Source: Thermofilum sp. NZ13 (lineage in GTDB: Archaea > Thermoproteota > Thermoprotei > Thermofilales > Thermofilaceae). From it: a stretch of 64,000 bases of DNA. Of the stretch, positions 1 through 64,000 are shown one piece after another; within the stretch, counting starts at the first letter, position 1, and each line of letters starts with the position of its first letter. The notes beneath the pieces are model-generated. The model had not been told where the DNA came from, searched no databases, and was given only the letters and a program-made list of their open reading frames with translations. The stretch spans positions 1 to 64,000 of the forward strand of contig NDWX01000007.1 of NCBI GenBank assembly GCA_002855745.1, written 5' to 3'. The position numbers were made by a program, and so were the translations under genes.

Positions 1-1481
1 GCTGGGCGGCCTTCTGCCCGCGTCGCCGCGGGCACATCCCCTCCTCGCGCCGCGCGCGGCGCCCGCGGACCGCCCCTGCTCGGGGAGCCGGGGGAACTGG
101 GGCCGGGGCCTGCCGGCGTTAGGGCTGTCTTGTGGCTCTGGAGCCACTGGCTCAGCGCTTCGAGCTGTCTCTCGGCTTTGCACGCCCTCAGGAGGAGCTT
201 CGCGGCGTTGAAGGCTGCTGTCCAGTCCCTGCCGTAGGTTACGTTGCACTTCGGGCATCGGTAGTACCTTCTCTGAACCTCCACCCCCTCTCTCCCGCAG
301 ATGGGGCACCGCTTGCCCGAGACGTTATTGTCAGGCTTGAACCACCTCGCCCCCCTCATAAACGGCGAGGTTCTCCAGCCTCCTCGCCGCTCTGAGTAGC
401 GTTCTCTGTAGCTTTGTTCCCCTAAGGGACTCGGCTTGCGGCACGTCCACGACGATGACGACAGTGTAACCCTGATCCCTCAGCTCTCTTATCAACGCTC
501 TCAGCTCCCTGAGCACGCTACGAACCCAGTCGTCGTTGAGCTTTCTGATCTTCCTCGACGCCTGCCTAGCTATACGCTCTGCTCTCTCAGGGGTCAGGTT
601 TATCTTCGCCCTCAGCCTCTCCGCGAGCCTCAAGGCCCCCTCCACCGCGGAGCCTGCTCTCTGTATCTCCTCGACGACTCTCTCTTCCCTGAACCTCTCT
701 ACGGCTTTACTCCAGCACTTAACCTCGGAGTAGCTGGTCATAATTGCTGCTAGTAGCTTCAGCAAGTGGTGTTCGGCGGCTTAAACACGCGCTGCGCAAC
801 CAGCCTCACATTGCTGTCGAAGGTGAAGGCCATTAAGTACAAACCGTGAGAGCTGTTCACGTCCAATGCTATGACGGCCAATTTGCCCTCGCCGCCCCAC
901 CTCACCTGCTTGACAACGCGGTGCGCAATAAGCCTCAGCCTACCTTTAGCCGTTAGCTGCAAGGTCAGCTTAACGTCGCCAAACCTCTGTACGTCCTCCA
1001 GCACCGCTTTGACCAGCGAGGGCCTCAGCCTCACCGCGACACCTGCGCTCGGAATGCGTAGCTCATTCCTGGACGCTTCAAGCACCGCTACGGCGTTACC
1101 GTTGTCGTGGAGCCTACCGCCGTTGCCGACCACCTTGACCAGCAGCGGCACCGGAGGCGGCGTGAACCTGCTGCGCCTCTTAGACTTCCTCCTAGCCTCC
1201 CTGATCATTCCGTACCACTCCACAGCGTACCAGAACAGCCCTTTCGGCAGCCCAGCCGTCTTCGAGGCCTCCCTGATTAACTCGTTGCTGAACTTCTCCG
1301 GGTCTTCCCTGAACGCGTCGCCGTGCCTCTCCTCGAGGGCCTTGCAGGCCTGCCTGACTGCGCTCGAAAGCCTGAGGTAGAGTCGCTGCAACCTCAGCCT
1401 CTCTTCATTGCTAGTCTTGATCCTCCACACCCTGTAGGCCTCGGCGAGCCCCTCGCCGTTTCCCCAGCTTTCCCAGCCCAC
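1..1481 (-). pseudogene. tnpB: Frameshifted TnpB/OrfB-type RNA-guided nuclease gene, running off the left edge
   Basis: Three reading frames together make one TnpB-like protein. The frame from GTG 1481 to about 780 gives the N-terminal part and RuvC-I (VIALDVNSSHGLYLM, Asp of the D-x-N motif). About one base is missing or gained near 765-790, and the next frame runs to a stop near 331, covering the Arg/Lys-rich helices and the second RuvC strand (VVIVVDVPQAESLRG). A second shift near 330-350 leads to the zinc ribbon (CPIC...CPKC) and RuvC-III (GRDWTAAFNAAKLLL) at about 180-315. The third frame then stays open through a Pro/Gly/Arg-rich stretch to base 1. Known family function: IS605/IS607 accessory nuclease. 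No TnpA is visible. Two frameshifts in a gene with intact catalytic motifs suggest recent decay, though sequencing error cannot be excluded. Confidence 0.82.
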
Positions 1482-1565
1482 GCTCCCACCTCAAGGGAGC
1501 CTGGCATGCGCTGCGGTCCCGAGCCCTTTCTGCGCTTCAGCCCACGTTGCACTGTGCTTTGTGGC

Positions 1566-1575
1566 CTTATATCCC
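1566..1575 (-). promoter_or_regulatory. TATA-like box upstream of the tnpB-like gene
   Basis: Minus-strand GGATATAAGG lies about 85 nt before the GTG at 1481, so any transcript from it would have a leader. A stop codon directly precedes the GTG in frame, which is why that GTG is taken as the start. Confidence 0.35.
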
Positions 1576-1670
1576 TGCGCCGAAAATGAACACCGAAAGT
1601 GAAAACACAACTAAAGGGGCAACCGCTGGCTCAGGGTAGCTGAGCTGGGCGACTACCCGAAGCTGTTAGA

Positions 1671-1969
1671 CTACGGTTTCCTGAGAAGGAGCCCGCACCC
1701 CGCCTCCTCGAGGCTGTAGCCGAGCAAGGCGAGGAGGCCGCACGCCCTCTCCGTCAGGTAGACGTAGCGAGCGTCGCCGACCACAGCTTCCCTCACGAAA
1801 CCGGCTGAGCGGAGCCTATCGAGGGCGCTGGCTGTGTACCTCGAATTCCTCGTGCCGAAGGCCCTGCGGAGCGGCTTAGGCTCGCGGAGGCGCCAGAGCG
1901 TCTTCGTGAGGCCGGTCAGCTCGAGCCACCCCGCAACGCCCTCCAGACCTCCCCGTCAACCTCGACCAT
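1671..1969 (-). pseudogene. Broken small winged-helix-like gene
   Basis: An ATG at 1969 opens MVEVDGEVWRALRG and then meets a stop. Another frame, entered near 1935, continues without interruption to the TAG at 1671-1673 and encodes about 85 residues (WLELTGLTKTLWRLREP... RYTASALDRLRSAGFVRE... YVYLTERACGLLALLGYS). The pattern of a helix pair followed by a turn and a strand pair resembles an archaeal winged-helix domain. Neither frame alone has both a good start and the domain, so one frameshift is inferred. The function of an intact copy would probably be DNA binding; the exact family is not recognised. Confidence 0.5.
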
Positions 1970-1990
1970 CACAGCTAAACGCGAGAGGAG

Positions 1991-2000
1991 GGTTATAAGC
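1991..2000 (-). promoter_or_regulatory. TATA box for the broken winged-helix gene
   Basis: Minus-strand GCTTATAACC is centred about 27 nt before the ATG at 1969, the usual archaeal spacing for a leaderless transcript. It supports the ATG as the original start. Confidence 0.5.
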
Positions 2001-2171
2001 ATTCACACAGGCTGTGCTCGCCTAGTCTTCCGAGGCGAGCGGTCACGAGCCCGCGCCCGAACACCCACCAGCAACCCCTCACCAAACCCTCGAGGGGGAG
2101 GGAAAGCGCGAGTCGAACACGGGAGGAAACCAGGGAAAGACTAAAAAGTACCATTGCTACGGTCTACTTGG

Positions 2172-2390
2172 ATGCACGAGGGACCGAGTGCCACGGGGGA
2201 GCACGCCGAGAAGGACAAGCTCATCGAGGCCGTGCTCAGGGTTCTAAGGCTCGACCGCAGGTTCTCGAAGATGGATGAGAAGAATGTCAAGAAGATCCTG
2301 AGGAAGCTTGACAAGAGCGACCTCACGTACCTTGCCAATGTTTTCGACTCGCTCTACGAGGCTCTGGAGGAGCGTCCAACTCAAGGGTAG
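2172..2390 (+). CDS. Small helical protein of unknown function (72 aa)
   Basis: Not recognised. The protein is charged and mostly helical (KDKLIEAVLRVLRLDRRF, VKKILRKLDKSDLTYLANVF). It has no cysteines, no membrane segment and no signal peptide. A TATA-like CTAAAAAGTA at 2141-2150 lies about 27 nt before the ATG at 2172, which favours this start over the in-frame TTG at 2154. It is monocistronic by position, with 145 bp before the next gene. A small nucleic-acid-binding or adaptor role is possible but nothing in the sequence proves it. Confidence 0.6.
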   Translation: MHEGPSATGEHAEKDKLIEAVLRVLRLDRRFSKMDEKNVKKILRKLDKSDLTYLANVFDSLYEALEERPTQG

Positions 2391-2536
2391 GGGTGCGTAG
2401 CGGATACCCTCGTGACGCCCAAGGCTGCCTCCAGGCGCTGGTTTAGCCGACCGAGAGCCCCTCTACCCGTGGTTGCTGTGCCGGTGTTGCGTTAGTTTTA
2501 TTGATAAAAGGCTCGGTCTAAGTGCGGGTGTAGCCT

Positions 2537-3430
2537 TTGACGAGCATCAGGAAGGGGGTGTTGCTGGCCGCGGGCCTGGGAACGAGGCTCGTGCCGTACA
2601 GCAAGGAGATGCCGAAGGAGATGCTGCCGCTCTTCGAGGGGGCTGACGGCAAGGTGTTCCTCAAGCCTGTGATACAGATGATCTTCGAGCAGCTGTACGA
2701 CGCCGGGCTCCGGGAGTTCTGCTTCGTCGTCGGCCGGGGTAAAAGGGCGATCGAAGACCACTTCACCCCTGACTGGGGTTTCGTGGACTACCTGGAGGAG
2801 AGTGGGAAGGAGGAGTACGCCGCCATGCTGCGCGAGTTCTACAGCAAGGTGGAGTCCTCTTTCATAACCTGGGTCAACCAGCCCAAGCCGAAGGGCACGG
2901 GGCACGCGGTGCTGATGGCGAGGACCTTCGTGGGCGATGACTACTTCGTTGCGGCGGCGGCCGACAACGTCTTTCTGGGCGAGAACGTGGTCCTCAGCCT
3001 GGTCTCGCTCTTCGAGAAGCTCGGAGCCCCCCTCCTCGCCGTGAAGCACGTCAGCGACCCCAGGAGGTACGGGGTCGTGGTGGGTAGAAGCGTCGGGGAA
3101 AAGCTCTACGAGGTCGAGGGGATTGTCGAGAAGCCCTCGAAGCCCGTCTCATACCTCGCCAACACGAGCCTCTACGTCTTCCCCCCGGAGATATTCAAAG
3201 CCATTGACGAGACGAAGCCGAGCCCGCGCGGGGAGGTCGAGATCACCGACTCGATACAGATACTGCTGAATAGGGGTGTGAAGTTCTATGCGTACGAGTC
3301 GGCCGCCGACTGGGTCGACGTGGGGACGTGGGAGACCTTCTTCAAGGCGATACTGCTCTCGCTGAGGCACAGCGGGGGCTACAACCTCGTCTCGGACTTC
3401 CTGAACGCCGTGAGGAACGGGTCAGTGTAA
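2537..3430 (+). CDS. Nucleotidyltransferase, UTP-glucose-1-phosphate uridylyltransferase-like
   Basis: A 297-residue sugar-phosphate nucleotidyltransferase. The N-terminus has the nucleotide-binding signature (LLAAGLGTRLVPYSKEMPKE). Further on are the substrate-binding region NQPKPKGTGHAVLMAR, the AAADNVFL metal-binding Asp, and the closing VDVGTWE. Family knowledge: condenses an NTP with a hexose 1-phosphate to give an NDP-sugar and pyrophosphate in the cytosol. The start is TTG; no ATG lies near the conserved N-terminus. GalU and RmlA-type enzymes are hard to separate by eye, so the sugar and base are uncertain. The downstream membrane proteins and GT2 enzyme suggest it feeds glycan synthesis. 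Confidence 0.85.
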   Translation: MTSIRKGVLLAAGLGTRLVPYSKEMPKEMLPLFEGADGKVFLKPVIQMIFEQLYDAGLREFCFVVGRGKRAIEDHFTPDWGFVDYLEESGKEEYAAMLREFYSKVESSFITWVNQPKPKGTGHAVLMARTFVGDDYFVAAAADNVFLGENVVLSLVSLFEKLGAPLLAVKHVSDPRRYGVVVGRSVGEKLYEVEGIVEKPSKPVSYLANTSLYVFPPEIFKAIDETKPSPRGEVEITDSIQILLNRGVKFYAYESAADWVDVGTWETFFKAILLSLRHSGGYNLVSDFLNAVRNGSV

Positions 3431-3473
3431 AAAATTTTTAACATGGTTGCGCGCGTGACTCCACGGCAACTTT

Positions 3474-4808
3474 ATGGAGAGGCCTAACCAGAGGACGCTG
3501 GCGAAGATCCTCCTGGTCGCGGAGGCATTCTTCGGAGGCTTCTACGTAAGCATAACGAGGGGCCTCTTTGTGCCGATGATGGCCTACAGCGGCTACAGGC
3601 TCGACGCACTCTCAGCCGTGCTCGCGCCCACCGGGCTGGGGGGAATACTCCTGGCGCACGAGCTCTACAGGAACCCTAGGAGAGTCACGGGAAGGTTTCG
3701 CGCCCTGCTTCTAACAGCCCATGTGGCTGAACGCGTGCTCTGGCTCCTACCTCCTCTCCTCCTCTCAAACCCGTACCTGCTCTCCGCCGACTACCTCGCT
3801 GGGAACATCGTTTCTGTTCTCGTGAGCATGTCTCTCGGCATACTGATCTACACACTGTTTCCCACCAGGGAGGTCATAGAGGTCTCAGTCCACAGGTCGG
3901 CAGCGGGCGCGGCGGCCAGCATCCTCGGCTCCCTCTACATGACCTTCATCACTGCCGTCCAGCAGGCGCCTACATCATACTTGATCTCCTACCTCACGGC
4001 ATTCCTAGCAGGTCTCGTCAGCTCCATAACTCTCCTATTGACCCCAAACGTCCCTGCGAGCATCCAGGAAGCCGTCGAGGCCGCGCCACCACACGAGGAG
4101 GCGAAGATCAAGGGAAGCGTCGTGTTCATAGTCCTCATCGCGCTGTTCGCCGGGAGCAACCTCGTCGGCATAGCCTGGAGCCCCCTCCTGAAGCAGATGG
4201 ACGCTCCAGTGTACATCCCGCTGGCTCTGTCGGTTGCAGGCAACCTGGGAGGTCTAGTGGGAGCGTACTTCTGGAAGTCCTACAGGGGGTACCTCGTGGC
4301 TATAGCCATCAACGCCTTCCTCACAGCGCTGATCCCCTACATCCCATACCCGCCTGCCCACGTCGCGATCTCCTTCATGACCTCGCTCACGTTCACGGGA
4401 GCTAACCTGCTCGGGATGCAGGTGTTCGCAGAGCTGAACGAGAGGCTCGGTAGGGTCCGCGCCTCCGCTTTCCTGGTCTCGGCTAACTACGCAGGCCTAC
4501 TCGTTGCATCCCTGATCTCCGCATCGAGCATTTTAACTCCATTCAGCGGCCTCATCCTAGCCGCCTTCCTGAAGCTCATCGGCGTGCTGATGGCCATGCT
4601 CGCCATTCCCGAGACGGCCGTCATACCTGAGAGGAGGGCTTACGAGTATAGCCGGATGATCTACTCCACGAGCGTCCTCGGCTACACGTTCACCGTTCAG
4701 GCTTCGAGGGAGTTCTTTAAAACCTCCCTGGAAGCCCTCGCCTTGGCAGCTCTGATAACACTGCTATACGTTATATACCGGTTGAGCTGGTTGATAGTGG
4801 GGCTGTAG
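3474..4808 (+). CDS. Multispanning membrane protein, MFS-like
   Basis: 444 residues with about twelve hydrophobic segments, arranged as two halves joined by a charged loop near residues 200-215 (EAVEAAPPHEEAKIK), a layout typical of major facilitator proteins. No diagnostic MFS motif A (GxxxDRxGRR) is evident, so the family call is tentative. It ends one base before the next gene and heads an apparent operon with the MscS-like protein and the GT2 enzyme. A role in moving a lipid-linked or soluble sugar is an inference from that context only. Confidence 0.6.
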   Translation: MERPNQRTLAKILLVAEAFFGGFYVSITRGLFVPMMAYSGYRLDALSAVLAPTGLGGILLAHELYRNPRRVTGRFRALLLTAHVAERVLWLLPPLLLSNPYLLSADYLAGNIVSVLVSMSLGILIYTLFPTREVIEVSVHRSAAGAAASILGSLYMTFITAVQQAPTSYLISYLTAFLAGLVSSITLLLTPNVPASIQEAVEAAPPHEEAKIKGSVVFIVLIALFAGSNLVGIAWSPLLKQMDAPVYIPLALSVAGNLGGLVGAYFWKSYRGYLVAIAINAFLTALIPYIPYPPAHVAISFMTSLTFTGANLLGMQVFAELNERLGRVRASAFLVSANYAGLLVASLISASSILTPFSGLILAAFLKLIGVLMAMLAIPETAVIPERRAYEYSRMIYSTSVLGYTFTVQASREFFKTSLEALALAALITLLYVIYRLSWLIVGL

Positions 4809-4809
4809 C

Positions 4810-5478
4810 ATGCCTCCTGAAGCTGACATCGTGTCGCAAGCCCTCCTGATCCTCCAGGACATTGCCCAGGCAATACCGAAGATCTTCCTAGCCAGCATCA
4901 TCATCCTCGTCACCTTCCTCGTGGTCAAGCTGGTCAACAGGGCAATAAAGTGGCTTATAGCGGCGGGAAGGCTCGAGGGCCTGCTGAGGGAAGTTGTCCC
5001 CGGCGGAGTGAGGCTCTCACTCTACACGATCTCCTCACTGCTTGCCGACGTTGCGGTCGTCGTGGCCTCCTCCTCCATCATCGTGAGGCTGTACGTCCCT
5101 GAGGGTACCCAGCTGTACCAGGAGCTCGTAGGCTACCTGGCGAGGGCTGGCAGCGTCGTGATCCTCTCCGTTCTCGCACTGGTCATGGTAGACGCCGTGG
5201 TGAAGTCGATCAGGCTTGAAAGGAAGACAGAGAGGTTCTTCGTGATGCTCACGTCCCTTATACTGGTCATCCTGGTTATAGACCTAGCAGCCTTAACCAA
5301 CGAGGTGAAAATGGCGCTAACCGCGGGCCTCGCGCTCGGCGTGGGCCTCCTCATCGGGGTTTTCTCGCTCTGGGCCTTCTTCGGAGACTACCTAGAAGAC
5401 ATCGTCGCATCGCTTAGGACAAAGAGGGCGAAAACCTCCTCCCGTGAACTGGTGGAGCAGGAGATACCGCCTGAATAG
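4810..5478 (+). CDS. Membrane protein with MscS-like transmembrane helices, no beta domain
   Basis: 222 residues with about five hydrophobic segments (roughly 20-45, 70-95, 110-130, 145-160, 170-195), a basic C-terminus (LRTKRAK) and an acidic tail. The last helix is Gly/Ala-rich (LTAGLALGVGLLIGVFS), reminiscent of the pore helix of small-conductance mechanosensitive channels or of the conserved TM helix repeat family. The cytoplasmic beta domain of MscS is absent. It sits between the MFS-like gene (1 bp gap) and the GT2 gene (11 bp gap), so translation of the three is probably coupled. The function is unknown. Confidence 0.6.
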   Translation: MPPEADIVSQALLILQDIAQAIPKIFLASIIILVTFLVVKLVNRAIKWLIAAGRLEGLLREVVPGGVRLSLYTISSLLADVAVVVASSSIIVRLYVPEGTQLYQELVGYLARAGSVVILSVLALVMVDAVVKSIRLERKTERFFVMLTSLILVILVIDLAALTNEVKMALTAGLALGVGLLIGVFSLWAFFGDYLEDIVASLRTKRAKTSSRELVEQEIPPE

Positions 5479-5489
5479 CGTGGTTATTC

Positions 5490-6884
5490 ATGGATCCCGG
5501 TTTCACCCTGTTCTTGATCTTCATCTTCCCGCTCTACCTGGTCATGATCTACTACCTTGTAATAGCCGTCAAGGCGTACAGGTCCCCCCGAAGGCTAGCC
5601 GCGTCGAGGAGTGAAGGTTGCCGTGGGTGCTCGCTGGAGGTGGTCATCCCCATAAAGAACGAGCCGATCGGTGTCGTCGAAAAAGCTCTCAGAAGAAACA
5701 TGGAGGCTTTCACCTCGGCCAGCTGCATCAGCAGGGTCGTGGTTCTCTCCGACGACGACGCAGAGTACGTAGGCTGTCTAAAAAGGGAGATAGGCGGCAA
5801 CGGCCTCGTGGAGGTGGTAAGGAGGGAGAACCCGAAGGGGGGCAGGACAGGGGCTCTCGACAGCTTCTTCTCAGCGTCCCGGTCGAGCTACATTCTGGTT
5901 CTCGACGCCGACGCGGTCGTGGACAGCTCGACGCTGGAGGCCCTCTGCCGAGAGATCGGTGGAGAGGACGCCTACGTCATCCCGTGGAGGGGCTACGCGT
6001 ACGAGAAGACCAGGGTGGCGGAGGCGATGGCCTTCTTCACAAACCTCGGCACAGCGCTGCTTTACAAGCTTAGGTGGAGGGCAGGCTTCTTCATCTTCCC
6101 CCTAGGCTCGGGGACGGCCTACCGCCGCTCCACCATTCTCGAGGTGGGCGGGTGGGGGGACAATGTGATCCAGGACGACATATTCATGGGGGTTAAGCTG
6201 GCCACCACGGGTCACCGCACGGCTCTGCTGGAGAACGGTGAGGTGAAGGTCCTCGTGCCTTCCCGCCTTCACGCCCTCCGCAAGCAGCAGTCAAGGTGGG
6301 CGTACGGCACGAGCGAGGTTCTAGCCGGTAGCATCAGGAGGCTTGCCGCGGCGAAGCTGCCGTGGAGCACAAAGCTAGAAATGGTGGCATACATGATGCA
6401 CCCGCTGCACACGCTACCGACGTTCACCGCCTTCCTGCTCGCGCCCGCGATTGCCCTTGCACAGCCGGTAGGCGTTTCCCTGAGGGCCCAGCTCCTGCTA
6501 GTAGCGTCCCTGGTAGTCCCTTTAGTCCTTCTCAGCACGATATACGGGTACCTCATGTACCGGCTGGTCCCTGAAATCTACGAGGGCGGTTTCAAGCAGT
6601 ACCTGGTGAACTTGGGGAGGTTCGCCGCGATCCTCACAGTGCTCTCCCCTCACTTGTCCGTAAGCGCCGTTAAAGGACTCCTGAGGACCGGCTACAGATG
6701 GGAGGTCACGCCGAAGGGAGAAAAAGAGAAGCAGCTGCCAAGGGAAAAAACCCCCCACCTCATCACCGTCTGGGCGCTCATTGGAGCCATCCTGTCGCTC
6801 ATTGCAAGGAACTTTTACACCTTCGCCATCTCAGCATCCTACCTAATCGCGGCCGTTTACAGCCTGCTAAGGCTGGAGCTTTGA
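5490..6884 (+). CDS. Processive family 2 glycosyltransferase, membrane-bound
   Basis: 464 residues: an N-terminal membrane helix (about 5-28), a cytosolic GT-A domain (about 45-280) and roughly four C-terminal membrane helices. The catalytic set is visible: LSDDD, the DxD-type VLDADAVVD, the acceptor-site Asp in VIQDDIF, and the processive Q-x-x-R-W motif in QQSRWAYG. This is the pattern of cellulose, hyaluronan and related synthases, which transfer sugars from NDP donors and may export the chain. It is last in a three-gene run behind a sugar-nucleotide transferase, so an envelope or exopolysaccharide product is likely. The sugar cannot be read from the sequence. Confidence 0.85.
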   Translation: MDPGFTLFLIFIFPLYLVMIYYLVIAVKAYRSPRRLAASRSEGCRGCSLEVVIPIKNEPIGVVEKALRRNMEAFTSASCISRVVVLSDDDAEYVGCLKREIGGNGLVEVVRRENPKGGRTGALDSFFSASRSSYILVLDADAVVDSSTLEALCREIGGEDAYVIPWRGYAYEKTRVAEAMAFFTNLGTALLYKLRWRAGFFIFPLGSGTAYRRSTILEVGGWGDNVIQDDIFMGVKLATTGHRTALLENGEVKVLVPSRLHALRKQQSRWAYGTSEVLAGSIRRLAAAKLPWSTKLEMVAYMMHPLHTLPTFTAFLLAPAIALAQPVGVSLRAQLLLVASLVVPLVLLSTIYGYLMYRLVPEIYEGGFKQYLVNLGRFAAILTVLSPHLSVSAVKGLLRTGYRWEVTPKGEKEKQLPREKTPHLITVWALIGAILSLIARNFYTFAISASYLIAAVYSLLRLEL

Positions 6885-7366
6885 GAGCAGAGCAACTCGC
6901 CTCTCACCACTTGATCACTTCTCGATTTCGCCCCGACCAGCCAGCCGCAAGGCAGGTTTACCGTCTTGAGGCCCAGAAGCTCTGGGCGCCTAGCTACTCC
7001 CGCGCCGTGAGCGTGCAGAACACTGGACGGCTAAAACTGCATAGCCTTGATTGGCGCCGACCCCCTGAGTTTCACGCAGGGGTGTTTGTATACAATCTTC
7101 TGCCGATGCGCTACCGCTCCGTTGCCCTGAAAGCCCCCTCAGGCTGGTAGAGTGCTAAAGGCCCCCAAACGGCTCGGGTGCTCCCACTTCTTCTGCCCAA
7201 CCGGCTCCCTCTGATTTTCATTATCCTTCTTCGGCTGGGGTAGCCCCATGGGGCGCCGCGTCGCCTACTTGTGGCCTACCTGCGAGGCGTTCGGGAAGGA
7301 GCGTAAGGCCTGCTGAGTGGAAACGGTGAAAGCAAAGGCGAGCTTTATCATTGTAGCGATGCAGGT
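6885..7366. other. Gene-free stretch between glycosyltransferase and sppA
   Basis: About 480 bp in which I find no convincing gene. Open frames here have no start context or family resemblance. It contains a short hairpin at about 7062-7084 (CCCCTG, loop, CAGGGG) and next to it the 10-bp palindrome TTGTATACAA near 7085-7094. The 3' ends of two convergent genes flank it, so it needs no promoter. It may be eroded coding sequence. Confidence 0.45.
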
Positions 7367-8293
7367 CTACGGTAGGACGATGTACTGTGGCGGAGGCCAC
7401 ATCGCTAAGTAGACTATGCTCGGCACGCTGAGTGGGAGCCTCGAGCTTGACCCCCCGAGTAGCAGGGTGAGCAACCCCGGCTTAGGGGGCGATAGCTCCA
7501 CTACTGGTGCATCAGGCGGTAGGCCGGCGAGCTCCTTCGTCTTGTTTAAAGCCTCTTCGAGCGTGGTAACGCCGTCGATGAGCCCGGCTTTTAAAGCCTG
7601 CTGGGGGCTGTAAGGCCTGCCGGTGAACACCTCGCTGCTCACGTTCCCCCTGCTCTCGAGCACTATGCTCTTGAAGAGCTCGAAGTACTCGTCTATTATC
7701 TCCTGCATCACCCGCAGCTCCTCGGGGCTCATGCTCCTGTAGGGCGAGCCGATGTCCTTCAGCTCACCCGACTTGATCGTGTATACTTTAACCCCGAGCT
7801 TGTCCAGGAGGCCTTCAGCGGTCAGAACCGAGGTGTACACGCCAACCGAGCCCACGAGGGCCGAGGGGCTGGCGTATATCCTGGTGGAGGGGCAGGCGGC
7901 CATGTACGCCCCGCTGGCCATGGTTCCCCTAGCGTAGGAAACGACGACCTTCTTTCTTGCAAGCTCCTTCACGGCTGTGTAGAGGTCGTACGATGCCGAA
8001 ACCGTGCCGCCAGGGCTGTCGAAGACCAGGATTACAGCCCTGACCGTGGGGTCGCTCTCGGCCTGCCTGATCAGGCTTATGTAGTCCTCAACCCCCGTCG
8101 TAGCCCCTAGGATCGAGGAGGCGGAGTAGTCGAGCGCCCCCGTTATAACTATCTTCGCTACGTGGGGGGTGAGGGTGAGCTGCGGCGCCGTGGAGTAGTA
8201 CAGTGAAAGCGCTACCCCTGCAACCACGACGGCGATTATCAGGAGCAGCGGGAGCCTCCTCTTGAGCTTACCCGGAACCGTATGCTGAGACAT
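7367..8293 (-). CDS. sppA: Signal peptide peptidase SppA, short archaeal form
   Basis: 308 residues. An N-terminal signal anchor (about residues 14-31, LPLLLIIAVVVAGVALSL) is followed by a ClpP-like serine protease domain outside the membrane. The nucleophile is Ser127 in GTMASGAYMAA and the general base is Lys179 in SGELKDIGSPYR; the 52-residue spacing matches archaeal SppA. The family degrades cleaved signal peptides within the membrane using a Ser/Lys dyad. A hydrophobic C-terminal end follows the protease domain. It is transcribed divergently from the disulfide reductase gene across about 40 bp. A TATA-like CTTTTAAAG lies just upstream of its start. Confidence 0.92.
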   Translation of the reverse strand: MSQHTVPGKLKRRLPLLLIIAVVVAGVALSLYYSTAPQLTLTPHVAKIVITGALDYSASSILGATTGVEDYISLIRQAESDPTVRAVILVFDSPGGTVSASYDLYTAVKELARKKVVVSYARGTMASGAYMAACPSTRIYASPSALVGSVGVYTSVLTAEGLLDKLGVKVYTIKSGELKDIGSPYRSMSPEELRVMQEIIDEYFELFKSIVLESRGNVSSEVFTGRPYSPQQALKAGLIDGVTTLEEALNKTKELAGLPPDAPVVELSPPKPGLLTLLLGGSSSRLPLSVPSIVYLAMWPPPQYIVLP

Positions 8294-8333
8294 GCTTTTA
8301 AAGACGCGATGAAGCTATTTTTTCGTTTCGGGT

Positions 8334-9740
8334 ATGGTGAAGCACTACGACGTGATAGTGTTCGGAACAGGATCCGCGATGAACATTGTCTCAGAGCTGA
8401 TAAACAGGGGCGCGAACCTGCGCTTCGCGGTCATCGAGAACAACATGGTCGGCGGGATCTGCCTGACGAGGGGGTGCATCCCCTCAAAGCTCCTGCTGGA
8501 GGTAGCTAGGAACATCAGGAGGATAAGAGAGGCCGAGAAGTTCGGGATAAAGGTCAGCCTCCAGCACGCCGACTTCACCTACACCATGGAGAGGGTGTGG
8601 AGGAGGATATACCGGGAAAGCAAGGAGATAGAGCACTCGCTGAAACGCCACCCGCTCATCGACCTTTACCAGACAGACGGGGTTTTCGTGGGGGACTACA
8701 CCGTCGACGTCGGCGGGCGGGAGATCGAGGGGGAGAAGATCCTCCTTTCCACAGGCTCTAAGCCAGCCATCCCGAAGGTCCCGGGCATAGATTCGGTAGA
8801 CTTCTACACGAACGACAACTTCTTCCGCGACCTGAGAGAGCTACCCAAGAGAACGGTCGTGGTGGGCACGGGGTACGTCGGCCTGGAGCTGGGCTTCTTC
8901 CTGGCGATGATGGGTAGCCAGGTAACGGTTCTCGGCAGGAGGCCCCGCATCCTCCCCGGCGAAGAGCCCGAGGTGTCGGAGCTCCTCCAAAGGGACCTCT
9001 CAAGGTACATGGACATAAGGACAAGCCACGAGGTGGTTGAGTTCAGGAAAAACGGTGAGAGGAAGATAGTCGTGGCAGAGAACAAGGTCACGGGGGACAA
9101 CGTCGAGTTCGAGGCAGACGCTATCCTCATAGCGTCCGGGCGGGCCTCCTACAGCGACGTCACTCGGCCTGAGAAAACCGGGGTTAAGACGGACGAGAAG
9201 GGCTGGATCGTCGTCGACGAGTACCTGAGGACCACGAAGGAGGACATATGGGCGTTCGGCGACGCTACCGGGAAGCTTATGTACAAGCACAAGGCTAACT
9301 ACGAGAGCGTCATCGTCTATTACAACGCGTTCCTCGGCGAGGAGGTCAAAGCAGACTACCACGCGGTCCCCCACGCGGTGTTCACCGAGCCTGAGGTCGC
9401 GAGCGTCGGGATGAGGGAGGAGGAGGCTAGGGAGAAGTACGACATCCTCGTGGGCTACGCCACTTACGACGAGACGGCTAAGGGGGAGGCGATGATGGTG
9501 AGCGACTACTTCGTGAAGGTCATCCTCGACAAGGACACCCGCAGGATCCTCGGGGCCCACATCGTCGGCCCGGAGGCTTCGATACTGATCCAGGAGATCG
9601 TCAACCTGATGTATACCGATGATCAGACAGCTGAGCCGATCTACAGGGGTATGCACATACACCCCGCCCTCTCCGAGGTCGTCGAACGAGCCTTCTTCCA
9701 CCTACACGAGCCAGAGGAGTGGCACAGGCACGAGCACTGA
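8334..9740 (+). CDS. FAD-dependent pyridine nucleotide-disulfide oxidoreductase (dihydrolipoamide dehydrogenase/mercuric reductase family)
   Basis: 468 residues. The FAD Rossmann motif is VIVFGTGSAMNI; redox cysteines are Cys43 and Cys48 in GGICLTRGCIPSK; the NAD(P) motif is VVVGTGYVGLELGFF; the second FAD motif is DIWAFGDAT; the dimerisation domain ends with the active-site HIHPALSEVVE (His and Glu). The C-terminus is His-rich (HLHEPEEWHRHEH). No 2-oxoacid dehydrogenase E1 or E2 gene is nearby, so a role as classical E3 is not supported here. Alternatives are a thiol, CoA-disulfide or metal-ion reductase. The start is an ATG 40 bp from the divergent sppA. Confidence 0.88.
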   Translation: MVKHYDVIVFGTGSAMNIVSELINRGANLRFAVIENNMVGGICLTRGCIPSKLLLEVARNIRRIREAEKFGIKVSLQHADFTYTMERVWRRIYRESKEIEHSLKRHPLIDLYQTDGVFVGDYTVDVGGREIEGEKILLSTGSKPAIPKVPGIDSVDFYTNDNFFRDLRELPKRTVVVGTGYVGLELGFFLAMMGSQVTVLGRRPRILPGEEPEVSELLQRDLSRYMDIRTSHEVVEFRKNGERKIVVAENKVTGDNVEFEADAILIASGRASYSDVTRPEKTGVKTDEKGWIVVDEYLRTTKEDIWAFGDATGKLMYKHKANYESVIVYYNAFLGEEVKADYHAVPHAVFTEPEVASVGMREEEAREKYDILVGYATYDETAKGEAMMVSDYFVKVILDKDTRRILGAHIVGPEASILIQEIVNLMYTDDQTAEPIYRGMHIHPALSEVVERAFFHLHEPEEWHRHEH

Positions 9741-9755
9741 AGCCCTTTACGGAAA

Positions 9756-9773
9756 CTTCTCCCGGGAGAGAAG
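9756..9773 (+). terminator. Short perfect hairpin after the disulfide reductase gene
   Basis: CTTCTCCCGGGAGAGAAG has a 6-bp stem (CTTCTC/GAGAAG) and sits 15 bp after the stop. No T-run follows directly, so it may be an mRNA 3' stabiliser rather than a terminator. Confidence 0.35.
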
Positions 9774-9791
9774 AGCAGATAGGTTAAAAAA

Positions 9792-9800
9792 TCTTTAAAC
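9792..9800 (+). promoter_or_regulatory. TATA box for the MFS transporter gene
   Basis: TCTTTAAAC, preceded by an A-rich stretch, is centred about 24 nt before the ATG at 9820, consistent with a leaderless transcript. Confidence 0.55.
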
Positions 9801-9819
9801 CCTTGCCACGTGAAGGTCG

Positions 9820-11007
9820 ATGAAGGGGAGTAAGCTCTACCTCATGCTCGCCGTGCTCTACTCCCTTTACTTCCTCGTGTACATCCACAGGACGGTAACC
9901 GGGATTCTGAAGCCCGAGCTAACGCAGATAGCTGGAGCAAGCGGCTTCGACGTCGCCCTGCTCTCCTCGGCGCTCGCCTCCGCATACTTCTACGCCTACT
10001 CCGCCATGCAGTTGCCCGCCGGGGTTTTAGCCGACGCCCTTGGGGTCAGGAGGTACGTTGCGATAAGCGCTGGCGTGATGACAGCGGGCGCTCTTCTCTT
10101 CGCCATGGCGAACCCCTACCCCATGCTCGCCGGCCGGCTCCTCATCGGAGCGGGCGCGGCGGCTGTCTACGTGTCGATCCAGAGGATCATCGGGGTGTAC
10201 GCCCCCAGAGATAAGGGAGGCCTGCTCACGGGCCTCGCCTTAGCCGTCGGGAATCTAGGAGCTCTGTTCGCGACCCTGCCGGCCAGGATGCTCCTCGACT
10301 CGCTAGGCTTCCCGGCCTTCTTCGCAGCACTCACCGTGGCGTCCGGTGTTCTCTCATTCGTACCGCTCCGCACGATCGGGGATGAAGGCCTCAGTAGCAG
10401 AGGTTTTCTCGAAGGCCTGAAGCAGACTATCTCCCAGCTCAAGGTGGTTGCGGCGTCATACCACTCCATAGCCGTAGCGCTCGCTTACACCGGAACGTAC
10501 TCCGCGGTCCTGGCCTTCCAGTCCTACTGGGCCTACGAGTACATGCAGAGGGGCTTCGGGCTGTCAAAGGGGGAAGCGGCTCAGGCACTGCTCCTCTTAG
10601 CCTTAGCGTTCCTCGCAACGGTGCCGATCGTAGGTTACGTGAGCGACTCCGTCCTCAAGAAGAGGAAGCCAATCCTCATAGCAAGCTGCTTCCTCCACAG
10701 CGCCGCGTGGCTCGCGGCTGTGCTACTACCATCAACGGGTTCCGTCCTCCTCCTACAACTATACATGCTAATGCTGGGCGGCATCGCCGCCACGCACATA
10801 GTCATCTCGCCGATGGCGAGGGAAGCGTACCCCTCAGAGTTCTCCGGGACAACATTCGCTTTCGTCAACATGGTGGGCTTCCTAACCGTCGCCGTCTACC
10901 AGAGTCTAGGCGCCATCTTAAATGACCCCCAGCCTGTACTCATAGTATTCAGCGCAGCCTCTCTAATATCCGGAATACTTTCGATCGGAGCGAAAGAGAC
11001 CCTCTAA
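9820..11007 (+). CDS. Major facilitator superfamily transporter
   Basis: 395 residues with twelve predicted membrane helices. The loop between helices 2 and 3 carries an MFS-like signature (PAGVLADALGVRRYV), and helix 4 and its loop have GRLLIGAGAAAVYVS. The central loop is near residues 185-205. The early residues LVYIHRTVTGILKPEL resemble transporters of the nitrate/oxalate/anion group, but the substrate cannot be assigned. It has its own promoter and is not in an operon; the downstream 250 bp is a separate promoter region. Confidence 0.82.
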   Translation: MKGSKLYLMLAVLYSLYFLVYIHRTVTGILKPELTQIAGASGFDVALLSSALASAYFYAYSAMQLPAGVLADALGVRRYVAISAGVMTAGALLFAMANPYPMLAGRLLIGAGAAAVYVSIQRIIGVYAPRDKGGLLTGLALAVGNLGALFATLPARMLLDSLGFPAFFAALTVASGVLSFVPLRTIGDEGLSSRGFLEGLKQTISQLKVVAASYHSIAVALAYTGTYSAVLAFQSYWAYEYMQRGFGLSKGEAAQALLLLALAFLATVPIVGYVSDSVLKKRKPILIASCFLHSAAWLAAVLLPSTGSVLLLQLYMLMLGGIAATHIVISPMAREAYPSEFSGTTFAFVNMVGFLTVAVYQSLGAILNDPQPVLIVFSAASLISGILSIGAKETL

Positions 11008-11229
11008 AGAAAATTAAAGTTATTTTTAGCAAGGGGATTTACGGGTTTGCAAGGCGCCGTACAAGGTGCCCACTTAAGGCGAACGTAGCGCGGGGATGCG
11101 TTTTCAGATGAGTGTTTAGACGTTAATTTTTTGCATGGGGCTGGCCATGCGCTAATTCACGAGGCCATGATGCTTTCACGTACGATTATCTGAGGTTCGA
11201 AGCTACTGCTTCCTGTAGCAAACCGATAG

Positions 11230-11238
11230 CTATATACG
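11230..11238 (+). promoter_or_regulatory. TATA box for tatA
   Basis: CTATATACG is centred about 26 nt before the ATG at 11260, indicating a leaderless transcript and supporting that start. Confidence 0.6.
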
Positions 11239-11259
11239 CCCCGAAATCAAGCTTTCCTC

Positions 11260-11559
11260 ATGCTAGTTCCGGCCCCACAGCATATTGGCGTCTACTCTAT
11301 AGGTCTTGGTCCGACAGAGATACTTCTGCTCGTGATTCTCGCCGTCATACTGTTCGCCCCAAGGAAGCTCCCCGAGCTGGCTAAAGCCCTCAGGGAGTCC
11401 GCCGACATAATAAGGAGGGAGGCTGGCGGCGGCGAGGGAGCTGGGTCCGAGACCCCGGCGAAGCCCGGAGGGGATGACATGGATAAGGCTCTGAGGGAGA
11501 TCGCGGAGAAGCTGCAGGCCGAGGAGAAGAAGGAGAAAAAGAAGAGGCGCCTCTTCTAG
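11260..11559 (+). CDS. tatA: Twin-arginine translocase subunit TatA/E family
   Basis: 99 residues. The TatA signature is present: a conserved Gly-Pro-Thr-Glu before a single short membrane helix, the hinge FAPRKLPELAKALRES, an amphipathic helix and a charged C-terminal tail (EEKKEKKKRRLF). The helix is preceded by about 17 extra residues, so a shorter start is possible, but the promoter fits the ATG used. TatA oligomerises to let folded, often cofactor-bearing, proteins cross the membrane together with TatC, which is not in this window. It converges on the E1-like gene with a 4-bp overlap. Proximity to molybdopterin-type genes fits the usual link between Tat and metal-pterin enzymes. Confidence 0.9.
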   Translation: MLVPAPQHIGVYSIGLGPTEILLLVILAVILFAPRKLPELAKALRESADIIRREAGGGEGAGSETPAKPGGDDMDKALREIAEKLQAEEKKEKKKRRLF

Positions 11560-12293
11560 CCCAGGCTACCGCACACGGGGCAGTCGCTCCTCCTCTGAAC
11601 CCTTAAGACATCGAAGGACATCCGCGCCCCGTCCACTAGGACGAGCTTTCCTACGGCAGCCTCGCCGTACCCGGTTAGTAGCTTGAGCACCTCTTGGGCC
11701 TCGAGCGAGCCAAGAACCCCCACCGTCGGACCCGCTACGGGGAAAGGCCTCTCCTCCGCGGGCTCTGTCGGGAAGATGCAGCGCAGGCAGGGGCCCTCGC
11801 CCGGCTTCACAACTGTGAGCTGGCCGTAAAGCCCCATCACCGCGGCGTGGATGAGCGGCTTCCCGAGCTTCACGCACGCCTCGTTCAGGAGGAACCTGGT
11901 TCTCCAGTTGTCTAGGCAGTCTACGACGACGTCCGCTTTCCTAGCGATATCGAGCGCGTCCTCAAGGCTCTCTATCCTCCTCGGGAGCACTTCAACCTGA
12001 ACGCCGGGGTTCAGCTCCCTGAGCTTCTTGGCGGCGCTCTCAACCTTCAGGCGGCCCACGTCTCGGGTCCAGTGCAGGACCTGCCTGTTGAGGTTGATGA
12101 GCTCCACTCTCTCGGGGTCCACGAGTATAAGCCTGCCCACGCCCGCTGCGGCCAGGTACATTGCGACGGGCGAGCCCAGACCGCCAAGACCTACGATAGC
12201 CACCGCGGCCCGTTTGAGCCTCTCCTGAGCCTCAATACCCCACACCCTTATCTGTCTGTCATACCTTTCTAGCTCCTTCTCTGAGAGCGTCAT
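11556..12293 (-). CDS. E1-like adenylyltransferase of the MoeB/ThiF/HesA family
   Basis: 245 residues. The ATP-binding Rossmann motif is VAIVGLGGLGSPVAMYLAAAG; conserved catalytic residues lie in NLNRQVLHW (Arg), RLKVESA (Lys) and DCLDNWRTRF (Asp). Zinc ligands are CLRC and CPVC. No rhodanese domain is present. Known role: adenylates the C-terminal glycine of a ubiquitin-fold sulfur carrier (MoaD, ThiS or archaeal SAMP), here possibly serving both pterin synthesis and tRNA thiolation. It is divergent from mobB over 58 bp, which fits molybdenum or tungsten cofactor assembly. MoeB versus UbaA cannot be settled from sequence alone. Confidence 0.88.
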   Translation of the reverse strand: MTLSEKELERYDRQIRVWGIEAQERLKRAAVAIVGLGGLGSPVAMYLAAAGVGRLILVDPERVELINLNRQVLHWTRDVGRLKVESAAKKLRELNPGVQVEVLPRRIESLEDALDIARKADVVVDCLDNWRTRFLLNEACVKLGKPLIHAAVMGLYGQLTVVKPGEGPCLRCIFPTEPAEERPFPVAGPTVGVLGSLEAQEVLKLLTGYGEAAVGKLVLVDGARMSFDVLRVQRRSDCPVCGSLG

Positions 12294-12351
12294 ACAACAG
12301 TATCTAAGGCTTTACAGCAATATTAAATTTCAGGGCGCCACGAAGCTATCG

Positions 12352-13095
12352 ATGAAAGCCGTAGCGGTTGTGGGGTTCAAAGGCACGGGCAAAACGACTG
12401 TTGCAGAGCTCCTCGTCAGGGGGCTGAAGGCCAGGGGTTTCCGTGTCGCCGCGCTGAAGCACGCGCACAGCGGGATAACCCTTTACGGCGATGACTCGAG
12501 CAGGCTTTTCAGGGCTGGGGCAGACGTCTCGGTCGCGCTGGCGGAGGGCGAGGCGGTGGAGTACAGGCGTGGGAAGCTCAGCCTCTGGCAGTATATCTCG
12601 TCGCTGAGGGGCTACGACTTCCTGGTAGTCGAGGGATTCAAGTCGGCTTTCCCCGGCTCGCGGATCGTCGTCGCAAGCAGCGTCGATGAGGCCAGGCAGC
12701 TCACGAGCCCGCTGGTCATCGCGTACACAGGCAGAATAGCAAAGCAGGTTGCGCAGGCCGATCTGCCAGCGCCCGTCATCGACGCGGAAACCGAGCCCGA
12801 TAGGCTCGTAGACCTCACCGTGGAGCGATCCATTGAGCCGCTTCCAGCCCTGAACTGCGGCTTCTGCAAGTACGGTAGTTGCATCGCACTAGCGGAGGCC
12901 ATCGCCCGGGGAGAGGCGACGCACAGGGAGTGCACCGTGCTGGCCAGCCGCGTGAAACTCCTCGTAGACGGGAAGCCCGTCGAGCTCAACCCCTTCGTCC
13001 AGGACGTCTTCAGGAATGTAGTGCTGGGGCTCGTTGCCACGCTTAAAGGAGTCGAGCAGAACCCTAAGAGAATCGGGCTGGAGATCACCCTGTAA
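12352..13095 (+). CDS. mobB: MobB-like GTPase for molybdopterin guanine dinucleotide, with C-terminal FeS-type cysteine domain
   Basis: 247 residues. The P-loop is GFKGTGKTT at the N-terminus; KHAHSG and the VVEGFK strand are typical of MobB. After the GTPase domain (about 1-160) is a second domain with CGFCKYGSCIALAEAIARG and a fourth cysteine in ATHREC. That spacing resembles the small 4Fe-4S domain of RnfB and corrinoid iron-sulfur proteins. MobB assists attachment of GMP to the pterin cofactor; the added cysteine domain implies a redox- or metal-sensing function (inference). A TATA-like AATATTAAAT lies near 12328. The E1-like gene is its divergent neighbour. Confidence 0.82.
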   Translation: MKAVAVVGFKGTGKTTVAELLVRGLKARGFRVAALKHAHSGITLYGDDSSRLFRAGADVSVALAEGEAVEYRRGKLSLWQYISSLRGYDFLVVEGFKSAFPGSRIVVASSVDEARQLTSPLVIAYTGRIAKQVAQADLPAPVIDAETEPDRLVDLTVERSIEPLPALNCGFCKYGSCIALAEAIARGEATHRECTVLASRVKLLVDGKPVELNPFVQDVFRNVVLGLVATLKGVEQNPKRIGLEITL

Positions 13096-13215
13096 CCCGT
13101 TCGCATAACACCCCCTACCCTCGTAGAGGTGAGGGGCTGGAAAACCGAGAACATGCGAGTGAGAGCAAGTATTAAGTTTTTGCACGTGCTAGTAACGCAC
13201 GGAGATGGAACCAGT

Positions 13216-13611
13216 ATGGTATCCCGGAGTGCCGACTGGCTTAGGCAGGCTCTAAGGGACCTGGAGCACGCTCAGAGATCTCTGGAGGCGGGGGATTACG
13301 AGTGGGCTTGCTTCGCTGCCCAGCAAGCCGCGGAGAAGGCGGTTAAAGCCCTCTACCAGAGCCTAGGTATTGAGGTGTGGGGGCATTCTGTGTCACGCCT
13401 CCTAGCGAGCCTACCTCGGGAGGTGAGCCCCCCGGAGGAGCTGGTGGATAAGGCGAAAGAGCTTGACCGTCACTACATACCTGCTCGTTACCCTAACTTC
13501 CACCCAGAGGGTGCACCGATGGATTACTACTCTAAATCTGATGCGGAGAGGGCTATCAGGTATGCCCGAGAAATCGTTGAGTTCTGCCGGCGTAAGATTG
13601 CTCAGGCTTGA
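13216..13611 (+). CDS. HEPN-domain protein (toxin/RNase component of a HEPN-MNT pair)
   Basis: 131 residues. The helical HEPN fold begins ADWLRQALRDLEHAQRSLEAG, with the conserved WACFAAQQAAEKAVKAL helix and the R-x4-H motif in ARYPNFHPEG. ATG 13216 gives the canonical N-terminus; earlier in-frame starts back to 13129 add a stretch unlike the family. HEPN proteins of this class are RNases or their inactive relatives, and are modified or restrained by the adjacent MNT nucleotidyltransferase. The MNT gene starts inside its 3' end. A TATA-like TATTAAGT at 13170-13177 precedes it. Toxin activity is inferred from family membership. Confidence 0.88.
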   Translation: MVSRSADWLRQALRDLEHAQRSLEAGDYEWACFAAQQAAEKAVKALYQSLGIEVWGHSVSRLLASLPREVSPPEELVDKAKELDRHYIPARYPNFHPEGAPMDYYSKSDAERAIRYAREIVEFCRRKIAQA

Positions 13612-13987
13612 CTACGGGTGCGTGCTCGAGGCCTTAAAGAGTTACGCAGAGCGGGTGGTCGCTAAGGGAGCCCTGCTTGTGGTACTGGTGGGGTCCCTAG
13701 CGAGGGGCGACTACACGGCTTACTCAGACGCCGACGTGTTGGTGGTGCTGGAATCGTCCGATAAGAAGCCGCACGAGAGGATACCAGACTTCCTTGATCC
13801 AACTCTCCCAGTGGACGTTGACCCCTTTGTCTACACTCTCGACGAGATCACGAGGCTCGCCTACGAGGGAAGCCGCATAGTCCAGGAAGCTGTGGAGAGA
13901 GGGGTCTTACTGGCAGGCAGCGAGAGCGTCTTCGCGCGGATAAAGGATGCGTTCTGTGCGAGGCGGAACCTATGCACCAACTCGTAG
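13562..13987 (+). CDS. MNT-type minimal nucleotidyltransferase (antitoxin partner of the HEPN gene)
   Basis: 141 residues from the ATG at 13562; a TTG at 13598 is an alternative and would reduce the overlap with HEPN. The polymerase-beta motif GSLARGDYTAYSDADVLVVLE gives the two metal-binding aspartates, and PVDVDPFVY supplies the third. In characterised HEPN-MNT systems the MNT protein adenylylates the HEPN toxin at a tyrosine. The 50-bp overlap and shared strand point to coupled translation as a toxin-antitoxin module. Confidence 0.85.
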   Translation: MPEKSLSSAGVRLLRLDYGCVLEALKSYAERVVAKGALLVVLVGSLARGDYTAYSDADVLVVLESSDKKPHERIPDFLDPTLPVDVDPFVYTLDEITRLAYEGSRIVQEAVERGVLLAGSESVFARIKDAFCARRNLCTNS

Positions 13988-14046
13988 CAGCGCTCATGTT
14001 CCACCCTTGATGGATTCCAGACAATTCTCCGAATTACCCAGACGTT

Positions 14047-14418
14047 TCAGGCTATCTCGATAACTCTCCTCGCATTCCTGAAGTACCTTTCAGCCTCTTC
14101 CCTGCTCACTATGTGTAGCTCCACGGGCGCGTCCCACGGGAGCTGGTACAGGTCTATCGCCCTCTCAAGGATGTCGACGAGGAGCCTCTTCTTCGTCTCC
14201 ATATCTACTCTGTCTAACACTACGAGGATATCAACGTCGCTGTATATGGTCGGGGTGCCCTCGGCAACGCTCCCGATTACAAACACTTTAGCCCCCGGAG
14301 CCAGGTCCCCAACAGCCCTAGCCACCTTCTCGGCGTACTCCCTCCACCTCCTCAAGTGGTTAAAGTGGTACCTGACCCAGCTCAACTTCTCTGCATGCTC
14401 ACTGCTCACCGAGAGCAC
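14047..14418 (-). CDS. Orphan MNT-type nucleotidyltransferase
   Basis: 123 residues. The motif GSVAEGTPTIYSDVDILVVL holds the first two catalytic aspartates, and PVELHIVSREE provides a Glu where the third acidic residue is expected. An N-terminal helical extension (about 1-40) precedes it. No HEPN gene lies on its own strand in the flanking gaps. It converges on the HEPN-MNT pair 60 bp away, so it may be a duplicated antitoxin or act on a HEPN protein elsewhere. A 125-bp gap separates it from the divergent metE. Confidence 0.8.
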   Translation of the reverse strand: MLSVSSEHAEKLSWVRYHFNHLRRWREYAEKVARAVGDLAPGAKVFVIGSVAEGTPTIYSDVDILVVLDRVDMETKKRLLVDILERAIDLYQLPWDAPVELHIVSREEAERYFRNARRVIEIA

Positions 14419-14543
14419 CCAACTCTGTTCAGTGGATATCAGTGATTAGGAAAATATGTGTGTCGGGTTGCTACCGGTGGCGCTTAGTAGCTGATTCCCA
14501 GTTGTGGCAGGGCAAAAGTCAAAAGTAGCCCCGTTAGGAAGTA

Positions 14544-15512
14544 ATGGGGGTCTTAAGAGTGGTTGCAACGACTCTTGTGGGCAGTTTCCCGCTGGAGTAC
14601 TCTGAAGCCAACATCCGGAGGGCCCTGGAGGACCAGGTTGATCTCGGCGTGACGCTCCCCGTCCTGCCCCAGCTGAGGGACTTCGTCTACATGTTCATCG
14701 AGCCTATGGTGAGGGATGGGGTTGTGGTGCAGGAGGGCTTGGGGTTCCGCCTCAAGGGGGATGTCGCTGAGGTCGAGCCCGAGCCCCCGGAGGATCTTCT
14801 CATAGCTGCAGACATCGCGCGCGAGCTGGGTGTGAGGTTCCGCGTCCCGGTTACGGGGCCGTTCACGATCGCCTCCAAGGTCTCTCTGCCTAGGGGGAGA
14901 GTGGGTGACATATCTTCTTCTCTTCTCACAGACGAGGAGCTGCGCAGCAGGGTCGCGGAGTACTTGAGCGAGGTCGCGTCCAGGCTTCACAGGGAGGTCA
15001 GGGGGGAGGTGTACTGCGTGGATGAGCCAGTGCTGTCGGTGGTTGTGGGTGCAAGGAGCTTGATGTACGGCTTGACCCCCGAGGAAGTCGCCTCCACCCT
15101 CGACAGTGTCCTAGGCAGGCTTGGGGGAGCGCACAGGGGTGTTCACGTCTGCGGCAAGCTACCCCCGCTCCTCAAGAGCATTCTTTTAAGGCTCCAGAAC
15201 GCCGACTTCCTCGACCACGAGCACAGCGACTTCCCGGCGAACAGAACTTACTACGCCCGGGAGGAGCTGGTCAGCCACTCCAAGAAGCTCGCCTACGGCG
15301 TTGTCTCACCAATCAAGCCGGTCGTCGAGAAAGAGGAGGAGGTACTCGCGCTGGCCCGGGATGCCGCGGAGAGGTACGGTGACGCCCTGCTTTTCCTGAA
15401 GCCCGACTGCGGCTTCGGCGGCTTAAAGGGCTTCCTCGGTGGCCGGGAGTACGAGGAGATCGTTTTGAAGAAGATAAAAGTCCTCGTGAGCGTTGCCAGC
15501 AAGGTGGAGTAA
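14544..15512 (+). CDS. metE: Core-type methionine synthase (MetE C-terminal domain only)
   Basis: 322 residues, matching the archaeal core MetE rather than the 750-residue bacterial enzyme. The fold starts TTLVGSFPLEYSEANIRRAL. Zinc and homocysteine ligands are visible in VHVCG (His, Cys), in the LDHEHSD region and in the C-terminal PDCGFGGL (Cys). Family knowledge: transfers a methyl group to the zinc-bound thiolate of homocysteine to make methionine; core forms lack the folate-binding N-terminal half and take methyl from a corrinoid donor. The stop overlaps the sfsA start (TAATG), so they are translationally coupled. The corrinoid protein and MttB homologue at 44-46 kb could supply methylcorrinoid (inference). 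Confidence 0.85.
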   Translation: MGVLRVVATTLVGSFPLEYSEANIRRALEDQVDLGVTLPVLPQLRDFVYMFIEPMVRDGVVVQEGLGFRLKGDVAEVEPEPPEDLLIAADIARELGVRFRVPVTGPFTIASKVSLPRGRVGDISSSLLTDEELRSRVAEYLSEVASRLHREVRGEVYCVDEPVLSVVVGARSLMYGLTPEEVASTLDSVLGRLGGAHRGVHVCGKLPPLLKSILLRLQNADFLDHEHSDFPANRTYYAREELVSHSKKLAYGVVSPIKPVVEKEEEVLALARDAAERYGDALLFLKPDCGFGGLKGFLGGREYEEIVLKKIKVLVSVASKVE

Positions 15513-16204
15513 TGGAGCTGATGAGGCTAGGGAAACCCGAGGTCTGCACCATAATCCGCAGGCTCAACAGGTTCGTCGTAGAGGTAGAGGTCGGCGGGGA
15601 GGCCAGGCTGGCGCGTATAACCAACACGGGCCGCCTCCTCGAGTACCTTGTACGGGGCAGAAACGGGTACTGCCTCCCGAACAGGGGGAAGACAAGCCAC
15701 CGCCTGATAGCCGTGGAGGACGTGGAGGGGGCGGCCTTGATCGACACAGACTTGCAGATGAGGAGCTTCGAGGAGGCTTTGGGGAAAGGCGCTCTCCGCT
15801 GGGCTCCCTGCATCATCGCTTCGAGGAACCCCAGCGTGGGGGCATCGAGGCTCGACTACCTTCTGAGGTGCGGGGAGGAGCTCAAGTACGTGGAGCTCAA
15901 GAGCGCAGTTTTAAGGGAGAATGGGTACGCGATGTACCCCGACTGCCCCACCGCGAGGGGGCGGAGGCACGTCGCCGAGCTCATCAAGATAGCCGAGGCG
16001 GGTGGCAGAGCGATGATAGTCTTCGTCGCAGCCCTCCCCCGGGTGCGGGCCTTCAAGCCCTACGTCCAGGGGGATCCGGAGCTGGCTGTGCTCCTGAGAA
16101 AGGCTGCTGAGCGCGGCGTCGAGGTCAGGGCTTTCTCCGTTCACTACGACCCAGCCGAGTCCGCCGTGCTGCTGGATAGGGAGGAGCTTGAGGTAGCCCT
16201 CTAG
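15512..16204 (+). CDS. sfsA: SfsA family protein (predicted nuclease)
   Basis: 230 residues, a typical length. The N-terminal OB-like domain includes ARITNTGRLLEYL. The C-terminal domain has the nuclease-like signature SRLDYLL, then YVELKSAVL (a Glu/Lys pair of the PD-(D/E)XK type), YPDCPTARGRRHVAELI and RAFKPYVQGDPEL. Historically named for sugar fermentation stimulation; the catalytic signature suggests nucleic acid cleavage. It follows metE with a 1-bp overlap and converges on the AOR gene, overlapping its 3' end by four bases. Confidence 0.9.
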   Translation: MELMRLGKPEVCTIIRRLNRFVVEVEVGGEARLARITNTGRLLEYLVRGRNGYCLPNRGKTSHRLIAVEDVEGAALIDTDLQMRSFEEALGKGALRWAPCIIASRNPSVGASRLDYLLRCGEELKYVELKSAVLRENGYAMYPDCPTARGRRHVAELIKIAEAGGRAMIVFVAALPRVRAFKPYVQGDPELAVLLRKAAERGVEVRAFSVHYDPAESAVLLDREELEVAL

Positions 16205-17973
16205 GCTTCGCCCGAGATCACCCTCCTTATGAGCGCGACGTACTCCCTCTTCGCCTCCTCCATGTACTCCCGGCTCAGGACGCCGTGCGGGGTTGGTGTC
16301 TCGAAGATCCTCTTTGGGAACTCTACTTCCTCGGGCTTGAAGCCTTCCCTGATCTTGAGCCTGTACTTCTCACCGTATATCCTCTTGCCGAGCTTGAGGA
16401 GGTCGTCTGCTGTGAGCTCGAAGCCTAGGGGTCTGAGCGCCTCCGCTGCATTCTCGGGCTTGTAGATCTCGCGGGCGAAGAAGCACACGACGAGGCTCGA
16501 CAGCACCTGGCGCCATGACTCCTCCTCGTAGAGCCTCTCGACGACCTCGCGAGGGGTTGGGGTCTTACCGATCGTCTTCTGATCCAGGGAGTAGCCTGCG
16601 CTGTCGAGGTGGCTGTGCCTGGCGCCGAAGGCGAACGTGAGGTGCGCGGCGGGGCCGGTGTGGTACCCGGGCATCTCGTTACCCGAGAAGCTCAAGGCGA
16701 ACTCCCTCCCCCCGAAGCGCTCCGCGGCGTACTTCACGCCCCTGGCCATAGCCCTGTAGAGCTCGGTTGGCTGCTCAACTATCCTCTTAACGGCCTCGAT
16801 ATAGGCGTCGTACCTGCCCCAGTCGAGCTCGACGCCGTCGAGGTCCTCTTTGGAGATTATGCCCCTCTTGTAGGCCTCAGTGGCCCAGGCCAGCACGACT
16901 CCAGTGGTCATGGCGTCCAGCCCATAGGCCTCGACTACGTCGATGAGCTTCAGCATGCCCTCGGGCTCCCGCGCCCCCAGCATTGAGCCGAGAGCGTAGA
17001 TCGGCTCGTAGTCGTAGCCCACGAAGGTCGTCTTGTAGAAGTAGGGCTCCTCCTCGTAGGGCTCCCTCAGGACCGCGAGGTGGATGCAGGCGACAGGGCA
17101 GTGGGCGCAAGAGACCCTTCTACCGAGGTACCTCTCGGCGAGGTACTCGCCAGAAATCTTCTCAGCGGTCTCGAGGAACGCTTGCTGCAGGTTAAGCGAG
17201 GGCAGGGCACTCAGCTCGTTCAGCTGTAGAACGTTCACAGGCGTGCCGATCTCGTGGTACTTCTTCATGAGGGGGCTCTCGACGATCAGCTTGAACAGCT
17301 TGTCGTAGACCTCCCTGTACGCCTTCCTGTCAGCCACAGGGATAGAGGACTTGCCCGTAACGACCAGCGCTTTAAGCCTCTTGCTGCCGAAGACAGCGCC
17401 GAGGCCGAGTCTGCCGAAGTGCCTGTAGGTTTCCGTGATCACGCTGGCGTAGCTGACCATCCTCTCCCCCGCCTTGCCGATCCTCATTATCGTCCTCAGC
17501 CCTGAACCGGGCTCGACCTCGCGTATGATCCTTCCGACAGTGTGGCTGCTCGTCATCCCCCAGAGGGCGCGCGCGTCCCTAAAGAGCACCCTGTCCCCCT
17601 GCACGGAGACCCAAACGGGCAGGTCGCTTGCACCCTTGACCACTATCGCCCCGTATCCCGCTAAGCGTATAGCGACGGCGCTCCTCCCCCCGGCGTGGCT
17701 CTCGCCCAGGTTGCCGGTGTGAGGGCTCTTGAACAGCGCCACGGTTTTCGAGGCAGTTGGGTAGAGCCCGTTGAGCGGGCCAACGGCGAAGACTATCACA
17801 TTCTCCGGCCCCAGTGGGTCGGCGTTTCTGGGGAGCTCCTCCTCGAGGAGCTTCACCGCTACACCGACGCCGCCCAGGAACTCCTCGAAGAGCTCCGACC
17901 TGTCTTCAACCCAGTACTTCTTGTTCGTCAAGTCGATGTACAGGACCCTACCCAGCGAGCCCAGCGTAGCCAT
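16201..17973 (-). CDS. aor: Tungsten-type aldehyde:ferredoxin oxidoreductase, catalytic subunit
   Basis: 590 residues. The N-terminal domain binds the bis-pterin cofactor (LGGVGVAVKLLEEELPR, GGRSAVAIRLAGYGAIVVKG). The 4Fe-4S ligands are CAHCPVAC near residue 290 and a late cysteine in LVVCFFAREIY. The second pterin contact is the LDSAGYSLDQ region. The family oxidises aldehydes to acids with a tungstopterin and passes electrons to ferredoxin in the cytosol. It follows the four-cluster ferredoxin gene by 6 bp in the same transcript, as in WOR5-like and AorAB-type enzymes where the small subunit carries electrons. The aldehyde specificity is not readable. Confidence 0.92.
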   Translation of the reverse strand: MATLGSLGRVLYIDLTNKKYWVEDRSELFEEFLGGVGVAVKLLEEELPRNADPLGPENVIVFAVGPLNGLYPTASKTVALFKSPHTGNLGESHAGGRSAVAIRLAGYGAIVVKGASDLPVWVSVQGDRVLFRDARALWGMTSSHTVGRIIREVEPGSGLRTIMRIGKAGERMVSYASVITETYRHFGRLGLGAVFGSKRLKALVVTGKSSIPVADRKAYREVYDKLFKLIVESPLMKKYHEIGTPVNVLQLNELSALPSLNLQQAFLETAEKISGEYLAERYLGRRVSCAHCPVACIHLAVLREPYEEEPYFYKTTFVGYDYEPIYALGSMLGAREPEGMLKLIDVVEAYGLDAMTTGVVLAWATEAYKRGIISKEDLDGVELDWGRYDAYIEAVKRIVEQPTELYRAMARGVKYAAERFGGREFALSFSGNEMPGYHTGPAAHLTFAFGARHSHLDSAGYSLDQKTIGKTPTPREVVERLYEEESWRQVLSSLVVCFFAREIYKPENAAEALRPLGFELTADDLLKLGKRIYGEKYRLKIREGFKPEEVEFPKRIFETPTPHGVLSREYMEEAKREYVALIRRVISGEA

Positions 17974-17979
17974 CCTACT

Positions 17980-18375
17980 TCACCTCGAGAGTGCGAGCAC
18001 ACCGTAGGGGCAGTAGCTTGTGCAGTAGCCGCAGTGGACGCATATTATAGGCTTGTTGCTCTCGTAGTCCCACATGACAGCCCCGATGGGGCAGGCCCTC
18101 GCGCAGTTCCCGCAACCGATGCACCTCGCAGGGTTGAGGATAACGCCCCCTCCCTTACGCTTAACCAGAGCACCTGTCGGGCACGCGGCGGCGCAGGAAG
18201 GCTCCTCGCAACCCCGGCAGACGACGACCTTAAAGCCTCTCTCCACGCCGCCTATGCTCGCGACGTGTATAGCGGACTTCGCCAAACCCCCTTCGCTGAA
18301 GCGCCTGGAGCAGGCGAACATGCACGACATGCACCCAACGCACTTGTCAACATCCTGGACGACAAGCCTTGCCAC
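17980..18375 (-). CDS. Polyferredoxin subunit of the AOR-type enzyme (four 4Fe-4S motifs)
   Basis: 131 residues. Four cysteine sets are visible in order: CVGCMSCMFAC, CRGCEEPSCAAACP, CIGCGNCARACP and CVHCGYCTSYCP, each able to hold a 4Fe-4S cluster. This matches the small electron-transfer subunit beside WOR5/AorB-type oxidoreductases. The GTG at 18375 is chosen because the TATA box at 18397-18406 is about 27 nt upstream; in-frame codons further upstream would lie inside the promoter. It leads the two-gene aor transcript. Confidence 0.88.
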   Translation of the reverse strand: MARLVVQDVDKCVGCMSCMFACSRRFSEGGLAKSAIHVASIGGVERGFKVVVCRGCEEPSCAAACPTGALVKRKGGGVILNPARCIGCGNCARACPIGAVMWDYESNKPIICVHCGYCTSYCPYGVLALSR

Positions 18376-18396
18376 GCTAAATCGAATGTTTTTCCA

Positions 18397-18406
18397 AATA
18401 AAATAC
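18397..18406 (-). promoter_or_regulatory. TATA box for the polyferredoxin-aor operon
   Basis: Minus-strand TATTTTATTT is centred about 27 nt before the GTG at 18375, indicating a leaderless transcript. Confidence 0.6.
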
Positions 18407-18407
18407 C

Positions 18408-18421
18408 TTCTTACGTAAGAA
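18408..18421. promoter_or_regulatory. Perfect 14-bp palindrome between divergent promoters (operator candidate)
   Basis: TTCTTACGTAAGAA is a perfect inverted repeat. It abuts the aor TATA element at the BRE position and lies about 15 bp before the TATA box of the divergent CBS gene. A dimeric regulator bound here could block or activate both promoters. The identity of the regulator is unknown. Confidence 0.5.
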
Positions 18422-18436
18422 CAGATAAGAACGAGG

Positions 18437-18445
18437 TTTTTATAC
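18437..18445 (+). promoter_or_regulatory. TATA box for the CBS-HPF gene
   Basis: TTTTTATAC is centred about 27 nt before the ATG at 18469, giving a leaderless transcript and fixing this start against the much longer upstream open frame. Confidence 0.6.
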
Positions 18446-18468
18446 AAGCCCGTGGTATTAAACATGTT

Positions 18469-19587
18469 ATGAGTGACCTTCACTTGAAGCAGTTTCTCGT
18501 CGAGCTCGAACCCCTCTCCCACAACCAGACGGTCTCCGTCGCCGCCGACAGGATGTGGCGCTACGAAACCCCCGTTGTCCCGGTCGTCGACGATGAAGGT
18601 AAGTACGCTGGGATCGTCTCGATATTCTCTATCCTCCGGACGCGCGTTCATGGCGAGACGAAGCTGAAGACGGTCGCCGAGAAAGCCCCCACCGTAACCC
18701 TCCAATCAGACCCCGTGCAGGTGGCAAGGCTCCTCACGAAGACGGGGCTCCCAGGCCTGGCGGTGACCGAGGACGACAGGGTTGTGGGAGTCATCTCGGC
18801 CAGGCGCGTCATATACTCGCTAAACCTTGCACCCCGCGTCCCCGCGAAGCACTTCGCGTATCCCCTTGAGCCCCTGAAGGCGGATGAAAGCATAGAGAAA
18901 GCCAGGAAGGTGATGGCGGAGGTGGGGCTCAGGCTCGCACCCGTCGCCTACGAGGAGAAGCTCGCCGGAGTCGTGAGGGTATACGACCTTGTAAACCTCA
19001 TCTACAACACCCCTCTCCGCAGAGACAGGCTCGGGGAGGTCAAGGGCGACGTCGAGTACTTCCTCTCGCAGCCGGTCTCGAAGATCATGCTGCCAGCCAC
19101 CAGGGTCCTGCAGGTGGATCACGTTCCAAGCAGGGAAGACATCGCCGAAGGCGCCGTCGTGGTCGACTCGAATCAGAGAGTCGTGGGAGTCATCTCACCG
19201 TACCTCTTCCTGCGCAGGCTCCTACCCAAAGTCGAGGAGGCGAAGCTCCCCGTGAGGGTAGAGGGGGTTGAGGAGCTGGACTTCATCGAGCAGAACCTCG
19301 TGCTCAGGAAAGCGCTCGAGACTGCGAGGAGCGTCGCCGAGAGGGCCAACCTCCTCAGCCTCGACGTCGTGGTCAAGCCAAGGGAGAAGGCCGGCGACCG
19401 GCGCAGATTCGACGTGCAGGTGTCGATCAAGCTGGACAAGGGCGTGCACTCCGCGTCCTCATCCGGCTGGGACGCCGTACAGGCAGTTTACGACGCTCTC
19501 GAGGCCACCTACAAGAGCTTCGCGAAGACAAAGGACAAGAAAAGAGAACGCCGCATAAACCTCGCTAGGCTTAGGAAACTGTCGTAA
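18469..19587 (+). CDS. Four-CBS-repeat protein with C-terminal ribosome-hibernation (HPF/RaiA)-like domain
   Basis: 372 residues. Two CBS pairs are recognisable: motifs around VPVVDDEGKYAGIVS, LAVTEDDRVVGVIS, LAPVAYEEKLAGVVRV and GAVVVDSNQRVVGVIS, covering about residues 5-255. The last 100 residues (NLLSLDVVVKP, RFDVQVSIKLDKGVHSASS, WDAVQAVYDALEATYKSF, then a basic tail) have the strand-strand-strand-helix pattern of HPF/RaiA proteins. CBS pairs bind adenine nucleotides, so the fusion suggests ribosome silencing controlled by energy charge (inference). The in-frame reading upstream to 17695 is a shadow of aor. Confidence 0.75.
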   Translation: MSDLHLKQFLVELEPLSHNQTVSVAADRMWRYETPVVPVVDDEGKYAGIVSIFSILRTRVHGETKLKTVAEKAPTVTLQSDPVQVARLLTKTGLPGLAVTEDDRVVGVISARRVIYSLNLAPRVPAKHFAYPLEPLKADESIEKARKVMAEVGLRLAPVAYEEKLAGVVRVYDLVNLIYNTPLRRDRLGEVKGDVEYFLSQPVSKIMLPATRVLQVDHVPSREDIAEGAVVVDSNQRVVGVISPYLFLRRLLPKVEEAKLPVRVEGVEELDFIEQNLVLRKALETARSVAERANLLSLDVVVKPREKAGDRRRFDVQVSIKLDKGVHSASSSGWDAVQAVYDALEATYKSFAKTKDKKRERRINLARLRKLS

Positions 19588-19680
19588 ATTAGGAATTCTC
19601 TCAGGTTGAGACGGAAAATTGAAGTAACGAAACGATACATTTGTTAATGCGAAAACGATTGAGAGGTAGGGAATAAATTC

Positions 19681-19935
19681 ATGTTAAATAGAGGAGTTGA
19701 GATTTGCGTAGCTGGTATTTCTGCTGGGGAGGCGGAAAAAGGCTTGCTCCTAAGCCTTTTCGAGAAGCTTGACGAGCTAGGGATTAGCGTGAGAAAAGTG
19801 CTGGCGGTGTTTTCACCTAAAGGAACAACTGCGGTCAAGCTCCCCCTTAACGAGTTAACACGTGTTGACGCAGCGGGTATGTGTGGCAAGATGGGGATGA
19901 AGCCCGTAGGCTCCTCGGTTTCTTGCACAGCGTAG
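19681..19935 (+). CDS. Hypothetical protein (84 aa)
   Basis: Not recognised. The ATG at 19681 opens a protein with alternating hydrophobic strands and a helix (VEICVAGISAGEAEKGLLLSLFEKLDELGISVRKVLAVF), a small alpha/beta pattern, and three cysteines near the ends. It ends 11 bp before the next ORF and may be the first gene of the ABC exporter operon. The A+T-rich 90 bp before it holds no clear TATA box. It could also be the N-terminal half of one protein whose second half is the next frame. Confidence 0.45.
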   Translation: MLNRGVEICVAGISAGEAEKGLLLSLFEKLDELGISVRKVLAVFSPKGTTAVKLPLNELTRVDAAGMCGKMGMKPVGSSVSCTA

Positions 19936-19946
19936 TGGAGACCTTT

Positions 19947-20330
19947 ATGTTGATCAAAGGGTTAGCTCAGCAACTTCCTAGGTGGATGTTGGAGGGATTC
20001 GCCACGTACGCTGCGGTTCAAGCCCTCAGGTTGCACGATGAAGCGCTGGCCAAGAGGGCTGAGGAGGCGCTCCTCGCCACGCCGCCTGTCAGCAGAGAGG
20101 AGCTTGAGAAGTGGAGCGCTGAGTCGCATTTTCAGGTTATCCAAGTGGGTAGCACGCCGGAGCTTTCGCAGCAGCTGGCAAGCGTGATGCCAGTATTGGT
20201 GTCTCACCTGCTGGGTGGGGACGAAAAGTACTATGCATCTGCCTATGTCTACGTGAAAGAGCTCGCGCAACAATGCAGCGGTAATCTCCTCGATCTGCTA
20301 ACGTGCCTGAGGAGGGAGGTGAATGCATAG
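19947..20330 (+). CDS. Hypothetical protein with peptidase-like EGFATY segment (127 aa)
   Basis: The start at ATG 19947 is preceded by GGAG 8 nt upstream, an acceptable ribosome-binding site. Residues LPRWMLEGFATYAAVQALRL recall the third-ligand glutamate helix of gluzincin metallopeptidases (EGxAxY), but the HExxH motif is absent here and in the preceding ORF. The rest is helical. Its stop overlaps the start of the ABC ATPase by 8 bp, so it belongs to that operon. It is either a degenerate peptidase or an unrelated protein with a chance resemblance. Confidence 0.5.
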   Translation: MLIKGLAQQLPRWMLEGFATYAAVQALRLHDEALAKRAEEALLATPPVSREELEKWSAESHFQVIQVGSTPELSQQLASVMPVLVSHLLGGDEKYYASAYVYVKELAQQCSGNLLDLLTCLRREVNA

Positions 20331-21294
20331 CATTCCCAGTAAACCGTCGGTCAGCGCCGAGTCTCTGTCGAAGTACTCGCTGAGAGGGCTAACGTTTCAC
20401 GCTGAGGCGCCGGGCGCCCTGCTGGTTCTCGGGCCGAACGGCTCTGGCAAAACCACCCTGCTGAGGCTCATCGCGGGAGTCCTGAAGCCGGAGAGAGGTC
20501 GCGTGCGCGTGATGAGGGCAGACCCGTTCCGCGACCACTGGGTCAGGGGCTTCGTGTCCTTCGCCGCCGAGATGCCGCAGGCCGATGCCTTGGAGACGCC
20601 TGCGGAGTACCTTCGCTTCTACGCCGCTACGAGCCCGAGGGAGGTTCGAGGCAGCGTCGAGGATGCTGCCGCGCAGCTCGGGCTCAGAGACCTACTCCGG
20701 AAGAGACTCCACGAGCTGAGCGCGGGACAGCGGAAGAGAGTCGAGCTCGCAAAGCTTCTCGTCAGGAGAGCCCCGGTAATGCTCGCCGACGAGCCAACCA
20801 TGGCACTCGACGCTGAGTACAGGGACAAGGTCTTGAGGTTGCTAAAAAATCTCTCCGAGGAGAGTCTCCTCATAGTTGCCACGCACGACACAGGCTTGGT
20901 CAGCGAGCTGGGCGGGGCGGTCTTAACACTGGGCGGTCAGGTTAAACAGGGAGCCGGGGCCGAAGGGCAAGCGTTTTGCGCTGAAGTCAAAGCGGTCGCC
21001 GATGGGGCGACCCTCGCGAGGCTGAGGGAGCTTGCTGTGGAGGGCGTGAGGGTGGAGATGGAGGTAGACGTGGAGAGGTTGCTATCACTGCTGGGCGTTG
21101 ACATCAGGGGGGTATACACGGCCGTCGTAGCCAGAGCACCGGAGGGGCTCCCAGCGGGGGCTCGGGTGATCCACCACGAGGGCCCTGTGCCGGTTAAGGT
21201 CAAGGCCTGTGCAGACCAGCCGGGGAGGTTGATCTCCTTTCTTGCAAGGGTGGCGGCGCGGGCCCAGATTGAGGACGTAAGGGTGGGGCGGTAA
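20323..21294 (+). CDS. ABC transporter ATPase subunit
   Basis: 323 residues. Walker A is GPNGSGKTT, the signature is ELSAGQRKRVELAKLL, Walker B is VMLADEP and the switch histidine is in VATHDT. After about residue 210 is a 110-residue extension with two beta-alpha units, as in ATPases of ABC-2 type exporters. It overlaps the upstream small gene by 8 bp and is followed 2 bp later by its permease. Family knowledge: drives export of a drug, lipid or polymer. The substrate is unknown. Confidence 0.88.
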   Translation: MHSIPSKPSVSAESLSKYSLRGLTFHAEAPGALLVLGPNGSGKTTLLRLIAGVLKPERGRVRVMRADPFRDHWVRGFVSFAAEMPQADALETPAEYLRFYAATSPREVRGSVEDAAAQLGLRDLLRKRLHELSAGQRKRVELAKLLVRRAPVMLADEPTMALDAEYRDKVLRLLKNLSEESLLIVATHDTGLVSELGGAVLTLGGQVKQGAGAEGQAFCAEVKAVADGATLARLRELAVEGVRVEMEVDVERLLSLLGVDIRGVYTAVVARAPEGLPAGARVIHHEGPVPVKVKACADQPGRLISFLARVAARAQIEDVRVGR

Positions 21295-21296
21295 GA

Positions 21297-22040
21297 GTGA
21301 ACTCCGCTCGCTTGTTCACCTCTGTGTACGCCCACACGCTGACCAGGCTCCTGAAGCGTAGGAGCGAGGTTATAGCGGCGCCGACCCTCTCGGTGATCCT
21401 TGAGTTCGCGCTACTCCCCTATGGCCTGATGCTCTACGGCGGGGCACTGCAGTTCCATGTTGTCGTCGTCACAGCCCTCGTGGCGACCTCTACTCTGAGC
21501 GCGGCCCTCGCAGCGGCAGTTCTCCACGTGGTCGAGTTGCGCCTAGGCCTCCTCGACCAGATCCTCCAGGTTCCGCTTCCGCGCCACATTGTCCTAATCG
21601 CGAGGGCGCTAGCGGCGGTGACCGCGGCGCTCCCACCTGCCGTTCTCTCCGTACTCCTGTCCTGGGCCTACGTCCCCGTGACGGTCACCTTTGTCGCGGT
21701 CTCGCTTGTGGCGTCTATACTGGCCGGTTTAAGCCTCGTCGGGCTTGCCTCCCTTGTTGGATCTCTCTCCAAGGACATATCGAAGGCCTCTTTCGCGGTG
21801 TCCCTGGCCTCTTCGGCGCTCACGCTGCTCAGCCCCGTGTACTTCCCCCTCTCCGTCCTACCCCGTTGGCTCGCTGTGCTTTTGCTTTTCAACCCTTTAA
21901 CGCCTGCGATCGAGCTGGCCCGCTCGGTGGTGCTAAGCGGTGCGCTGGACGTTACCAGCGCTGTTGCTCTGCCCGCGTCGAGCGTAGTGTGGCTTACCGC
22001 TGGCACCGTGGCCTTAAAGCGCAGGATAGAGGAAGCCTAG
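21297..22040 (+). CDS. ABC-2 type transporter permease
   Basis: 247 residues from a GTG two bases after the ATPase stop. Six hydrophobic segments follow a short cytosolic helix (RLFTSVYAHTLTRLLKRRSEV), the classic ABC-2 pattern; the last loop before helix 6 has FNPLTPAIELARSVVL, a conserved feature of these permeases. It acts with the preceding ATPase, probably as a homodimer in the membrane. The operon seems to end here; a 56-bp gap with GGTG before the next ATG separates the phosphoribosyltransferase. Confidence 0.85.
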   Translation: MNSARLFTSVYAHTLTRLLKRRSEVIAAPTLSVILEFALLPYGLMLYGGALQFHVVVVTALVATSTLSAALAAAVLHVVELRLGLLDQILQVPLPRHIVLIARALAAVTAALPPAVLSVLLSWAYVPVTVTFVAVSLVASILAGLSLVGLASLVGSLSKDISKASFAVSLASSALTLLSPVYFPLSVLPRWLAVLLLFNPLTPAIELARSVVLSGALDVTSAVALPASSVVWLTAGTVALKRRIEEA

Positions 22041-22096
22041 CGCGCAGCGCGAAACCGATAAAGCTCTGAGAGTTGAGTTAGGGGCTTGAGTAGGTG

Positions 22097-22741
22097 ATGG
22101 TTGGGATTTTCCGCGACCGGGTCCACGCGGGCGGGTTGCTCGCTGAAAAGCTGAGCGGATCTGTCGACCCTCACGCGAGCGTCGTCCTCGGAATACCGAG
22201 GGGAGGAGTAATCACCGCTAGGAGCGTGGCCGAGAGGCTGGGCGCGCCGCTGAGTGTCATTGTTTCGCGCAAGCTGAGAGCGCCGTACAACCCCGAGCTC
22301 GGCATCGGGGCTGTGAGCGAGCACGACGCTGTCTACGTGAACTGGGAGCTCGTGCGGGAGCTGGGTGTGAGCGACGAGTACCTCAATGGGGAGATAGAGC
22401 GGCAGAAGAGGAGGGTTCAGGAGTACGTGGCGAGGTTCAGGGGCGGCGCCCCTCTGGAGCTGAGAGGTTTGACGGCAGTTATCGTGGATGACGGCGTCGC
22501 GACGGGTGCTACCGTCATCGCGGCGGCGATGGCCGCGAGAAACGCCGGTGCCGCTAGAGTTGTTGTCGCAACGCCTGTGATCGCCGAGGATGTCGTGGGC
22601 CTAGTGGCGAGGCACTGCGACGAGGCTGTCTGGGTTTTGAGGCCCGCTGTGCTGTGGGCGGTGGGCATGTACTACGAGGACTTCAGCGAGGTGAGTGACG
22701 ACGACGTCCTGCGCGCCCTCCGCGGCTCCGCCGTCAGTTGA
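22097..22741 (+). CDS. Type I phosphoribosyltransferase family protein
   Basis: 214 residues from the ATG at 22097; the GTG at 22094 would add one residue. The PRPP-binding loop is AVIVDDGVATGATVIAA and the early VVLGIPRGGVITARSVAERL matches the family of predicted phosphoribosyltransferases in which an extra helical insert (about 85-115) precedes the PRPP loop. Many such proteins have no assigned base. Its C-terminal AVWVLRPAVLWAVGMYYEDF is also typical. It is not part of an obvious nucleotide pathway here. Confidence 0.82.
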   Translation: MVGIFRDRVHAGGLLAEKLSGSVDPHASVVLGIPRGGVITARSVAERLGAPLSVIVSRKLRAPYNPELGIGAVSEHDAVYVNWELVRELGVSDEYLNGEIERQKRRVQEYVARFRGGAPLELRGLTAVIVDDGVATGATVIAAAMAARNAGAARVVVATPVIAEDVVGLVARHCDEAVWVLRPAVLWAVGMYYEDFSEVSDDDVLRALRGSAVS

Positions 22742-22753
22742 GCCGGGGCAGGC

Positions 22754-23854
22754 TTAGCCTCTGACGACTTTGAACCCCGCGGCCTTCCTGAGCCTGTTCA
22801 TCACGGTGAGGCCGAGGCCCCTCTCCTCGAAGCCCTCGGCGACAATGAAGTCAACACCCTCGCGGTCCAAATCCCTGAGCGCGGCAAACAGTTTCCTGGC
22901 GACAATAAACATGTTGCTGCGGGGGCCGAGGCTTCTCACAACCCCCACCCCTTCGTAGAAGCTCGCCGTCTCGTCGCTGCAGAGCACGCCGACTCTCAGC
23001 CCGCTCGCCTTCTTGCTGAGAGCTATCTCCCTCACTACCCGGACGAGCCTCGATAGCTCAGAGTAGTCTTCAAGCTCCACAACTACCATTTCCGCCCTTG
23101 GGGCGTAGTGTCGGTACCTGGTTCCCGGAGCCAGAGCTCTGTCCGCCTCGCCTAGCCCCCTGGCGAAAGGCGGGATAACCAGCTTCACACCGGCTACCCT
23201 CTCGATGTCCTCTACGGGCAGAGCTCCCGGACGCAGCAGGACTGGGGGGTTCTGCGTTACGTCGACGATCGTCGACTCCACGCCGTGCAAAGTGTCCCCC
23301 GAGTCTATGATCGCCTCGATCTCGCCCTTGAAGTCTTCAAGCACGTGCTCAGCGCGGGTGGGGGAAGGCCTTCCGGATTTGTTGGCGCTTGGGGCCGCTA
23401 CCGGCTCGCCAACCTCTTCAATGAGCGACAAGGCCACGGGGTGCGCGGGCACGCGTACGGCAACCTTGGGTAAACCAGCTGTGACCTCGTCCAGGACGCT
23501 TTCACTTCTGTGAAGTATGAGCGTGAGAGGCCCCGGCCACAACCTCTCAGCGAGCCTGTAGGCCACCTCCGGGATCTCTCGCGCCACGCTGGGTAGCCAG
23601 TCGGGGGAGGCAAGGTGCAGGATTAGTGGGTTGTCCGGGGGCCTCCCTTTGACCCTGAAGATCCTCAGCACGGCATCCCGCCTGCTGGCGACAGCCCCAA
23701 GGCCGTAGACGGTCTCGGTTGGGAAAGCCACAAGCCCCCCTTCCTTGAGGATAGCGGCCGCTACCCTGACGAGGTCCCTCTCTGGTTTAAGGGGGTTTAT
23801 CCTGAGGATCAGCGTCTCAGCACCCAAAGCGGGTCTCGGAGTTGGAACCGACAT
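22754..23854 (-). CDS. sua5: Threonylcarbamoyl-AMP synthase, Sua5 type (YrdC plus Sua5 domain)
   Basis: About 366 residues from the ATG at 23854. The YrdC domain (about 10-200) contains FPTETVYGLGAVA, RPPDNPLILHL, RLWPGPLTLIL and SAPSANKSG-type residues (VAAPSANKSGRPSPT); the Sua5 domain (about 225-365) starts at RALAPGTRYRHYAP. Known function: makes threonylcarbamoyl-AMP from threonine, bicarbonate and ATP for the t6A37 tRNA modification. A GTG at 23896 would place the TATA-like box inside the coding region, so it is rejected. The box is only 8 nt from ATG 23854, so a leaderless TTG start at 23827 is also possible. Confidence 0.9.
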   Translation of the reverse strand: MSVPTPRPALGAETLILRINPLKPERDLVRVAAAILKEGGLVAFPTETVYGLGAVASRRDAVLRIFRVKGRPPDNPLILHLASPDWLPSVAREIPEVAYRLAERLWPGPLTLILHRSESVLDEVTAGLPKVAVRVPAHPVALSLIEEVGEPVAAPSANKSGRPSPTRAEHVLEDFKGEIEAIIDSGDTLHGVESTIVDVTQNPPVLLRPGALPVEDIERVAGVKLVIPPFARGLGEADRALAPGTRYRHYAPRAEMVVVELEDYSELSRLVRVVREIALSKKASGLRVGVLCSDETASFYEGVGVVRSLGPRSNMFIVARKLFAALRDLDREGVDFIVAEGFEERGLGLTVMNRLRKAAGFKVVRG

Positions 23855-23855
23855 G

Positions 23856-23864
23856 TTTTTATAT
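23856..23864 (-). promoter_or_regulatory. TATA box near the sua5 start
   Basis: Minus-strand CTATATAAA sits 2-10 nt before ATG 23854. With usual spacing, transcription would begin near 23833, which argues for TTG 23827 as the true start unless another promoter is used. Confidence 0.4.
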
Positions 23865-23952
23865 AGTTTTAACTGGTGGGAAAACGCAATCTGCACCCCT
23901 TTGAACCCCGTGGGAAGATTTCGTCAATTAACGTATTTTAAAAAAGCAATTG

Positions 23953-23960
23953 TTATATAC
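23953..23960 (+). promoter_or_regulatory. TATA box for the polyprenol-kinase-like gene
   Basis: TTATATAC is centred about 26 nt before the ATG at 23982; this suggests a leaderless transcript. Confidence 0.6.
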
Positions 23961-23981
23961 TAGAAAAGCGAAGATGCTCCG

Positions 23982-24680
23982 ATGCATCCCATATTAAGTG
24001 AAATATTGAACGCGGTACTACTACTAGCGTGGGTTCTCTTCGTGGTAATCGTCATAGCGCGTGTAACCTACAACTACTTCGCCAAGCGCGAAACCCACAA
24101 GGTCGCGATATACTATGCCAGGAAGGTCATACACATACTGGCCGGCGGCCTTGTGGCCCTCCTGATCGCCTTATACCCCCTCTTCGAGACCCCACTAGTG
24201 CCCTTCGTAATGGGGCTACTCCTAGCTGTTTTCACGTACATTCCCCACAAAACAGGTAAGCTGATGTACTGGTTCCAGGACCCCGACAACATCTACGAGG
24301 TCGACTTCTGCATAATGTGGGCCATATTCATAACGCTCGGCTGGTTCGCGGGGAAGCAGCTCGGCTACAACAGCCCCTTCCTCTTCGGCGCTCTACCGCT
24401 CCTCTTCATGGCTGTAGGCGACGGGGTGACGGGCATCGTGAGGAACGCGCTCTTCAAAAGGAGGGTCAAGCACTGGAGCGGGAACCTAGCGATGTTCATA
24501 GTAAGCGCGGCGATGGCGCTAGCCCTAAACTTCGGCCCCTCGGGCGTCCTATCTGCGCTCGCCGCCAGCTTGGTGGAGCGAGTCGAGTACCTGGGTGGCT
24601 TAAGGCTGGATGATAACACTACGGTTCCGATTGTCTCGTTCACGACACTCTACGTGCTACAGTTAATGGGAATTTTCTAA
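23982..24680 (+). CDS. Integral membrane protein of the dolichol/phytol kinase family
   Basis: 232 residues with about six to seven hydrophobic segments. The conserved cytosolic motifs of CTP-dependent polyprenol kinases are present: ARKVIHILAGG, AVGDGVTGIVRNALFKRR, KHWSGNLAMF and a late LRLDDNTTVPIVS. Related enzymes phosphorylate dolichol, phytol or geranylgeraniol with CTP. In archaea the candidate substrates are dolichol for N-glycosylation or recycled geranylgeraniol for lipid synthesis (inference). It is monocistronic. Confidence 0.8.
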   Translation: MHPILSEILNAVLLLAWVLFVVIVIARVTYNYFAKRETHKVAIYYARKVIHILAGGLVALLIALYPLFETPLVPFVMGLLLAVFTYIPHKTGKLMYWFQDPDNIYEVDFCIMWAIFITLGWFAGKQLGYNSPFLFGALPLLFMAVGDGVTGIVRNALFKRRVKHWSGNLAMFIVSAAMALALNFGPSGVLSALAASLVERVEYLGGLRLDDNTTVPIVSFTTLYVLQLMGIF

Positions 24681-24790
24681 CGCTCCTGCCCGTCGAAGCC
24701 GTGTTTTTCTCGCTTTCCCCATCTTCAAATGCTAGTGAACCCATACCTTAAGTCACTCTGAATAAAAAGTTCGAAAAGTAAACCAAAAGG

Positions 24791-24798
24791 TTTATTAG
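24791..24798 (+). promoter_or_regulatory. TATA box for the peroxiredoxin gene
   Basis: TTTATTAG lies about 30 nt before the expected transcript start. AGGTGA at 24824-24829 is a ribosome-binding site 5 nt before ATG 24835, so this gene, unlike many neighbours, seems to have a short leader. Confidence 0.5.
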
Positions 24799-24834
24799 CG
24801 CCCATTACAGTTTAGGAACGCTAAGGTGAAAAGT

Positions 24835-25494
24835 ATGGCTGAAGGGAGGATACCGCTCCTAGGAGAAAAAATCCCAACGATGGAGATTAAAACCACACAC
24901 GGCGTCTTTAAATTCCCGGACGACTTCAAAGGAAAGTGGGTTGTCCTATTCTCGCACCCCGCCGACTTCACCCCTGTCTGCACGACAGAGTTCGTGGCTT
25001 TCCAGAAGAGGTGGGACGAGTTCCAGAAGCTGAACGTCCAGCTCATCGGGCTGAGCATCGACCAGGTGTTCAGCCACATCAAGTGGGTGGAGTGGATCAG
25101 GGAGAAGCTCGGCGTCGAGATCAAGTTCCCCATAATTGCGGACGACACGGGTGAAATAGCGAAGAAGCTCGGGATGATCCACCCAAGCAAGGGCACGAAC
25201 ACGGTGCGCGCAGTCTTCATCATCGACCCCAACGGCGTCCTGAGGGCAATGCTCTACTACCCGCAGGAGCTCGGAAGGAACATGGACGAGATCCTTAGGA
25301 TGATCAAGGGCCTCCAAACGTCTGACAAGTACGGAGTCGCTATACCCGCGAACTGGCCTAACAACGAGCTAGTAGGTGACCACGTTATCATCAATCCTGC
25401 GGCGGACGAGAAGACAGCGAAGGAGAGGCTCGAGAAGGCTGCTAAAAAGGAGATCGAGTGCTTCGACTGGTGGTTCTGTCACAAAAAAATTTAA
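24835..25494 (+). CDS. Peroxiredoxin, archaeal Prx6 type
   Basis: 219 residues. The peroxidatic cysteine is in [11 protein letters not shown] near residue 47. The C-terminal arm is typical of thermophilic archaeal enzymes and carries two cysteines in ECFDWWFC, the resolving pair. An Arg in the active site (VRAVFIID) is conserved. Known function: reduces hydrogen peroxide and alkyl peroxides with a thioredoxin-type reductant, usually as a decameric ring. ATG 24835 is preferred to GTG 24826 because AGGTGA ends 5 nt before it. Confidence 0.93.
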
Positions 25495-25505
25495 AAATTA
25501 AATCC

Positions 25506-25522
25506 TGAATTTTTTTATTTTT
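25506..25522 (+). terminator. T-rich transcription terminator after the peroxiredoxin gene
   Basis: A run of T residues broken only by single A residues (TTTTTTTATTTTTA) begins about 15 bp after the stop, the usual form of an archaeal intrinsic terminator. Confidence 0.55.
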
Positions 25523-25559
25523 ACGTAACGTTTTTGCTTTCATAATTATCTACAGGAGG

Positions 25560-25568
25560 GTTATATAC
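25560..25568 (+). promoter_or_regulatory. TATA box for the nurA-herA-mre11-rad50 operon
   Basis: GTTATATAC is centred about 25 nt before the GTG at 25589; this fixes the GTG as a leaderless start. Confidence 0.62.
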
Positions 25569-25588
25569 CCGTAAAGCTAGCTGTTACT

Positions 25589-26914
25589 GTGCCTGAGTTT
25601 CTAGACCTGTTGCTTGATGAGGTTAAGCGCAACCGGGAAGAGCTGGCAAAGATTGCGGGAGGCTCCAGCACCACAGCGGAGTGGTACAGGGAGCTTGTCC
25701 AGAGGAAGTGGAACCGCTTCCCCGAGCGAGACCTGGAGAGCCGGGCTGTTTACGCCGTCGATAGCAGTAGCGGCACGGTGGAGTTGGCTGGTGGAGGGGT
25801 TCTTGTCGTGGCGCGCTCGATAGCCCTCGGAATAGGAGGGTTGCAGAAGAGGCGCTTGCGCCTGGAGGCTTTCTACCCTAAGGATCTGAGAGACTACGAG
25901 GACTACTTGCGGCTTCTGCGCGAGCACCTTGAGCACGAGGTGGCGCTTGACGCCCTCGAGACGGATCCTGAGTTCATACTCGTGGACGGCTCGCTGTATG
26001 GCAGGATGATACACGTGCTGAAGGAGGTTGAAATACAGGATAGGGAGGACTTCATGTTCGACTACGTTGAAGCCTACAGCGACTTCCTCAGCGCTGCTCT
26101 CAGGAAGGGCGCGGTTGTCGTGGGCGTCAGCAAGGATTCGAGGTCGACTCTTTTCAAGGAAGAGGTTCTCAAGGAGCAGGTTTTGCGCATTGCCCGTGAG
26201 CACGGTCTTGACACTCAAGACATCCTCAAGCTGTGGTCTGGGCTTAGGCGGAGGCCCCGCGAGATAGTAGAGGAGGTGAGAAGGAAGACCAGCTCCGGAG
26301 TGTATCCCGCAGAGCTCTACAAGTTTTTCGAGGAGGCCAGGTCCCCTGTCCCCGACTCGAAGATCCTGTACCACCTGAACCTGGGGAGTGGGTACACGAT
26401 GCCCCTCCTCCTCAAGCTGTCAAGGGTCCTGGCAGGCCAGCTTGACCTCGTGCTCGACGACGGCTCGGTTGACCATGTGGAGAGGCTGTCGAGGGTCTTC
26501 CAGAAGACGCGTGGCAGGATTGGCTCTAGGTTTGAGGATAGGGCTAGGGATCTCATCTCGAGGCTTCGAAACTACCCCCCTGTTGCCATGTTTTACGTAG
26601 TATTCGAGAGCGGGGAGGACCCTGTGCGCGTGGATGTCGTGGCGCGAGACATTAGCGCACTTAGCGGGGCTAACGGGCTTCAGGGAGATGCGGGCCGCTT
26701 CATGGATGATAAGCCTGAGAGCCTGCTGAGAGTCATCGCCCTGCTGAGGGGGATGTACGCGGGGATCAGGGGCTACAATGTTCTTCTGCTTGAGGCTGAC
26801 CGGAGGGTTAAAATCTCAGACTCCACACTTGAGACTTACCGTGGGGTTCTGATGCGGGAGCTCGGCTTGTTCTTCCTCTTGTCGAGGGGTGAGAGGCGTG
26901 TACACTACCCTTGA
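25589..26914 (+). CDS. nurA: NurA 5'-3' nuclease for DNA end resection
   Basis: 441 residues. The two conserved manganese-binding aspartates are Asp58 in VYAVDSSSG and Asp133 in FILVDGSLYG; the later QLDLVLDDGSVDH and FYVVFES segments follow NurA order. NurA forms a dimer on the HerA hexamer and degrades the 5' strand at double-strand breaks. It heads the four-gene operon, and herA begins 26 bp inside its 3' end. Archaeal NurA proteins are usually 330-450 residues, so the length is normal. Confidence 0.9.
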   Translation: MPEFLDLLLDEVKRNREELAKIAGGSSTTAEWYRELVQRKWNRFPERDLESRAVYAVDSSSGTVELAGGGVLVVARSIALGIGGLQKRRLRLEAFYPKDLRDYEDYLRLLREHLEHEVALDALETDPEFILVDGSLYGRMIHVLKEVEIQDREDFMFDYVEAYSDFLSAALRKGAVVVGVSKDSRSTLFKEEVLKEQVLRIAREHGLDTQDILKLWSGLRRRPREIVEEVRRKTSSGVYPAELYKFFEEARSPVPDSKILYHLNLGSGYTMPLLLKLSRVLAGQLDLVLDDGSVDHVERLSRVFQKTRGRIGSRFEDRARDLISRLRNYPPVAMFYVVFESGEDPVRVDVVARDISALSGANGLQGDAGRFMDDKPESLLRVIALLRGMYAGIRGYNVLLLEADRRVKISDSTLETYRGVLMRELGLFFLLSRGERRVHYP

Positions 26915-28511
26915 ACCGATCGGGAGGATCGTCGAGGAGGCTACACCGGAGAGCTTCGTGTTCGTCACGACCAAGGAAGGGCACCCGCAGAAGTTCGAGT
27001 ACGTCGTGGTGAAGTCTAAGGAGATGTTCGGAGGCCGGTTGCAGGAGGTCAGCGTTCTGGCTCAAGTAGTCGGAGTAGTGTCGAGGAGCAGTGCCTTCAC
27101 GTCGAAGCTGGACCTAGCGACGCTCGAGCGAGTGTACAGCGCAGGGGTGGATGACTCGAACATACTGTGCATGGCTAGAACGCTGGGCTTCCTAGCCGAG
27201 GAGAACGGCAGGAAAGTTGTGCTGATGCCGAGGCGCGCTCTATTCCCGGGCAACCCGGTTTACCTGGCGCCGGACGAGCTCGTGAGGGACTTCTTCTCGT
27301 ATGACCCTGACGAAGGGTTGCACATCGGGAGTCTCGTCTCAAGACCGTCTGTGCCCGTTTACCTGAGCCTCAACGGCTTCAGGCGGCACGTAGCGGTCAT
27401 AGCTCAGACCGGCGCAGGAAAGTCGTACACAGTCGGCGTCATCCTCGAAGAACTCCTGAGGCTGGGGGGCACAGCGGTGGTGATCGACCCGCACGCGGAC
27501 TACGTTTTCCTAAGCCGCACGAGGGACATGAGGAGGCACGAGTTTTCAAACAGGATCCAGATCTTCAGAAACCCCAACAGCACGGGGAGGTACTCCCCGG
27601 ATCAGCTGGACAACGTTCACGAGCTCATCTTCAAGCTCTCGGAACTGGACGGCGACGAGGTGGCGGCCATAGCGGGCATACCCGAGAGCTGGGCGAACGT
27701 GAGGAGCGCTATAAGAGAGGCGGTGAGGGCGCTCAGGGAGGAGAAGAAAAACGCGTACGGGGTCAACGACCTCCTCGCAAAGCTCGACGAGATGGCGAGG
27801 TCCTCGGAGAAGAAGAAGAGGGAGGCGGCGAGCAGAGCGTACAACCACCTGCGCAGTCTTGTCAAACTCCGCGTGTTCGGGGACAGAACGACGCCGCTAA
27901 AGGACGAGATTCTGAGACCCGGCCACGTCTCTATTCTCGATCTTTCAGGCTTGAACGACGCGAGCCAGGACTACATCGTAAGCAGGGTTCTGGAGGGACT
28001 GTTTAACCTGAGGGCTACCGGCCAGTTCCCGTACCCTGTATTCGTGGTGATTGAGGAGGCGCATAGGTTTGTCCCCAGTAAGGCAGCGAAGAGGAGAACG
28101 ATGTCCGCGGAGATCATTAACACGATCGCCGCCGAGGGGAGGAAGTTCGGCGTCTTCCTAATACTCGTGACGCAGAGGCCCAGCAAGATAGACGCCGACA
28201 CGCTCAGCCAGTGCAACAGCCAGATAATTCTGAGGATAACGAACCCGCTGGACCAGAGAGCTGTAGCGGAGTCGAGCGAGAGGCTGGGGGAGGAGCTCAT
28301 GCGGGACCTGCCGGGGCTCAACGTCGGCGAGGCTGTGATCGTGGGTGAGCTTACTCGTATACCTGTTATCGTCAAGGTGCGCGAGAGGATGACGAGGGAG
28401 GGTGGGGCAGACATAGACCTTGTAGAGGAGTTGCGTAAGACCCGAGAGGACCTGAACCTGACGGCGCCGAGGCTTCCTCCACCTATCCGTGGGGGGTTCG
28501 CGGAGGTGTGA
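26889..28511 (+). CDS. herA: HerA bipolar DNA helicase/translocase ATPase
   Basis: 540 residues. An N-terminal beta-barrel (HAS) domain (IGRIVEEATPESFVFVT, about 5-100) is followed by the RecA-like FtsK/HerA domain: Walker A IAQTGAGKSYTVGVI near 173-180, Walker B VFVVIEEAHRF, and the LVTQRPSKIDADTLSQCNSQIILRI region typical of HerA, cited here only in part. An alternative GTG at 26898 lies three codons in. HerA hexamers thread DNA and power NurA. The stop overlaps the mre11 start region. Confidence 0.93.
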   Translation: MRGVYTTLEPIGRIVEEATPESFVFVTTKEGHPQKFEYVVVKSKEMFGGRLQEVSVLAQVVGVVSRSSAFTSKLDLATLERVYSAGVDDSNILCMARTLGFLAEENGRKVVLMPRRALFPGNPVYLAPDELVRDFFSYDPDEGLHIGSLVSRPSVPVYLSLNGFRRHVAVIAQTGAGKSYTVGVILEELLRLGGTAVVIDPHADYVFLSRTRDMRRHEFSNRIQIFRNPNSTGRYSPDQLDNVHELIFKLSELDGDEVAAIAGIPESWANVRSAIREAVRALREEKKNAYGVNDLLAKLDEMARSSEKKKREAASRAYNHLRSLVKLRVFGDRTTPLKDEILRPGHVSILDLSGLNDASQDYIVSRVLEGLFNLRATGQFPYPVFVVIEEAHRFVPSKAAKRRTMSAEIINTIAAEGRKFGVFLILVTQRPSKIDADTLSQCNSQIILRITNPLDQRAVAESSERLGEELMRDLPGLNVGEAVIVGELTRIPVIVKVRERMTREGGADIDLVEELRKTREDLNLTAPRLPPPIRGGFAEV

Positions 28512-28513
28512 GC

Positions 28514-29677
28514 ATGATAAGAATAGTGCATACGGCCGACAACCACCTAGATCCTAAGATCGGCATCATGGGCCCAAAGGCGCAGGAAAGGAGGCTCGAC
28601 TTCTACAAGTCCTTCTTGCGGGTCGTCGACTTCGCCCTGAGCGTGAAGCCTCACGTTCTCCTGATCACGGGCGACCTTTTCGACTCGGTTAACCCTAGAA
28701 ACCCCATACGCACGCGGGTTCTGCAGGCCTTGAGGAGGCTTAGCGGCGAGGGCATCAGGATTTTCGCGATAGGGGGGAACCACGACATGCCGCGCTCGCA
28801 GGAGGAAGGCATGTCCCCCCTCAGCGAGCTCGAAGCCGCGGGCTACGTGACGTTCTTCTCGGACACCGTCGAGTTCGGAGTGGAGCACCTCAGCGTCGAG
28901 GGCTTCGACGTTGCCGTGGCGGGCATATCTTACGATCACACTATCGAAGCGACGGAGAACCCCCTCCGCTACCGCAACCTCAGGATTCCTGTCGAGGGAG
29001 ACGTTAACATAGCCATGCTGCACTACAACTTCGCGGGCTTTAAGATACCGAAAAGCTGGTCTGCCCCGACTATAGCACCCGAGGATGTGCCCGAGGGGCT
29101 CCACTACCTAGCTCTGGGCCACATACACGCCCACTTCTACACAACAGTTAGAAACGCCTTCGTCGTCTACCCCGGGAGCACCGAAAGGAGGAGCTTCAAC
29201 GAGGAGGCCGACGAGAAGAAGGGCTTCGTATACGCGGAGCTCAACCCTAGGTCAGGGGCATCGCTGAGCTTCGAAGAGGTCCCCACGCGCAGGATGAAAA
29301 CAGTCTACGTCGAGCTCGAAGAGAGCGTTGAGAACCCCGTCGCGCGCGTGGTCAGCTCGACCCCTCCACCCGACCCGCAGATGATCATCCGGATTGTGGT
29401 TTCGGGTAGAATCCCCCTCGAGAAACTCTCGAGGTACAGTAGGGCGGAGATACTGAAGAGGCTTGAAGACCGCTTTTTCCTGGTCACGATCGACGACTCA
29501 GACCTGAAGTGCATCATTAAAGAGGTGCGCGTGTCCCTCGACGCAACGTCTCCAATAGAATCCTTCAGGCGCTACATGGAGGAGGCCATTAAGCAGTCCT
29601 CGGGTTACGAGGCGGAGATTGTGAAGAAGGCCCTCAGCAGGGGGTTGGAGGTCCTGCAGGAGGTGGGAGCGTGGTAG
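28514..29677 (+). CDS. mre11: Mre11 nuclease
   Basis: 387 residues from ATG 28514; the GTG at 28508 overlaps the herA stop and would add two residues. Metallophosphoesterase motifs are complete: HTADNHLD, ITGDLFDSVNP, IGGNHDM, ALGHIHAH. The C-terminal 150 residues include the capping and Rad50-binding region. Mre11 cuts near protein-blocked or hairpin ends together with Rad50, opening DNA to HerA-NurA. The gene overlaps rad50 by 7 bp. Confidence 0.93.
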   Translation: MIRIVHTADNHLDPKIGIMGPKAQERRLDFYKSFLRVVDFALSVKPHVLLITGDLFDSVNPRNPIRTRVLQALRRLSGEGIRIFAIGGNHDMPRSQEEGMSPLSELEAAGYVTFFSDTVEFGVEHLSVEGFDVAVAGISYDHTIEATENPLRYRNLRIPVEGDVNIAMLHYNFAGFKIPKSWSAPTIAPEDVPEGLHYLALGHIHAHFYTTVRNAFVVYPGSTERRSFNEEADEKKGFVYAELNPRSGASLSFEEVPTRRMKTVYVELEESVENPVARVVSSTPPPDPQMIIRIVVSGRIPLEKLSRYSRAEILKRLEDRFFLVTIDDSDLKCIIKEVRVSLDATSPIESFRRYMEEAIKQSSGYEAEIVKKALSRGLEVLQEVGAW

Positions 29678-32208
29678 TCATCAGGAGCATCAGGGCGGTC
29701 AACTTCAGGAGGCTCAGCATACCCGACCCCCTACCCCTAGACAGGGGATTCATAATTATCAGGGGGCCCAACGAGGCAGGGAAATCCACGCTCATCGAAG
29801 CAATACTCTTCGGGATCTACGGCGACCACCAGGCAATAGGCGCTATCAGGGGCAACCCTCAGAGAGGCTACGCGGAAGTCGTGAACCACAGGTCTCGAAG
29901 AGCGCTGGTCGAGGTCGAGTTCGAGGTTGAGGGAAAGAGGTTCAGGGTGGCTCGCGAGCTCGAAAGGGATGGGGACTCGATCAGGCAGGTGAGCGCCAAG
30001 CTGATCGAGATCACGGGTGGCGGAGAGAGGCTGATCGCGACGGGGGTTAAGGCGGTGAACGAGGAGGTCCAGCGCATTATCCGCGTCTCGTGGCGTGAGA
30101 TGCTGTCGACGAACATCGTGGCACAGAAGGACCTCGAGAGAATAATCGAGATGAACAAGGGTGACCGCGAGAAGATAATCAACCTGATGATGGGGCTTGA
30201 GAGCTACAACAAGGCCATGCAGCGGCTAGACGAGGAGAGGCGCGACAAGGAGAGGAAGAGGGAGGACCTCGCGAGGGCTGTCGAAGAGCTTGAGGGGAAA
30301 ATAAGGGAGCTAGAGGAGCTGAGGAAAAAAGTCTCTGAGTGGAGGGACCTGTTGGAGAAGACTAGGGCTGAGGCTTCGAGGCTACTGGAAAAAGAGAAAA
30401 TCCTCAAAATCGCGAGGAGCTACCTAGAGGATCTTCGCAAATTTATGGAGCGCAGGCAAGAGCTGGAGAGGAAAATCGAAGCGGTCGAGAGAGAGGCGAA
30501 GACCATTCAGGACTATCTGGCGAATTTCGAGAAGAGCCTTAGGGACCAGGAGAACGACCTCAAATACATAGGCGAGCAGAAGCCCTATCTGCAAAGGAAG
30601 GTTAAGGATCTGGATGACGAGATCACTCAGGCTCAAAGCACGCTAGAGCAGCACTCGAAGCTACTGGCTGAGATCAAGAGGTACTACGAGATGCGGGAGG
30701 AGATACTGGCGAGGATAAAGCAGCTCGCCGATCAGATATCCGAGGCTGAGCTCGAGGTCGAGCGACTGGAACTGGCCCGCGCAGAAGTCGAGGATATTAA
30801 AAGGCAGAAAGCGGCGCTGGAGCAGGAGCTGTCCAGGCTCAGCACTCCGGTCTGGTCCAAAGTAGGGGTGGCTGCATCCCTAGTATCCGCTCTGCTCTTC
30901 CTTGCGCTCAGCCCCCTGCTCTCTGTAGTTTCCATTCTAATCGGCGCCGTGCTTGCTCTGAGTGGTTTTCAGCTGAAGGCGAGAAGGCAGCACGTGATCG
31001 CGTCCCAGGCAATGAAGCTGGACTCCGAGATAAGAGCCAAGGAGGCTCTGTCATCCAGCCTGGATCGCGAGAAAAACAGGTTGGAAGAACTCACGAGGGA
31101 GAAGAGCGCTCTCGAGGACAAGGTTAGATTCCTGGAGGCTTCGATATCCGAAATTGCCTCGAAGTCTGGCTTAGAGGAGTTGAAATCACCATCAGACGTA
31201 GTTGACGTCGTCGAAGGAGAGGTTGAGCGCCTGAAGGCCCAGGTTGAGGAGCTAAGGCAAAGCAAGTCGAGGCTCGAAGCAGAGATCATGGCTCTGGAGA
31301 AGAGAGAGCAGGAGCTGAGAAGAAGCATCGAGAGGACGCGGAGCGAGATCAGCTCGCTGAGGCTCAGGCTCAGCCAGCTTGCAGAGGAAAAGGGTAAGGT
31401 TGAGGCTGAGCTAAAAAGCATGTCGCCTCCAGAGCTCCCTGAGGAGTTGTTAGGTCAGCTTAACTACGTCGACAGTGTTTCTAGAAACCCATCCCTTGAA
31501 TCCGTCAATGAGGCTCTGAGGCATGTCGACGAGGAGCTGAGCGACGTCAGCCAGAGGCGGGCAAGACAGGAAGAGACCATCAAGAACCTGACGGAGAGAA
31601 TTAGTGAAGCCGAGGAGAAAATACTCCATCTGGACGAGCTAAAGAAGAACCTTGAAACCACGCGCACCGAGCTACAGAAGGTCGAGGAAGATGTGAAGGT
31701 CGCTCAGAAAGCCATTGAGGCCATGAGGGAGATCTCTAGGAAGAGGCGGGAGGCCTTCGCACCGAGCGTTGAAAACCATATGAGCAATATCATCTCATAC
31801 TTCACGGGAGGCAGGTACCGGGCTGTCCGGCTCGACCCAGAGACCTACGACATAGAAGTCTACGACACCGAGGCTGGAAGGTGGCTTAGGAGAGACGTGT
31901 ACTCAGGCGGCACGAACGACCAGTTCCTCCTCGCCATGAGGATCGCTTTCACGCTAACCCTGCTCCCCGGGGCTAAGGGCTCTTACCCCCGGTTCCTGGT
32001 TCTCGACGAGCCCCTCGGCTCCTCCGACGTCGAGAGAAGGGAGCGGATAATGAGGTACTTCAGCGAGGAGCTCACCAGGTACTTCGACCAGATCTTCCTC
32101 ATAACCCACGTTGACGTAGACGAGCCCCCCAACTCCACTGTGGTGCACGTAGAGGACGGGAGGATAGAGCGCGTGGTAAGAGTAAGCGGAGGCATGGAGG
32201 AAATTTAA
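29671..32208 (+). CDS. rad50: Rad50-like ATPase with an apical membrane hairpin instead of a zinc hook
   Basis: 845 residues from a GTG. Walker A is GPNEAGKST (residues 32-40), the Q-loop lies in NIVAQKD, the signature is YSGGTNDQFLLAMR and Walker B is FLVLDEPLGSSD. Two long coiled coils (about 175-390 and 440-720) flank the centre. The centre, where Rad50 has C-x-x-C, instead holds two hydrophobic segments at about 398-414 and 415-435 (VGVAASLVSALLFLALS; PLLSVVSILIGAVLALSGF), followed by KARRQH. There is no cysteine in the whole protein. Gene order and the ATPase head say Rad50; the apex says membrane attachment or a hydrophobic dimer contact. The final 7-bp overlap with mre11 makes it the last gene of the operon. 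Confidence 0.9.
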   Translation: MVVIRSIRAVNFRRLSIPDPLPLDRGFIIIRGPNEAGKSTLIEAILFGIYGDHQAIGAIRGNPQRGYAEVVNHRSRRALVEVEFEVEGKRFRVARELERDGDSIRQVSAKLIEITGGGERLIATGVKAVNEEVQRIIRVSWREMLSTNIVAQKDLERIIEMNKGDREKIINLMMGLESYNKAMQRLDEERRDKERKREDLARAVEELEGKIRELEELRKKVSEWRDLLEKTRAEASRLLEKEKILKIARSYLEDLRKFMERRQELERKIEAVEREAKTIQDYLANFEKSLRDQENDLKYIGEQKPYLQRKVKDLDDEITQAQSTLEQHSKLLAEIKRYYEMREEILARIKQLADQISEAELEVERLELARAEVEDIKRQKAALEQELSRLSTPVWSKVGVAASLVSALLFLALSPLLSVVSILIGAVLALSGFQLKARRQHVIASQAMKLDSEIRAKEALSSSLDREKNRLEELTREKSALEDKVRFLEASISEIASKSGLEELKSPSDVVDVVEGEVERLKAQVEELRQSKSRLEAEIMALEKREQELRRSIERTRSEISSLRLRLSQLAEEKGKVEAELKSMSPPELPEELLGQLNYVDSVSRNPSLESVNEALRHVDEELSDVSQRRARQEETIKNLTERISEAEEKILHLDELKKNLETTRTELQKVEEDVKVAQKAIEAMREISRKRREAFAPSVENHMSNIISYFTGGRYRAVRLDPETYDIEVYDTEAGRWLRRDVYSGGTNDQFLLAMRIAFTLTLLPGAKGSYPRFLVLDEPLGSSDVERRERIMRYFSEELTRYFDQIFLITHVDVDEPPNSTVVHVEDGRIERVVRVSGGMEEI

Positions 32209-32242
32209 CGCAAATAAACCCCTCTTGGAAGTATTAAACTGT

Positions 32243-32686
32243 ATGAGGGTCGCTGTAGGCTCAGATGACACGTACTATATTGCTCGCTTCGTAGCAGACG
32301 AGCTCGAGAGGAGGGGTTTTGAGGTCATCCGCCTAGGCTCACTGGCAACCGGGAAGCCCTACCCATGGCCCCAAGTGGGCTTGGAGGTCGCCAGGCTGGT
32401 CGCCGAGGGGAAAGTCGACACGGGCGTAGTTATATGCTACACCGGCACGGGGGTCAGCATCGCAGCGAACAAGGTGAGAGGAGTGAGGGCGGCCCTCTGC
32501 TTCGACGCGAAGACCGCCAGGGGGGCTAGGCTCTGGAACGACGCAAACGTCCTCGCCTTAAGCGCCAGGCTCCTCTCAGAGGAGGTCGCCAAGGAGATCC
32601 TTGAGGAGTGGTTCTCCGTGAGGGAGCCGGATCCCTCCGAAAGGGAGAACATCGAGTTCCTTAAGAGAGTTGACGCGGAGAGGTGA
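32243..32686 (+). CDS. RpiB/LacAB family sugar-phosphate isomerase
   Basis: 147 residues. ATG 32243 begins the family N-terminus MRVAVGSDD. The conserved C-x-T-G-x-G core is VICYTGTGVSIAANKVRGVRAAL, then ARLWNDANVLALSARLLS. In RpiB the cysteine equivalent to that in ICYTGTG opens the sugar ring and moves the proton. The usual Asp-His pair near the N-terminus appears here as GSDDTYY, without the histidine, so ribose-5-phosphate may not be the substrate. A TATA-like AAATAAAC near 32212 supports this start. Confidence 0.82.
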   Translation: MRVAVGSDDTYYIARFVADELERRGFEVIRLGSLATGKPYPWPQVGLEVARLVAEGKVDTGVVICYTGTGVSIAANKVRGVRAALCFDAKTARGARLWNDANVLALSARLLSEEVAKEILEEWFSVREPDPSERENIEFLKRVDAER

Positions 32687-32707
32687 GGGCCTCTGGCCAA
32701 GGGCTTC

Positions 32708-33436
32708 GTGAAGGACGAGAAGTCGCTCTTCGACGACTTCGAGGAAAAGACCCCCTACTGGGACTACCGCGTCGACAACTACGCGTCGATAACCGTTAGG
32801 GACAGCAAGGCCATTCTCTGTAGCGGCCCAACAGAGGCTCTCTACTACTCCAACGCCGAGATCTCTGACGGGAGGTTCGACGATCTCCCATGGGAGGAGA
32901 AGACCTTCGAGGCCAAGATCAGGATGACAGACCTGCACTACGGCTCTGCAGGGTGGGGCTTCTGGAACCACTCGATGGTTTTCGACCTGAGCACGCCCAT
33001 ATGGTTCATACACCTTCGGAGCAGGGGTCCGTACCTCTTCCAGGGCTTCTTCGCCCAAGCAGGCACGGGCTTCGTGCCAATAAAGCTGTACAGGGGCTCC
33101 CTGCTCATCCCTAGCCTGCTCTCTAGGGCAACGGGCGGCGCCATAGGTGTCACCATATACAGGAGCAAGCCGGTTTTCCCCGACTTGGATCTTAGGGAGT
33201 GGCACGTGTACAGGGTGGAGTGGCGGAGCGGGAGGGCTAGCTTCTACATCGACGACGCGCTCGTCGCGGTAATCCCCCTCAGCAAGAGAGCGGCCTCGAA
33301 GGCTAGAGCTGACGTGTGGATCGACAACGCGGTTTTCGGGTACAATCGGCGTGACGCTGGGCAGGTCTACAGGCACCTGACGCAGGAGAACAGGTCCAGG
33401 TCCTGCGTCGAAGTGGACTACGTGAAAGTCTACTAG
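32708..33436 (+). CDS. GH16/laminarinase-fold protein lacking the catalytic motif
   Basis: 242 residues from GTG 32708. Tryptophans and the segment LREWHVYRVEWRSGRASFYI plus the closing CVEVDYVKVY are hallmarks of the concanavalin-like beta-jelly roll of family 16 glycoside hydrolases. The catalytic E-x-D-x-x-E motif is not seen, and there is no signal peptide. It starts 21 bp after the RpiB-like gene and may share its transcript. It could be a carbohydrate-binding or non-classical hydrolase acting inside the cell. It converges with the DUF554 gene, overlapping by 4 bp. Confidence 0.65.
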   Translation: MKDEKSLFDDFEEKTPYWDYRVDNYASITVRDSKAILCSGPTEALYYSNAEISDGRFDDLPWEEKTFEAKIRMTDLHYGSAGWGFWNHSMVFDLSTPIWFIHLRSRGPYLFQGFFAQAGTGFVPIKLYRGSLLIPSLLSRATGGAIGVTIYRSKPVFPDLDLREWHVYRVEWRSGRASFYIDDALVAVIPLSKRAASKARADVWIDNAVFGYNRRDAGQVYRHLTQENRSRSCVEVDYVKVY

Positions 33437-34098
33437 AACGTCAGGAGGAGCGGAAGGACAGCGGCGTAGAGTAAAGCGGGTAAGCCGTCGGCTACCTTGA
33501 TCTTTTTCAAATCTAGGAGGTTTAAGCCCACGCCAACGAGCAGAACACCACCCGCGGCTGTCACCTCTCTAACAGCAAACTCCGGGAGAACCTGACCCGC
33601 TAGCCAGCCGACAAGCGCGAGAGAGCCCTGAAAGAGGAAAAGCGCGGGAGCACTGAAAAGAACACCGACGCCCAGCGACGACGCCAAAGCTACGCTCACC
33701 ACGCCGTCCATAACCGACTTCGCGAGGATTATCGAGGGATCACCCATTCCGTCCCGTAGCGAGCCGACGAGCGTCATTGGCCCAACGCAGAAGGTGAGGA
33801 AAGCCGCCATGAACCCCTCAACGAACCTGCCGTTGCCCCGGCTGTACCTGCCCGCCACCCTCTCAATGCCATCGTGTATTCCTAGCGCGCCCCCCGTGGC
33901 AGCGCCGAGTATCAGCGAGAAGAGCAGCGAGATCACCCTCTCGCTCTTCAAGGCCATTGAGAGCCCCAGAGAAATCGTGAAAAGCCCTATAACCTCTGGG
34001 AGAAACCTTACAACCCTATCGGGGATTCTCTTACCCGCGATGAGCCCGATGGAGGAGCCCGCCAGGACGGCGAGTGTGTTTACCACCGTTCCGAGCAT
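33433..34098 (-). CDS. DUF554 family membrane protein
   Basis: 221 residues with six to seven hydrophobic segments. The N-terminus MLGTVVNTLAVLAGSSIGLIAG, the FCVGPMTLVGSLRDGM loop and the AKSVMDGVVSVALASSLG segment are those of the DUF554 (YdfK-like) family. Function is unestablished; a transport role is the usual guess. A 230-bp gap upstream separates it from the divergent PLP-enzyme operon. Confidence 0.85.
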   Translation of the reverse strand: MLGTVVNTLAVLAGSSIGLIAGKRIPDRVVRFLPEVIGLFTISLGLSMALKSERVISLLFSLILGAATGGALGIHDGIERVAGRYSRGNGRFVEGFMAAFLTFCVGPMTLVGSLRDGMGDPSIILAKSVMDGVVSVALASSLGVGVLFSAPALFLFQGSLALVGWLAGQVLPEFAVREVTAAGGVLLVGVGLNLLDLKKIKVADGLPALLYAAVLPLLLTF

Positions 34099-34332
34099 CG
34101 GAGCCTCTATGCAGGCGCATTAAAATCTTTCACTCCCGTGTGGAGGTAAACCTTTCAGGCGAAGTTGGGCTGGTGAAAGTTACCCCACACCGGCGGCGGT
34201 ACGATGCTTAAACTCTCCAGCGTTTATTTCCCACTTACACACAGAGAGATCATCTTTTCTCTATACTCATCCGAGTAGAGTCACGTTAAAACCTCGGGGA
34301 TGGAAGCGCGTGCATGAGGGTGAAAATCGAAG

Positions 34333-35319
34333 GTGGATGACGACTCATCTAGTAAACAGCTCTTAGCAAGGTTGCTGGGGCTCCAAACCCCCCTTCTCAG
34401 GCTCCGCTCCCTCAACAGGCTTCTCGGCTTCGAGGGCGCTCCCGTCTACGTGAAGTACGAGGGTACAAACCCAACCGGTACCCACAAGGACCGGGCGGCG
34501 AGGGCTCATATCGCCCGTGCAGTCGACCTCGGTATGGACACCATTACTGTCGGCACCTGCGGTAACTACGGCGTAGCCATATCCTACTTCGCGAGGCAAG
34601 CCGGTCTACGCGCCGTGATCTTCGTCCCCAAATCCTACGAGAACAGCAGGGTCGAGGAGATGAAGAGGTACGGCGCGCACGTGGTATTCGTGGAGGGCAC
34701 CTACGAGGAAGCCGTCGAAATCAGCTCTCGCGCAGCCAGAGTCAACGGGTGGTACAACGCCAACCCTGGAACAGAGTCCGATGAGGTGAGCACGGAGGCA
34801 TACAGCTCTATAGCCCGCGAGATAATCAGCGCCCTTGGCGACGCGCCCTACGCCGTCTCCGTCCCCGTGGGCAACGGCACAACGCTCGTCGGCATCTACC
34901 TCGGCTTCCTCCGCGCCTACCGCGAAGGCGAGGCGACGAGAATACCCAGGCTCATAGGCGGGACAACGAGCCTAGGCAACCAGATCGCGGCGAGCTGGAG
35001 GAGGGGGTCCGCGGAGCCCGTCGCTCTGCCGAGGTCTGAGGTCAGGGAAACCCCGGTAAACGAGCCACTGGTAGCCTACAAGTCCTTCAACGCCCTCGAA
35101 GCCCTTGAAGCCATAAGAGCGACAAGGGGCAGGGTTTACGAGTTCAGCGACGAGGATATGCTGGAGATGGCCATGCTCCTGAGGGTGACGGAGAGAATCA
35201 GCTCACTCCCAGCCTCTGCCTCATCTATCCTAGCTCTAAAGAGGCTTCTGGCTGAGGGGGAGGTTGAGGGCCCGCTCGTCGCGGTGATAACAGGGAGATG
35301 GAGGCGCCTAAAGCACTGA
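34333..35319 (+). CDS. PLP-dependent threonine synthase-like enzyme
   Basis: 328 residues from GTG 34333. The PLP lysine is in GTHKDRAARAHIARA; the cofactor phosphate is held by a Gly-rich loop near VPVGNGTTLVGIY; the substrate-side motif is VGTCGNYGVAISYFARQ. The enzyme is shorter than most ThrC (about 350-400) and its substrate loops differ, so the assignment stays at fold-type II lyase/synthase. Its 3' end overlaps the DUF1611 gene by 22 bp, and that gene overlaps the PP-loop gene by 1 bp. No homoserine kinase or other threonine gene is near, which favours a pathway-specific role. Confidence 0.75.
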   Translation: MDDDSSSKQLLARLLGLQTPLLRLRSLNRLLGFEGAPVYVKYEGTNPTGTHKDRAARAHIARAVDLGMDTITVGTCGNYGVAISYFARQAGLRAVIFVPKSYENSRVEEMKRYGAHVVFVEGTYEEAVEISSRAARVNGWYNANPGTESDEVSTEAYSSIAREIISALGDAPYAVSVPVGNGTTLVGIYLGFLRAYREGEATRIPRLIGGTTSLGNQIAASWRRGSAEPVALPRSEVRETPVNEPLVAYKSFNALEALEAIRATRGRVYEFSDEDMLEMAMLLRVTERISSLPASASSILALKRLLAEGEVEGPLVAVITGRWRRLKH

Positions 35320-36359
35320 TCCTCGCCGAGGGCCTCTTCAGGTCAACCGACGGGAAAACCGCGCACGGGCTCGTCAGGAAAAGCCTGCGGTACAGGATCG
35401 TCGGCGTGATCGACAGCACCCTAGCGGGCCGCGACGCCGGGGAGGTTTTAGACGGGAGGCCCCGCGGGATCAGGATCTACAGGAACCTGGACGAGGCCCT
35501 GGCAGAGCACCCTGACACAAAGTACCTCATCATCGGGGTGGCCACCCCTGGAGGCAGGCTCCCGGATCTCTACAGGGAGATCGTCAGGAGCGCCATACTG
35601 AGAGGCATCGGCATCGTAAACGGCCTCCATGAGTTCATAAGCGATGACCCTGAGCTCGGCCCCCTAGCCAGGCAGATGGGGGTTGAGGTGATTGACGTCA
35701 GGAAGATCTTCTACAACACGAGAATCTTCTACACGGGGAAGATTAAGGACGTGAAGGCGCTCAAGGTGGTCGTCGTAGGCACGGACTCCGCCATCGGCAA
35801 ACGCACGGTGGCCCATATAGTGGCCGACGAGCTAAACGCTAGAGGGGTGAAGACCGTATTCATAGGCACGGGTCAGACAGCGTGGATGCAGGGCGCGAAG
35901 TACGTGTTCGTCCTCGACTCCGTTGTGAACGACTTCATACCCGGCGTGCTGGAGGACGTCGTCTGGAGGGCGTACACGGAGGAGAAGCCTAGGGTCCTCG
36001 TCGTCCCCGGGCAGGGCTCCCTGCTCCACCCCGTATTCCCCGGGAGCTACGAGATCCTGAACCTCCTCAAGCCAGAGGTAGTCATCCTGCAACACGCCCC
36101 GGGTCGGAAGACCCTGGACGGCTTCCCAGAGTACCCGATGCCCCCTCTAGAGAAGTACCTTAAGCTGATAGAGCTGATCACAGACAGGCCCGTCTTCGCG
36201 ATAACCATCAACACGGAGAACTTGACGCACGACGAGGCAAAAAGGATCGCCGCAGAGCTCGAGGCGAAGCACGGAATCCCCACCGTCATCCCGCTACTAG
36301 AGGGCGTGGGGCGCCTGGTAGACCTGATTCTCGAGCGCTTCCCCGAGGTGAAAGGCTAG
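35298..36359 (+). CDS. DUF1611 family protein with a P-loop (DgcN-like)
   Basis: 353 residues. The N-terminal Rossmann-like domain (about 1-150) has the DGKTAHGLVR turn; the C-terminal P-loop domain begins VVVVGTDSAIGKRTVAHIVAD and includes FIGTGQTAWMQG and VLVVPGQGSLLHPVF. The family is DUF1611; as I recall, a relative (DgcN) acts in bacterial and haloarchaeal D-glutamate metabolism. The GTDSAIGKRT loop implies nucleotide or acyl-CoA binding. It is the middle gene of three overlapping genes. Confidence 0.78.
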   Translation: MEAPKALILAEGLFRSTDGKTAHGLVRKSLRYRIVGVIDSTLAGRDAGEVLDGRPRGIRIYRNLDEALAEHPDTKYLIIGVATPGGRLPDLYREIVRSAILRGIGIVNGLHEFISDDPELGPLARQMGVEVIDVRKIFYNTRIFYTGKIKDVKALKVVVVGTDSAIGKRTVAHIVADELNARGVKTVFIGTGQTAWMQGAKYVFVLDSVVNDFIPGVLEDVVWRAYTEEKPRVLVVPGQGSLLHPVFPGSYEILNLLKPEVVILQHAPGRKTLDGFPEYPMPPLEKYLKLIELITDRPVFAITINTENLTHDEAKRIAAELEAKHGIPTVIPLLEGVGRLVDLILERFPEVKG

Positions 36360-37825
36360 TGTCGGAAAGGCTAAAGTGCTTCGACAAGATCGTTGTAGGT
36401 CCAGTCGCCGTCAAGCCCCGCTCTGCCAGGGTTAAGTACGAGCTACACTTCGACGGCGTCAGAAAGGAGTACACGCTCATCCAATCGTACCCCGAGAGCG
36501 TGGGCATCAGAGGGTTCGCCGAGATCTCAACCCTAGCGGGCGTTGTCCCCGCCATAAACTACGGCCTCTTCACGGACACGATCCAGTTTAAGGCCCCTAT
36601 CCACGAGCTCGACTACAAGTTCATCCTTGACATGATGGACGTCACAGCCCGCGACATACTCGTGAACAGGATTCTGAGCAGGACAGGCCTCATCAAGGAG
36701 GAGTTCATACCGAGCGAGGAGGAGGTCACTCCGGAAACCGCGAAGCCGCGCGCGGAGGTGCAGGTCGCCGAAACCTTCCTGGGCAGCGACATAGACTTCG
36801 AGCCGGACTACTCCAAGTGCGTGGTGATGTCCTCCGGGGGGAAGGAGAGCCTGCTAACCTACGGGTTACTCAGGGAAGCCGGCTGCGAGACCTACCCGTA
36901 CTTCGTCAACGAGGCGGGGAGGCACTGGTACACCGCTCTTACCGCCTTCAGGGCGCTGAGAGAGACGGACCCGAAGACAAGGAAAGTGTGGACCAACGTG
37001 GACAGGCTCTTCGCGTTCATCGAGAAGAACATGAAGATCGTCGTCCCTAACTACTGGAGGAAGAACCGGGAGATCTACCCCGTTAGGCTCTTCTGGTACG
37101 CGCACTACATCTTCTCAGTCCTGCCTCTCGCCGCCAAGAACAATGTCGGGAACGTTGTGATGGGAAACGAGTTCGACGACCCCTCAGGCCTCACGTTCGA
37201 GTACAAGGGGATCAGGCACTACTACGCCACCTACGACCAGTCTCTGGACTTCGACCTCTACATGACGGACTGGATGCAACGGCGGGGGATCAGGGTGAAG
37301 CAGTGGTCCCCCCTGAGGCCCATAAGCCCCATAATCGTCCTTAGGATACTGTTCAACAGGTACCCGGAGCTCTCCGTGCTCCAGACAAGCTGCCACTCCA
37401 CGCACATCGAGAACGGCGTCGTGAAGCCCTGCGGGACCTGCTTCAAGTGCAACGGCGTACTCCTCATGATGCTCGCCGAGGGCATCGACCCGACGCTGAT
37501 AAGGTACGAGAGGAGGCACGTGGAGACGCTGCCCGAGCGAATACAGAAAGGCCTCTTACGCCTCGAAGAGTCCCTCGTCAAGCACTCCCTCTACCTCATC
37601 AGCCAGCGCGGGCTCTGGACACTACCCGGAGCCGAGCCGGTGTGGCATGTCGAGATGATACACTTCGACAACGTCAACGCCAGGCCCGACTTCATACCCT
37701 ACAGGGAGCTTCGCCGGAGGATCCTGGAGATCTACGAAGAGTACACGAAGGGGTATACAAAGCTCATGGGCTCTCAATGGATTCCTATGACAAAAGAAGA
37801 AGTGGAACAGGTAAAGAACGCCTAA
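36359..37825 (+). CDS. PP-loop ATP pyrophosphatase, MurL-like
   Basis: 488 residues from a GTG sharing one base with the upstream stop. The N-terminal domain (about 1-150) has ARVKYELHFDGVRKEYT and an AGVVPAINYG segment; the ATP-binding PP-loop is VVMSSGGKESLLTYGLL near residues 155-170. A cysteine set at about 345-365 (TSCHSTH, PCGTCFKCNG) could bind zinc. The domain order resembles bacterial MurL, which epimerises a terminal glutamate using ATP. No murein genes are here and Thermoproteota lack peptidoglycan, so the substrate must differ. Alternative: an amide or peptide ligase-like AMP-forming enzyme. Confidence 0.72.
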   Translation: MSERLKCFDKIVVGPVAVKPRSARVKYELHFDGVRKEYTLIQSYPESVGIRGFAEISTLAGVVPAINYGLFTDTIQFKAPIHELDYKFILDMMDVTARDILVNRILSRTGLIKEEFIPSEEEVTPETAKPRAEVQVAETFLGSDIDFEPDYSKCVVMSSGGKESLLTYGLLREAGCETYPYFVNEAGRHWYTALTAFRALRETDPKTRKVWTNVDRLFAFIEKNMKIVVPNYWRKNREIYPVRLFWYAHYIFSVLPLAAKNNVGNVVMGNEFDDPSGLTFEYKGIRHYYATYDQSLDFDLYMTDWMQRRGIRVKQWSPLRPISPIIVLRILFNRYPELSVLQTSCHSTHIENGVVKPCGTCFKCNGVLLMMLAEGIDPTLIRYERRHVETLPERIQKGLLRLEESLVKHSLYLISQRGLWTLPGAEPVWHVEMIHFDNVNARPDFIPYRELRRRILEIYEEYTKGYTKLMGSQWIPMTKEEVEQVKNA

Positions 37826-38052
37826 GATTGAACCTCACCAAGACTCAGAATCCATAGCGCAACAACAGTGTTTTTAGTTATCCTTAGCTTCTTTCCTCGC
37901 TCGACTCACGTCTACCCTACTATAGGTGGGTTATAAGGAGGCTGAGGTAAGGTTGCTCAAGTGAAGGCAAAGCTTCCCCCCACGTGAGGTGTGCCCAAGA
38001 GATATGAGGAATGACAAAGATTGGTGGATCTGTGGGAAGGAAAAGGAGGAGC

Positions 38053-38790
38053 TTATAGGTTGACGCGAAAGCCCGTACCGTCCCTCGTGACAAGAACTTT
38101 AACGTTCTTCAAGCCGAGCTTTGAAACCGTTTCGATCCATTTGTCTGAGAGAGCGACCACAGCAACAGCCCCCACGAGGTTGGCCTTGGCCTGTTCCACT
38201 AGTGAGAACAGAGCGTGAAGGGATTGAAAATCGTTCACGATGCTCTTGACGACGAGTACTCTGCTTTCCTTCTCGATGCTATCCCTGGGAACGTGCAGGT
38301 AAATAATCTCGCCTCTCTCTCCTGACGTGTAGGACGCTGTGAGGAGCTTCCCCCAGTTCCCGTAAGCTCTCTCGGAGGCAACGGCGACGTCTGCGAGGAG
38401 CCACTCCGCTACGACAACCGCTAAACCGGCGTTGCGCTCCGGGTACGTCAAGACGGTGTCCACCTCCAGTCCCGAGAACAGCTTCCAGACCACGTACCCG
38501 ATGAGGTTCAGCACCCTGGGGTTGAACAGCAGCCTCCACTCCTCGACGATCTCGTTCTGGCGCGTCAGGCACTCCTTCAGGGCCTTCTCCACGAGCCTTT
38601 TCTCGCGTATCGCTTCGAGTATCTTCCTCGCGGTCTGCCTCTCGGGGAAGTGCGAGTAGCTGGTGTACCTCCACAGGACCTGCGACGGGATTCCGAGCAG
38701 CTCCTCGAGCTCCTTGAAGGTGTAAACCTCCTTTAAGCCGTTAAGTAGCCTGGCCACGACGTAAGAACTCTCCTCAGCCTCGGTTGACAT
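38053..38790 (-). CDS. HTH plus phosphoribosyltransferase-fold regulator
   Basis: 245 residues. The N-terminal part (about 18-70, FKELEELLGIPSQVLWRYTS, PERQTARKILEAI) is helix-turn-helix-like. The rest has the type I phosphoribosyltransferase layout (LTYPERNAGLAVVVAEWLLADVAV; RVLVVKSIVNDFQSLHALFSLVE in place of the PRPP loop, cited by position about 185-205). The PRPP loop is altered (SIVNDFQS instead of an acidic pair with GxT), so it is likely a ligand sensor rather than an enzyme. Archaeal PRTase-type regulators such as GfcR have this design. The target genes are unknown. It follows the coiled-coil gene's start region after 38 bp. Confidence 0.7.
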   Translation of the reverse strand: MSTEAEESSYVVARLLNGLKEVYTFKELEELLGIPSQVLWRYTSYSHFPERQTARKILEAIREKRLVEKALKECLTRQNEIVEEWRLLFNPRVLNLIGYVVWKLFSGLEVDTVLTYPERNAGLAVVVAEWLLADVAVASERAYGNWGKLLTASYTSGERGEIIYLHVPRDSIEKESRVLVVKSIVNDFQSLHALFSLVEQAKANLVGAVAVVALSDKWIETVSKLGLKNVKVLVTRDGTGFRVNL

Positions 38791-38828
38791 TCACCAACCA
38801 GGGTAAAGAAAGAGCCCAGGTTTATAAG

Positions 38829-39623
38829 TTATTTCCGCCCTTCCCCCGCGCCCTCCCTTTGCTCGCCCATGATGCTCTCAAGCTCCCTGCGTGCCTCCTC
38901 CTGCAGCCTCTTGATCTCGTCAAGCTTCCCGCGAATTCTCTCAAGCCAGTCCCTGCTGGCTTCTATACCCTTGTGCACGAAGAAGGCGATACCCTCGTTC
39001 CTGCTCTTAAAGATCCCCGCCTCGACGAGGAGATCGATGACGTTCAAATCAGCCTGCGGTATCCTGACCGAAGAGATTATGGTAGATGGAGTCCGCAGCC
39101 ACGGGCCAGACAGGGTCTCCTTGATTATCCTGTCCACCTCCTCTAGGGCTTTCTCAAGTGCACGCATGCTCCCCCTTATAACGGTCGGGCCACCGGGACC
39201 GGAGATCGCGACCACGGGGAAGCCTCTGCGCGACCTCCTATCCCTGATAGCCTCCTTTATATCCTCTATCAGAGTATCAAGCCTATCCTCAACCTCCTCA
39301 ACCCTCTCCTCGAGCTCGTCGGCGATATCTTCCATGTACTCCTTCACGTCAGAGTAAAACGAGCTACCCGAGCCCAACAACGAGGCACGCTGCACCAGAA
39401 GCTCCCTAATCCTAGCCTTAAACCTGTGCTTCAGCTCTCTCAGCTCCGCGGAGAGTTTCCTCGCCTCGGCGAGAAGCTCTAGCGCTTGCGCATCCGGAAC
39501 CTCTCCTTCCATGCTTGACTCGATGTTCGCCAAACGCTTGTTAATTTCCTCGAGCTTGGAGGAGGTTTCTTCCCACAGCTTCCTTACCTCTTCGATCAGT
39601 CCCTTGAACTCGTCGCTTTCCAT
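38829..39623 (-). CDS. Coiled-coil protein with ribbon-helix-helix domain
   Basis: 264 residues. Residues 1-45 and 60-150 are strongly heptad-patterned and charged. Near 180-225 lies a ribbon-helix-helix-like unit (SVRIPQADLNVIDLLVEAG, then SRNEGIAFFVHKGIEAS), the pattern of archaeal RHH DNA-binding proteins. A second coil (WLERIRGKLDEIKRLQEEA) ends the protein. A structural DNA-binding or transcription role is inferred, strengthened by Alba as neighbour. The TATA box at 39644-39653 makes ATG 39623 a leaderless start. Confidence 0.7.
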   Translation of the reverse strand: MESDEFKGLIEEVRKLWEETSSKLEEINKRLANIESSMEGEVPDAQALELLAEARKLSAELRELKHRFKARIRELLVQRASLLGSGSSFYSDVKEYMEDIADELEERVEEVEDRLDTLIEDIKEAIRDRRSRRGFPVVAISGPGGPTVIRGSMRALEKALEEVDRIIKETLSGPWLRTPSTIISSVRIPQADLNVIDLLVEAGIFKSRNEGIAFFVHKGIEASRDWLERIRGKLDEIKRLQEEARRELESIMGEQREGAGEGRK

Positions 39624-39643
39624 GTGTAATGTAACAATACAAT

Positions 39644-39653
39644 TCTATATATG
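39644..39653 (-). promoter_or_regulatory. TATA box for the coiled-coil RHH gene
   Basis: Minus-strand CATATATAGA is centred about 25 nt before ATG 39623. Confidence 0.6.
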
Positions 39654-39739
39654 TTTTGCCCAGCGAGAGCACGCAGTGGGTAGGATTTTCAAGCATATAA
39701 GCTTGGTGAAGAGTTATAGGCGCTCGACGTCTAGGAGCG

Positions 39740-40015
39740 CTAGAGGTGAGAAATTATTTCGATCTCGATTACTGGGACAGACTTTTCTTTCGTCTCCTCA
39801 CCGACTTCCTCGCTGTAGAGCTTTATCTGCCCGTACGATACCTTATCACCTGTCATCCGCTTAACGCTCTCCGTAACGTGAGCGGCTTTGGAGATATTTT
39901 GCCCCCTGGCCTTAACGGTCAGCTTTTTGGCTCCCTTCTTCAGAAGCGTGAGAACCTCAAGTATGTACGTGCTAGCGGGCCTCTCCCCGATATAGACAGT
40001 TGATTCTTGAGACAT
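39740..40015 (-). CDS. alba: Alba chromatin protein
   Basis: 91 residues, typical of Alba. Visible landmarks are VYIGERPASTYILEVLTLL, the central lysine-rich strand LTVKARGQNISKAAHVTE with the lysine that contacts DNA, and VSYGQIKLYSEEV. Alba dimers bind DNA and RNA and, in Sulfolobus, the lysine in this region is acetylated. A-rich sequence upstream holds two TATA-like elements (40029-40038 and 40046-40054), so the promoter is not resolved. The gene is alone between two same-strand genes. Confidence 0.94.
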   Translation of the reverse strand: MSQESTVYIGERPASTYILEVLTLLKKGAKKLTVKARGQNISKAAHVTESVKRMTGDKVSYGQIKLYSEEVGEETKEKSVPVIEIEIISHL

Positions 40016-40067
40016 CTTTTTTCAAGGAAAATATTACATAGTCGGAATATTAACCTATTTGTCAGCC

Positions 40068-40919
40068 CTACCTTGCCAAGGCTACGAGCAGCCCCTCGGA
40101 GGTTCTTTTGGTTCTCACAATGCCTTTTTCCTCAAGCCTCCTCACACGCCTGAGGGCTGTGGTTGAAGGCATGCCCAGAGCGCTCCGGATCTCGCTGAGG
40201 TACGCCTTCCCGCCGCGGCTTCTAAGGAACTCCACTATCATTTCCTCATCCTCGGTTAGAACAGCACCGCCCCTCTTACCCCTCCTCGCGAGGTAGACCG
40301 TAACCCCCACAGCTACAGCAGCCACTAGAGCGGCCGCGGCTACGGTTAACGGGTTTAAGCTACCGGATATAACGGGTGTCTGAGGAGCGCCCGGGCCCAG
40401 TGAGGGCGGTTGCTGCGTCTCCGGTGGAAGTTCAACAAAGCTCAGCGAGAAGTCTTCTCCGAGCCTGCTGTACCTCAGGACAAGGTACTCTCCCTCCCTC
40501 TCGATGCTGTCAGGCACGGGCTCTACTCCCAGTAGCACGTAGCTACTGTGGATCCGGACGACTAGCGACTGATTCCAGGAGTCGACAACTATCGTAGCGG
40601 GGTCGCCTGACGAGATCCTGGACACGAAGGTTACGTTCACTGCTTCTCCGGGTTCAAGCAGCATGGCTAGAGTGCTGCCGGAAAGGTTGTAGAAGGGGAC
40701 TGCTTCCATTGAGCTCGCCACGCTGAGGGATTGGACCTGCCCCGGTAGCGAAATCGTGAGTACGTCCGCGACTGGAGAAGTCGCCGTGATCCTCCCCTCT
40801 ATTATGCCTCCAGGCTGCACACGTAGCTCCTCAGAGCCCTGCAGGCTCTGGGCTAGCGCCCCCAGCGATAGGATGAGCAAAAGCAACAAAGGAACTAATG
40901 CGGTGGCTTTACCGGGCAC
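40068..40919 (-). CDS. Membrane-anchored winged-helix transcription regulator
   Basis: 283 residues from GTG 40919. A signal peptide (about 1-23, ending ALAQS) precedes an extracellular beta-rich domain (25-180) with several N-glycosylation sequons (NLSG, NVTF, NQSL) and a Pro-rich linker; one membrane helix (about 193-213, LTVAAAALVAAVAVGVTVYL) leads to a cytosolic winged helix (about 225-283: DEEMIVEFLRSRGGKAYLSE, STTALRRVRRLEEKGIVRTKR). This is a one-component transmembrane regulator: the outside is sensed, the inside binds DNA. The inducer and targets are unknown. It lies 63 bp after the secreted protease gene on the same strand. Confidence 0.82.
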   Translation of the reverse strand: MPGKATALVPLLLLLILSLGALAQSLQGSEELRVQPGGIIEGRITATSPVADVLTISLPGQVQSLSVASSMEAVPFYNLSGSTLAMLLEPGEAVNVTFVSRISSGDPATIVVDSWNQSLVVRIHSSYVLLGVEPVPDSIEREGEYLVLRYSRLGEDFSLSFVELPPETQQPPSLGPGAPQTPVISGSLNPLTVAAAALVAAVAVGVTVYLARRGKRGGAVLTEDEEMIVEFLRSRGGKAYLSEIRSALGMPSTTALRRVRRLEEKGIVRTKRTSEGLLVALAR

Positions 40920-40939
40920 GACGAGATTTAATTAAGGAG

Positions 40940-40949
40940 GCTTATAAAG
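40940..40949 (-). promoter_or_regulatory. TATA box for the membrane-anchored regulator
   Basis: Minus-strand CTTTATAAGC is centred about 26 nt before GTG 40919, consistent with a leaderless start there. Confidence 0.6.
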
Positions 40950-40982
40950 CTAATATCACGACTAGTCGGCTCGGCGAGATGC

Positions 40983-42881
40983 CTACTTTCCGATGAGGCT
41001 TCTCAAGAACTTTACGACTCCTTCAATGGCCAGAGAGATCCTCACGTAGAGCTCGTTAAGCCACTCCGCTATCCGATCCCAGATGCCCTTTCCGGGCTGG
41101 GGCTGAGAGGGCTGCGGGGTAGGCTGGGGTTGCGGGGTTTCCTGAACACCTGGCGCCAGGATGGCGGTTGCGTTGAAGGTCTTCGCCAGCTCAAGAGTCA
41201 AGCTTCCGAGCTCTGAGGACAGCTTCAAGTAGGCTAGTTTGTCGGTGTCCGAGGTAGCGGTTAGGCTTTGGTTGTAGAAGTATATGCCTACAAGGAGGTT
41301 TAGGGCTGACGACGCGATCTCGCTAGCCCTCCTCGAGGACACGTCAACGTAGACCGTAGAGCCGCTAGCACTCTCCTGGAAGTCGAGCATCGCCGCCTCA
41401 GCTAGGGCAATGCTCCTAGCCGCGGCAACGGCTGATAGGAAGTACTTGCCTGAGCTGAAGAGCGACATCGCCGCTGAGTAGTACGTGCTAGCGTAGTCGA
41501 GGAGGGTGGATGGTGAACCAGTCTGTGAGAGTACCGAGTACACGTACGGCCACGTCGTCCTCGCGATGGAGAGGTACGTGCTCGCCTGCTGGAAAGCGCT
41601 AGTGGATTGATCTTGGGGGAGGCCGTCGAGCCAGAGCTTGGCCTCCTCGAGCAGCGCGGAGGCATAGGCTAGGCTCTGCAGAGCGCTCTGCGGGTCTGAG
41701 GACCACTGGGAGGCTGACGCGTTGTAGAGCCTTGAAGCCCTTATCGCGAGGTCGGCGGCTAGAACCTTGAAGTTTAGCTGCGCGAAGTCCTTTGCGCCTG
41801 CTTTCTCCGCGAGTGAGAGGTAGGTGGCTATCTCGTCGCGGATGCTGTTGACTTGAGCCTCTAGGCTCCTCCCCTCCGAGTAGTCTACGACTAGTTTAAC
41901 CCACCTCGACTCCGCTATGCTCGACGTGAGTAGGGGTATGCTACCAGCGTCGCCCCTGCGCTTCCTCGCCGCGTCGAGGTAGGAGCTGGCGTAAGCGTTC
42001 AGGTACCTGAGAAGGGCGCTCTTGGTTAACGACGTTAGGGCTGAGGCGTTCACGTATGCTCTCGCCGCGCTCAGCTCGTCGGACGCGAGCTTCTCCAGCG
42101 CTGACCAGACGCTGTTGACCTTAGCTCTCACGTCGTCCGTGACGATAGGTTTGGCTTGGCTAGCCGGCTTTAGGGGCGCGTTGAAGAAGTAGTGGAGCGC
42201 CTCCTCGATGGTTGAGACCTCGACTACCCGGAGGCCCCAGTTTCTCATAGCGTAGTCGGTGAGGTTCAAAGTCACCGGTTGAGTCGAGTACACCTGGAAC
42301 GGGCCGACCCTCCTGACCACAACCTTATAGGTAGTGACCACGCTCTGCCCCGGTGGGACGAGGAACAGCTTGACGCCGCTTGAGGCCATGGCCTGCGCTT
42401 TCTCGTAGACGCCGCCAACCGGTCCAACCGTACCGTCAGGGGAGATCATCCCCGTAACAGCCACAGACCTGTTTACGGGCTCACCTGTGAGGGCCGAGTA
42501 GACCGCCACGGCCATGGCGACGCCGGCGCTAGGCCCTCCTATTACCACGGCGTTGCTCGCGACCTTGAAGTAGAAGTTGTACTGGCTGAAGTTGAGCCCG
42601 AGAACGTTGCACACAACCCTCGCGGCCGCTGTAGCCGCGCCCTGGAAGTCCTCCTGCGTCAGCGAGTACGTTGAGACGAAGACGTCACCCCAGCCCTCGG
42701 TGACGAACACACTGATGTTCGTGGCTGAGCCGACGTAGCCGGTGTCTGTCTGCGACACAGCCGGGGCAAGCACCCACGCCGAGCCGATTACCTTCAGTTG
42801 CTGCGGGGCAGGGGAGGTGAATGCAAGTGTGCTGAGTAGAACCAACGCGAGCAAAACGCCAGAGATTGTTTCCCTCAACAT
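40983..42881 (-). CDS. Secreted Lon-like (S16) serine protease
   Basis: 632 residues. Signal peptide about 1-25 (GVLLALVLLSTLAFTSPAP). The Lon protease domain is at about 60-210: catalytic Ser118 in IGGPSAGVAMAV and Lys161 in VYEKAQAMASSG, with the 43-residue spacing seen in Lon. There is no AAA+ domain. Residues 240-590 are helical with Ala/Ser/Tyr repeats and N-glycosylation sequons, then a Pro/Gln linker and an amphipathic C-terminal helix that may touch the membrane. Extracellular archaeal members of this family are described but have no defined substrate. It precedes the membrane-anchored regulator on the same strand. Confidence 0.85.
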   Translation of the reverse strand: MLRETISGVLLALVLLSTLAFTSPAPQQLKVIGSAWVLAPAVSQTDTGYVGSATNISVFVTEGWGDVFVSTYSLTQEDFQGAATAAARVVCNVLGLNFSQYNFYFKVASNAVVIGGPSAGVAMAVAVYSALTGEPVNRSVAVTGMISPDGTVGPVGGVYEKAQAMASSGVKLFLVPPGQSVVTTYKVVVRRVGPFQVYSTQPVTLNLTDYAMRNWGLRVVEVSTIEEALHYFFNAPLKPASQAKPIVTDDVRAKVNSVWSALEKLASDELSAARAYVNASALTSLTKSALLRYLNAYASSYLDAARKRRGDAGSIPLLTSSIAESRWVKLVVDYSEGRSLEAQVNSIRDEIATYLSLAEKAGAKDFAQLNFKVLAADLAIRASRLYNASASQWSSDPQSALQSLAYASALLEEAKLWLDGLPQDQSTSAFQQASTYLSIARTTWPYVYSVLSQTGSPSTLLDYASTYYSAAMSLFSSGKYFLSAVAAARSIALAEAAMLDFQESASGSTVYVDVSSRRASEIASSALNLLVGIYFYNQSLTATSDTDKLAYLKLSSELGSLTLELAKTFNATAILAPGVQETPQPQPTPQPSQPQPGKGIWDRIAEWLNELYVRISLAIEGVVKFLRSLIGK

Positions 42882-43005
42882 ACATTAGGGAGAAGCTACC
42901 CACATAATTAAGGATTATGTACTTCTGATTCAAACACATCGTGTTGCAGTGCTGGATTAACTAGACCGAGCATTCCAAAATGAGAGCGAGGAAAACACTT
43001 ATCAG

Positions 43006-43383
43006 ATGCGAGCCGAGTTCAGAGGTAGGAGTCCCGTGATCGAAGATTACTCCTTCGGGAGGATCAAAGTGTTAGGGAAGGTTTATCATCGAGACATAAT
43101 CCTCGGCAACGATGGGGTAATAGTTGAGAACTGGTGGAGGAGGGAGGGCCACCTACTATCCCTAGAGGACATACAGGGTACTTTAGAGCAGTACAAGCCT
43201 AACGTGCTCGTCGTCGGCGCGGGGTCCGCTGGAGCCCTGAAGGTTCACCGGAGCGTTCTCGACTACTGCGCAAAAAACGGCATCAGGGTTATCGTGGAGA
43301 AGACGGGGAAAGCCGTTGAGACGTTCAACGAGCTTGTCTCCAAAGGGGAGAGAGTGGTGGGGGCTTTCCACTTGACCTGCTGA
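43006..43383 (+). CDS. Mth938/DUF498 family protein
   Basis: 125 residues. Begins EFRGRSPVIEDYSFGRIKV and contains the family core VLVVGAGSAGALKVHRSVLDY and VIVEKTGKAVETFNELVSKG. Mth938-like proteins have a small alpha/beta fold; the mitochondrial relative NDUFAF3 helps assemble complex I. In archaea the role is not established. It is monocistronic; the gap after it is short and the ATP-cone gene converges on it. Confidence 0.85.
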   Translation: MRAEFRGRSPVIEDYSFGRIKVLGKVYHRDIILGNDGVIVENWWRREGHLLSLEDIQGTLEQYKPNVLVVGAGSAGALKVHRSVLDYCAKNGIRVIVEKTGKAVETFNELVSKGERVVGAFHLTC

Positions 43384-43481
43384 GAGAAAAAGATATCTCA
43401 AACCGTGTGGACGTCTCTGAGGGGATGACGAGGGGTCAAAGCGCTGCTGAGTTGCTGACGAGACCGCTACAGGCCGACCTC

Positions 43482-43766
43482 TCACTCAACTTCCTTATCT
43501 GAGGCCCTCCTCTTGACAGCCCTGTCGAAAACTATCCAGTTCCTGTACCATTCCTCGTTCTCCTCTTTCAGCAGCGTGAGTACCTCCTTCATGAGCTCCT
43601 TCGTCGTGATCTCGCTGACCTTTCGCCTCAGAAGGTCGCCCTCAACAATTTTCCCTATCTTCCGCGCCACTTCAAGCGGCGCTCCGGCCTTAAGGCAGCT
43701 CACGACTATTTTCTCGACGGCGAACTCCTCGCGAGTCCCATCCCTCTTAATTACTACGATTCCCAC
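43482..43766 (-). CDS. Stand-alone ATP-cone domain protein
   Basis: 94 residues from GTG 43766. The whole protein is one ATP-cone: VVIKRDGTREEFAVEKIVVSC, then helices with ITTKELMKEVLTLLKEE and YRNWIVFDRAVK. ATP-cones normally regulate ribonucleotide reductase or form the N-terminus of NrdR, but here no partner domain follows. The start was chosen because the TATA box at 43788-43796 lies 26 nt upstream; the longer frame from 43799 would include it. It may sense (d)ATP and act on a separate partner. Confidence 0.78.
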   Translation of the reverse strand: MGIVVIKRDGTREEFAVEKIVVSCLKAGAPLEVARKIGKIVEGDLLRRKVSEITTKELMKEVLTLLKEENEEWYRNWIVFDRAVKRRASDKEVE

Positions 43767-43787
43767 ATGTTTTTCATCGAAAAACTC

Positions 43788-43796
43788 ATATAAAAA
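43788..43796 (-). promoter_or_regulatory. TATA box for the ATP-cone gene
   Basis: Minus-strand TTTTATATG is centred about 26 nt before GTG 43766. It decides that start over the longer frame. Confidence 0.6.
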
Positions 43797-43886
43797 CATA
43801 GCCTTGAGGGAGCTACGCTGAAAATCAGCATGGGCATTACACCTAATTACCTAAATATTTTTGGGCATCGAAACACGTTGGTGAAG

Positions 43887-43894
43887 TATTTAAA
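43887..43894 (+). promoter_or_regulatory. TATA box for the Tic20-like gene
   Basis: TATTTAAA is centred about 28 nt before ATG 43919. Confidence 0.58.
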
Positions 43895-43918
43895 GGCCTG
43901 CTCCCAGTAGAGAGGTCG

Positions 43919-44251
43919 ATGGCGAACACGACGCTTGGGCTCGACGAGAAGGTTGAAGCCGCTCTCTCCTATCTACTGTTCTTCGTCTCCGGAATCATCA
44001 TACTCATCCTCGAGCAGAAGAGCTCCTTCGTCCGCTTCCATGCCGCTCAGTCAACAGTCACATTCATAGTCCTCTACCTGCTCTACCACTTCGCGGCATT
44101 CTTTCCCGGGAGGTGGATCCTAACCCCGCTCATCTCCGCCCTCTTCGTAATCCTGTGGATCGTCGGCATGGTTAAGGCCTACAGCGGGGAGCTCTACAAG
44201 TTCCCGCTACTGGGAGACATCGCCAAGACGCTGGCCGGGAAGCTACAATAA
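43919..44251 (+). CDS. Small membrane protein, DUF4870/Tic20-like
   Basis: 110 residues with three to four hydrophobic segments. The family signature is at the N-terminus (LGLDEKVEAALSYLLFFVSG) and in SFVRFHAAQSTVTFIVLYLL, with the late VKAYSGELYKFPLLGDIA. Proteins of this family are widespread and uncharacterised in prokaryotes; the plastid relative is part of a protein import channel. Monocistronic, promoter as noted. Confidence 0.8.
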   Translation: MANTTLGLDEKVEAALSYLLFFVSGIIILILEQKSSFVRFHAAQSTVTFIVLYLLYHFAAFFPGRWILTPLISALFVILWIVGMVKAYSGELYKFPLLGDIAKTLAGKLQ

Positions 44252-44273
44252 CCGTGGCTCATTAAAGCTTAGC

Positions 44274-44283
44274 CTTTTTAAAG
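44274..44283 (+). promoter_or_regulatory. TATA box for the corrinoid protein/mttB-like operon
   Basis: CTTTTTAAAG is centred about 26 nt before ATG 44305, a leaderless arrangement. Confidence 0.6.
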
Positions 44284-44304
44284 CACGGCTTCCTGTGGCC
44301 CCGT

Positions 44305-44980
44305 ATGCCGGGAGGGAAGTCCGGAGCGGCGCAAAAGCTCTTTAAAGCCGTCGTAGATGGAGACGAGGAGCTTTCGCGCGAAGCGACGAGGGAGCTACTC
44401 GGCGAGGGCTGGGATCCCCGTAGCATCATCACGGAGGTGCTCGTGCCCGCGATGCGCAAGGTGGGCGAGCTGTACGAGCGGGGCGAGTACTTCATACCCG
44501 AGCTGGTCATGTCAGCTGAGGCTTTCAGGGCAGCGATGGATCTTCTGAGGCCCCACTTCAAGGGATCAGGCGTGCCCGTGAAAGCCGTAGCGGTCTTCGG
44601 AACCGTTAGGGGCGACATTCGGAACCGTTAGGGGCGACATCCACGAGCTGGGCAAGAACCTCGCAGTGGCGGTCTTCGAGGCCGAGGGCTTCCAGGTGGT
44701 GGACCTCGGGGTCGACGTACCCCCGGAGAGGTTCGCCGACGCCGTGGTCGAGCACAACGCCAGGATAGTGGGTATGAGCGCCCTCATGACGACCACGATG
44801 CTCGAGCAGAGGAGCGTTATCGAGGAGCTGAAGAGGAGGGGTCTGCGCGACAAGGTTATCGTGATAGCTGGGGGAGCACCGGTGACGGAGGAGTGGGTTA
44901 AGGAGATCGGCGCCGACGTCTGGGGCCGTGACGCCTTCGAAGCTGTTCGAATCGTGAAGAAAATGCTCGGGGTTGAGTAG
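44305..44980 (+). pseudogene. Corrinoid (cobalamin-binding) protein gene, frameshifted by an exact 22-bp tandem duplication
   Basis: Read without one 22-bp copy the gene encodes 217 residues, the normal size of MtaC/MtbC/MttC-type corrinoid proteins. The N-terminal helical cap (LFKAVVDGDEELSREATREL, YERGEYFIPELVMSAEAFR) is in the first frame; the cobalamin domain follows in the second, with GDIHELGKNL holding the cobalt-ligand His, then VVDLGVDVPPERFADAV, MSALMTTTML and VIVIAGGAPV. As written, the first frame stops at 44631 (108 aa) and the second has no good start before ATG 44666, which lies after the His. So the product should be inactive unless the duplication is a sequencing or assembly artefact. 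The mttB-like gene starts 1 bp after. Confidence 0.88.
44596..44640 (+). repeat. 22-bp tandem direct duplication inside the corrinoid gene
   Basis: Two exact adjacent copies, 44597-44618 and 44619-44640 (the junction can be moved by one base). The unit is not a multiple of three, so it shifts the frame. Removing one copy joins FGTVRGD to IHELGKN and restores the conserved cobalamin-binding motif. Confidence 0.97.
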
Positions 44981-44981
44981 C

Positions 44982-46409
44982 ATGCCCAGGCCAGCTCTCA
45001 CGCTCCTATCGCGGGACGAGGTAGAGGAACTGCACTCGAAGGCGCTCAGCCTGCTCGAGAGGGTCGGTGTCTTCTTCGAGGACAAGGAGGTGGAGAGGCT
45101 TCTCACGCAAAACGGCCTCGAGCTCAGAAACGGCCGCGTGCTGTTCACGGAGAGCTGCATCAGGGAGGCTCTCTCGAAGGCGCCGAAACGGATCCCCCTC
45201 TACGACAGGGAGGGGAGGCTCGTCTCGGTGCTGGGTGAGGGGAGGACCGTCTTCAACCCCGGCTCAGCGGCCATCAAGATACTGGACTTCGGCGCGAGCG
45301 AGCCCCGCAACCCCTCCCTGAAGGACCTTCGCGACCTCGTGATCCTCGTCGACGCGCTCAAGGGCTTCAAGGCCCAGAGCACGGCCCTAGTGCCCTCAGA
45401 GGTGCCGAACGAGGTGAAGGACGCTGAGAGGCTCTACGTTGTGCTGAAGTACTCCGCGAAGCCCATCGTTACCGGGGCTTTTACCGTCGAAAACCTCCCC
45501 CTGATGGTGGAGATGCTCAAAGCCGTGAGGGAGGACTACCGCGCTAGGCCATTCGCCATCTTCGACGTGTGCCCAACCCCGCCGCTGAACTGGAGCAGGG
45601 TTACCTCGAGGAACCTCGTAGACCTAGCAAGGCTCGGTGTTCCAGCCGAGATCATATCGATGCCCGGGCTTGGCGGTACATCCCCGGTCACCATCTACGG
45701 CGCGCTGGTCCAGCACCACGCCGAGGTCCTAAGCGGCATCGCGCTCAGCCAGATCGTCTCGCCCGGCGCGCCGGTCATCTACGGGGGGTCGCCGACGCTG
45801 ATCCACCCCTACTACGGCACAGCGGTGATAACCTCACCCGAGTCCGTCCTGGTCACGCTGGCGTACAGGGACCTGGCTAGGCACTTCTCGCTCCCAGTGC
45901 ACGGCTACCTCGGGCTCAGCGACTCAAAGGCTGTAGACTACCAGGCAGGGGCAGAAGCCGCCTACACGGCGGTCCTAGCGGCTGTAGCGGGGTTCGACGT
46001 CGCGTCTGGGCCGGGAATGCTCGAGTTCGAGAGCGTCCAGTCTCTCGAGAAGCTAGTACTGGACAACGAGGTTTGCATGCTGGCGGATAGGATCGCCCGG
46101 GGCTTCAGCCCCGACGCAGAGGTGGTAGAGGTTATCAGGGAGGTGGTCCTCGAGAAGAGGGGCAACTTCCTAGCCCACAAGCACACCAGGGCGAGGTACA
46201 GGGAGGAGCTACAACTGCCCAGAGTCTGGGACGTCGCTTCGAGAGGAAAGGAGGCGAAGCAGTCCCTGCTTCACTGGGCCCACGAGGAGGTGTTGCGGAC
46301 GCTCAGGGAGCACGCACCGCCCACACTCGACGGGGACAGGCTGGCTAGACTGAACAGCGTAAGGAAGGCACTATGGGAAAGAGTTGGCCAACGCCCCCCT
46401 GACGTTTAA
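44982..46409 (+). CDS. MttB-family (trimethylamine/betaine-type) corrinoid methyltransferase, non-pyrrolysine
   Basis: 475 residues from ATG 44982; a TTG at 44973 overlaps the corrinoid gene stop. Family landmarks: LSLLERVGVFFEDKEV, VFNPGSAAIKILDFG, FDVCPTPPLNWS, VTIYGALVQHHAEVLSG, VIYGGSPTLIHP and GAEAAYTAVLAAVAG. No in-frame amber codon is present, so this is a non-pyrrolysine homologue, the group that includes glycine betaine methyltransferase MtgB. It would move a methyl group from a quaternary amine or similar compound to the adjacent corrinoid protein. No methanogenesis gene is in the window. It converges on the P-type ATPase, overlapping by 4 bp. Confidence 0.88.
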   Translation: MPRPALTLLSRDEVEELHSKALSLLERVGVFFEDKEVERLLTQNGLELRNGRVLFTESCIREALSKAPKRIPLYDREGRLVSVLGEGRTVFNPGSAAIKILDFGASEPRNPSLKDLRDLVILVDALKGFKAQSTALVPSEVPNEVKDAERLYVVLKYSAKPIVTGAFTVENLPLMVEMLKAVREDYRARPFAIFDVCPTPPLNWSRVTSRNLVDLARLGVPAEIISMPGLGGTSPVTIYGALVQHHAEVLSGIALSQIVSPGAPVIYGGSPTLIHPYYGTAVITSPESVLVTLAYRDLARHFSLPVHGYLGLSDSKAVDYQAGAEAAYTAVLAAVAGFDVASGPGMLEFESVQSLEKLVLDNEVCMLADRIARGFSPDAEVVEVIREVVLEKRGNFLAHKHTRARYREELQLPRVWDVASRGKEAKQSLLHWAHEEVLRTLREHAPPTLDGDRLARLNSVRKALWERVGQRPPDV

Positions 46410-48784
46410 AAAAGCCTCTTCGCAAGCTTGACCTTCAAGGGGTCGGAAACCAGCACAGAAGCGGAGAGCGCGAACGCGTAGGCCACCTCTTCCACTGTGA
46501 GCCTCGCTACCACGAGCCCCGTTAGAGCTAGGAGGGTGAAAATCAGGCTGGTCAGTATCATCGACAAAGCCAGCTCGCGGCACGGCTTAGAGCTCCAGAA
46601 GAACCTCCTCTCTCTCACTTGGAGGATCCTGAACTGGCTCATGTAGACCAGTGCCAGGAGGAGCAGGCTACGCGAAGCGTGCCAGTCGAGGCCGAAGCGG
46701 AAGTAGGATAGCCACAACACAGCGGTTGCGGGAACCAGGTAGAATACTGCAAGGGGAAGAGATAGCACCATAACGCCCCGGAGGTTCCACCTTGCGGGCC
46801 TCTGAGACGGGTATTGGTTGTCGGTTGCTATAGACATGGTGAGGAAGTCGTTGGCCAGCAGCAGCAAAGCCATATCGAGCGGCGTGAGCGCCATCTTTCT
46901 GAGCCACACCATGGCTATGAGCACGACGCCTATAACTTGGACGGTTTTAACAACCTTGTTTACAACCCACGTTACAGCCCTCTCGTGGATAACCCTGCTG
47001 ATCTTCACAGCGTCTACGATCACCGACAACCCAGGTTTCACGAGGACTATGCTCGCGGCGCTTTTCGCCGCATCCGTGGCGTTCTCAACAGCGATCCCCA
47101 CCTCAGCCTGGCTCAGGGCGGGCGCGTCGTTGACCCCATCTCCCGTCACGGCCACCACATGGCCCCTCTCCTGGAACTTCCTGACAACGTTAAACTTGTC
47201 CTCAGGAAAGACCTCCGCAAGGCCGTCGAGCTCTTCAATATCAACTCCCCTCTCCAGCTTGCGCACAGAGACAACGTTCTCACCGAGGCCTACGCTCCTC
47301 GCTACTTCACGCGCGACAGCTTCGTTATCACCGGTCAGCATCACTGGGCGTACTCCAAGCTTTTTCAGCGCGCTTATCAGCTCCCTAGCCTCAGGCCGTG
47401 GAGGATCGATCAAGTGTATTAAGCCGACCAGTCTCAAACTTTCACCCCCTTCTTCCCCAACCGCCACAGCCAGCGTCCTGTACCCCCGTTTCGCAGCGTC
47501 GGCCAGCTTCTCCTCAAGGAACCTCTCCTCGCTCTCGGTTCTCGAGCACAGCTGAAAAACAGTCCTAGGCTCTCCTAGCGCTATCCGCAGAACCCGACCC
47601 TCCTCCTCGACGAAGGCCTCGCTCCTCTTCAGGGACGGGTCAAACGGGATGAAGCGCAGAAGCTTGAGTCTGCCCCTCTCCAAGCCGATGCCTTTAGCAT
47701 ACTCAATAACTGCAAGGTTCAAGGGGTCAAGGGACTCTTCCCGCGTTGCGTACAAAGCGTACTCGACCACCCTGCTCTCCTCAATGCCCAGTGCATCCAC
47801 ACGGACGACGCGGAGCTTGTTTAGGGTGATCGTACCCGTCTTGTCGAAGCATGCGACATCCACCGCGGCGAGATCCTCGGAGGCGCTGAGCCTCGTCACT
47901 AAGGCTCCTCGCCTTGAAAGCTCCAAGGCGCCGTACGCTTGAAGGATCGTGAGGACAGCCGGGAGAGCCACCGGAACGGAGGACATGAGGAACACCACAG
48001 CCAGCCTTGCAAGGTCTACAAACCCCCACTTCTCGAACACTCCTACCGCGCCCGCCACCGCTAGGCTAAAGAGGCCGAAAGCCACCATGTAGCGGGTGAC
48101 AGCCAGAACAGTATCCTCCTGGAGCGACCTCGACTTGGCGGACTTCACCAGCTCTACTGTTCTGCCAAAGTACGTCCTGCTTCCAGTGTTCACGACTACG
48201 CACTTCGCCTCACCCCGCTTGATGACCGAGCCCGAGAAGAGCACGTCTCCTTTCCTTTTCTCAACCGGAAGGCTTTCGCCCGTCAGGGCGGACTGATCCA
48301 CTAGAACGTTCCCCTCCATGATCTTAGCGTCCGCAGGCACAATGCTCCCGAGGCGTAGAAAGATCACGTCACCTGGGACCAGCTCCCTGGCGTCCTTCTC
48401 AACCCACCTGCCATCGCGCAGGACGCTAACCCTTATACTCAGACTCCTCTTCAGGGCCTCCACAGCCTTCCTGCTCGACCTCGCGTGGAAGTGCCCAAGC
48501 GTGGCGTTAAGCGCGAGCAACCCGGCCATTATCCAGGCCTCGAGAACCCTGCCCGTCAAGTACGAGAGAACAGCCGTCGCCTCCATGAGCCACGGGAGAG
48601 GCCCCCAGTACCTCTTCAGATACTCGAGCACAGGGTTCTCCCTCTTTTCCATGACCTCGTTGGGACCCACTTCAGCCAGCCTCCTCTCCGCCTCCTCGTT
48701 GCTGAGCCCCTCAGGGGATGTGTTGAGAATTCTCAGCGTCTCCTCAACGGTAAGGCTCTCGAAATAAAGGGTGCGGTGAGACAC
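46406..48784 (-). CDS. P-type ATPase, plasma-membrane proton pump (P3A) type
   Basis: 792 residues from GTG 48784. Phosphorylated Asp314 lies in CFDKTGTITLN; the actuator motif is DQSALTGESLPVEK; the ATP-binding and hinge motifs MLTGDNEAVARE and VTGDGVNDAPALSQAEVGIA are complete. The membrane-segment 4 motif is SVPVALPAVLT, as in fungal and plant proton pumps rather than heavy-metal (CPx) or calcium types. About ten membrane helices. It would export protons at the cost of ATP. The TATA box at 48806-48814 makes the GTG a leaderless start. Confidence 0.88.
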   Translation of the reverse strand: MSHRTLYFESLTVEETLRILNTSPEGLSNEEAERRLAEVGPNEVMEKRENPVLEYLKRYWGPLPWLMEATAVLSYLTGRVLEAWIMAGLLALNATLGHFHARSSRKAVEALKRSLSIRVSVLRDGRWVEKDARELVPGDVIFLRLGSIVPADAKIMEGNVLVDQSALTGESLPVEKRKGDVLFSGSVIKRGEAKCVVVNTGSRTYFGRTVELVKSAKSRSLQEDTVLAVTRYMVAFGLFSLAVAGAVGVFEKWGFVDLARLAVVFLMSSVPVALPAVLTILQAYGALELSRRGALVTRLSASEDLAAVDVACFDKTGTITLNKLRVVRVDALGIEESRVVEYALYATREESLDPLNLAVIEYAKGIGLERGRLKLLRFIPFDPSLKRSEAFVEEEGRVLRIALGEPRTVFQLCSRTESEERFLEEKLADAAKRGYRTLAVAVGEEGGESLRLVGLIHLIDPPRPEARELISALKKLGVRPVMLTGDNEAVAREVARSVGLGENVVSVRKLERGVDIEELDGLAEVFPEDKFNVVRKFQERGHVVAVTGDGVNDAPALSQAEVGIAVENATDAAKSAASIVLVKPGLSVIVDAVKISRVIHERAVTWVVNKVVKTVQVIGVVLIAMVWLRKMALTPLDMALLLLANDFLTMSIATDNQYPSQRPARWNLRGVMVLSLPLAVFYLVPATAVLWLSYFRFGLDWHASRSLLLLALVYMSQFRILQVRERRFFWSSKPCRELALSMILTSLIFTLLALTGLVVARLTVEEVAYAFALSASVLVSDPLKVKLAKRLF

Positions 48785-48805
48785 GGAAAAACAATAAGTC
48801 GTGCG

Positions 48806-48814
48806 GTTTAAAAC
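48806..48814 (-). promoter_or_regulatory. TATA box for the P-type ATPase gene
   Basis: Minus-strand GTTTTAAAC is centred about 26 nt before GTG 48784. Confidence 0.58.
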
Positions 48815-49023
48815 TTAAGTGACTGGTTTTCGGGCTAGAGGGGGTGGTGTATGACTGCGTGTCGCCCCCCAGGGTTTTAGTCCTGCACACGCTACCTGGT
48901 GTGGGAGAGGTAAGTATTCGAAACTAGCTTGAAAACTGTGCAATTGAATTAACGGAAGAGGTTTGTCTAAGCTCCAGATTCTCAGCGTCAACTTTAGTCC
49001 TCCGGAAGATCACGCGATTTCGT

Positions 49024-49040
49024 TTTAACCTGAGGTTAAA
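49024..49040. promoter_or_regulatory. 17-bp perfect palindrome upstream of vapBC (operator candidate)
   Basis: TTTAACCTGAGGTTAAA is a perfect inverted repeat around a central G. It abuts the TATA-like CTTTTTATG at 49041-49049, which would place transcript start near 49071 and leave a short leader with AGGTA before GTG 49084. The site matches where an autoregulating VapB dimer would bind. The remaining 48785-49023 contains no gene I can support. Confidence 0.55.
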
Positions 49041-49083
49041 CTTTTTATGTTGGCTCCTCAAAAGGTAACTGGGGTATAAAGCA

Positions 49084-49329
49084 GTGGCGGTAACTAGGGT
49101 TTACAGAAAAGGCATTATAGTTCTTCCTAAGGATATTAGGGAGAGGGCCGGGGTAGAAGAAGGCATGCTACTTGAGGTTTCCGTTGAAGAGGGGAAGATC
49201 GTCTTAAAGCCGATTGACCTTTGGGACAAAGTGTGGGGTTGTGGCAAAGGCAGGGGGTCGGCTGAGGAGGCGGAGAGGGAGCTTGACGCCGAGGAGGAAG
49301 AATATTGGCGGAGGAGGTTAGAGAGGTAA
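49084..49329 (+). CDS. vapB: VapB-type antitoxin, AbrB/SpoVT fold
   Basis: 81 residues from GTG 49084. The swapped-hairpin DNA-binding fold is TRVYRKGIIVLPKDIRERAG, VEEGMLLEVSVEEGKIVLKP. The C-terminal tail, from about residue 50, is charged (AEEAERELDAEEEEYWRRR) and would fill the toxin's active site. It overlaps vapC by 25 bp, as is usual for the pair. Autoregulation through the 17-bp palindrome upstream is likely. Confidence 0.9.
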   Translation: MAVTRVYRKGIIVLPKDIRERAGVEEGMLLEVSVEEGKIVLKPIDLWDKVWGCGKGRGSAEEAERELDAEEEEYWRRRLER

Positions 49330-49763
49330 TTGTAGATACCTACGCATTGCTAGCGATGGTGTTTGATGAGGTTGGTGCTAGGGCCAGAGACATTCTCGAA
49401 GAGATACACTGGGGGCGAGTTAAAGGGCTACTCCCTGTCACAGTTGCTTACGAGTACGTGCTACACTGGCTAAGGGGGAGGATTCCTGCATTTAAGAGCT
49501 CGATTGAAGTGTTAACGTACCTTAGAAGCTATTTTAAAGTTGTGAACCTTTCTCTGGAGGAGTATGTGCAGGCGGCAAGAGTGAAGGTAAGAGGTGATGC
49601 GCTTCTGGAAAGGGCTGAAGATGAGAGTCTTCGGTCAAGAAGGCTCAGCATAGTGGATTCAACAGTAATAGCTCTAGCCCTCGGGAGGAGGGTGCCGATA
49701 CTTACTGGCGACAGAGACTTAGCATACGTTGCATTGAAAGAGGGAGTGGAAGTAATCTGGTAG
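49305..49763 (+). CDS. vapC: VapC-type PIN-domain ribonuclease toxin
   Basis: 152 residues from TTG 49305. The four acidic PIN residues are visible: Asp in VIVDTYALLA, Glu in VTVAYEYVLHWL, Asp in LSIVDSTVIALAL and Asp in ILTGDRDLAYVAL. PIN toxins cut tRNA, rRNA or mRNA and are held by the adjacent VapB. No other start codon near the conserved VDTYALL is as good, which supports the overlapping TTG. Confidence 0.9.
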   Translation: MAEEVREVIVDTYALLAMVFDEVGARARDILEEIHWGRVKGLLPVTVAYEYVLHWLRGRIPAFKSSIEVLTYLRSYFKVVNLSLEEYVQAARVKVRGDALLERAEDESLRSRRLSIVDSTVIALALGRRVPILTGDRDLAYVALKEGVEVIW

Positions 49764-49837
49764 ATACGGTGGGAACTGCCACAGCTTCGAATACCTCACG
49801 GCGAAGAAGGAAGACGAAAAAGATTGGTAAAAAAAGT

Positions 49838-50932
49838 TTAAGGCTTACCCTGAGCTCTCCTTGCTCTGCACGCGAACCTAGCTTCAGCCATCAGGCTCCG
49901 CAGGTTTTGCGAGGTGCCGAGTACCTTGGCCATATCCCTCGACTTTATCGCGTCCAGTAGTGCGTTGGCCGAGGCTTCGAGCTCTCTCGCTAGGGTTGCG
50001 TTGCAAGGCCTTACAACTCCCGCGAGTTGCTTCGCCGCTCTAGCTAGGTTCTCGAGGCGCGTGGCCTGTGTAAGCAGCACCATGTAGTCCCTGTACTCGA
50101 GCATGAGGCGCCTCAACTCAGCCAAGGCCTCCGCGTTCTTCCCGGCTGAAACTAGGGCCTCTATCTTCGATACCTTTTGCTCGAACCACGCCCTGAACTC
50201 CTCAGCTACCTCTGGTGCGACCTTGCTGAGCCTCGCGTATGTTACGTTAAAGGCGGCTTTGAGGTGTTCAAGGTCTTTAGATACGTACCTAGCTCTTAGC
50301 TGCGTGGCAAGCGAGAAGACTAGCCTCTCTGCCTCCTTAACCTTGCCCCAGGCCTGCTCGACCAGCTGCGCTGCTCCAGCAGTGTCGTTGGCTTTCAGCT
50401 TCTCGGAGGCTTGGTCTAGGAGGCCTGAGGCCTCGTTCAGGAGGGATAGAACCTGGGATGCGTTCACGCTTTTCTCCTGCATCCTCGAGGCCACGTTCTG
50501 CATGGCCTTTATTTGGTTCTGTAGTGCGCGGATCTCGGCCTCTAGGCTCCTGGCGACGAATTTCTTCCTCTCCCCTAGGATCACGGGGACCAGTTGCCTT
50601 GAGACCGAGACGAGCTCAGCCCTAGCCTCCCTCAGCAGGGCTAGGCTCTCGTTGTAGCTCCCGGCGTTGGCTAGGCGGGATGCGTTGTCTAGCAGCTCCT
50701 TAACGACACTCAGCTGGCTCAGTAGCTCCTGCTGCTTCGTGGCGTTGGTGACCCTGCTCTTCACCACTTTTTCAAGCCTTGCCGACTCGTTCTCCAAGAT
50801 CGAGATGAGTTTCTGGATTCTGTCAGCCTGGGGGCTCTGCGCCTGGACGGGTGCGAGGATCAGGGGGTATGTTAATAGCAGCGCGATCAGGATTGCGGAT
50901 ACAGCCGCTTTGCCCACGCTCTTCACCGCCAC
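49838..50932 (-). CDS. Secreted coiled-coil protein of unknown function
   Basis: About 364 residues. GTG 50932 gives a signal peptide (VGKAAVSAILIALLLTYPLILAPVQAQ, cleavage likely after AQ); the in-frame start at 50965 lies in a TATA-like stretch and is less likely. The mature protein is almost entirely heptad-patterned helix with many N-glycosylation sequons (NESA, NATK, NASR, NDTA, NVTY, NATL). No domain is recognised and the C-terminus has two cysteines plus basic residues. It could be a surface-layer stalk or spacer. The VapC gene converges on its 3' end. Confidence 0.68.
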   Translation of the reverse strand: MAVKSVGKAAVSAILIALLLTYPLILAPVQAQSPQADRIQKLISILENESARLEKVVKSRVTNATKQQELLSQLSVVKELLDNASRLANAGSYNESLALLREARAELVSVSRQLVPVILGERKKFVARSLEAEIRALQNQIKAMQNVASRMQEKSVNASQVLSLLNEASGLLDQASEKLKANDTAGAAQLVEQAWGKVKEAERLVFSLATQLRARYVSKDLEHLKAAFNVTYARLSKVAPEVAEEFRAWFEQKVSKIEALVSAGKNAEALAELRRLMLEYRDYMVLLTQATRLENLARAAKQLAGVVRPCNATLARELEASANALLDAIKSRDMAKVLGTSQNLRSLMAEARFACRARRAQGKP

Positions 50933-51056
50933 ATACCCCGCGAGGCAGATTGATAAGGATAGCAACGGTTTTACATGAAATCACCGTTTTTTGTGAAATG
51001 AAGGTGATGAATGGTTAAAAGTATGGTTTGCGTGAAGCCTGAAGGGGGCCTGCGCG

Positions 51057-51542
51057 GTGGCTGTGGATCTGCTACTATCCCGCAGAAGTATAAGGGTTTT
51101 CCAGGACAGGGACGTACCGGAGGACCTAGTCCGCAGGGCTGTTGAAATCGCAAGGCACGCTCCGAGCTCTAGGAATCGCCAACCCTGGCGCGTGATTGCA
51201 GTCAAAGACCGCCGCATTCTCAAAGAGCTTGCAGGCGTAGCGCCTGGCGCGAGGCCGCTCGCCTCAGCCCCTCTAGCTCTGTGCGTCGTGGTGAGGCCTG
51301 AGGTGAGCCCAACCACCTTCCTGCTGGACAGCGCCATATTCACCACCTACCTGTGGCTCGCCCTGCATGCCCTCGGGCTTGGAGCTGTCTGGATAAACAC
51401 CCTCCGGTGGCCCAGGTACTCCGAGATCCTCGCCATCCCGCCTGATGAGGTCCTTGTGGCGGCGCTGGCCGTCGGCTACCCTGCGGAGCACCCGCCGCCT
51501 AGACCCCGGAAGAGCGTTGAAGAAATATTAACGTGGTTATAA
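51057..51542 (+). CDS. Nitroreductase-family flavoprotein
   Basis: 161 residues from GTG 51057. FMN-binding landmarks: LLSRRSIRVFQDRDVPEDL, ARHAPSSRNRQPWRVIAV and, late, LGLGAVWINTLRWPRYSEIL and AALAVGYPAE. Members reduce nitro compounds, quinones or flavins with NAD(P)H, or are repurposed for cofactor synthesis. At 161 residues it is a short member. Its last 10 bp overlap the glycosylase gene, so the two are probably co-transcribed. Confidence 0.88.
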   Translation: MAVDLLLSRRSIRVFQDRDVPEDLVRRAVEIARHAPSSRNRQPWRVIAVKDRRILKELAGVAPGARPLASAPLALCVVVRPEVSPTTFLLDSAIFTTYLWLALHALGLGAVWINTLRWPRYSEILAIPPDEVLVAALAVGYPAEHPPPRPRKSVEEILTWL

Positions 51543-52084
51543 AAGCCAAGAGTGTGACAGAGCACGGGGTCCTTCCTCAGTCCTTTTACGCTAGGAGGCC
51601 TGACGCTGTGGCCTTGGAGCTACTCGGGAAAATGCTCGTGCGCGTCTTGGGCGGCGTCACCATGCGTGGCGTGATCACCGAGACAGAGGCGTACTTCGGG
51701 CCCGAGGATCCCGCAAGCCGGGCGAGGCATCGCGGGGGGAGGCTCACCGAGGCGATGAAAGGCCCGGCTGGCTACACACTCGTCTACGGGATCCACAGGC
51801 AGTGGTTGCTAAACGTGGTTGCGCACACGGAGGGCGAGGCCGGCGCAGTGCTCATACGCTCGATCAAGACGGGGTCCGGGGAGGTGAGGGGTCCCGGACG
51901 CGTGACACGCTACATGATGATCGACAAATCGATGCACCAGCAACCGGTTTTCTTACCCTCAAGCCCGTTGCAGGTTCAGATGTATAAGGTCCTTCCGGAT
52001 GATTGCGTAGAGAGGAAGAAAAGAATCGGGGTTAGCAGGGATCTCGATACGCCGTTGAACTTTTCGGTAAAAAAGGGACTGTAA
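51533..52084 (+). CDS. 3-methyladenine DNA glycosylase (AAG/MPG family)
   Basis: 183 residues. Family landmarks: QSFYARRPDAVALELLGKML, the catalytic region ITETEAYFGPEDPASRARHR (Glu activating water), YGIHRQWLLNV, EGEAGAVLIRSIK and GPGRVTRYMMID. It removes alkylated and deaminated purines in base excision repair. The start is taken at GTG 51533; GTG 51554 is also in frame and would avoid a TATA-like GGTTATAAAAG at about 51536. Not linked to other repair genes here. Confidence 0.9.
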   Translation: MVIKAKSVTEHGVLPQSFYARRPDAVALELLGKMLVRVLGGVTMRGVITETEAYFGPEDPASRARHRGGRLTEAMKGPAGYTLVYGIHRQWLLNVVAHTEGEAGAVLIRSIKTGSGEVRGPGRVTRYMMIDKSMHQQPVFLPSSPLQVQMYKVLPDDCVERKKRIGVSRDLDTPLNFSVKKGL

Positions 52085-52086
52085 AG

Positions 52087-53157
52087 CTATGTTGTAGCTT
52101 CAGGTACTATGATCACGTCGTCCGGGTTTATGTAAACGGTGAGTCTTTGTTTTTCAGCTTCGGCGCTCCCCGTCTTAACGAAAGTCCTGAGCTCTCCTAA
52201 GTTCGCTACGCTCAGCCTGACGTCGACGGTTGAGCCCAAGAACGTCTTCCGCACGATCATTGCTTCAAAGACGTTGTGCCTCGGAGCAGATGGTTCCAAC
52301 TGGATGTGCTCTGGCCTTATCACGGCGAAGCCCTCACCTCCCACAGGTATTAGGGACTCGCGCGCCAGGAGCCTGGCGCCTTCGCTGGTCTGGAACTCGA
52401 AGTAGCCTTCAGGAGTGCGGCTGACAACTCTGCCCTTGATCAGGTTTACAACTCCGAGGAACCCAGCCACGAACGTGTTAGCCGGCCTGCGGTATATCTC
52501 GTCTGGGGTTCCGATCTGTATGATCCGTCCTTTACTCATTATGGCCAGCCTGTCGGAGACGACGAGTGCCTCAGCCTGGTCGTGTGTGACGTATATGCTT
52601 GTTATCCCCAGCTTCTTCATCAGGTCCCTTATCTCGAACCGGAGCTGCTCCCTTAGCACTGCGTCGACGTTGCTCAAAGGCTCATCGAAAAGTATCACGT
52701 CGGGGTTGGGGGCGAGAGCCCGAGCCACTCCCACGCGCTGTTGCTGACCGCCGCTGAGCTGGTGCGGCTTCTTGTTCTCGAGCCCCTCGATCCTGAGTAG
52801 CTCCATGACCTCTCTAACTCTCCTCTTGATGTCCTCCTGGCTCCACCCGCGCATCTTAAGCCCGAAAGCTATGTTGTCGAATACCGTCATGTGGGGCATC
52901 AGCGCGAAGTTCTGGAAAACCATTGTGATGTTTCTCTTCTCGGGCGGGACGTCGTTCATCAGCCGGCCGTCGAAGTAAACGTTACCCTTGTCAGGCTTCA
53001 GGAGGCCAGCGATTATCCTTAGGGTTGTAGTCTTCCCGCAACCAGAGGGTCCTATCAGTGTGAAGAACTCCTTGTCTTTAACCTCGAAGGAGATGTTGTC
53101 GAGTATTTTCACACCAGTCAAGTACTTTTCCACGTTTTCCAATCGCACTCCAACCAT
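52087..53157 (-). CDS. ABC importer ATPase with TOBE domain
   Basis: 356 residues. Walker A is IGPSGCGKTTT, the signature is [16 protein letters not shown], Walker B is VILFDEPLSNVD, then THDQAEAL. After about residue 235 a regulatory domain with TOBE-type strands follows (GFLGVVNLIKGRVV, FAVIRPEHIQLEP). This is the CysA/PotA/FbpC group, which energises importers of small molecules, metals or polyamines. It is the last gene of the four-gene importer operon, 6 bp after the inner permease. Confidence 0.9.
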   Translation of the reverse strand: MVGVRLENVEKYLTGVKILDNISFEVKDKEFFTLIGPSGCGKTTTLRIIAGLLKPDKGNVYFDGRLMNDVPPEKRNITMVFQNFALMPHMTVFDNIAFGLKMRGWSQEDIKRRVREVMELLRIEGLENKKPHQLSGGQQQRVGVARALAPNPDVILFDEPLSNVDAVLREQLRFEIRDLMKKLGITSIYVTHDQAEALVVSDRLAIMSKGRIIQIGTPDEIYRRPANTFVAGFLGVVNLIKGRVVSRTPEGYFEFQTSEGARLLARESLIPVGGEGFAVIRPEHIQLEPSAPRHNVFEAMIVRKTFLGSTVDVRLSVANLGELRTFVKTGSAEAEKQRLTVYINPDDVIIVPEATT

Positions 53158-53163
53158 TCCGGC

Positions 53164-53982
53164 TCACCCCTTAATACCTGCACCCGCTATAAACTCAGTC
53201 CTAACGTACTTTTCAGTCAATATCAGGAAAACAATCGAGGGAACAAGCAATACTATGGAAAGCGCGCTCACTGGTCCGATAGCTACGTAGTAGCCGCCCA
53301 CGTACCTGAAGATCTGGACAGGGATAGTTATGATGTCCGGGAGGCCGACCAGCGCCGTCAACAAGTACTCGTTGATGCTCCAGGAGAAAGCGAAAATGGT
53401 CCCCGAGAGCAGTCCTGGCGTCACGAGAGGGAGGTAAACGTGGATGAACACCTTGAACGTTGAAGCACCCAATACTCTCGCCGCCTCCTCGAGGGCTGGG
53501 TCAATTGCCTCGAAGTTCGCCACCAGGCTCCTGAACATGTAGGGCGTTGCGCCGATCATGTGCGCGAAAGCCACAGCCCAGATGTTGCTCTTCAGGCCAA
53601 TGTTCGTGAAGTAGCCCAGGAGGCCGACTCCCGTCGCCACAGGCGGGACGATCAAGGGTAGCATTAGGAGAGATATGACGAGCTCACGACCCTTAAACTG
53701 CTTAGTCCCCACCGCATAAGCGGCTGGGAGAGATAGCAGAGCAGAGAAAGCCACCACGATCACCCCGATGACCACGCTGAGCGTCAGCGGTCCTATTAGG
53801 GCTCCGCTGTCCAGTAGTAGCTTAAACCACTTGAACCCGTACTCCGTGGGGACAAGGCTCTCGCCTGGCCACTTTTCCGAGAAAGCCCAGAGAGTCACAG
53901 GTATAAGCGGGAAAATGAAGAACACTGTGAGCGATCCAAATACTACGTAGAGCAGTGCCCTGAACAACTTCTCGCCCATCAT
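53164..53982 (-). CDS. ABC importer permease (second)
   Basis: 272 residues from the doubled ATG at 53982. Six hydrophobic segments; the EAA-type coupling loop for the ATPase is in EEAARVLGASTFKVFIHVYLP. It starts inside the end of the first permease (ATGA overlap), so the pair is translationally coupled. The longer in-frame extension to 54078 is antisense-frame artefact of that overlap. Confidence 0.88.
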   Translation of the reverse strand: MMGEKLFRALLYVVFGSLTVFFIFPLIPVTLWAFSEKWPGESLVPTEYGFKWFKLLLDSGALIGPLTLSVVIGVIVVAFSALLSLPAAYAVGTKQFKGRELVISLLMLPLIVPPVATGVGLLGYFTNIGLKSNIWAVAFAHMIGATPYMFRSLVANFEAIDPALEEAARVLGASTFKVFIHVYLPLVTPGLLSGTIFAFSWSINEYLLTALVGLPDIITIPVQIFRYVGGYYVAIGPVSALSIVLLVPSIVFLILTEKYVRTEFIAGAGIKG

Positions 53983-54830
53983 ACCTTTAACCCCCACCTC
54001 GTGATTTTCGAGTAGAAGTAGGTTATCACAAGGGAGGTTACGAGGTATATGACCGCGCCTACCGAAGCGAAGCTCCACTTGTAGAGAACCGCAGCGTCCT
54101 CGAAGATCCTCACGGAGAGGTAGTTGGGGAAGCTGGCGCCAAGGATGTACGCGACTGAAAAGCCGCCGAACATGCTTATGAAGACGAGCTGGAGGCTTGC
54201 AAGGATGCCGGGTATGGAGAGGGGTATGAAGACGTACCGGACTGTCCGCCGCATGTTTGCGCCCAAGACCCGCGCGGCCTCTATGAGCTCCGGGTTTATG
54301 ACTTTTAACGTTCCTATGGAGATGAGCATCACGTACGGTATGTGCATCCAGACGTTGGCGAATATTATGCCTATTCCGAGCGGGTCGTTGGCCAGTTTAA
54401 CCTGCTCGTTGATTAAACCCAGGTGAAGGAGTAAGTCGTAGACGTAGCCACGGGGTGTCAGAAGCAGCCACCACATGAAGGCTGCTATGAGGTAGGGCAC
54501 GAATAGAGGGATCTTGGAGATCATGTTGAAGACCCTTTTGCCCTTGAACTCGTAAATGAACGCGATAAGCGCCGTGAAGTAGCCTGTCACGAGTGCTAGG
54601 AGGACTGCCGCTAAGCTGTTCCAGAAGCTAAACCACAAGTAATCTAGGTATCTCGTCGAGAAGAACGTCACATAGTACGTGAGCGTGGGGTACTCTCCCT
54701 CTGCCCTTGTCGTGAGAGCGGGTATGCCGAACGACTGCAGGACTACTAAGAGTAGCGGGTACAGCCAGACGAGGATGTAGAAGCTGAGAATAGGTAGTAA
54801 AAATAGAAAAATAATTATTTTTTCGTTCAT
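53979..54830 (-). CDS. ABC importer permease (first)
   Basis: 283 residues from ATG 54830. About six hydrophobic segments beginning IIIFLFLLPILSFYILVWLY; the coupling loop is EAARVLGANMRRTVRYVFIPL. The reading upstream to 55025 is low-complexity Ser/Arg and lies in the solute-binding protein gene, so it is rejected as a start. Its partner is the following permease, and the start is 17 bp after the binding-protein stop. Confidence 0.88.
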   Translation of the reverse strand: MNEKIIIFLFLLPILSFYILVWLYPLLLVVLQSFGIPALTTRAEGEYPTLTYYVTFFSTRYLDYLWFSFWNSLAAVLLALVTGYFTALIAFIYEFKGKRVFNMISKIPLFVPYLIAAFMWWLLLTPRGYVYDLLLHLGLINEQVKLANDPLGIGIIFANVWMHIPYVMLISIGTLKVINPELIEAARVLGANMRRTVRYVFIPLSIPGILASLQLVFISMFGGFSVAYILGASFPNYLSVRIFEDAAVLYKWSFASVGAVIYLVTSLVITYFYSKITRWGLKV

Positions 54831-54846
54831 CGAGATATCCCGCTCT

Positions 54847-56136
54847 TTATCCTCCGCCCACTTTAGTTGCCCACTGCTGCATGGCGTAGTACATGAAGTC
54901 GGCGTGCCTCTGCAGGAACTTGCTCTGGAGCTCCTCGATCGGGAGGTACTTCCACTTGTCCTTGAAGGTCTGGGGCACTTTCTCCCAGACGCCCTTGACG
55001 ACAGGGTAGACTCCGCCTCTTTCAACGACGTTGCGGTACTGGACTTCTTCGCTGAGCAGGTAGTTTATGAACACCAGGGCGGCGTACTTGTGCGGAGCGT
55101 TCCAGGGTATGAAGACTCCGTCGAAGCCGCCGACAGCTATACCAGGATCTGGGTCGTAGACTCCCACGTCGTCGGGGTTGACGCGGCCCTCCTTTATCCA
55201 CTCGGCAAGCACGTCGATCCACTGCGGCTCGAGCCAGACCTCACCTCTCGCGAAGAGCTCCATTGCCGCCGAGTTACCGGGTGGGTAGCTGCCAGGCTGG
55301 TACATGTACTTCTCGAGCTCGTTGAGGTAGTCCCACAGGTTCATGCCGTTTTTGCCCGGGCTGCTGAAGAGCTTGTCAGCGTACGCCTGGTCGAAGGGCT
55401 TCATGACGAACTTGTCGTAGCCGTAGAGCCAGTAGATAACGGAGATTAAAAACGTGTGGCCAGAGCCACCCTTGTTGGGGTCGCAGTACGTGAAGCGCCC
55501 AGGGTTCTTCTTAGCCCAGTCGAGGAGTGTGTCTAAGGTGGGTAGCTGGTCTGGCTTGACGTACTTCTTGTTGTAGATGAAGACGACCTGCCACCACACT
55601 ACGGGGATGAACTTTCCTCCAGTGGGTATGAGGTCGTTGAAGTAGAGGAGCGAGGGGTCAATGAGGTTCTTGGCGTTGGGTATCAGCTCGGCTGCTGGGA
55701 CGTTCCAGACCAGGTCCTCGGTTAGCGCCTGCTTGAAGGGGACCGACCAGACGAGGGCTACGTCGACGTCACCGACAGCTTTCCCAGCCTTTTTGTCGGC
55801 CTCGAGCTTCTGGATCGTGCTGAACCAGTCCCCGTGGACGTACTTGACCTTTATCCCGTACTTCTGCTCGAAGGCCTTGGAGATGTTCTCGAAGTAAATT
55901 CTGTCCCAGTCGGCGCCGTAGCCGTAGAACGTAACCTCGCCCTCTTCTTTAGCCTTCTGCACTATTTCATCCCATGTCATGCTGAAGAGGTCCTTCGTAG
56001 CGGCGGGGGGCGTTACCGTTGTTGTCGGCGCGGGCGCTGTTAGCCTTCCCGCGAAGAAGCCAATTATGCCTGAGAGCAGTATGAGGATTATGGCGATGGC
56101 CAGCGTTGTTTTGGAAGCGCCTTTAGGGGTGCTCAT
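54847..56136 (-). CDS. Extracellular solute-binding protein of an ABC importer, YnjB-like
   Basis: 429 residues from ATG 56136. An N-terminal signal anchor (about 8-30, LAIAIILILLSGIIGFFAG) is followed by a Thr/Pro linker and a type II periplasmic-binding fold (EGEVTFYGYGADWDRIYFE, KKNPGRFTYCDPNKGGSGHT, NNG-free ligand loops, FDGVFIPWNAPHKYAALVFI). The NPGRFTY segment is that of YnjB-like proteins; their ligand is unclear, thiamine-related or metal being suggested for neighbours of the family. A ribosome-binding GGG lies just before the ATG. First gene of the importer operon. Confidence 0.85.
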   Translation of the reverse strand: MSTPKGASKTTLAIAIILILLSGIIGFFAGRLTAPAPTTTVTPPAATKDLFSMTWDEIVQKAKEEGEVTFYGYGADWDRIYFENISKAFEQKYGIKVKYVHGDWFSTIQKLEADKKAGKAVGDVDVALVWSVPFKQALTEDLVWNVPAAELIPNAKNLIDPSLLYFNDLIPTGGKFIPVVWWQVVFIYNKKYVKPDQLPTLDTLLDWAKKNPGRFTYCDPNKGGSGHTFLISVIYWLYGYDKFVMKPFDQAYADKLFSSPGKNGMNLWDYLNELEKYMYQPGSYPPGNSAAMELFARGEVWLEPQWIDVLAEWIKEGRVNPDDVGVYDPDPGIAVGGFDGVFIPWNAPHKYAALVFINYLLSEEVQYRNVVERGGVYPVVKGVWEKVPQTFKDKWKYLPIEELQSKFLQRHADFMYYAMQQWATKVGGG

Positions 56137-56444
56137 ACCCTTTCGGCATGTATTCTTCAATTAAGTATAATATAAAGTTTTCTATTTGGATTAAAATATA
56201 CACTACAACATGGAGTACAAAAATACACGTTAAATATAAATACATATATAGGATTCTAAAAACCTAGCTATTTGTACAAATCAACGTAGCTACCAATCCA
56301 TCGAGGCAGGCAATGTGACTCTAGTCCAGCTGATCTAGGAAACATTTAATTATTTCATTCCCCGGCGTTCTCGGAACAAAGTCCTGAGAAAAACTGAGAT
56401 GTTAGCCCGCTTTAAGTTAAAAATTTCTCTACAACGGCCGAACC
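56137..56444. other. AT-rich gap upstream of the importer operon
   Basis: About 300 bp, far more AT-rich than its neighbours. It carries the importer promoter: minus-strand ACTTTATATTA near 56168-56178, with transcript start expected near 56147. The remainder, with repeated AATATA-type runs, has no gene that I can support. The AT-richness could reflect a regulatory region or DNA acquired from elsewhere. Confidence 0.5.
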
Positions 56445-56924
56445 CTAAATTTTTTCCACTACTTCTCGCACGAACAGCGACCTCGAGAGTAGGGTGAGCT
56501 TGTCTAAGCCTCGGTGTATTACTACCCGGCCGCAGTCCACGATCCTCAAGACTTTCTCCTCGAACAGCTTCGTGTCCACGCTCGGGTCGAACACCAGCTC
56601 CTCGATCCCCACGAGGAATAGGGGACCGGGGGCTTTCTCCAAGTCCTCTCGGGAGAGCACGAGCCTGCCGATGTGCCGGATAAACACGGGCTTCTTCTTC
56701 AGCGCTCCGATAGGTATAAGCCTCTTCAGGATCTCCGGTGTGTCCTGCGGGAGGCCGGCGAGCTGTGGGCCCGCGTCCACCAGGGCTAGGATGAGCTTGA
56801 AGGCCTGCGACGCAACCGTGCCCACGCTGAGCCCCATCCTCTTGGCAAGCCGGGACATCTCCTCGTATGCTGAAGCGTCTACCCCTCTTATTACCACGTT
56901 CTTAATTCTCCCAGCCTCAGACAC
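56445..56924 (-). CDS. Small regulator with N-terminal ribbon-helix-helix-like domain
   Basis: 159 residues. The N-terminal 50 residues (RIKNVVIRGVDASAYEEMSR, LAKRMGLSVGTVASQAFKLI) follow the strand-helix-helix RHH pattern and would bind DNA as a dimer. The remaining 110 residues form an alpha/beta domain of unknown family with an EELVFDPS... VLRIVDCGRVVIHRG core. Its start lies inside the end of the secreted coiled-coil gene (8-bp overlap), so the two are in one transcript. Confidence 0.7.
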   Translation of the reverse strand: MSEAGRIKNVVIRGVDASAYEEMSRLAKRMGLSVGTVASQAFKLILALVDAGPQLAGLPQDTPEILKRLIPIGALKKKPVFIRHIGRLVLSREDLEKAPGPLFLVGIEELVFDPSVDTKLFEEKVLRIVDCGRVVIHRGLDKLTLLSRSLFVREVVEKI

Positions 56925-58689
56925 CGCCCACCCCCTCCAGAGCCCTGAGCTTGCTCTTGAGAGCCTCGATCCGCCCGCGTAGCTCGGCGCTGTCCCTTTG
57001 GGCGAGGTGCTTCTCCTTTCTACCGCTGAGCGTGAAGTATGCTCCAGCCGCCAAGACAGCCAGGACGGCGGGCCAGTAAGCCCGCACCTTTTTCGTCGCA
57101 GGCTCGAGGCTTACGTTCGAGACTTGCGGCTCGCTCCGCTTTACCTTGAATAGGGGCAGGGACACGTACACCACGTCCCCCATGAGCTCCGTCCTCAGTT
57201 GCTTATCCCCTGCTGTCGCAGTAGCTCTCTGCGAGAGGATAGTGGTGTTGAACTGCTTGAAGCTATCCGGGTAGAGGGGGCCCTCGATCATGTTTGATAG
57301 CCTCATGAGGCTTGAGTCGATGAGCTGGGCCGCCTGCCTTAAACCACCCGCGAGTTCGCGGAGCTTGCGGGCCGACTCTCGGAGCACGCCGGCCATGAGC
57401 CTAAGCTTTGTGGAAGCCGCCCTCATGTTCTCGGTTGCGGCGTACAGCTGGGACTTGACAGCTCCGTACTCTCCGACGAGCATCTTGAGGTCGTTGACTT
57501 CGCTCTCGAAGAGGGACAGCTGTTTTCTAGCCTCACCGAGGAGGGAGTCCACTTCTGACACAGTGAGGTTGAGGCCCGTGATGTTCAACGACTCCAAGAG
57601 CCTTCTGAGCTCGTCCTCCCGCACCGAGAGGTTCCCCTGAATCCTGTCCAGGGTGTCCTTAGCCCTCCTAAGCGCCAGCGAAGCGTTCTCGAGCACCGGT
57701 TTAACCCTCGCCTCCACGGAGTTCATCATGTCGAGGCCCCTCGTCAGCTGAGCGGCCGCGTTACCCATAGCGGTGGAAGCGGCGTCGGCTAGGCTGGAGG
57801 CGTTCTCGAGCAGGCGCGCCTCCTCGTCGAACCCGTTGCTGAGATTGTACAGCAGGTCCCTGAGGGCCGTGACGTTCTCCTGGAAAGCCGTCAGGTTCCC
57901 GACGTTCTCCTCTAAGAGCTTTAGGGTGAACCCCCTGTACCTTTCAATGAGAGACGCCTGCAGCCTCGGATCAAGGCTTACGGTTACCGTGGGTGGAGGA
58001 ATGAGTACCTCACCCCACGGGTTCTCCCCCCTCACCTCGAAGACAACGCTTAACCTGTAGCTACCGTTCATGAAGGAGGTCCACTGGAACGAGACCTCCG
58101 TTCCGCTCTCCCTCAAGCTCTGGGGGCTCTCGCTGTAGCTTATAGGGTACAGGTAGAGGGGGTCTATGCTCCAAGAGATGGAAATAGGTAGCTGCTGCTT
58201 TTTCAGCAGGTCTTCTCTCGCTTCGATCTCAACCGTGTAGTTGATGGTATGGGCCTTGAGCGCTACAACGTAGCAGTAACCCCTAGAGCAATCAGCGTGA
58301 ACTTCTCTGCCGTCTGCCTCTAGGCTCACGTTAACGTCGAACAGGTTCTTTCCGCTAACGCTGTACTTTATAGAGTCGCCTGGTTTGAGCTCCACATTTT
58401 CCCATGAAACGCTGAGGAACCCCTGCGACACGCCCACTCGCCCGGGAGGGACAGTGGCGGATAGACAATCAGGCGTGGCGAAGGCGAGGAGGTCGGTCAG
58501 CCCACCTGTGTAGGCCGAGTCGAAAACCAGGGTCACAGTAATCGTCGTGTTCTCGCCACACCCTGGGAGGACGTCAAGCTCCCGGATTATCGTCTTTCGG
58601 ACAGAGACCGTCTCAACAGGGTACGCTAGCACGAGCGAGGAAACGAGCAAAGCTAGGATTATCGTGCTCAGTTCAGCCCGCACAGGCAT
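56917..58689 (-). CDS. Membrane-anchored extracellular coiled-coil protein
   Basis: 590 residues. Signal peptide about 5-24; an extracellular beta-rich domain with four to six cysteines (PGCGENTT, ADCSRGYC) up to about 245; a long series of coiled-coil helices about 260-470 with many N-glycosylation sequons; a Ser/Thr spacer; one C-terminal membrane helix (about 545-562, AYWPAVLAVLAAGAYFTLS) and a cytosolic basic coil (RGRIEALKSKLRALEG). A TATA box (58710-58718) is about 25 nt from ATG 58689. The gene lies beside the FtsE/FtsX-like pair, so it may be their extracellular effector (inference). Confidence 0.72.
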   Translation of the reverse strand: MPVRAELSTIILALLVSSLVLAYPVETVSVRKTIIRELDVLPGCGENTTITVTLVFDSAYTGGLTDLLAFATPDCLSATVPPGRVGVSQGFLSVSWENVELKPGDSIKYSVSGKNLFDVNVSLEADGREVHADCSRGYCYVVALKAHTINYTVEIEAREDLLKKQQLPISISWSIDPLYLYPISYSESPQSLRESGTEVSFQWTSFMNGSYRLSVVFEVRGENPWGEVLIPPPTVTVSLDPRLQASLIERYRGFTLKLLEENVGNLTAFQENVTALRDLLYNLSNGFDEEARLLENASSLADAASTAMGNAAAQLTRGLDMMNSVEARVKPVLENASLALRRAKDTLDRIQGNLSVREDELRRLLESLNITGLNLTVSEVDSLLGEARKQLSLFESEVNDLKMLVGEYGAVKSQLYAATENMRAASTKLRLMAGVLRESARKLRELAGGLRQAAQLIDSSLMRLSNMIEGPLYPDSFKQFNTTILSQRATATAGDKQLRTELMGDVVYVSLPLFKVKRSEPQVSNVSLEPATKKVRAYWPAVLAVLAAGAYFTLSGRKEKHLAQRDSAELRGRIEALKSKLRALEGVGGV

Positions 58690-58709
58690 GAGAGCACCTG
58701 AAGAAAAGA

Positions 58710-58718
58710 GTGTATATC
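58710..58718 (-). promoter_or_regulatory. TATA box for the extracellular coiled-coil gene
   Basis: Minus-strand GATATACAC is centred about 25 nt before ATG 58689. Confidence 0.5.
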
Positions 58719-58780
58719 AAGTATTTAAGATTAACGCTTAACGAAATGAGATTTTTCGACAGTAGGCGAAATCAAGGCTA

Positions 58781-59671
58781 CTAGGCGTACTTCTCAAGCC
58801 TGCTGATGCGGCGCTCAAGGGCCTTGATCTCCGCCTCGAGGAGTAGCGGGTCTATCCTCCCGACTTTCGCCGCCCTCTCAAGGGCCTCGAGCTTGGTTCT
58901 AAGGATGCTGATCTGCGTCTTCCTAATGTCCTCAGATTCGCTACCTGCCTTCAGCTCTCTTATAATGTCCATGAGGGTTTTCTTGGGTGGTTCCTCGTAG
59001 ATCCTGCCAGCTCTGATGTAGAATGTGCGCGTGGCAAGCTCGGCGATTTCGGGGTTGTGGGTCACAATTATGATGGTCTGCCCGAAGGCCTGGTTGAGCC
59101 ACTTCACGAGCGAGAGCACCTTCGCCGCTGTGTCTACGTCGAGGGCGCCGGTGGGCTCGTCCATGAGTATGATGTCGGGGTTTGGGGCTAGCGCCCTTGC
59201 TATCGCGACTCGCTGTTGCTGGCCCCCGCTCAGCTGGCTGGGGAACTTGTCCTCGTGGCCTTTGAGCCCGACGATCTCGAGGATCTTCGCCGCTATCTCC
59301 TTGACCTCCTTCACGCTGTAGATCCCGGTGAAAAGAAGCGGAAGCATCACGTTCTCGAGGGCCGTGTAGTTTCGGATTAGGTTGAATGACTGGAAGACGA
59401 AGCCGATCTTCCTGGCCCTGATTTTCGTCAGCTGCTCCTCGCTCATATCTGTTATGTCCACTCCCCCTACAACCACGCGTCCAGACGTGGGCTTATCCAG
59501 GCCGCCGGCTATGGAGAGGAGGGTGCTCTTCCCGCTGCCAGAGGGCCCCATGATCACGGCGAGCTCGCCGTCTAGGACTGTGAGGTTGACCCCCCTCAGG
59601 ACCTCGATCTCCTCGGTTGCGGTCCTGAACACCTTCCTGACCTCCTTAAGCTCCAGGGCAACCTCACTCAC
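58781..59671 (-). CDS. LolD/MacB/FtsE-type ABC ATPase
   Basis: 296 residues. Walker [12 protein letters not shown], signature [16 protein letters not shown], Walker [13 protein letters not shown], then the histidine in [13 protein letters not shown]. The last 60 residues are a helical extension ([36 protein letters not shown]) unusual for LolD. It starts 8 bp inside the end of the permease gene. With that permease it forms a MacB/FtsEX-type mechanotransmitting ABC, which pulls on or moves extracellular substrates rather than transporting small molecules. Confidence 0.88.
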
Positions 59672-60824
59672 TCTTCAACACCTCTACGGGCCTTATCGAG
59701 GTGGCTCGCCAGACGGGGTAGATTGAGGCTAGGACGCTCAGCGCCGTAGCTAGAGCCACGCCGAGGACGAGCGTGGAGGCCTCGAGTATCCGGGGAGGGT
59801 TGAGGAAGCCGTAGGAGGAAACGATCTCGATTCCGACGCGCGCGCCAGCGACGCCAAACGCCAGGCCCAGAAGGCCCCCTGAGATGCCGTAGATTAGCGC
59901 CTCCAGCATGAATATTGCAGCAACGCTCGCCCTGCTAGCCCCCTGAGTGCGCATGATCGCGATTTCCCTCTGGTGCTCGCGGACAGTGGAGGTTATCGTG
60001 CTCGTGGTGCCGAAGACCGCCACAGCTAACCCGACCAGAGTCGTGGATAGCAGGAGGCCCTCTATGAGAGACATAACCTTGAAGACAACGCCTATGACCT
60101 CCTCCCTTAGCATGACCCTAGAGCCCGGGTAGACCATGGATATGAGGTTCTTCACGGCAACAGGGTCCACGCCGTCTTCAACCTTCACGACAGCCATGCT
60201 AACGTAGCCAGGCCTTCCGAGGAGGTTCTGAGCTTCGCGCAGAGGGAGGATGATGTAGCCTCCTGCCGCGCCTATCTCCTCGATCTTCATCGTGACCTCC
60301 GCTATGCCTATGACCTCGTACTGCTTGAAGAAGCCACCGTAAGGAGGCTTGACGGTAACCTTGTCCCCTACGGTCAGGTTCAGCCTTTTCGCCAGGCCGA
60401 CATCGGCGATGGCATACGGTCCGGACAGACTGCTGAAACCTGCCCCCGCGATGAAGCGTGAAACCACGTTCTTCAGGTCCTCCGGCCTGACTCCTAGAAC
60501 GAACACAGCGTTCCTCCCAATGTAGCCTGTAACGAGGATCGCCGGCGTCACGTCCTTAACTCCCGGGAGCTTCTTGAAGTTGTCCAGAACGTTCTCGGAG
60601 ACGTCGTAGAGACCCTGCCCGTAGACGACAACCTCACCCGGAAGCACCTGCTCCACTATACTCTGCGCCGCGGTGCGGCTGCCGACGCTGAGGATCCTGA
60701 GCGATATGAACGTTGCAACGCCGCTCGCGATAGCCAGTATGGTCAAGGCGGCTATGAGCTTCTTGAACAGCATGTCTCTCTCTACGAACTTTAGGGCTAT
60801 GTAGAGCAGGCTGGTCTTAGACAC
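59664..60824 (-). CDS. FtsX/MacB-family ABC permease
   Basis: 386 residues: a first membrane helix (about 18-45), a large extracellular domain (about 50-255), three C-terminal helices and the FtsX-type motif [23 protein letters not shown] between helices 2 and 3. That layout (one helix, big outer domain, three helices) is the MacB/LolC/FtsX permease. It overlaps the ATPase gene by 8 bp. Possible roles are lipoprotein or antibiotic extrusion or, with the coiled-coil neighbour, envelope remodelling. Confidence 0.85.
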
Positions 60825-60849
60825 GTTCTCCTAAAACAGCGAGGCTATT

Positions 60850-61686
60850 TCAATGTGTCTTGCTTTTCACGATCTCCGAAATTTCCTTAACGGCTTCGTC
60901 GAGGGTGATCGCGTTCAGGGGGATCCCCTTGTCCCTCAGGATGAGGGATAGTTGAACGATTTGAGGCGGCTTTATGGCTGCTTTTCTCAGAACGTCAACC
61001 GCGTACAGCACCTCTCGCGTGGGCCCATCGAGTAGGATCTGGCCTTCAGCGACGAGGACCGTTCTCTCGGCAACCTCTGCCACGAAGCGCATGTCGTGGG
61101 TTATCACAACGATAGTGAATCCCTCATCGTTGAGCCCCTTAACGAGCTTGGCTAGAACATGCCTCCCAGCGTGGTCCTGCCCCGTGGTGGGCTCGTCGAG
61201 GATCAGTACCTTGGGCTTCATCGCCAGGACCGACGCCACGGTGAGCAGCTTCATCTTCCCGTAGTCGAGGTCGTAGGGGTTGTGATCCTCGAACCCCTCA
61301 AGCCCCACAAGGCTGAGAGCCCACTTGACCCTCTCGTTGACTTCCTCCTCAGAGAGCCCCAGGTTCCTTGGGCCGTACGCCACCTCGTCTCTAACTTTAC
61401 TCTCGAATATCTGGTGGCTGGGGTTCTGGAACACGTAACCCACCCTTTTCACGATCTCATGCGTCGGCGTCGTGCGCGTGTCCAGCCCGTCGACGAGCAC
61501 TACGCCCTTCGTCGGCTTCAGCAACCCGTTAATGTTCTTCGCGAGCGTGGTCTTACCCCCGCCGTTCTGACCTATGATGGCTACGCGCTCGCCGGGCTTC
61601 AGCGAGAAGTTCACGCCTCTAAGGGCCCAGCTGTCAGCCCCCGGGTACCGGAACCAAAGGTCTTTAACCTCGACGACCGCGTCCAT
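60850..61686 (-). CDS. ECF transporter ATPase with altered signature motif
   Basis: 278 residues from ATG 61686, whose A is shared with the previous stop codon (TGATG). Walker A is IGQNGGGKTTL, the Q-loop is VFQNPSHQIF, Walker B is VLILDEPTTGQD. The ABC signature, normally LSGGQ, here reads DLDYGKMKLL, with the Ser replaced and the second Gly kept. The C-terminal domain is that of EcfA proteins. Cytosolic; powers the EcfT-S core together with the other ATPase. Confidence 0.87.
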   Translation of the reverse strand: MDAVVEVKDLWFRYPGADSWALRGVNFSLKPGERVAIIGQNGGGKTTLAKNINGLLKPTKGVVLVDGLDTRTTPTHEIVKRVGYVFQNPSHQIFESKVRDEVAYGPRNLGLSEEEVNERVKWALSLVGLEGFEDHNPYDLDYGKMKLLTVASVLAMKPKVLILDEPTTGQDHAGRHVLAKLVKGLNDEGFTIVVITHDMRFVAEVAERTVLVAEGQILLDGPTREVLYAVDVLRKAAIKPPQIVQLSLILRDKGIPLNAITLDEAVKEISEIVKSKTH

Positions 61687-62552
61687 CACGCAACACCTAT
61701 GAGCTCCGAGTACACCCTAACCGCCTCCTCCAGCGTTATAGGGTACTCGATCTCCAGCCCCAGCTCCTTCTCAAGCGCGTAAGCGAGCTCTGTGACTGTG
61801 GGCGGGTCGACGCCTACGCTCTTCAACTTATCGACCTCCCGCAGGACGCCGCGCGCAGGCCCATAGGCCAGGACTCTACCGTTGTACAGGAGTAGAGCTT
61901 TGTCGGCGAAGTAGGCTACGTCCTCTATCTCGTGCTCCGCTATTACTATCGTGGAACCCTCGCTGGCGAGCCTCTCGATGACGCCGAGGACCTCGAACTT
62001 GCCGATAGGGTCCAGCTGAGCCGTAGGCTCGTCTAGCACGATGACCTCGGGTTTTAGGGCGAGGACGGTCGCGATCGCCAGCCTCTGCATCTGGCCGCCT
62101 GAAAGCTCGAAGGGAGACCTTTTCTCAAGTCCGTTGAGCCCCACGTACCGTATCGCCTCCTCCACCCTTCTCGCTATTTCCTCCTTGGGGTAACCGAGCA
62201 TCATCAGGCCAAAGGCGACCTCCTCCCACACGGTGAGCGCCAGCCCGGACATCTGGTCTTCGGGGTCCTGGAAGACGAGCCCGACTTTAGTGGCGAGCTT
62301 AGCGACACTGGACTTAAGCACCTCCTCGCCCGCGACGAGTACCCTCCCGCCGTACCGACCTCCGTAGAAGTGCGGGACGAGGCCGTTCAGAGACTTGCAG
62401 AGCGTGGACTTCCCGGAGCCGTTGGGGCCGAGGATCGCCAGAACCTCCCCGCGCTTAACCTCGAAGCTCACATCCTTCAGCACGAAGTCCTTGCTCGTAG
62501 GGTAAGCGTACGTTAGGTGCTCCACCTGCACCACGGGCTCGCTTGAAGCCAT
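61686..62552 (-). CDS. ECF transporter ATPase (canonical)
   Basis: 288 residues from ATG 62552. Walker A LGPNGSGKSTL, Q-loop VFQDPEDQMSG, signature ELSGGQMQRLAIATVL, Walker B VIVLDEPTAQLD. The Q-loop with PEDQ is typical of ECF ATPases. Its start overlaps the EcfT stop (TAATG), and a 1-bp overlap joins it to the second ATPase; translation of all three is coupled. It forms a heterodimer with the atypical ATPase in which usually only one site has a canonical signature. Confidence 0.9.
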   Translation of the reverse strand: MASSEPVVQVEHLTYAYPTSKDFVLKDVSFEVKRGEVLAILGPNGSGKSTLCKSLNGLVPHFYGGRYGGRVLVAGEEVLKSSVAKLATKVGLVFQDPEDQMSGLALTVWEEVAFGLMMLGYPKEEIARRVEEAIRYVGLNGLEKRSPFELSGGQMQRLAIATVLALKPEVIVLDEPTAQLDPIGKFEVLGVIERLASEGSTIVIAEHEIEDVAYFADKALLLYNGRVLAYGPARGVLREVDKLKSVGVDPPTVTELAYALEKELGLEIEYPITLEEAVRVYSELIGVA

Positions 62553-63400
62553 TAACCACCACCCCAAACCCACGAGAGCCTGGCTATAGGCGAGTAGCCC
62601 ACGCTGACGTACACCCACGCTAGGAACAGTGTGGCCGCCACCATACCCGCCAGGAAGACATAGTCCACCGACGTGAGCCTAGCCTCGTAGAGCAGGGTTT
62701 TCTTCACAGGTGAGCTGAACCCCCGGGACTCCAACGCGATGGCTCTAGTCTGAACCTTGTTGAGGGCGCTTAGAGTGAGGGGGATGACTACGGCCAGATA
62801 GTTCTTGATCTTGCCGACAAAGCCGACGTCAGTCCTCAACCCCCTCGCGATCTGAGCCTGCATGATCACGTTAGCCTCACTCGCCAAGAGGGGTATGAAC
62901 TGGAAGGTTGCGACAACCATGTAGATGGCCTTGAAGGGGATTTTCATCTTGAAGAGAGTGGCGACGAGCTTGGCTTGGTTCGTGGTGAGGAAGAACAGCA
63001 GGGCGGAGGATATGGCGACCGCGATTCGGAGAGGCCACGTGAAGCCCCACCCGAAGCCCTCCAGGTAGACGGGGTACCTGGAGCCGAGTATCTCTATGTA
63101 GCCGATGACCGTCCTGTTCCACGGGAACCCTAGCGGCAGCGAGAGGATGGGAACAGCTATGGCTATCCAAGGTACAACGATGATCAGTAGGGTCGTCAGG
63201 ATGGGGCGGGCGACCCTGGCGTGAAGAGCCATTAGAAGCGTCACTGCTAGGAAAACCAGGTTCAGGAACGGGTCGTAGAAGATGTAGACTAGGACAGTGG
63301 CCCATATAAAGTACAGGAACTTGACGCGCCCGTCAAGTCTCTGGACGAAAGTGTCAGTTTCAACTGACGTCTTTTTAAGCAAAGAAACCCCGGCGGACAT
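62552..63400 (-). CDS. ecfT: ECF transporter transmembrane component EcfT
   Basis: 282 residues with about five hydrophobic segments. The two Ala/Ser-Arg-Gly coupling motifs that bind the ATPases are seen: QIARGLRTDVG and LESRGFSSPVKK. EcfT transmits ATP-driven motion to the substrate-binding S component in the membrane. A 38-bp gap separates it from the S component gene; both are on the minus strand. Confidence 0.88.
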   Translation of the reverse strand: MSAGVSLLKKTSVETDTFVQRLDGRVKFLYFIWATVLVYIFYDPFLNLVFLAVTLLMALHARVARPILTTLLIIVVPWIAIAVPILSLPLGFPWNRTVIGYIEILGSRYPVYLEGFGWGFTWPLRIAVAISSALLFFLTTNQAKLVATLFKMKIPFKAIYMVVATFQFIPLLASEANVIMQAQIARGLRTDVGFVGKIKNYLAVVIPLTLSALNKVQTRAIALESRGFSSPVKKTLLYEARLTSVDYVFLAGMVAATLFLAWVYVSVGYSPIARLSWVWGGG

Positions 63401-63438
63401 CCTCCCAAACCACTCAGAAAAATGCTATGTTAACTTCT

Positions 63439-64000
63439 CTATTTGGCGAGTATGAACCGCTTGGGGATGCGCTGAGCTATTATTACTGATATTATGAAAC
63501 TTACCGGCTTGTCGATGATCTCTGTAAACATGTTCTGAGCGTAGTTGGCTAGCCAGAAGTTACCTGTGCTGCTGAGCACAGCGGCGTAAACCGCAGCTGC
63601 CAGAGGCTTCCAGACAGGGCCACCCCCGAAAACGAGTATAGAGATAGCTGTCGTGAAGACAGGGTACAGGATGCCGTACAGCACTATCACAGCGACCCAG
63701 GTCATGGGCTTCTTGAGGTCTGTCAAGCCTGCTTTCATCATGAAGTACGTGATAAGGGCTATGACGACGTTTGCGAAGCCCCACACCCAGCTGGGCAGGC
63801 CCCAAACCGTCAGCGCCATTATGATGTTGTACAGGAAGCCCCCGATCGCCCCGACCCAGAACCCGCCAATCAGGGTACCTAGGATAGTGGCCCACGTGTC
63901 ACCCCATATAGGCGCTTTTAGAGCCTCAACTATCACCCCTCCAACGTAGTTCAGTGCGGCGACAGTTGGTATAAGCACAACGGCGATAATTGCTTTCCCT
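63439..64000 (-). CDS. ECF transporter S component, 5' end beyond the window
   Basis: At least 187 residues visible, open to the right edge. About five hydrophobic segments; the early VGGVIVEALKAPIWGDTWAT, the Gly-rich TLIGGFWVGAIGGFLYNI and the C-terminal DKPVSFIISVIIAQRIPKRF match the S-component layout. S components bind a vitamin, metal or precursor with high affinity. The substrate is not apparent, and no biosynthetic gene in the window hints at it. It probably starts the S-T-A-A operon. Confidence 0.75.
   Translation of the reverse strand, partial: GKAIIAVVLIPTVAALNYVGGVIVEALKAPIWGDTWATILGTLIGGFWVGAIGGFLYNIIMALTVWGLPSWVWGFANVVIALITYFMMKAGLTDLKKPMTWVAVIVLYGILYPVFTTAISILVFGGGPVWKPLAAAVYAAVLSSTGNFWLANYAQNMFTEIIDKPVSFIISVIIAQRIPKRFILAK

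Follow-up and report, generated by a model that had tools for sequence, protein, structure and literature searches.

A hookless Rad50 subfamily in Thermoproteota with a putative membrane hairpin at its apex

The zinc hook is regarded as the hallmark of Rad50 and as central to Mre11-Rad50 dimerisation and DNA-end tethering. Can a protein that contains no cysteine be a Rad50, and what would then form its apex? This question is raised by a locus in a 64,000-nucleotide stretch of DNA from Thermofilum sp. NZ13 (hereafter, the window), in which nurA, herA, mre11 and rad50 lie on the forward strand, as do all features given below, with each gene overlapping the next one. The first gene of this conserved operon, nurA (positions 25,589–26,914), codes for a 441-residue 5'-3' nuclease of end resection (Pfam NurA, 1.3e-19). 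It is followed by herA (26,889–28,511), coding for a 540-residue hexameric translocase/helicase (Pfam DUF87/HerA central domain, 2.6e-42), and by mre11 (28,508–29,677), coding for a 389-residue protein (NCBIfam Mre11_Sulfo, 1.2e-24). The fourth gene (29,671–32,208, GTG start) codes for an 845-residue protein, the subject of this study, which we term TM-Rad50. The Pfam and NCBIfam matches and the coordinates agree with the original prediction that a nurA-herA-mre11 operon precedes rad50, and the translation confirms its claim that the protein is entirely free of cysteine, and thus of a C-x-x-C hook.

Identity of the cysteine-free protein

The best curated model match for the window protein was archaeal Rad50 (NCBIfam PRK03918, 1.7e-37), its nearest solved sequences in the PDB were archaeal Rad50s, and the top PDB structure match of its AF2 model was the Chaetomium Rad50 of the Mre11-Rad50-Nbs1 complex. 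The PRK03918 score lies far under the NCBIfam cut-off of 700 bits, which points to TM-Rad50 being a divergent subfamily; several hook-bearing proteins of the same phylum likewise fall under their model cut-offs. The split ABC ATPase head is located at the two ends of the protein and is kept in all orthologues. It consists of Walker A (GPNEAGKST, residues 32–40; 29,764–29,790), which aligns in every orthologue, the ABC signature (YSGGTNDQF, 744–752; 31,900–31,926), and Walker B with the D-loop (LVLDEPLGSSD, 776–786; 31,996–32,028). Between the head halves, the AF2 model has long antiparallel coiled-coil arms, the first spanning residues 177–388 (30,199–30,834; ~31 nm if fully helical) and the second, with breaks, residues 436–711 (30,976–31,803).

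TM-Rad50 shares the ABC head, the two arms, the Mre11 partner and the HerA/NurA operon with archaeal operon Rad50s of the Sulfolobus and Pyrococcus type, but has a hydrophobic hairpin where theirs is a CxxC zinc hook. The head motifs also differ, with Walker A reading GxNEAGKST in TM-Rad50 and mostly NGAGKSS in hook Rad50s, and the signature reading SGG(T/M/A)xDQ in the TM-Rad50 clade and SGGE in most hook Rad50s. On these sequence comparisons, the window protein is genuinely a Rad50, but one that belongs to a separate hookless subfamily and is not canonical.

We compared TM-Rad50 with other Rad50-like systems. Arcadin-4, the Rad50-like protein of the crenactin cluster, derives from Rad50, as TM-Rad50 does, and is encoded in genomes of the family to which the window belongs, but it has a CxxC, is without an Mre11 partner and belongs to a separate clade. 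An assignment of TM-Rad50 to arcadin-4 was rejected on the model matches (Rkd4 at 8.4e-7, against 1.7e-37 for Rad50) and on its neighbours nurA, herA and mre11. The ~800-residue CxxC proteins that might be taken as the "real" Rad50 of these genomes are arcadin-4, found beside crenactin at two loci (L053 and L055). LmuB of Lamassu defence is a Rad50-like SMC ATPase, and its PADLOC model matches TM-Rad50 (2e-42). This assignment was also rejected, as neither LmuA nor LmuC was found and the operon is nurA-herA-mre11; when NurA, HerA and Mre11 were run against PADLOC, HerA alone matched a model and no Lmu model was matched. Finally, the SMC-related ASRPs (coalescin, Sph) have a model that matches TM-Rad50 at 4e-30, less well than the Rad50 model. 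These proteins mostly keep the zinc hook, and the word "transmembrane" is absent from the survey of archaeal SMC-related proteins that describes them (PMC9389158).

The apex hairpin

The original prediction had placed a pair of hydrophobic stretches, a proline and a KARRQH cap at the midpoint of the protein, and its coordinates were right to within a few residues. Hydropathy, Eisenberg moment and the AF2 model delimit two hydrophobic helices, residues 398–414 (VGVAASLVSALLFLALS; 30,862–30,912) and 416–435 (LLSVVSILIGAVLALSGFQL; 30,916–30,975), with Pro415 (30,913–30,915) as the hairpin turn in both the alignment and the model. The hairpin lies at the exact middle of the 845 residues and is followed by the basic cap KARRQH (436–441; 30,976–30,993). 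Directly ahead of the first helix, the Thermofilaceae alignment revealed a putative interfacial motif, P-x-W-S-K (393–397; 30,847–30,861). In the AF2 model, the arm of residues 177–388 is followed by helices 394–413 and 415–461 with a break at Pro415; a model of the orthologue from a Thermoproteota MAG (L064) had a similar architecture, with low confidence at the apex.

None of the 38 hairpin residues is D, E, K or R. Given that the coiled-coil arms of the TM-Rad50 clade are 43% charged on average (minimum 35%), the chance of 38 uncharged residues is at most ~6e-8 per start position. Hydrophobicity and moment were calculated with scripted Kyte-Doolittle and Eisenberg scales, from which membrane topology was read. 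The Kyte-Doolittle means were 2.16 (residues 398–416) and 2.21 (416–435), and the Eisenberg values for helices 1 and 2 were 0.75 and 0.80 for hydrophobicity and 0.17 and 0.09 for the moment. Such Eisenberg values typify transmembrane helices that are buried, rather than the amphipathic helices of a bundle. This combination of high hydrophobicity, very low moment and basic flanks is more in keeping with a membrane hairpin than with a soluble hydrophobic dimer interface, in line with the membrane-like appearance first noted, and we judge it likely that the apex hairpin inserts in the membrane. Rad50 is also the likely anchor of the set, because the highest 19-residue hydropathy in the NurA, HerA and Mre11 of the window is just 1.35–1.69.

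Conservation, distribution and descent

We searched 398 sampled genomes and obtained 25 matches at E ≤ 1e-40, two of which (G226 and G392) are hook-bearing; TM-Rad50 was thus found in 23 of the 398 genomes at this threshold. Among 23 proteins of the TM type whose apices were compared, the window's included, all have the hydrophobic apex and none has a CxxC, such that the two features first seen in the window protein recur in every relative of the TM type and the sequence-based refutations set out in the original prediction did not come about. An origin of the hairpin by chance or frameshift artefact was ruled out by its presence in every orthologue, including those from complete genomes. Full-length homologues of the TM type in Thermofilaceae all have the hairpin and none has a CxxC. 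Outside Thermofilaceae, the type occurs in another family of the order (G021–G023), in a further six families of the phylum and in the MAG L064. The most divergent member, L178 (G300), is additional and without basic flanks. nurA-herA-mre11-rad50 is the prevailing gene order around TM-Rad50 genes, and the adjacency of the upstream, overlapping mre11 is conserved in relatives. The original prediction attributed this design to "this lineage". The TM type is indeed that of Thermofilum, but scattered members of it occur in at least eight Thermoproteota families, the other genera of Thermofilaceae have, in what was searched, the hook-bearing operon only, and four genomes hold a second set.

The relative position of the apex is 0.47–0.52 in every orthologue, down to about 27–31% identity, and its length is 38–48 residues across TM-Rad50s. 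Each helix has ~17–22 residues and the turn has 1–7, usually Pro, Asn or Gly. No D, E, K or R was found in 19 of the 22 hairpins measured, and the other three contain one each. The net charge per six residues averages +1.6 before and +2.0 after the hairpin, against a background of -0.17, with the flank after the hairpin being net positive in almost all orthologues. The apex sequence itself drifts, for example to AAASIIIAFVLLFLGGVLPALLLVAAGVVFLIIVF in L119 and MPMILTGFLIILAGAALSRINLTIGGAAIFLGILILGF in L064, and despite this free divergence its hydrophobicity, length, mid-position and basic flanks are kept. Pro393 never varies within Thermofilaceae, and Trp395 and Pro415 hardly do. The Thermofilaceae loop is nearly without polar residues, and a monotopic hairpin that crosses the membrane incompletely, or a lipid-independent hydrophobic apex, is therefore possible.

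A different picture emerged for 54 other Rad50-like proteins of the phylum, a comparison set that includes six members of the arcadin-4 clade, which are not operon Rad50s. A CxxC was present in 50 of the 54 and the TM-type apex in none. The highest mid-region 19-residue hydropathy among them was 1.28, compared with a lowest value of 1.95 in the TM group, and hairpin and CxxC were mutually exclusive across the sample of 23 and 54 proteins. Nine operon Rad50s from two families of the class (f13 and f14), considered as possible Ted-locus Rad50s, were all hooked, with no hairpin.

The partner Mre11 does not contain the hairpin and so provides a tree that is independent of the trait. All TM-linked Mre11s, that of the window among them, form one clade, with an SH-aLRT of 99 in a tree of 70 rows and bootstrap/SH-aLRT of 100/100 in a tree of 56 rows. 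TM-Rad50 was also monophyletic (support 99) in a tree of archaeal Rad50 heads with the arms removed; here it is nested among hook Rad50s, apart from arcadin-4. The nearest relatives in both trees, which are unrooted, are the hook-bearing sets L177, L181 and L182. With all TM sets in a single clade that lies within the hook-bearing archaeal Rad50s, the simplest history is a one-time replacement of the hook by the hairpin.

Anchoring at the membrane and its possible role

Our combined findings are best explained, we think it likely, by a genuine Mre11-Rad50 complex whose apex anchors it in the cytoplasmic membrane, the hook having been replaced, probably once, by the hairpin. Since basic residues flank the hairpin on either side, both arms would enter the membrane from the cytoplasm, and the short turn of Pro, Asn or Gly would lie at the far side. 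The ATPase heads and Mre11 would hang up to ~30 nm into the cytoplasm; with a 212-residue helical arm of ~31 nm, anchored heads could reach DNA well off the membrane. There, the heads with Mre11 may capture and trim DNA ends, which would be handed to the HerA-NurA of the same operon. Usually, Rad50 apices are joined by one zinc between two hooks. In TM-Rad50, co-anchoring may replace this zinc bridge in dimer joining, with the membrane keeping together the apices of a single complex or of more than one and helices possibly packing inside it.

Might the hairpin act in the absence of a membrane? The hairpins of two Rad50s could form a soluble four-helix bundle in place of the zinc hook. Rad50 does dimerise at its apex, a tight turn with Pro in it would fit a compact bundle, and the AF2 model by itself puts the hairpin in no membrane. 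Such a bundle needs polar outer faces, however, and in these almost charge-free hairpins all faces are hydrophobic, as the low moments indicate. The length of the helices, the basic flanks on both sides and the Trp at the presumed interface also argue for a membrane, and we regard a soluble bundle as unlikely. A more distant origin must also be weighed. Bacterial YhaN, which pairs with the Mre11-like YhaO, is a Rad50-like protein with a hydrophobic segment in its middle, and TM-Rad50 could then be an archaeal YhaN inherited from such a bacterial pair rather than a Rad50. GxNEAGKST, SGGTxDQ and the hydrophobic mid-segment would resemble YhaN, and there is a weak match to Pfam AAA_27 (1.4e-4; 24.8 bits in the genome search, where the cut-off is 22 bits). 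AAA_27 is unspecific, though, as a probable arcadin-4 of 808 residues (C28) from the same genome scores 26.3 bits. Moreover, archaeal Rad50s provide the best-matching models and the PDB relatives, the heads and Mre11 nest beside the hook-bearing L177, L181 and L182, and the operon order is archaeal. We consider descent from a YhaO/YhaN-like pair highly improbable. A literature search on a membrane segment in YhaN found no paper, and no description of a Rad50 with a membrane apex was found in the literature searched, which covered few subscription papers.

A third reading is compatible with the membrane hairpin and concerns function, namely that the complex is a specialised membrane-bound nuclease, for defence against incoming DNA or for DNA uptake, rather than for housekeeping repair; Rad50 would then be held at the site of foreign-DNA entry. 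Using a canonical Mre11 alignment as the query, we counted Mre11 in 24 carrier genomes. A second set was found in four (G000, G096, G109 and G181), the window's own assembly among them, and in G096 and G181 it is a complete nurA-herA-mre11-rad50 operon. These four genomes are in keeping with a specialised nuclease, as are the PADLOC LmuB and HerA models that match two of the operon proteins, the rad50 and herA-like genes in the Ted DNA-exchange loci of some Thermoproteales (PMC9905601), and the patchy distribution, which suggests transfer or differential loss. However, a single Mre11 was found in the other 20 carriers (G002, G007–G016, G021–G023, G101, G122, G197, G355, G376 and G400). Of these, G011, G012, G013 and G016 are complete or near-complete genomes of the window's genus, and several others are fragmented drafts whose assemblies may leave out a second set. 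Neither a Lamassu effector nor any further defence gene is in the operon, and the viral contigs searched held no relative of TM-Rad50, on which ground a viral origin was rejected as well. A machine for repair and uptake at once is also conceivable, and a purely specialised role appears rather improbable to us.

The second set in the window's own assembly deserves comment. Its contig C14 carries a hook-bearing mre11-rad50-nurA-herA set that G013, a complete genome of the species, lacks and whose rad50 and herA have a much lower GC3; for these reasons, foreign DNA or contamination is a possible source of this set.

Returning to the membrane-anchored Mre11-Rad50, a housekeeping role is likely for the TM set, because Sulfolobus islandicus cannot do without any one of nurA, herA, mre11 and rad50 (PMC4351679) and many carriers have this as their sole Mre11. 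Thermofilum and several further lineages, in which the TM set is the only Mre11-Rad50 found, would then probably carry out ordinary double-strand-break resection at the membrane. Because some genomes carry two sets, the TM set need not serve general repair in every carrier. Beltran et al. proposed that HerA-NurA generates the ssDNA used by Ced and Ted, and found rad50 and herA-like genes in Ted loci (PMC9905601), which makes a possible link of TM-Rad50 to DNA uptake attractive. We tentatively propose, with nearly as much to be said for it as against, that anchored Mre11-Rad50 and HerA-NurA carry out the essential resection step of homologous recombination at the cell membrane, with the apex joined in the membrane and not by zinc, and that this couples repair to DNA uptake or exchange or to chromosome anchoring.

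If true, the membrane can supply the apex function of Rad50 in a widespread archaeal subfamily that is the sole such complex in several species, and a core repair reaction would be placed at a defined cellular site. It would also provide a natural test of the zinc hook's purpose. The hook is not universal even among archaeal operon Rad50s, since three of these (L170, L198 and L199) have neither hook nor hairpin and form a clade of their own.

Relatives of TM-Rad50 and its gene context

The window TM-Rad50 (29671-32208), a Rad50 with a hydrophobic apex hairpin and no CxxC zinc hook, was matched over almost its full length by the PADLOC model of Lamassu LmuB (PDLC03859, 2e-42), and the TM-Rad50 subfamily and Lamassu LmuB may share common ancestry. 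The most divergent member, of 751 aa (genome G300, locus L201, 7718-9973), lies downstream of Mre11; a gene with weak similarity to HerA follows at a greater distance downstream, and NurA was not detected in the vicinity. This member suggests that the TM-Rad50 type extends beyond the reach of our searches. TM-Rad50 can also be separated from the nurA-herA operon, since in family f62 (L113, L121 and L115) mre11 and TM-rad50 are present with neither herA nor nurA detected beside them.

Other apex types

Three operon Rad50s have neither a CxxC motif nor a hydrophobic apex (L170, 3969-6299; L198, 3062-5341, minus strand; L199, 3488-5764, minus strand), and their Mre11 partners formed a single clade in the Mre11 tree (support 100/100). 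Genomes G096 and G181 both carry such a Rad50 together with TM-Rad50, and thus no zinc-hook Rad50 was found in an Mre11 operon of either. The arcadin-4-type proteins (L053-L056, L058 and L059) retain the CxxC hook and none of their genes adjoins mre11; crenactin adjoins the gene at L053 and L055, the loci whose neighborhood was read.

A second operon in the window's assembly

Another contig of this assembly (C14) carries a second, hook-bearing mre11-rad50-nurA-herA operon (L005, 4741-11244), for which the species' complete genome (G013) yielded no counterpart. This operon may be foreign DNA or contamination. Its rad50 and herA have a GC3 of 0.54-0.58, versus 0.73-0.78 for those of the window.
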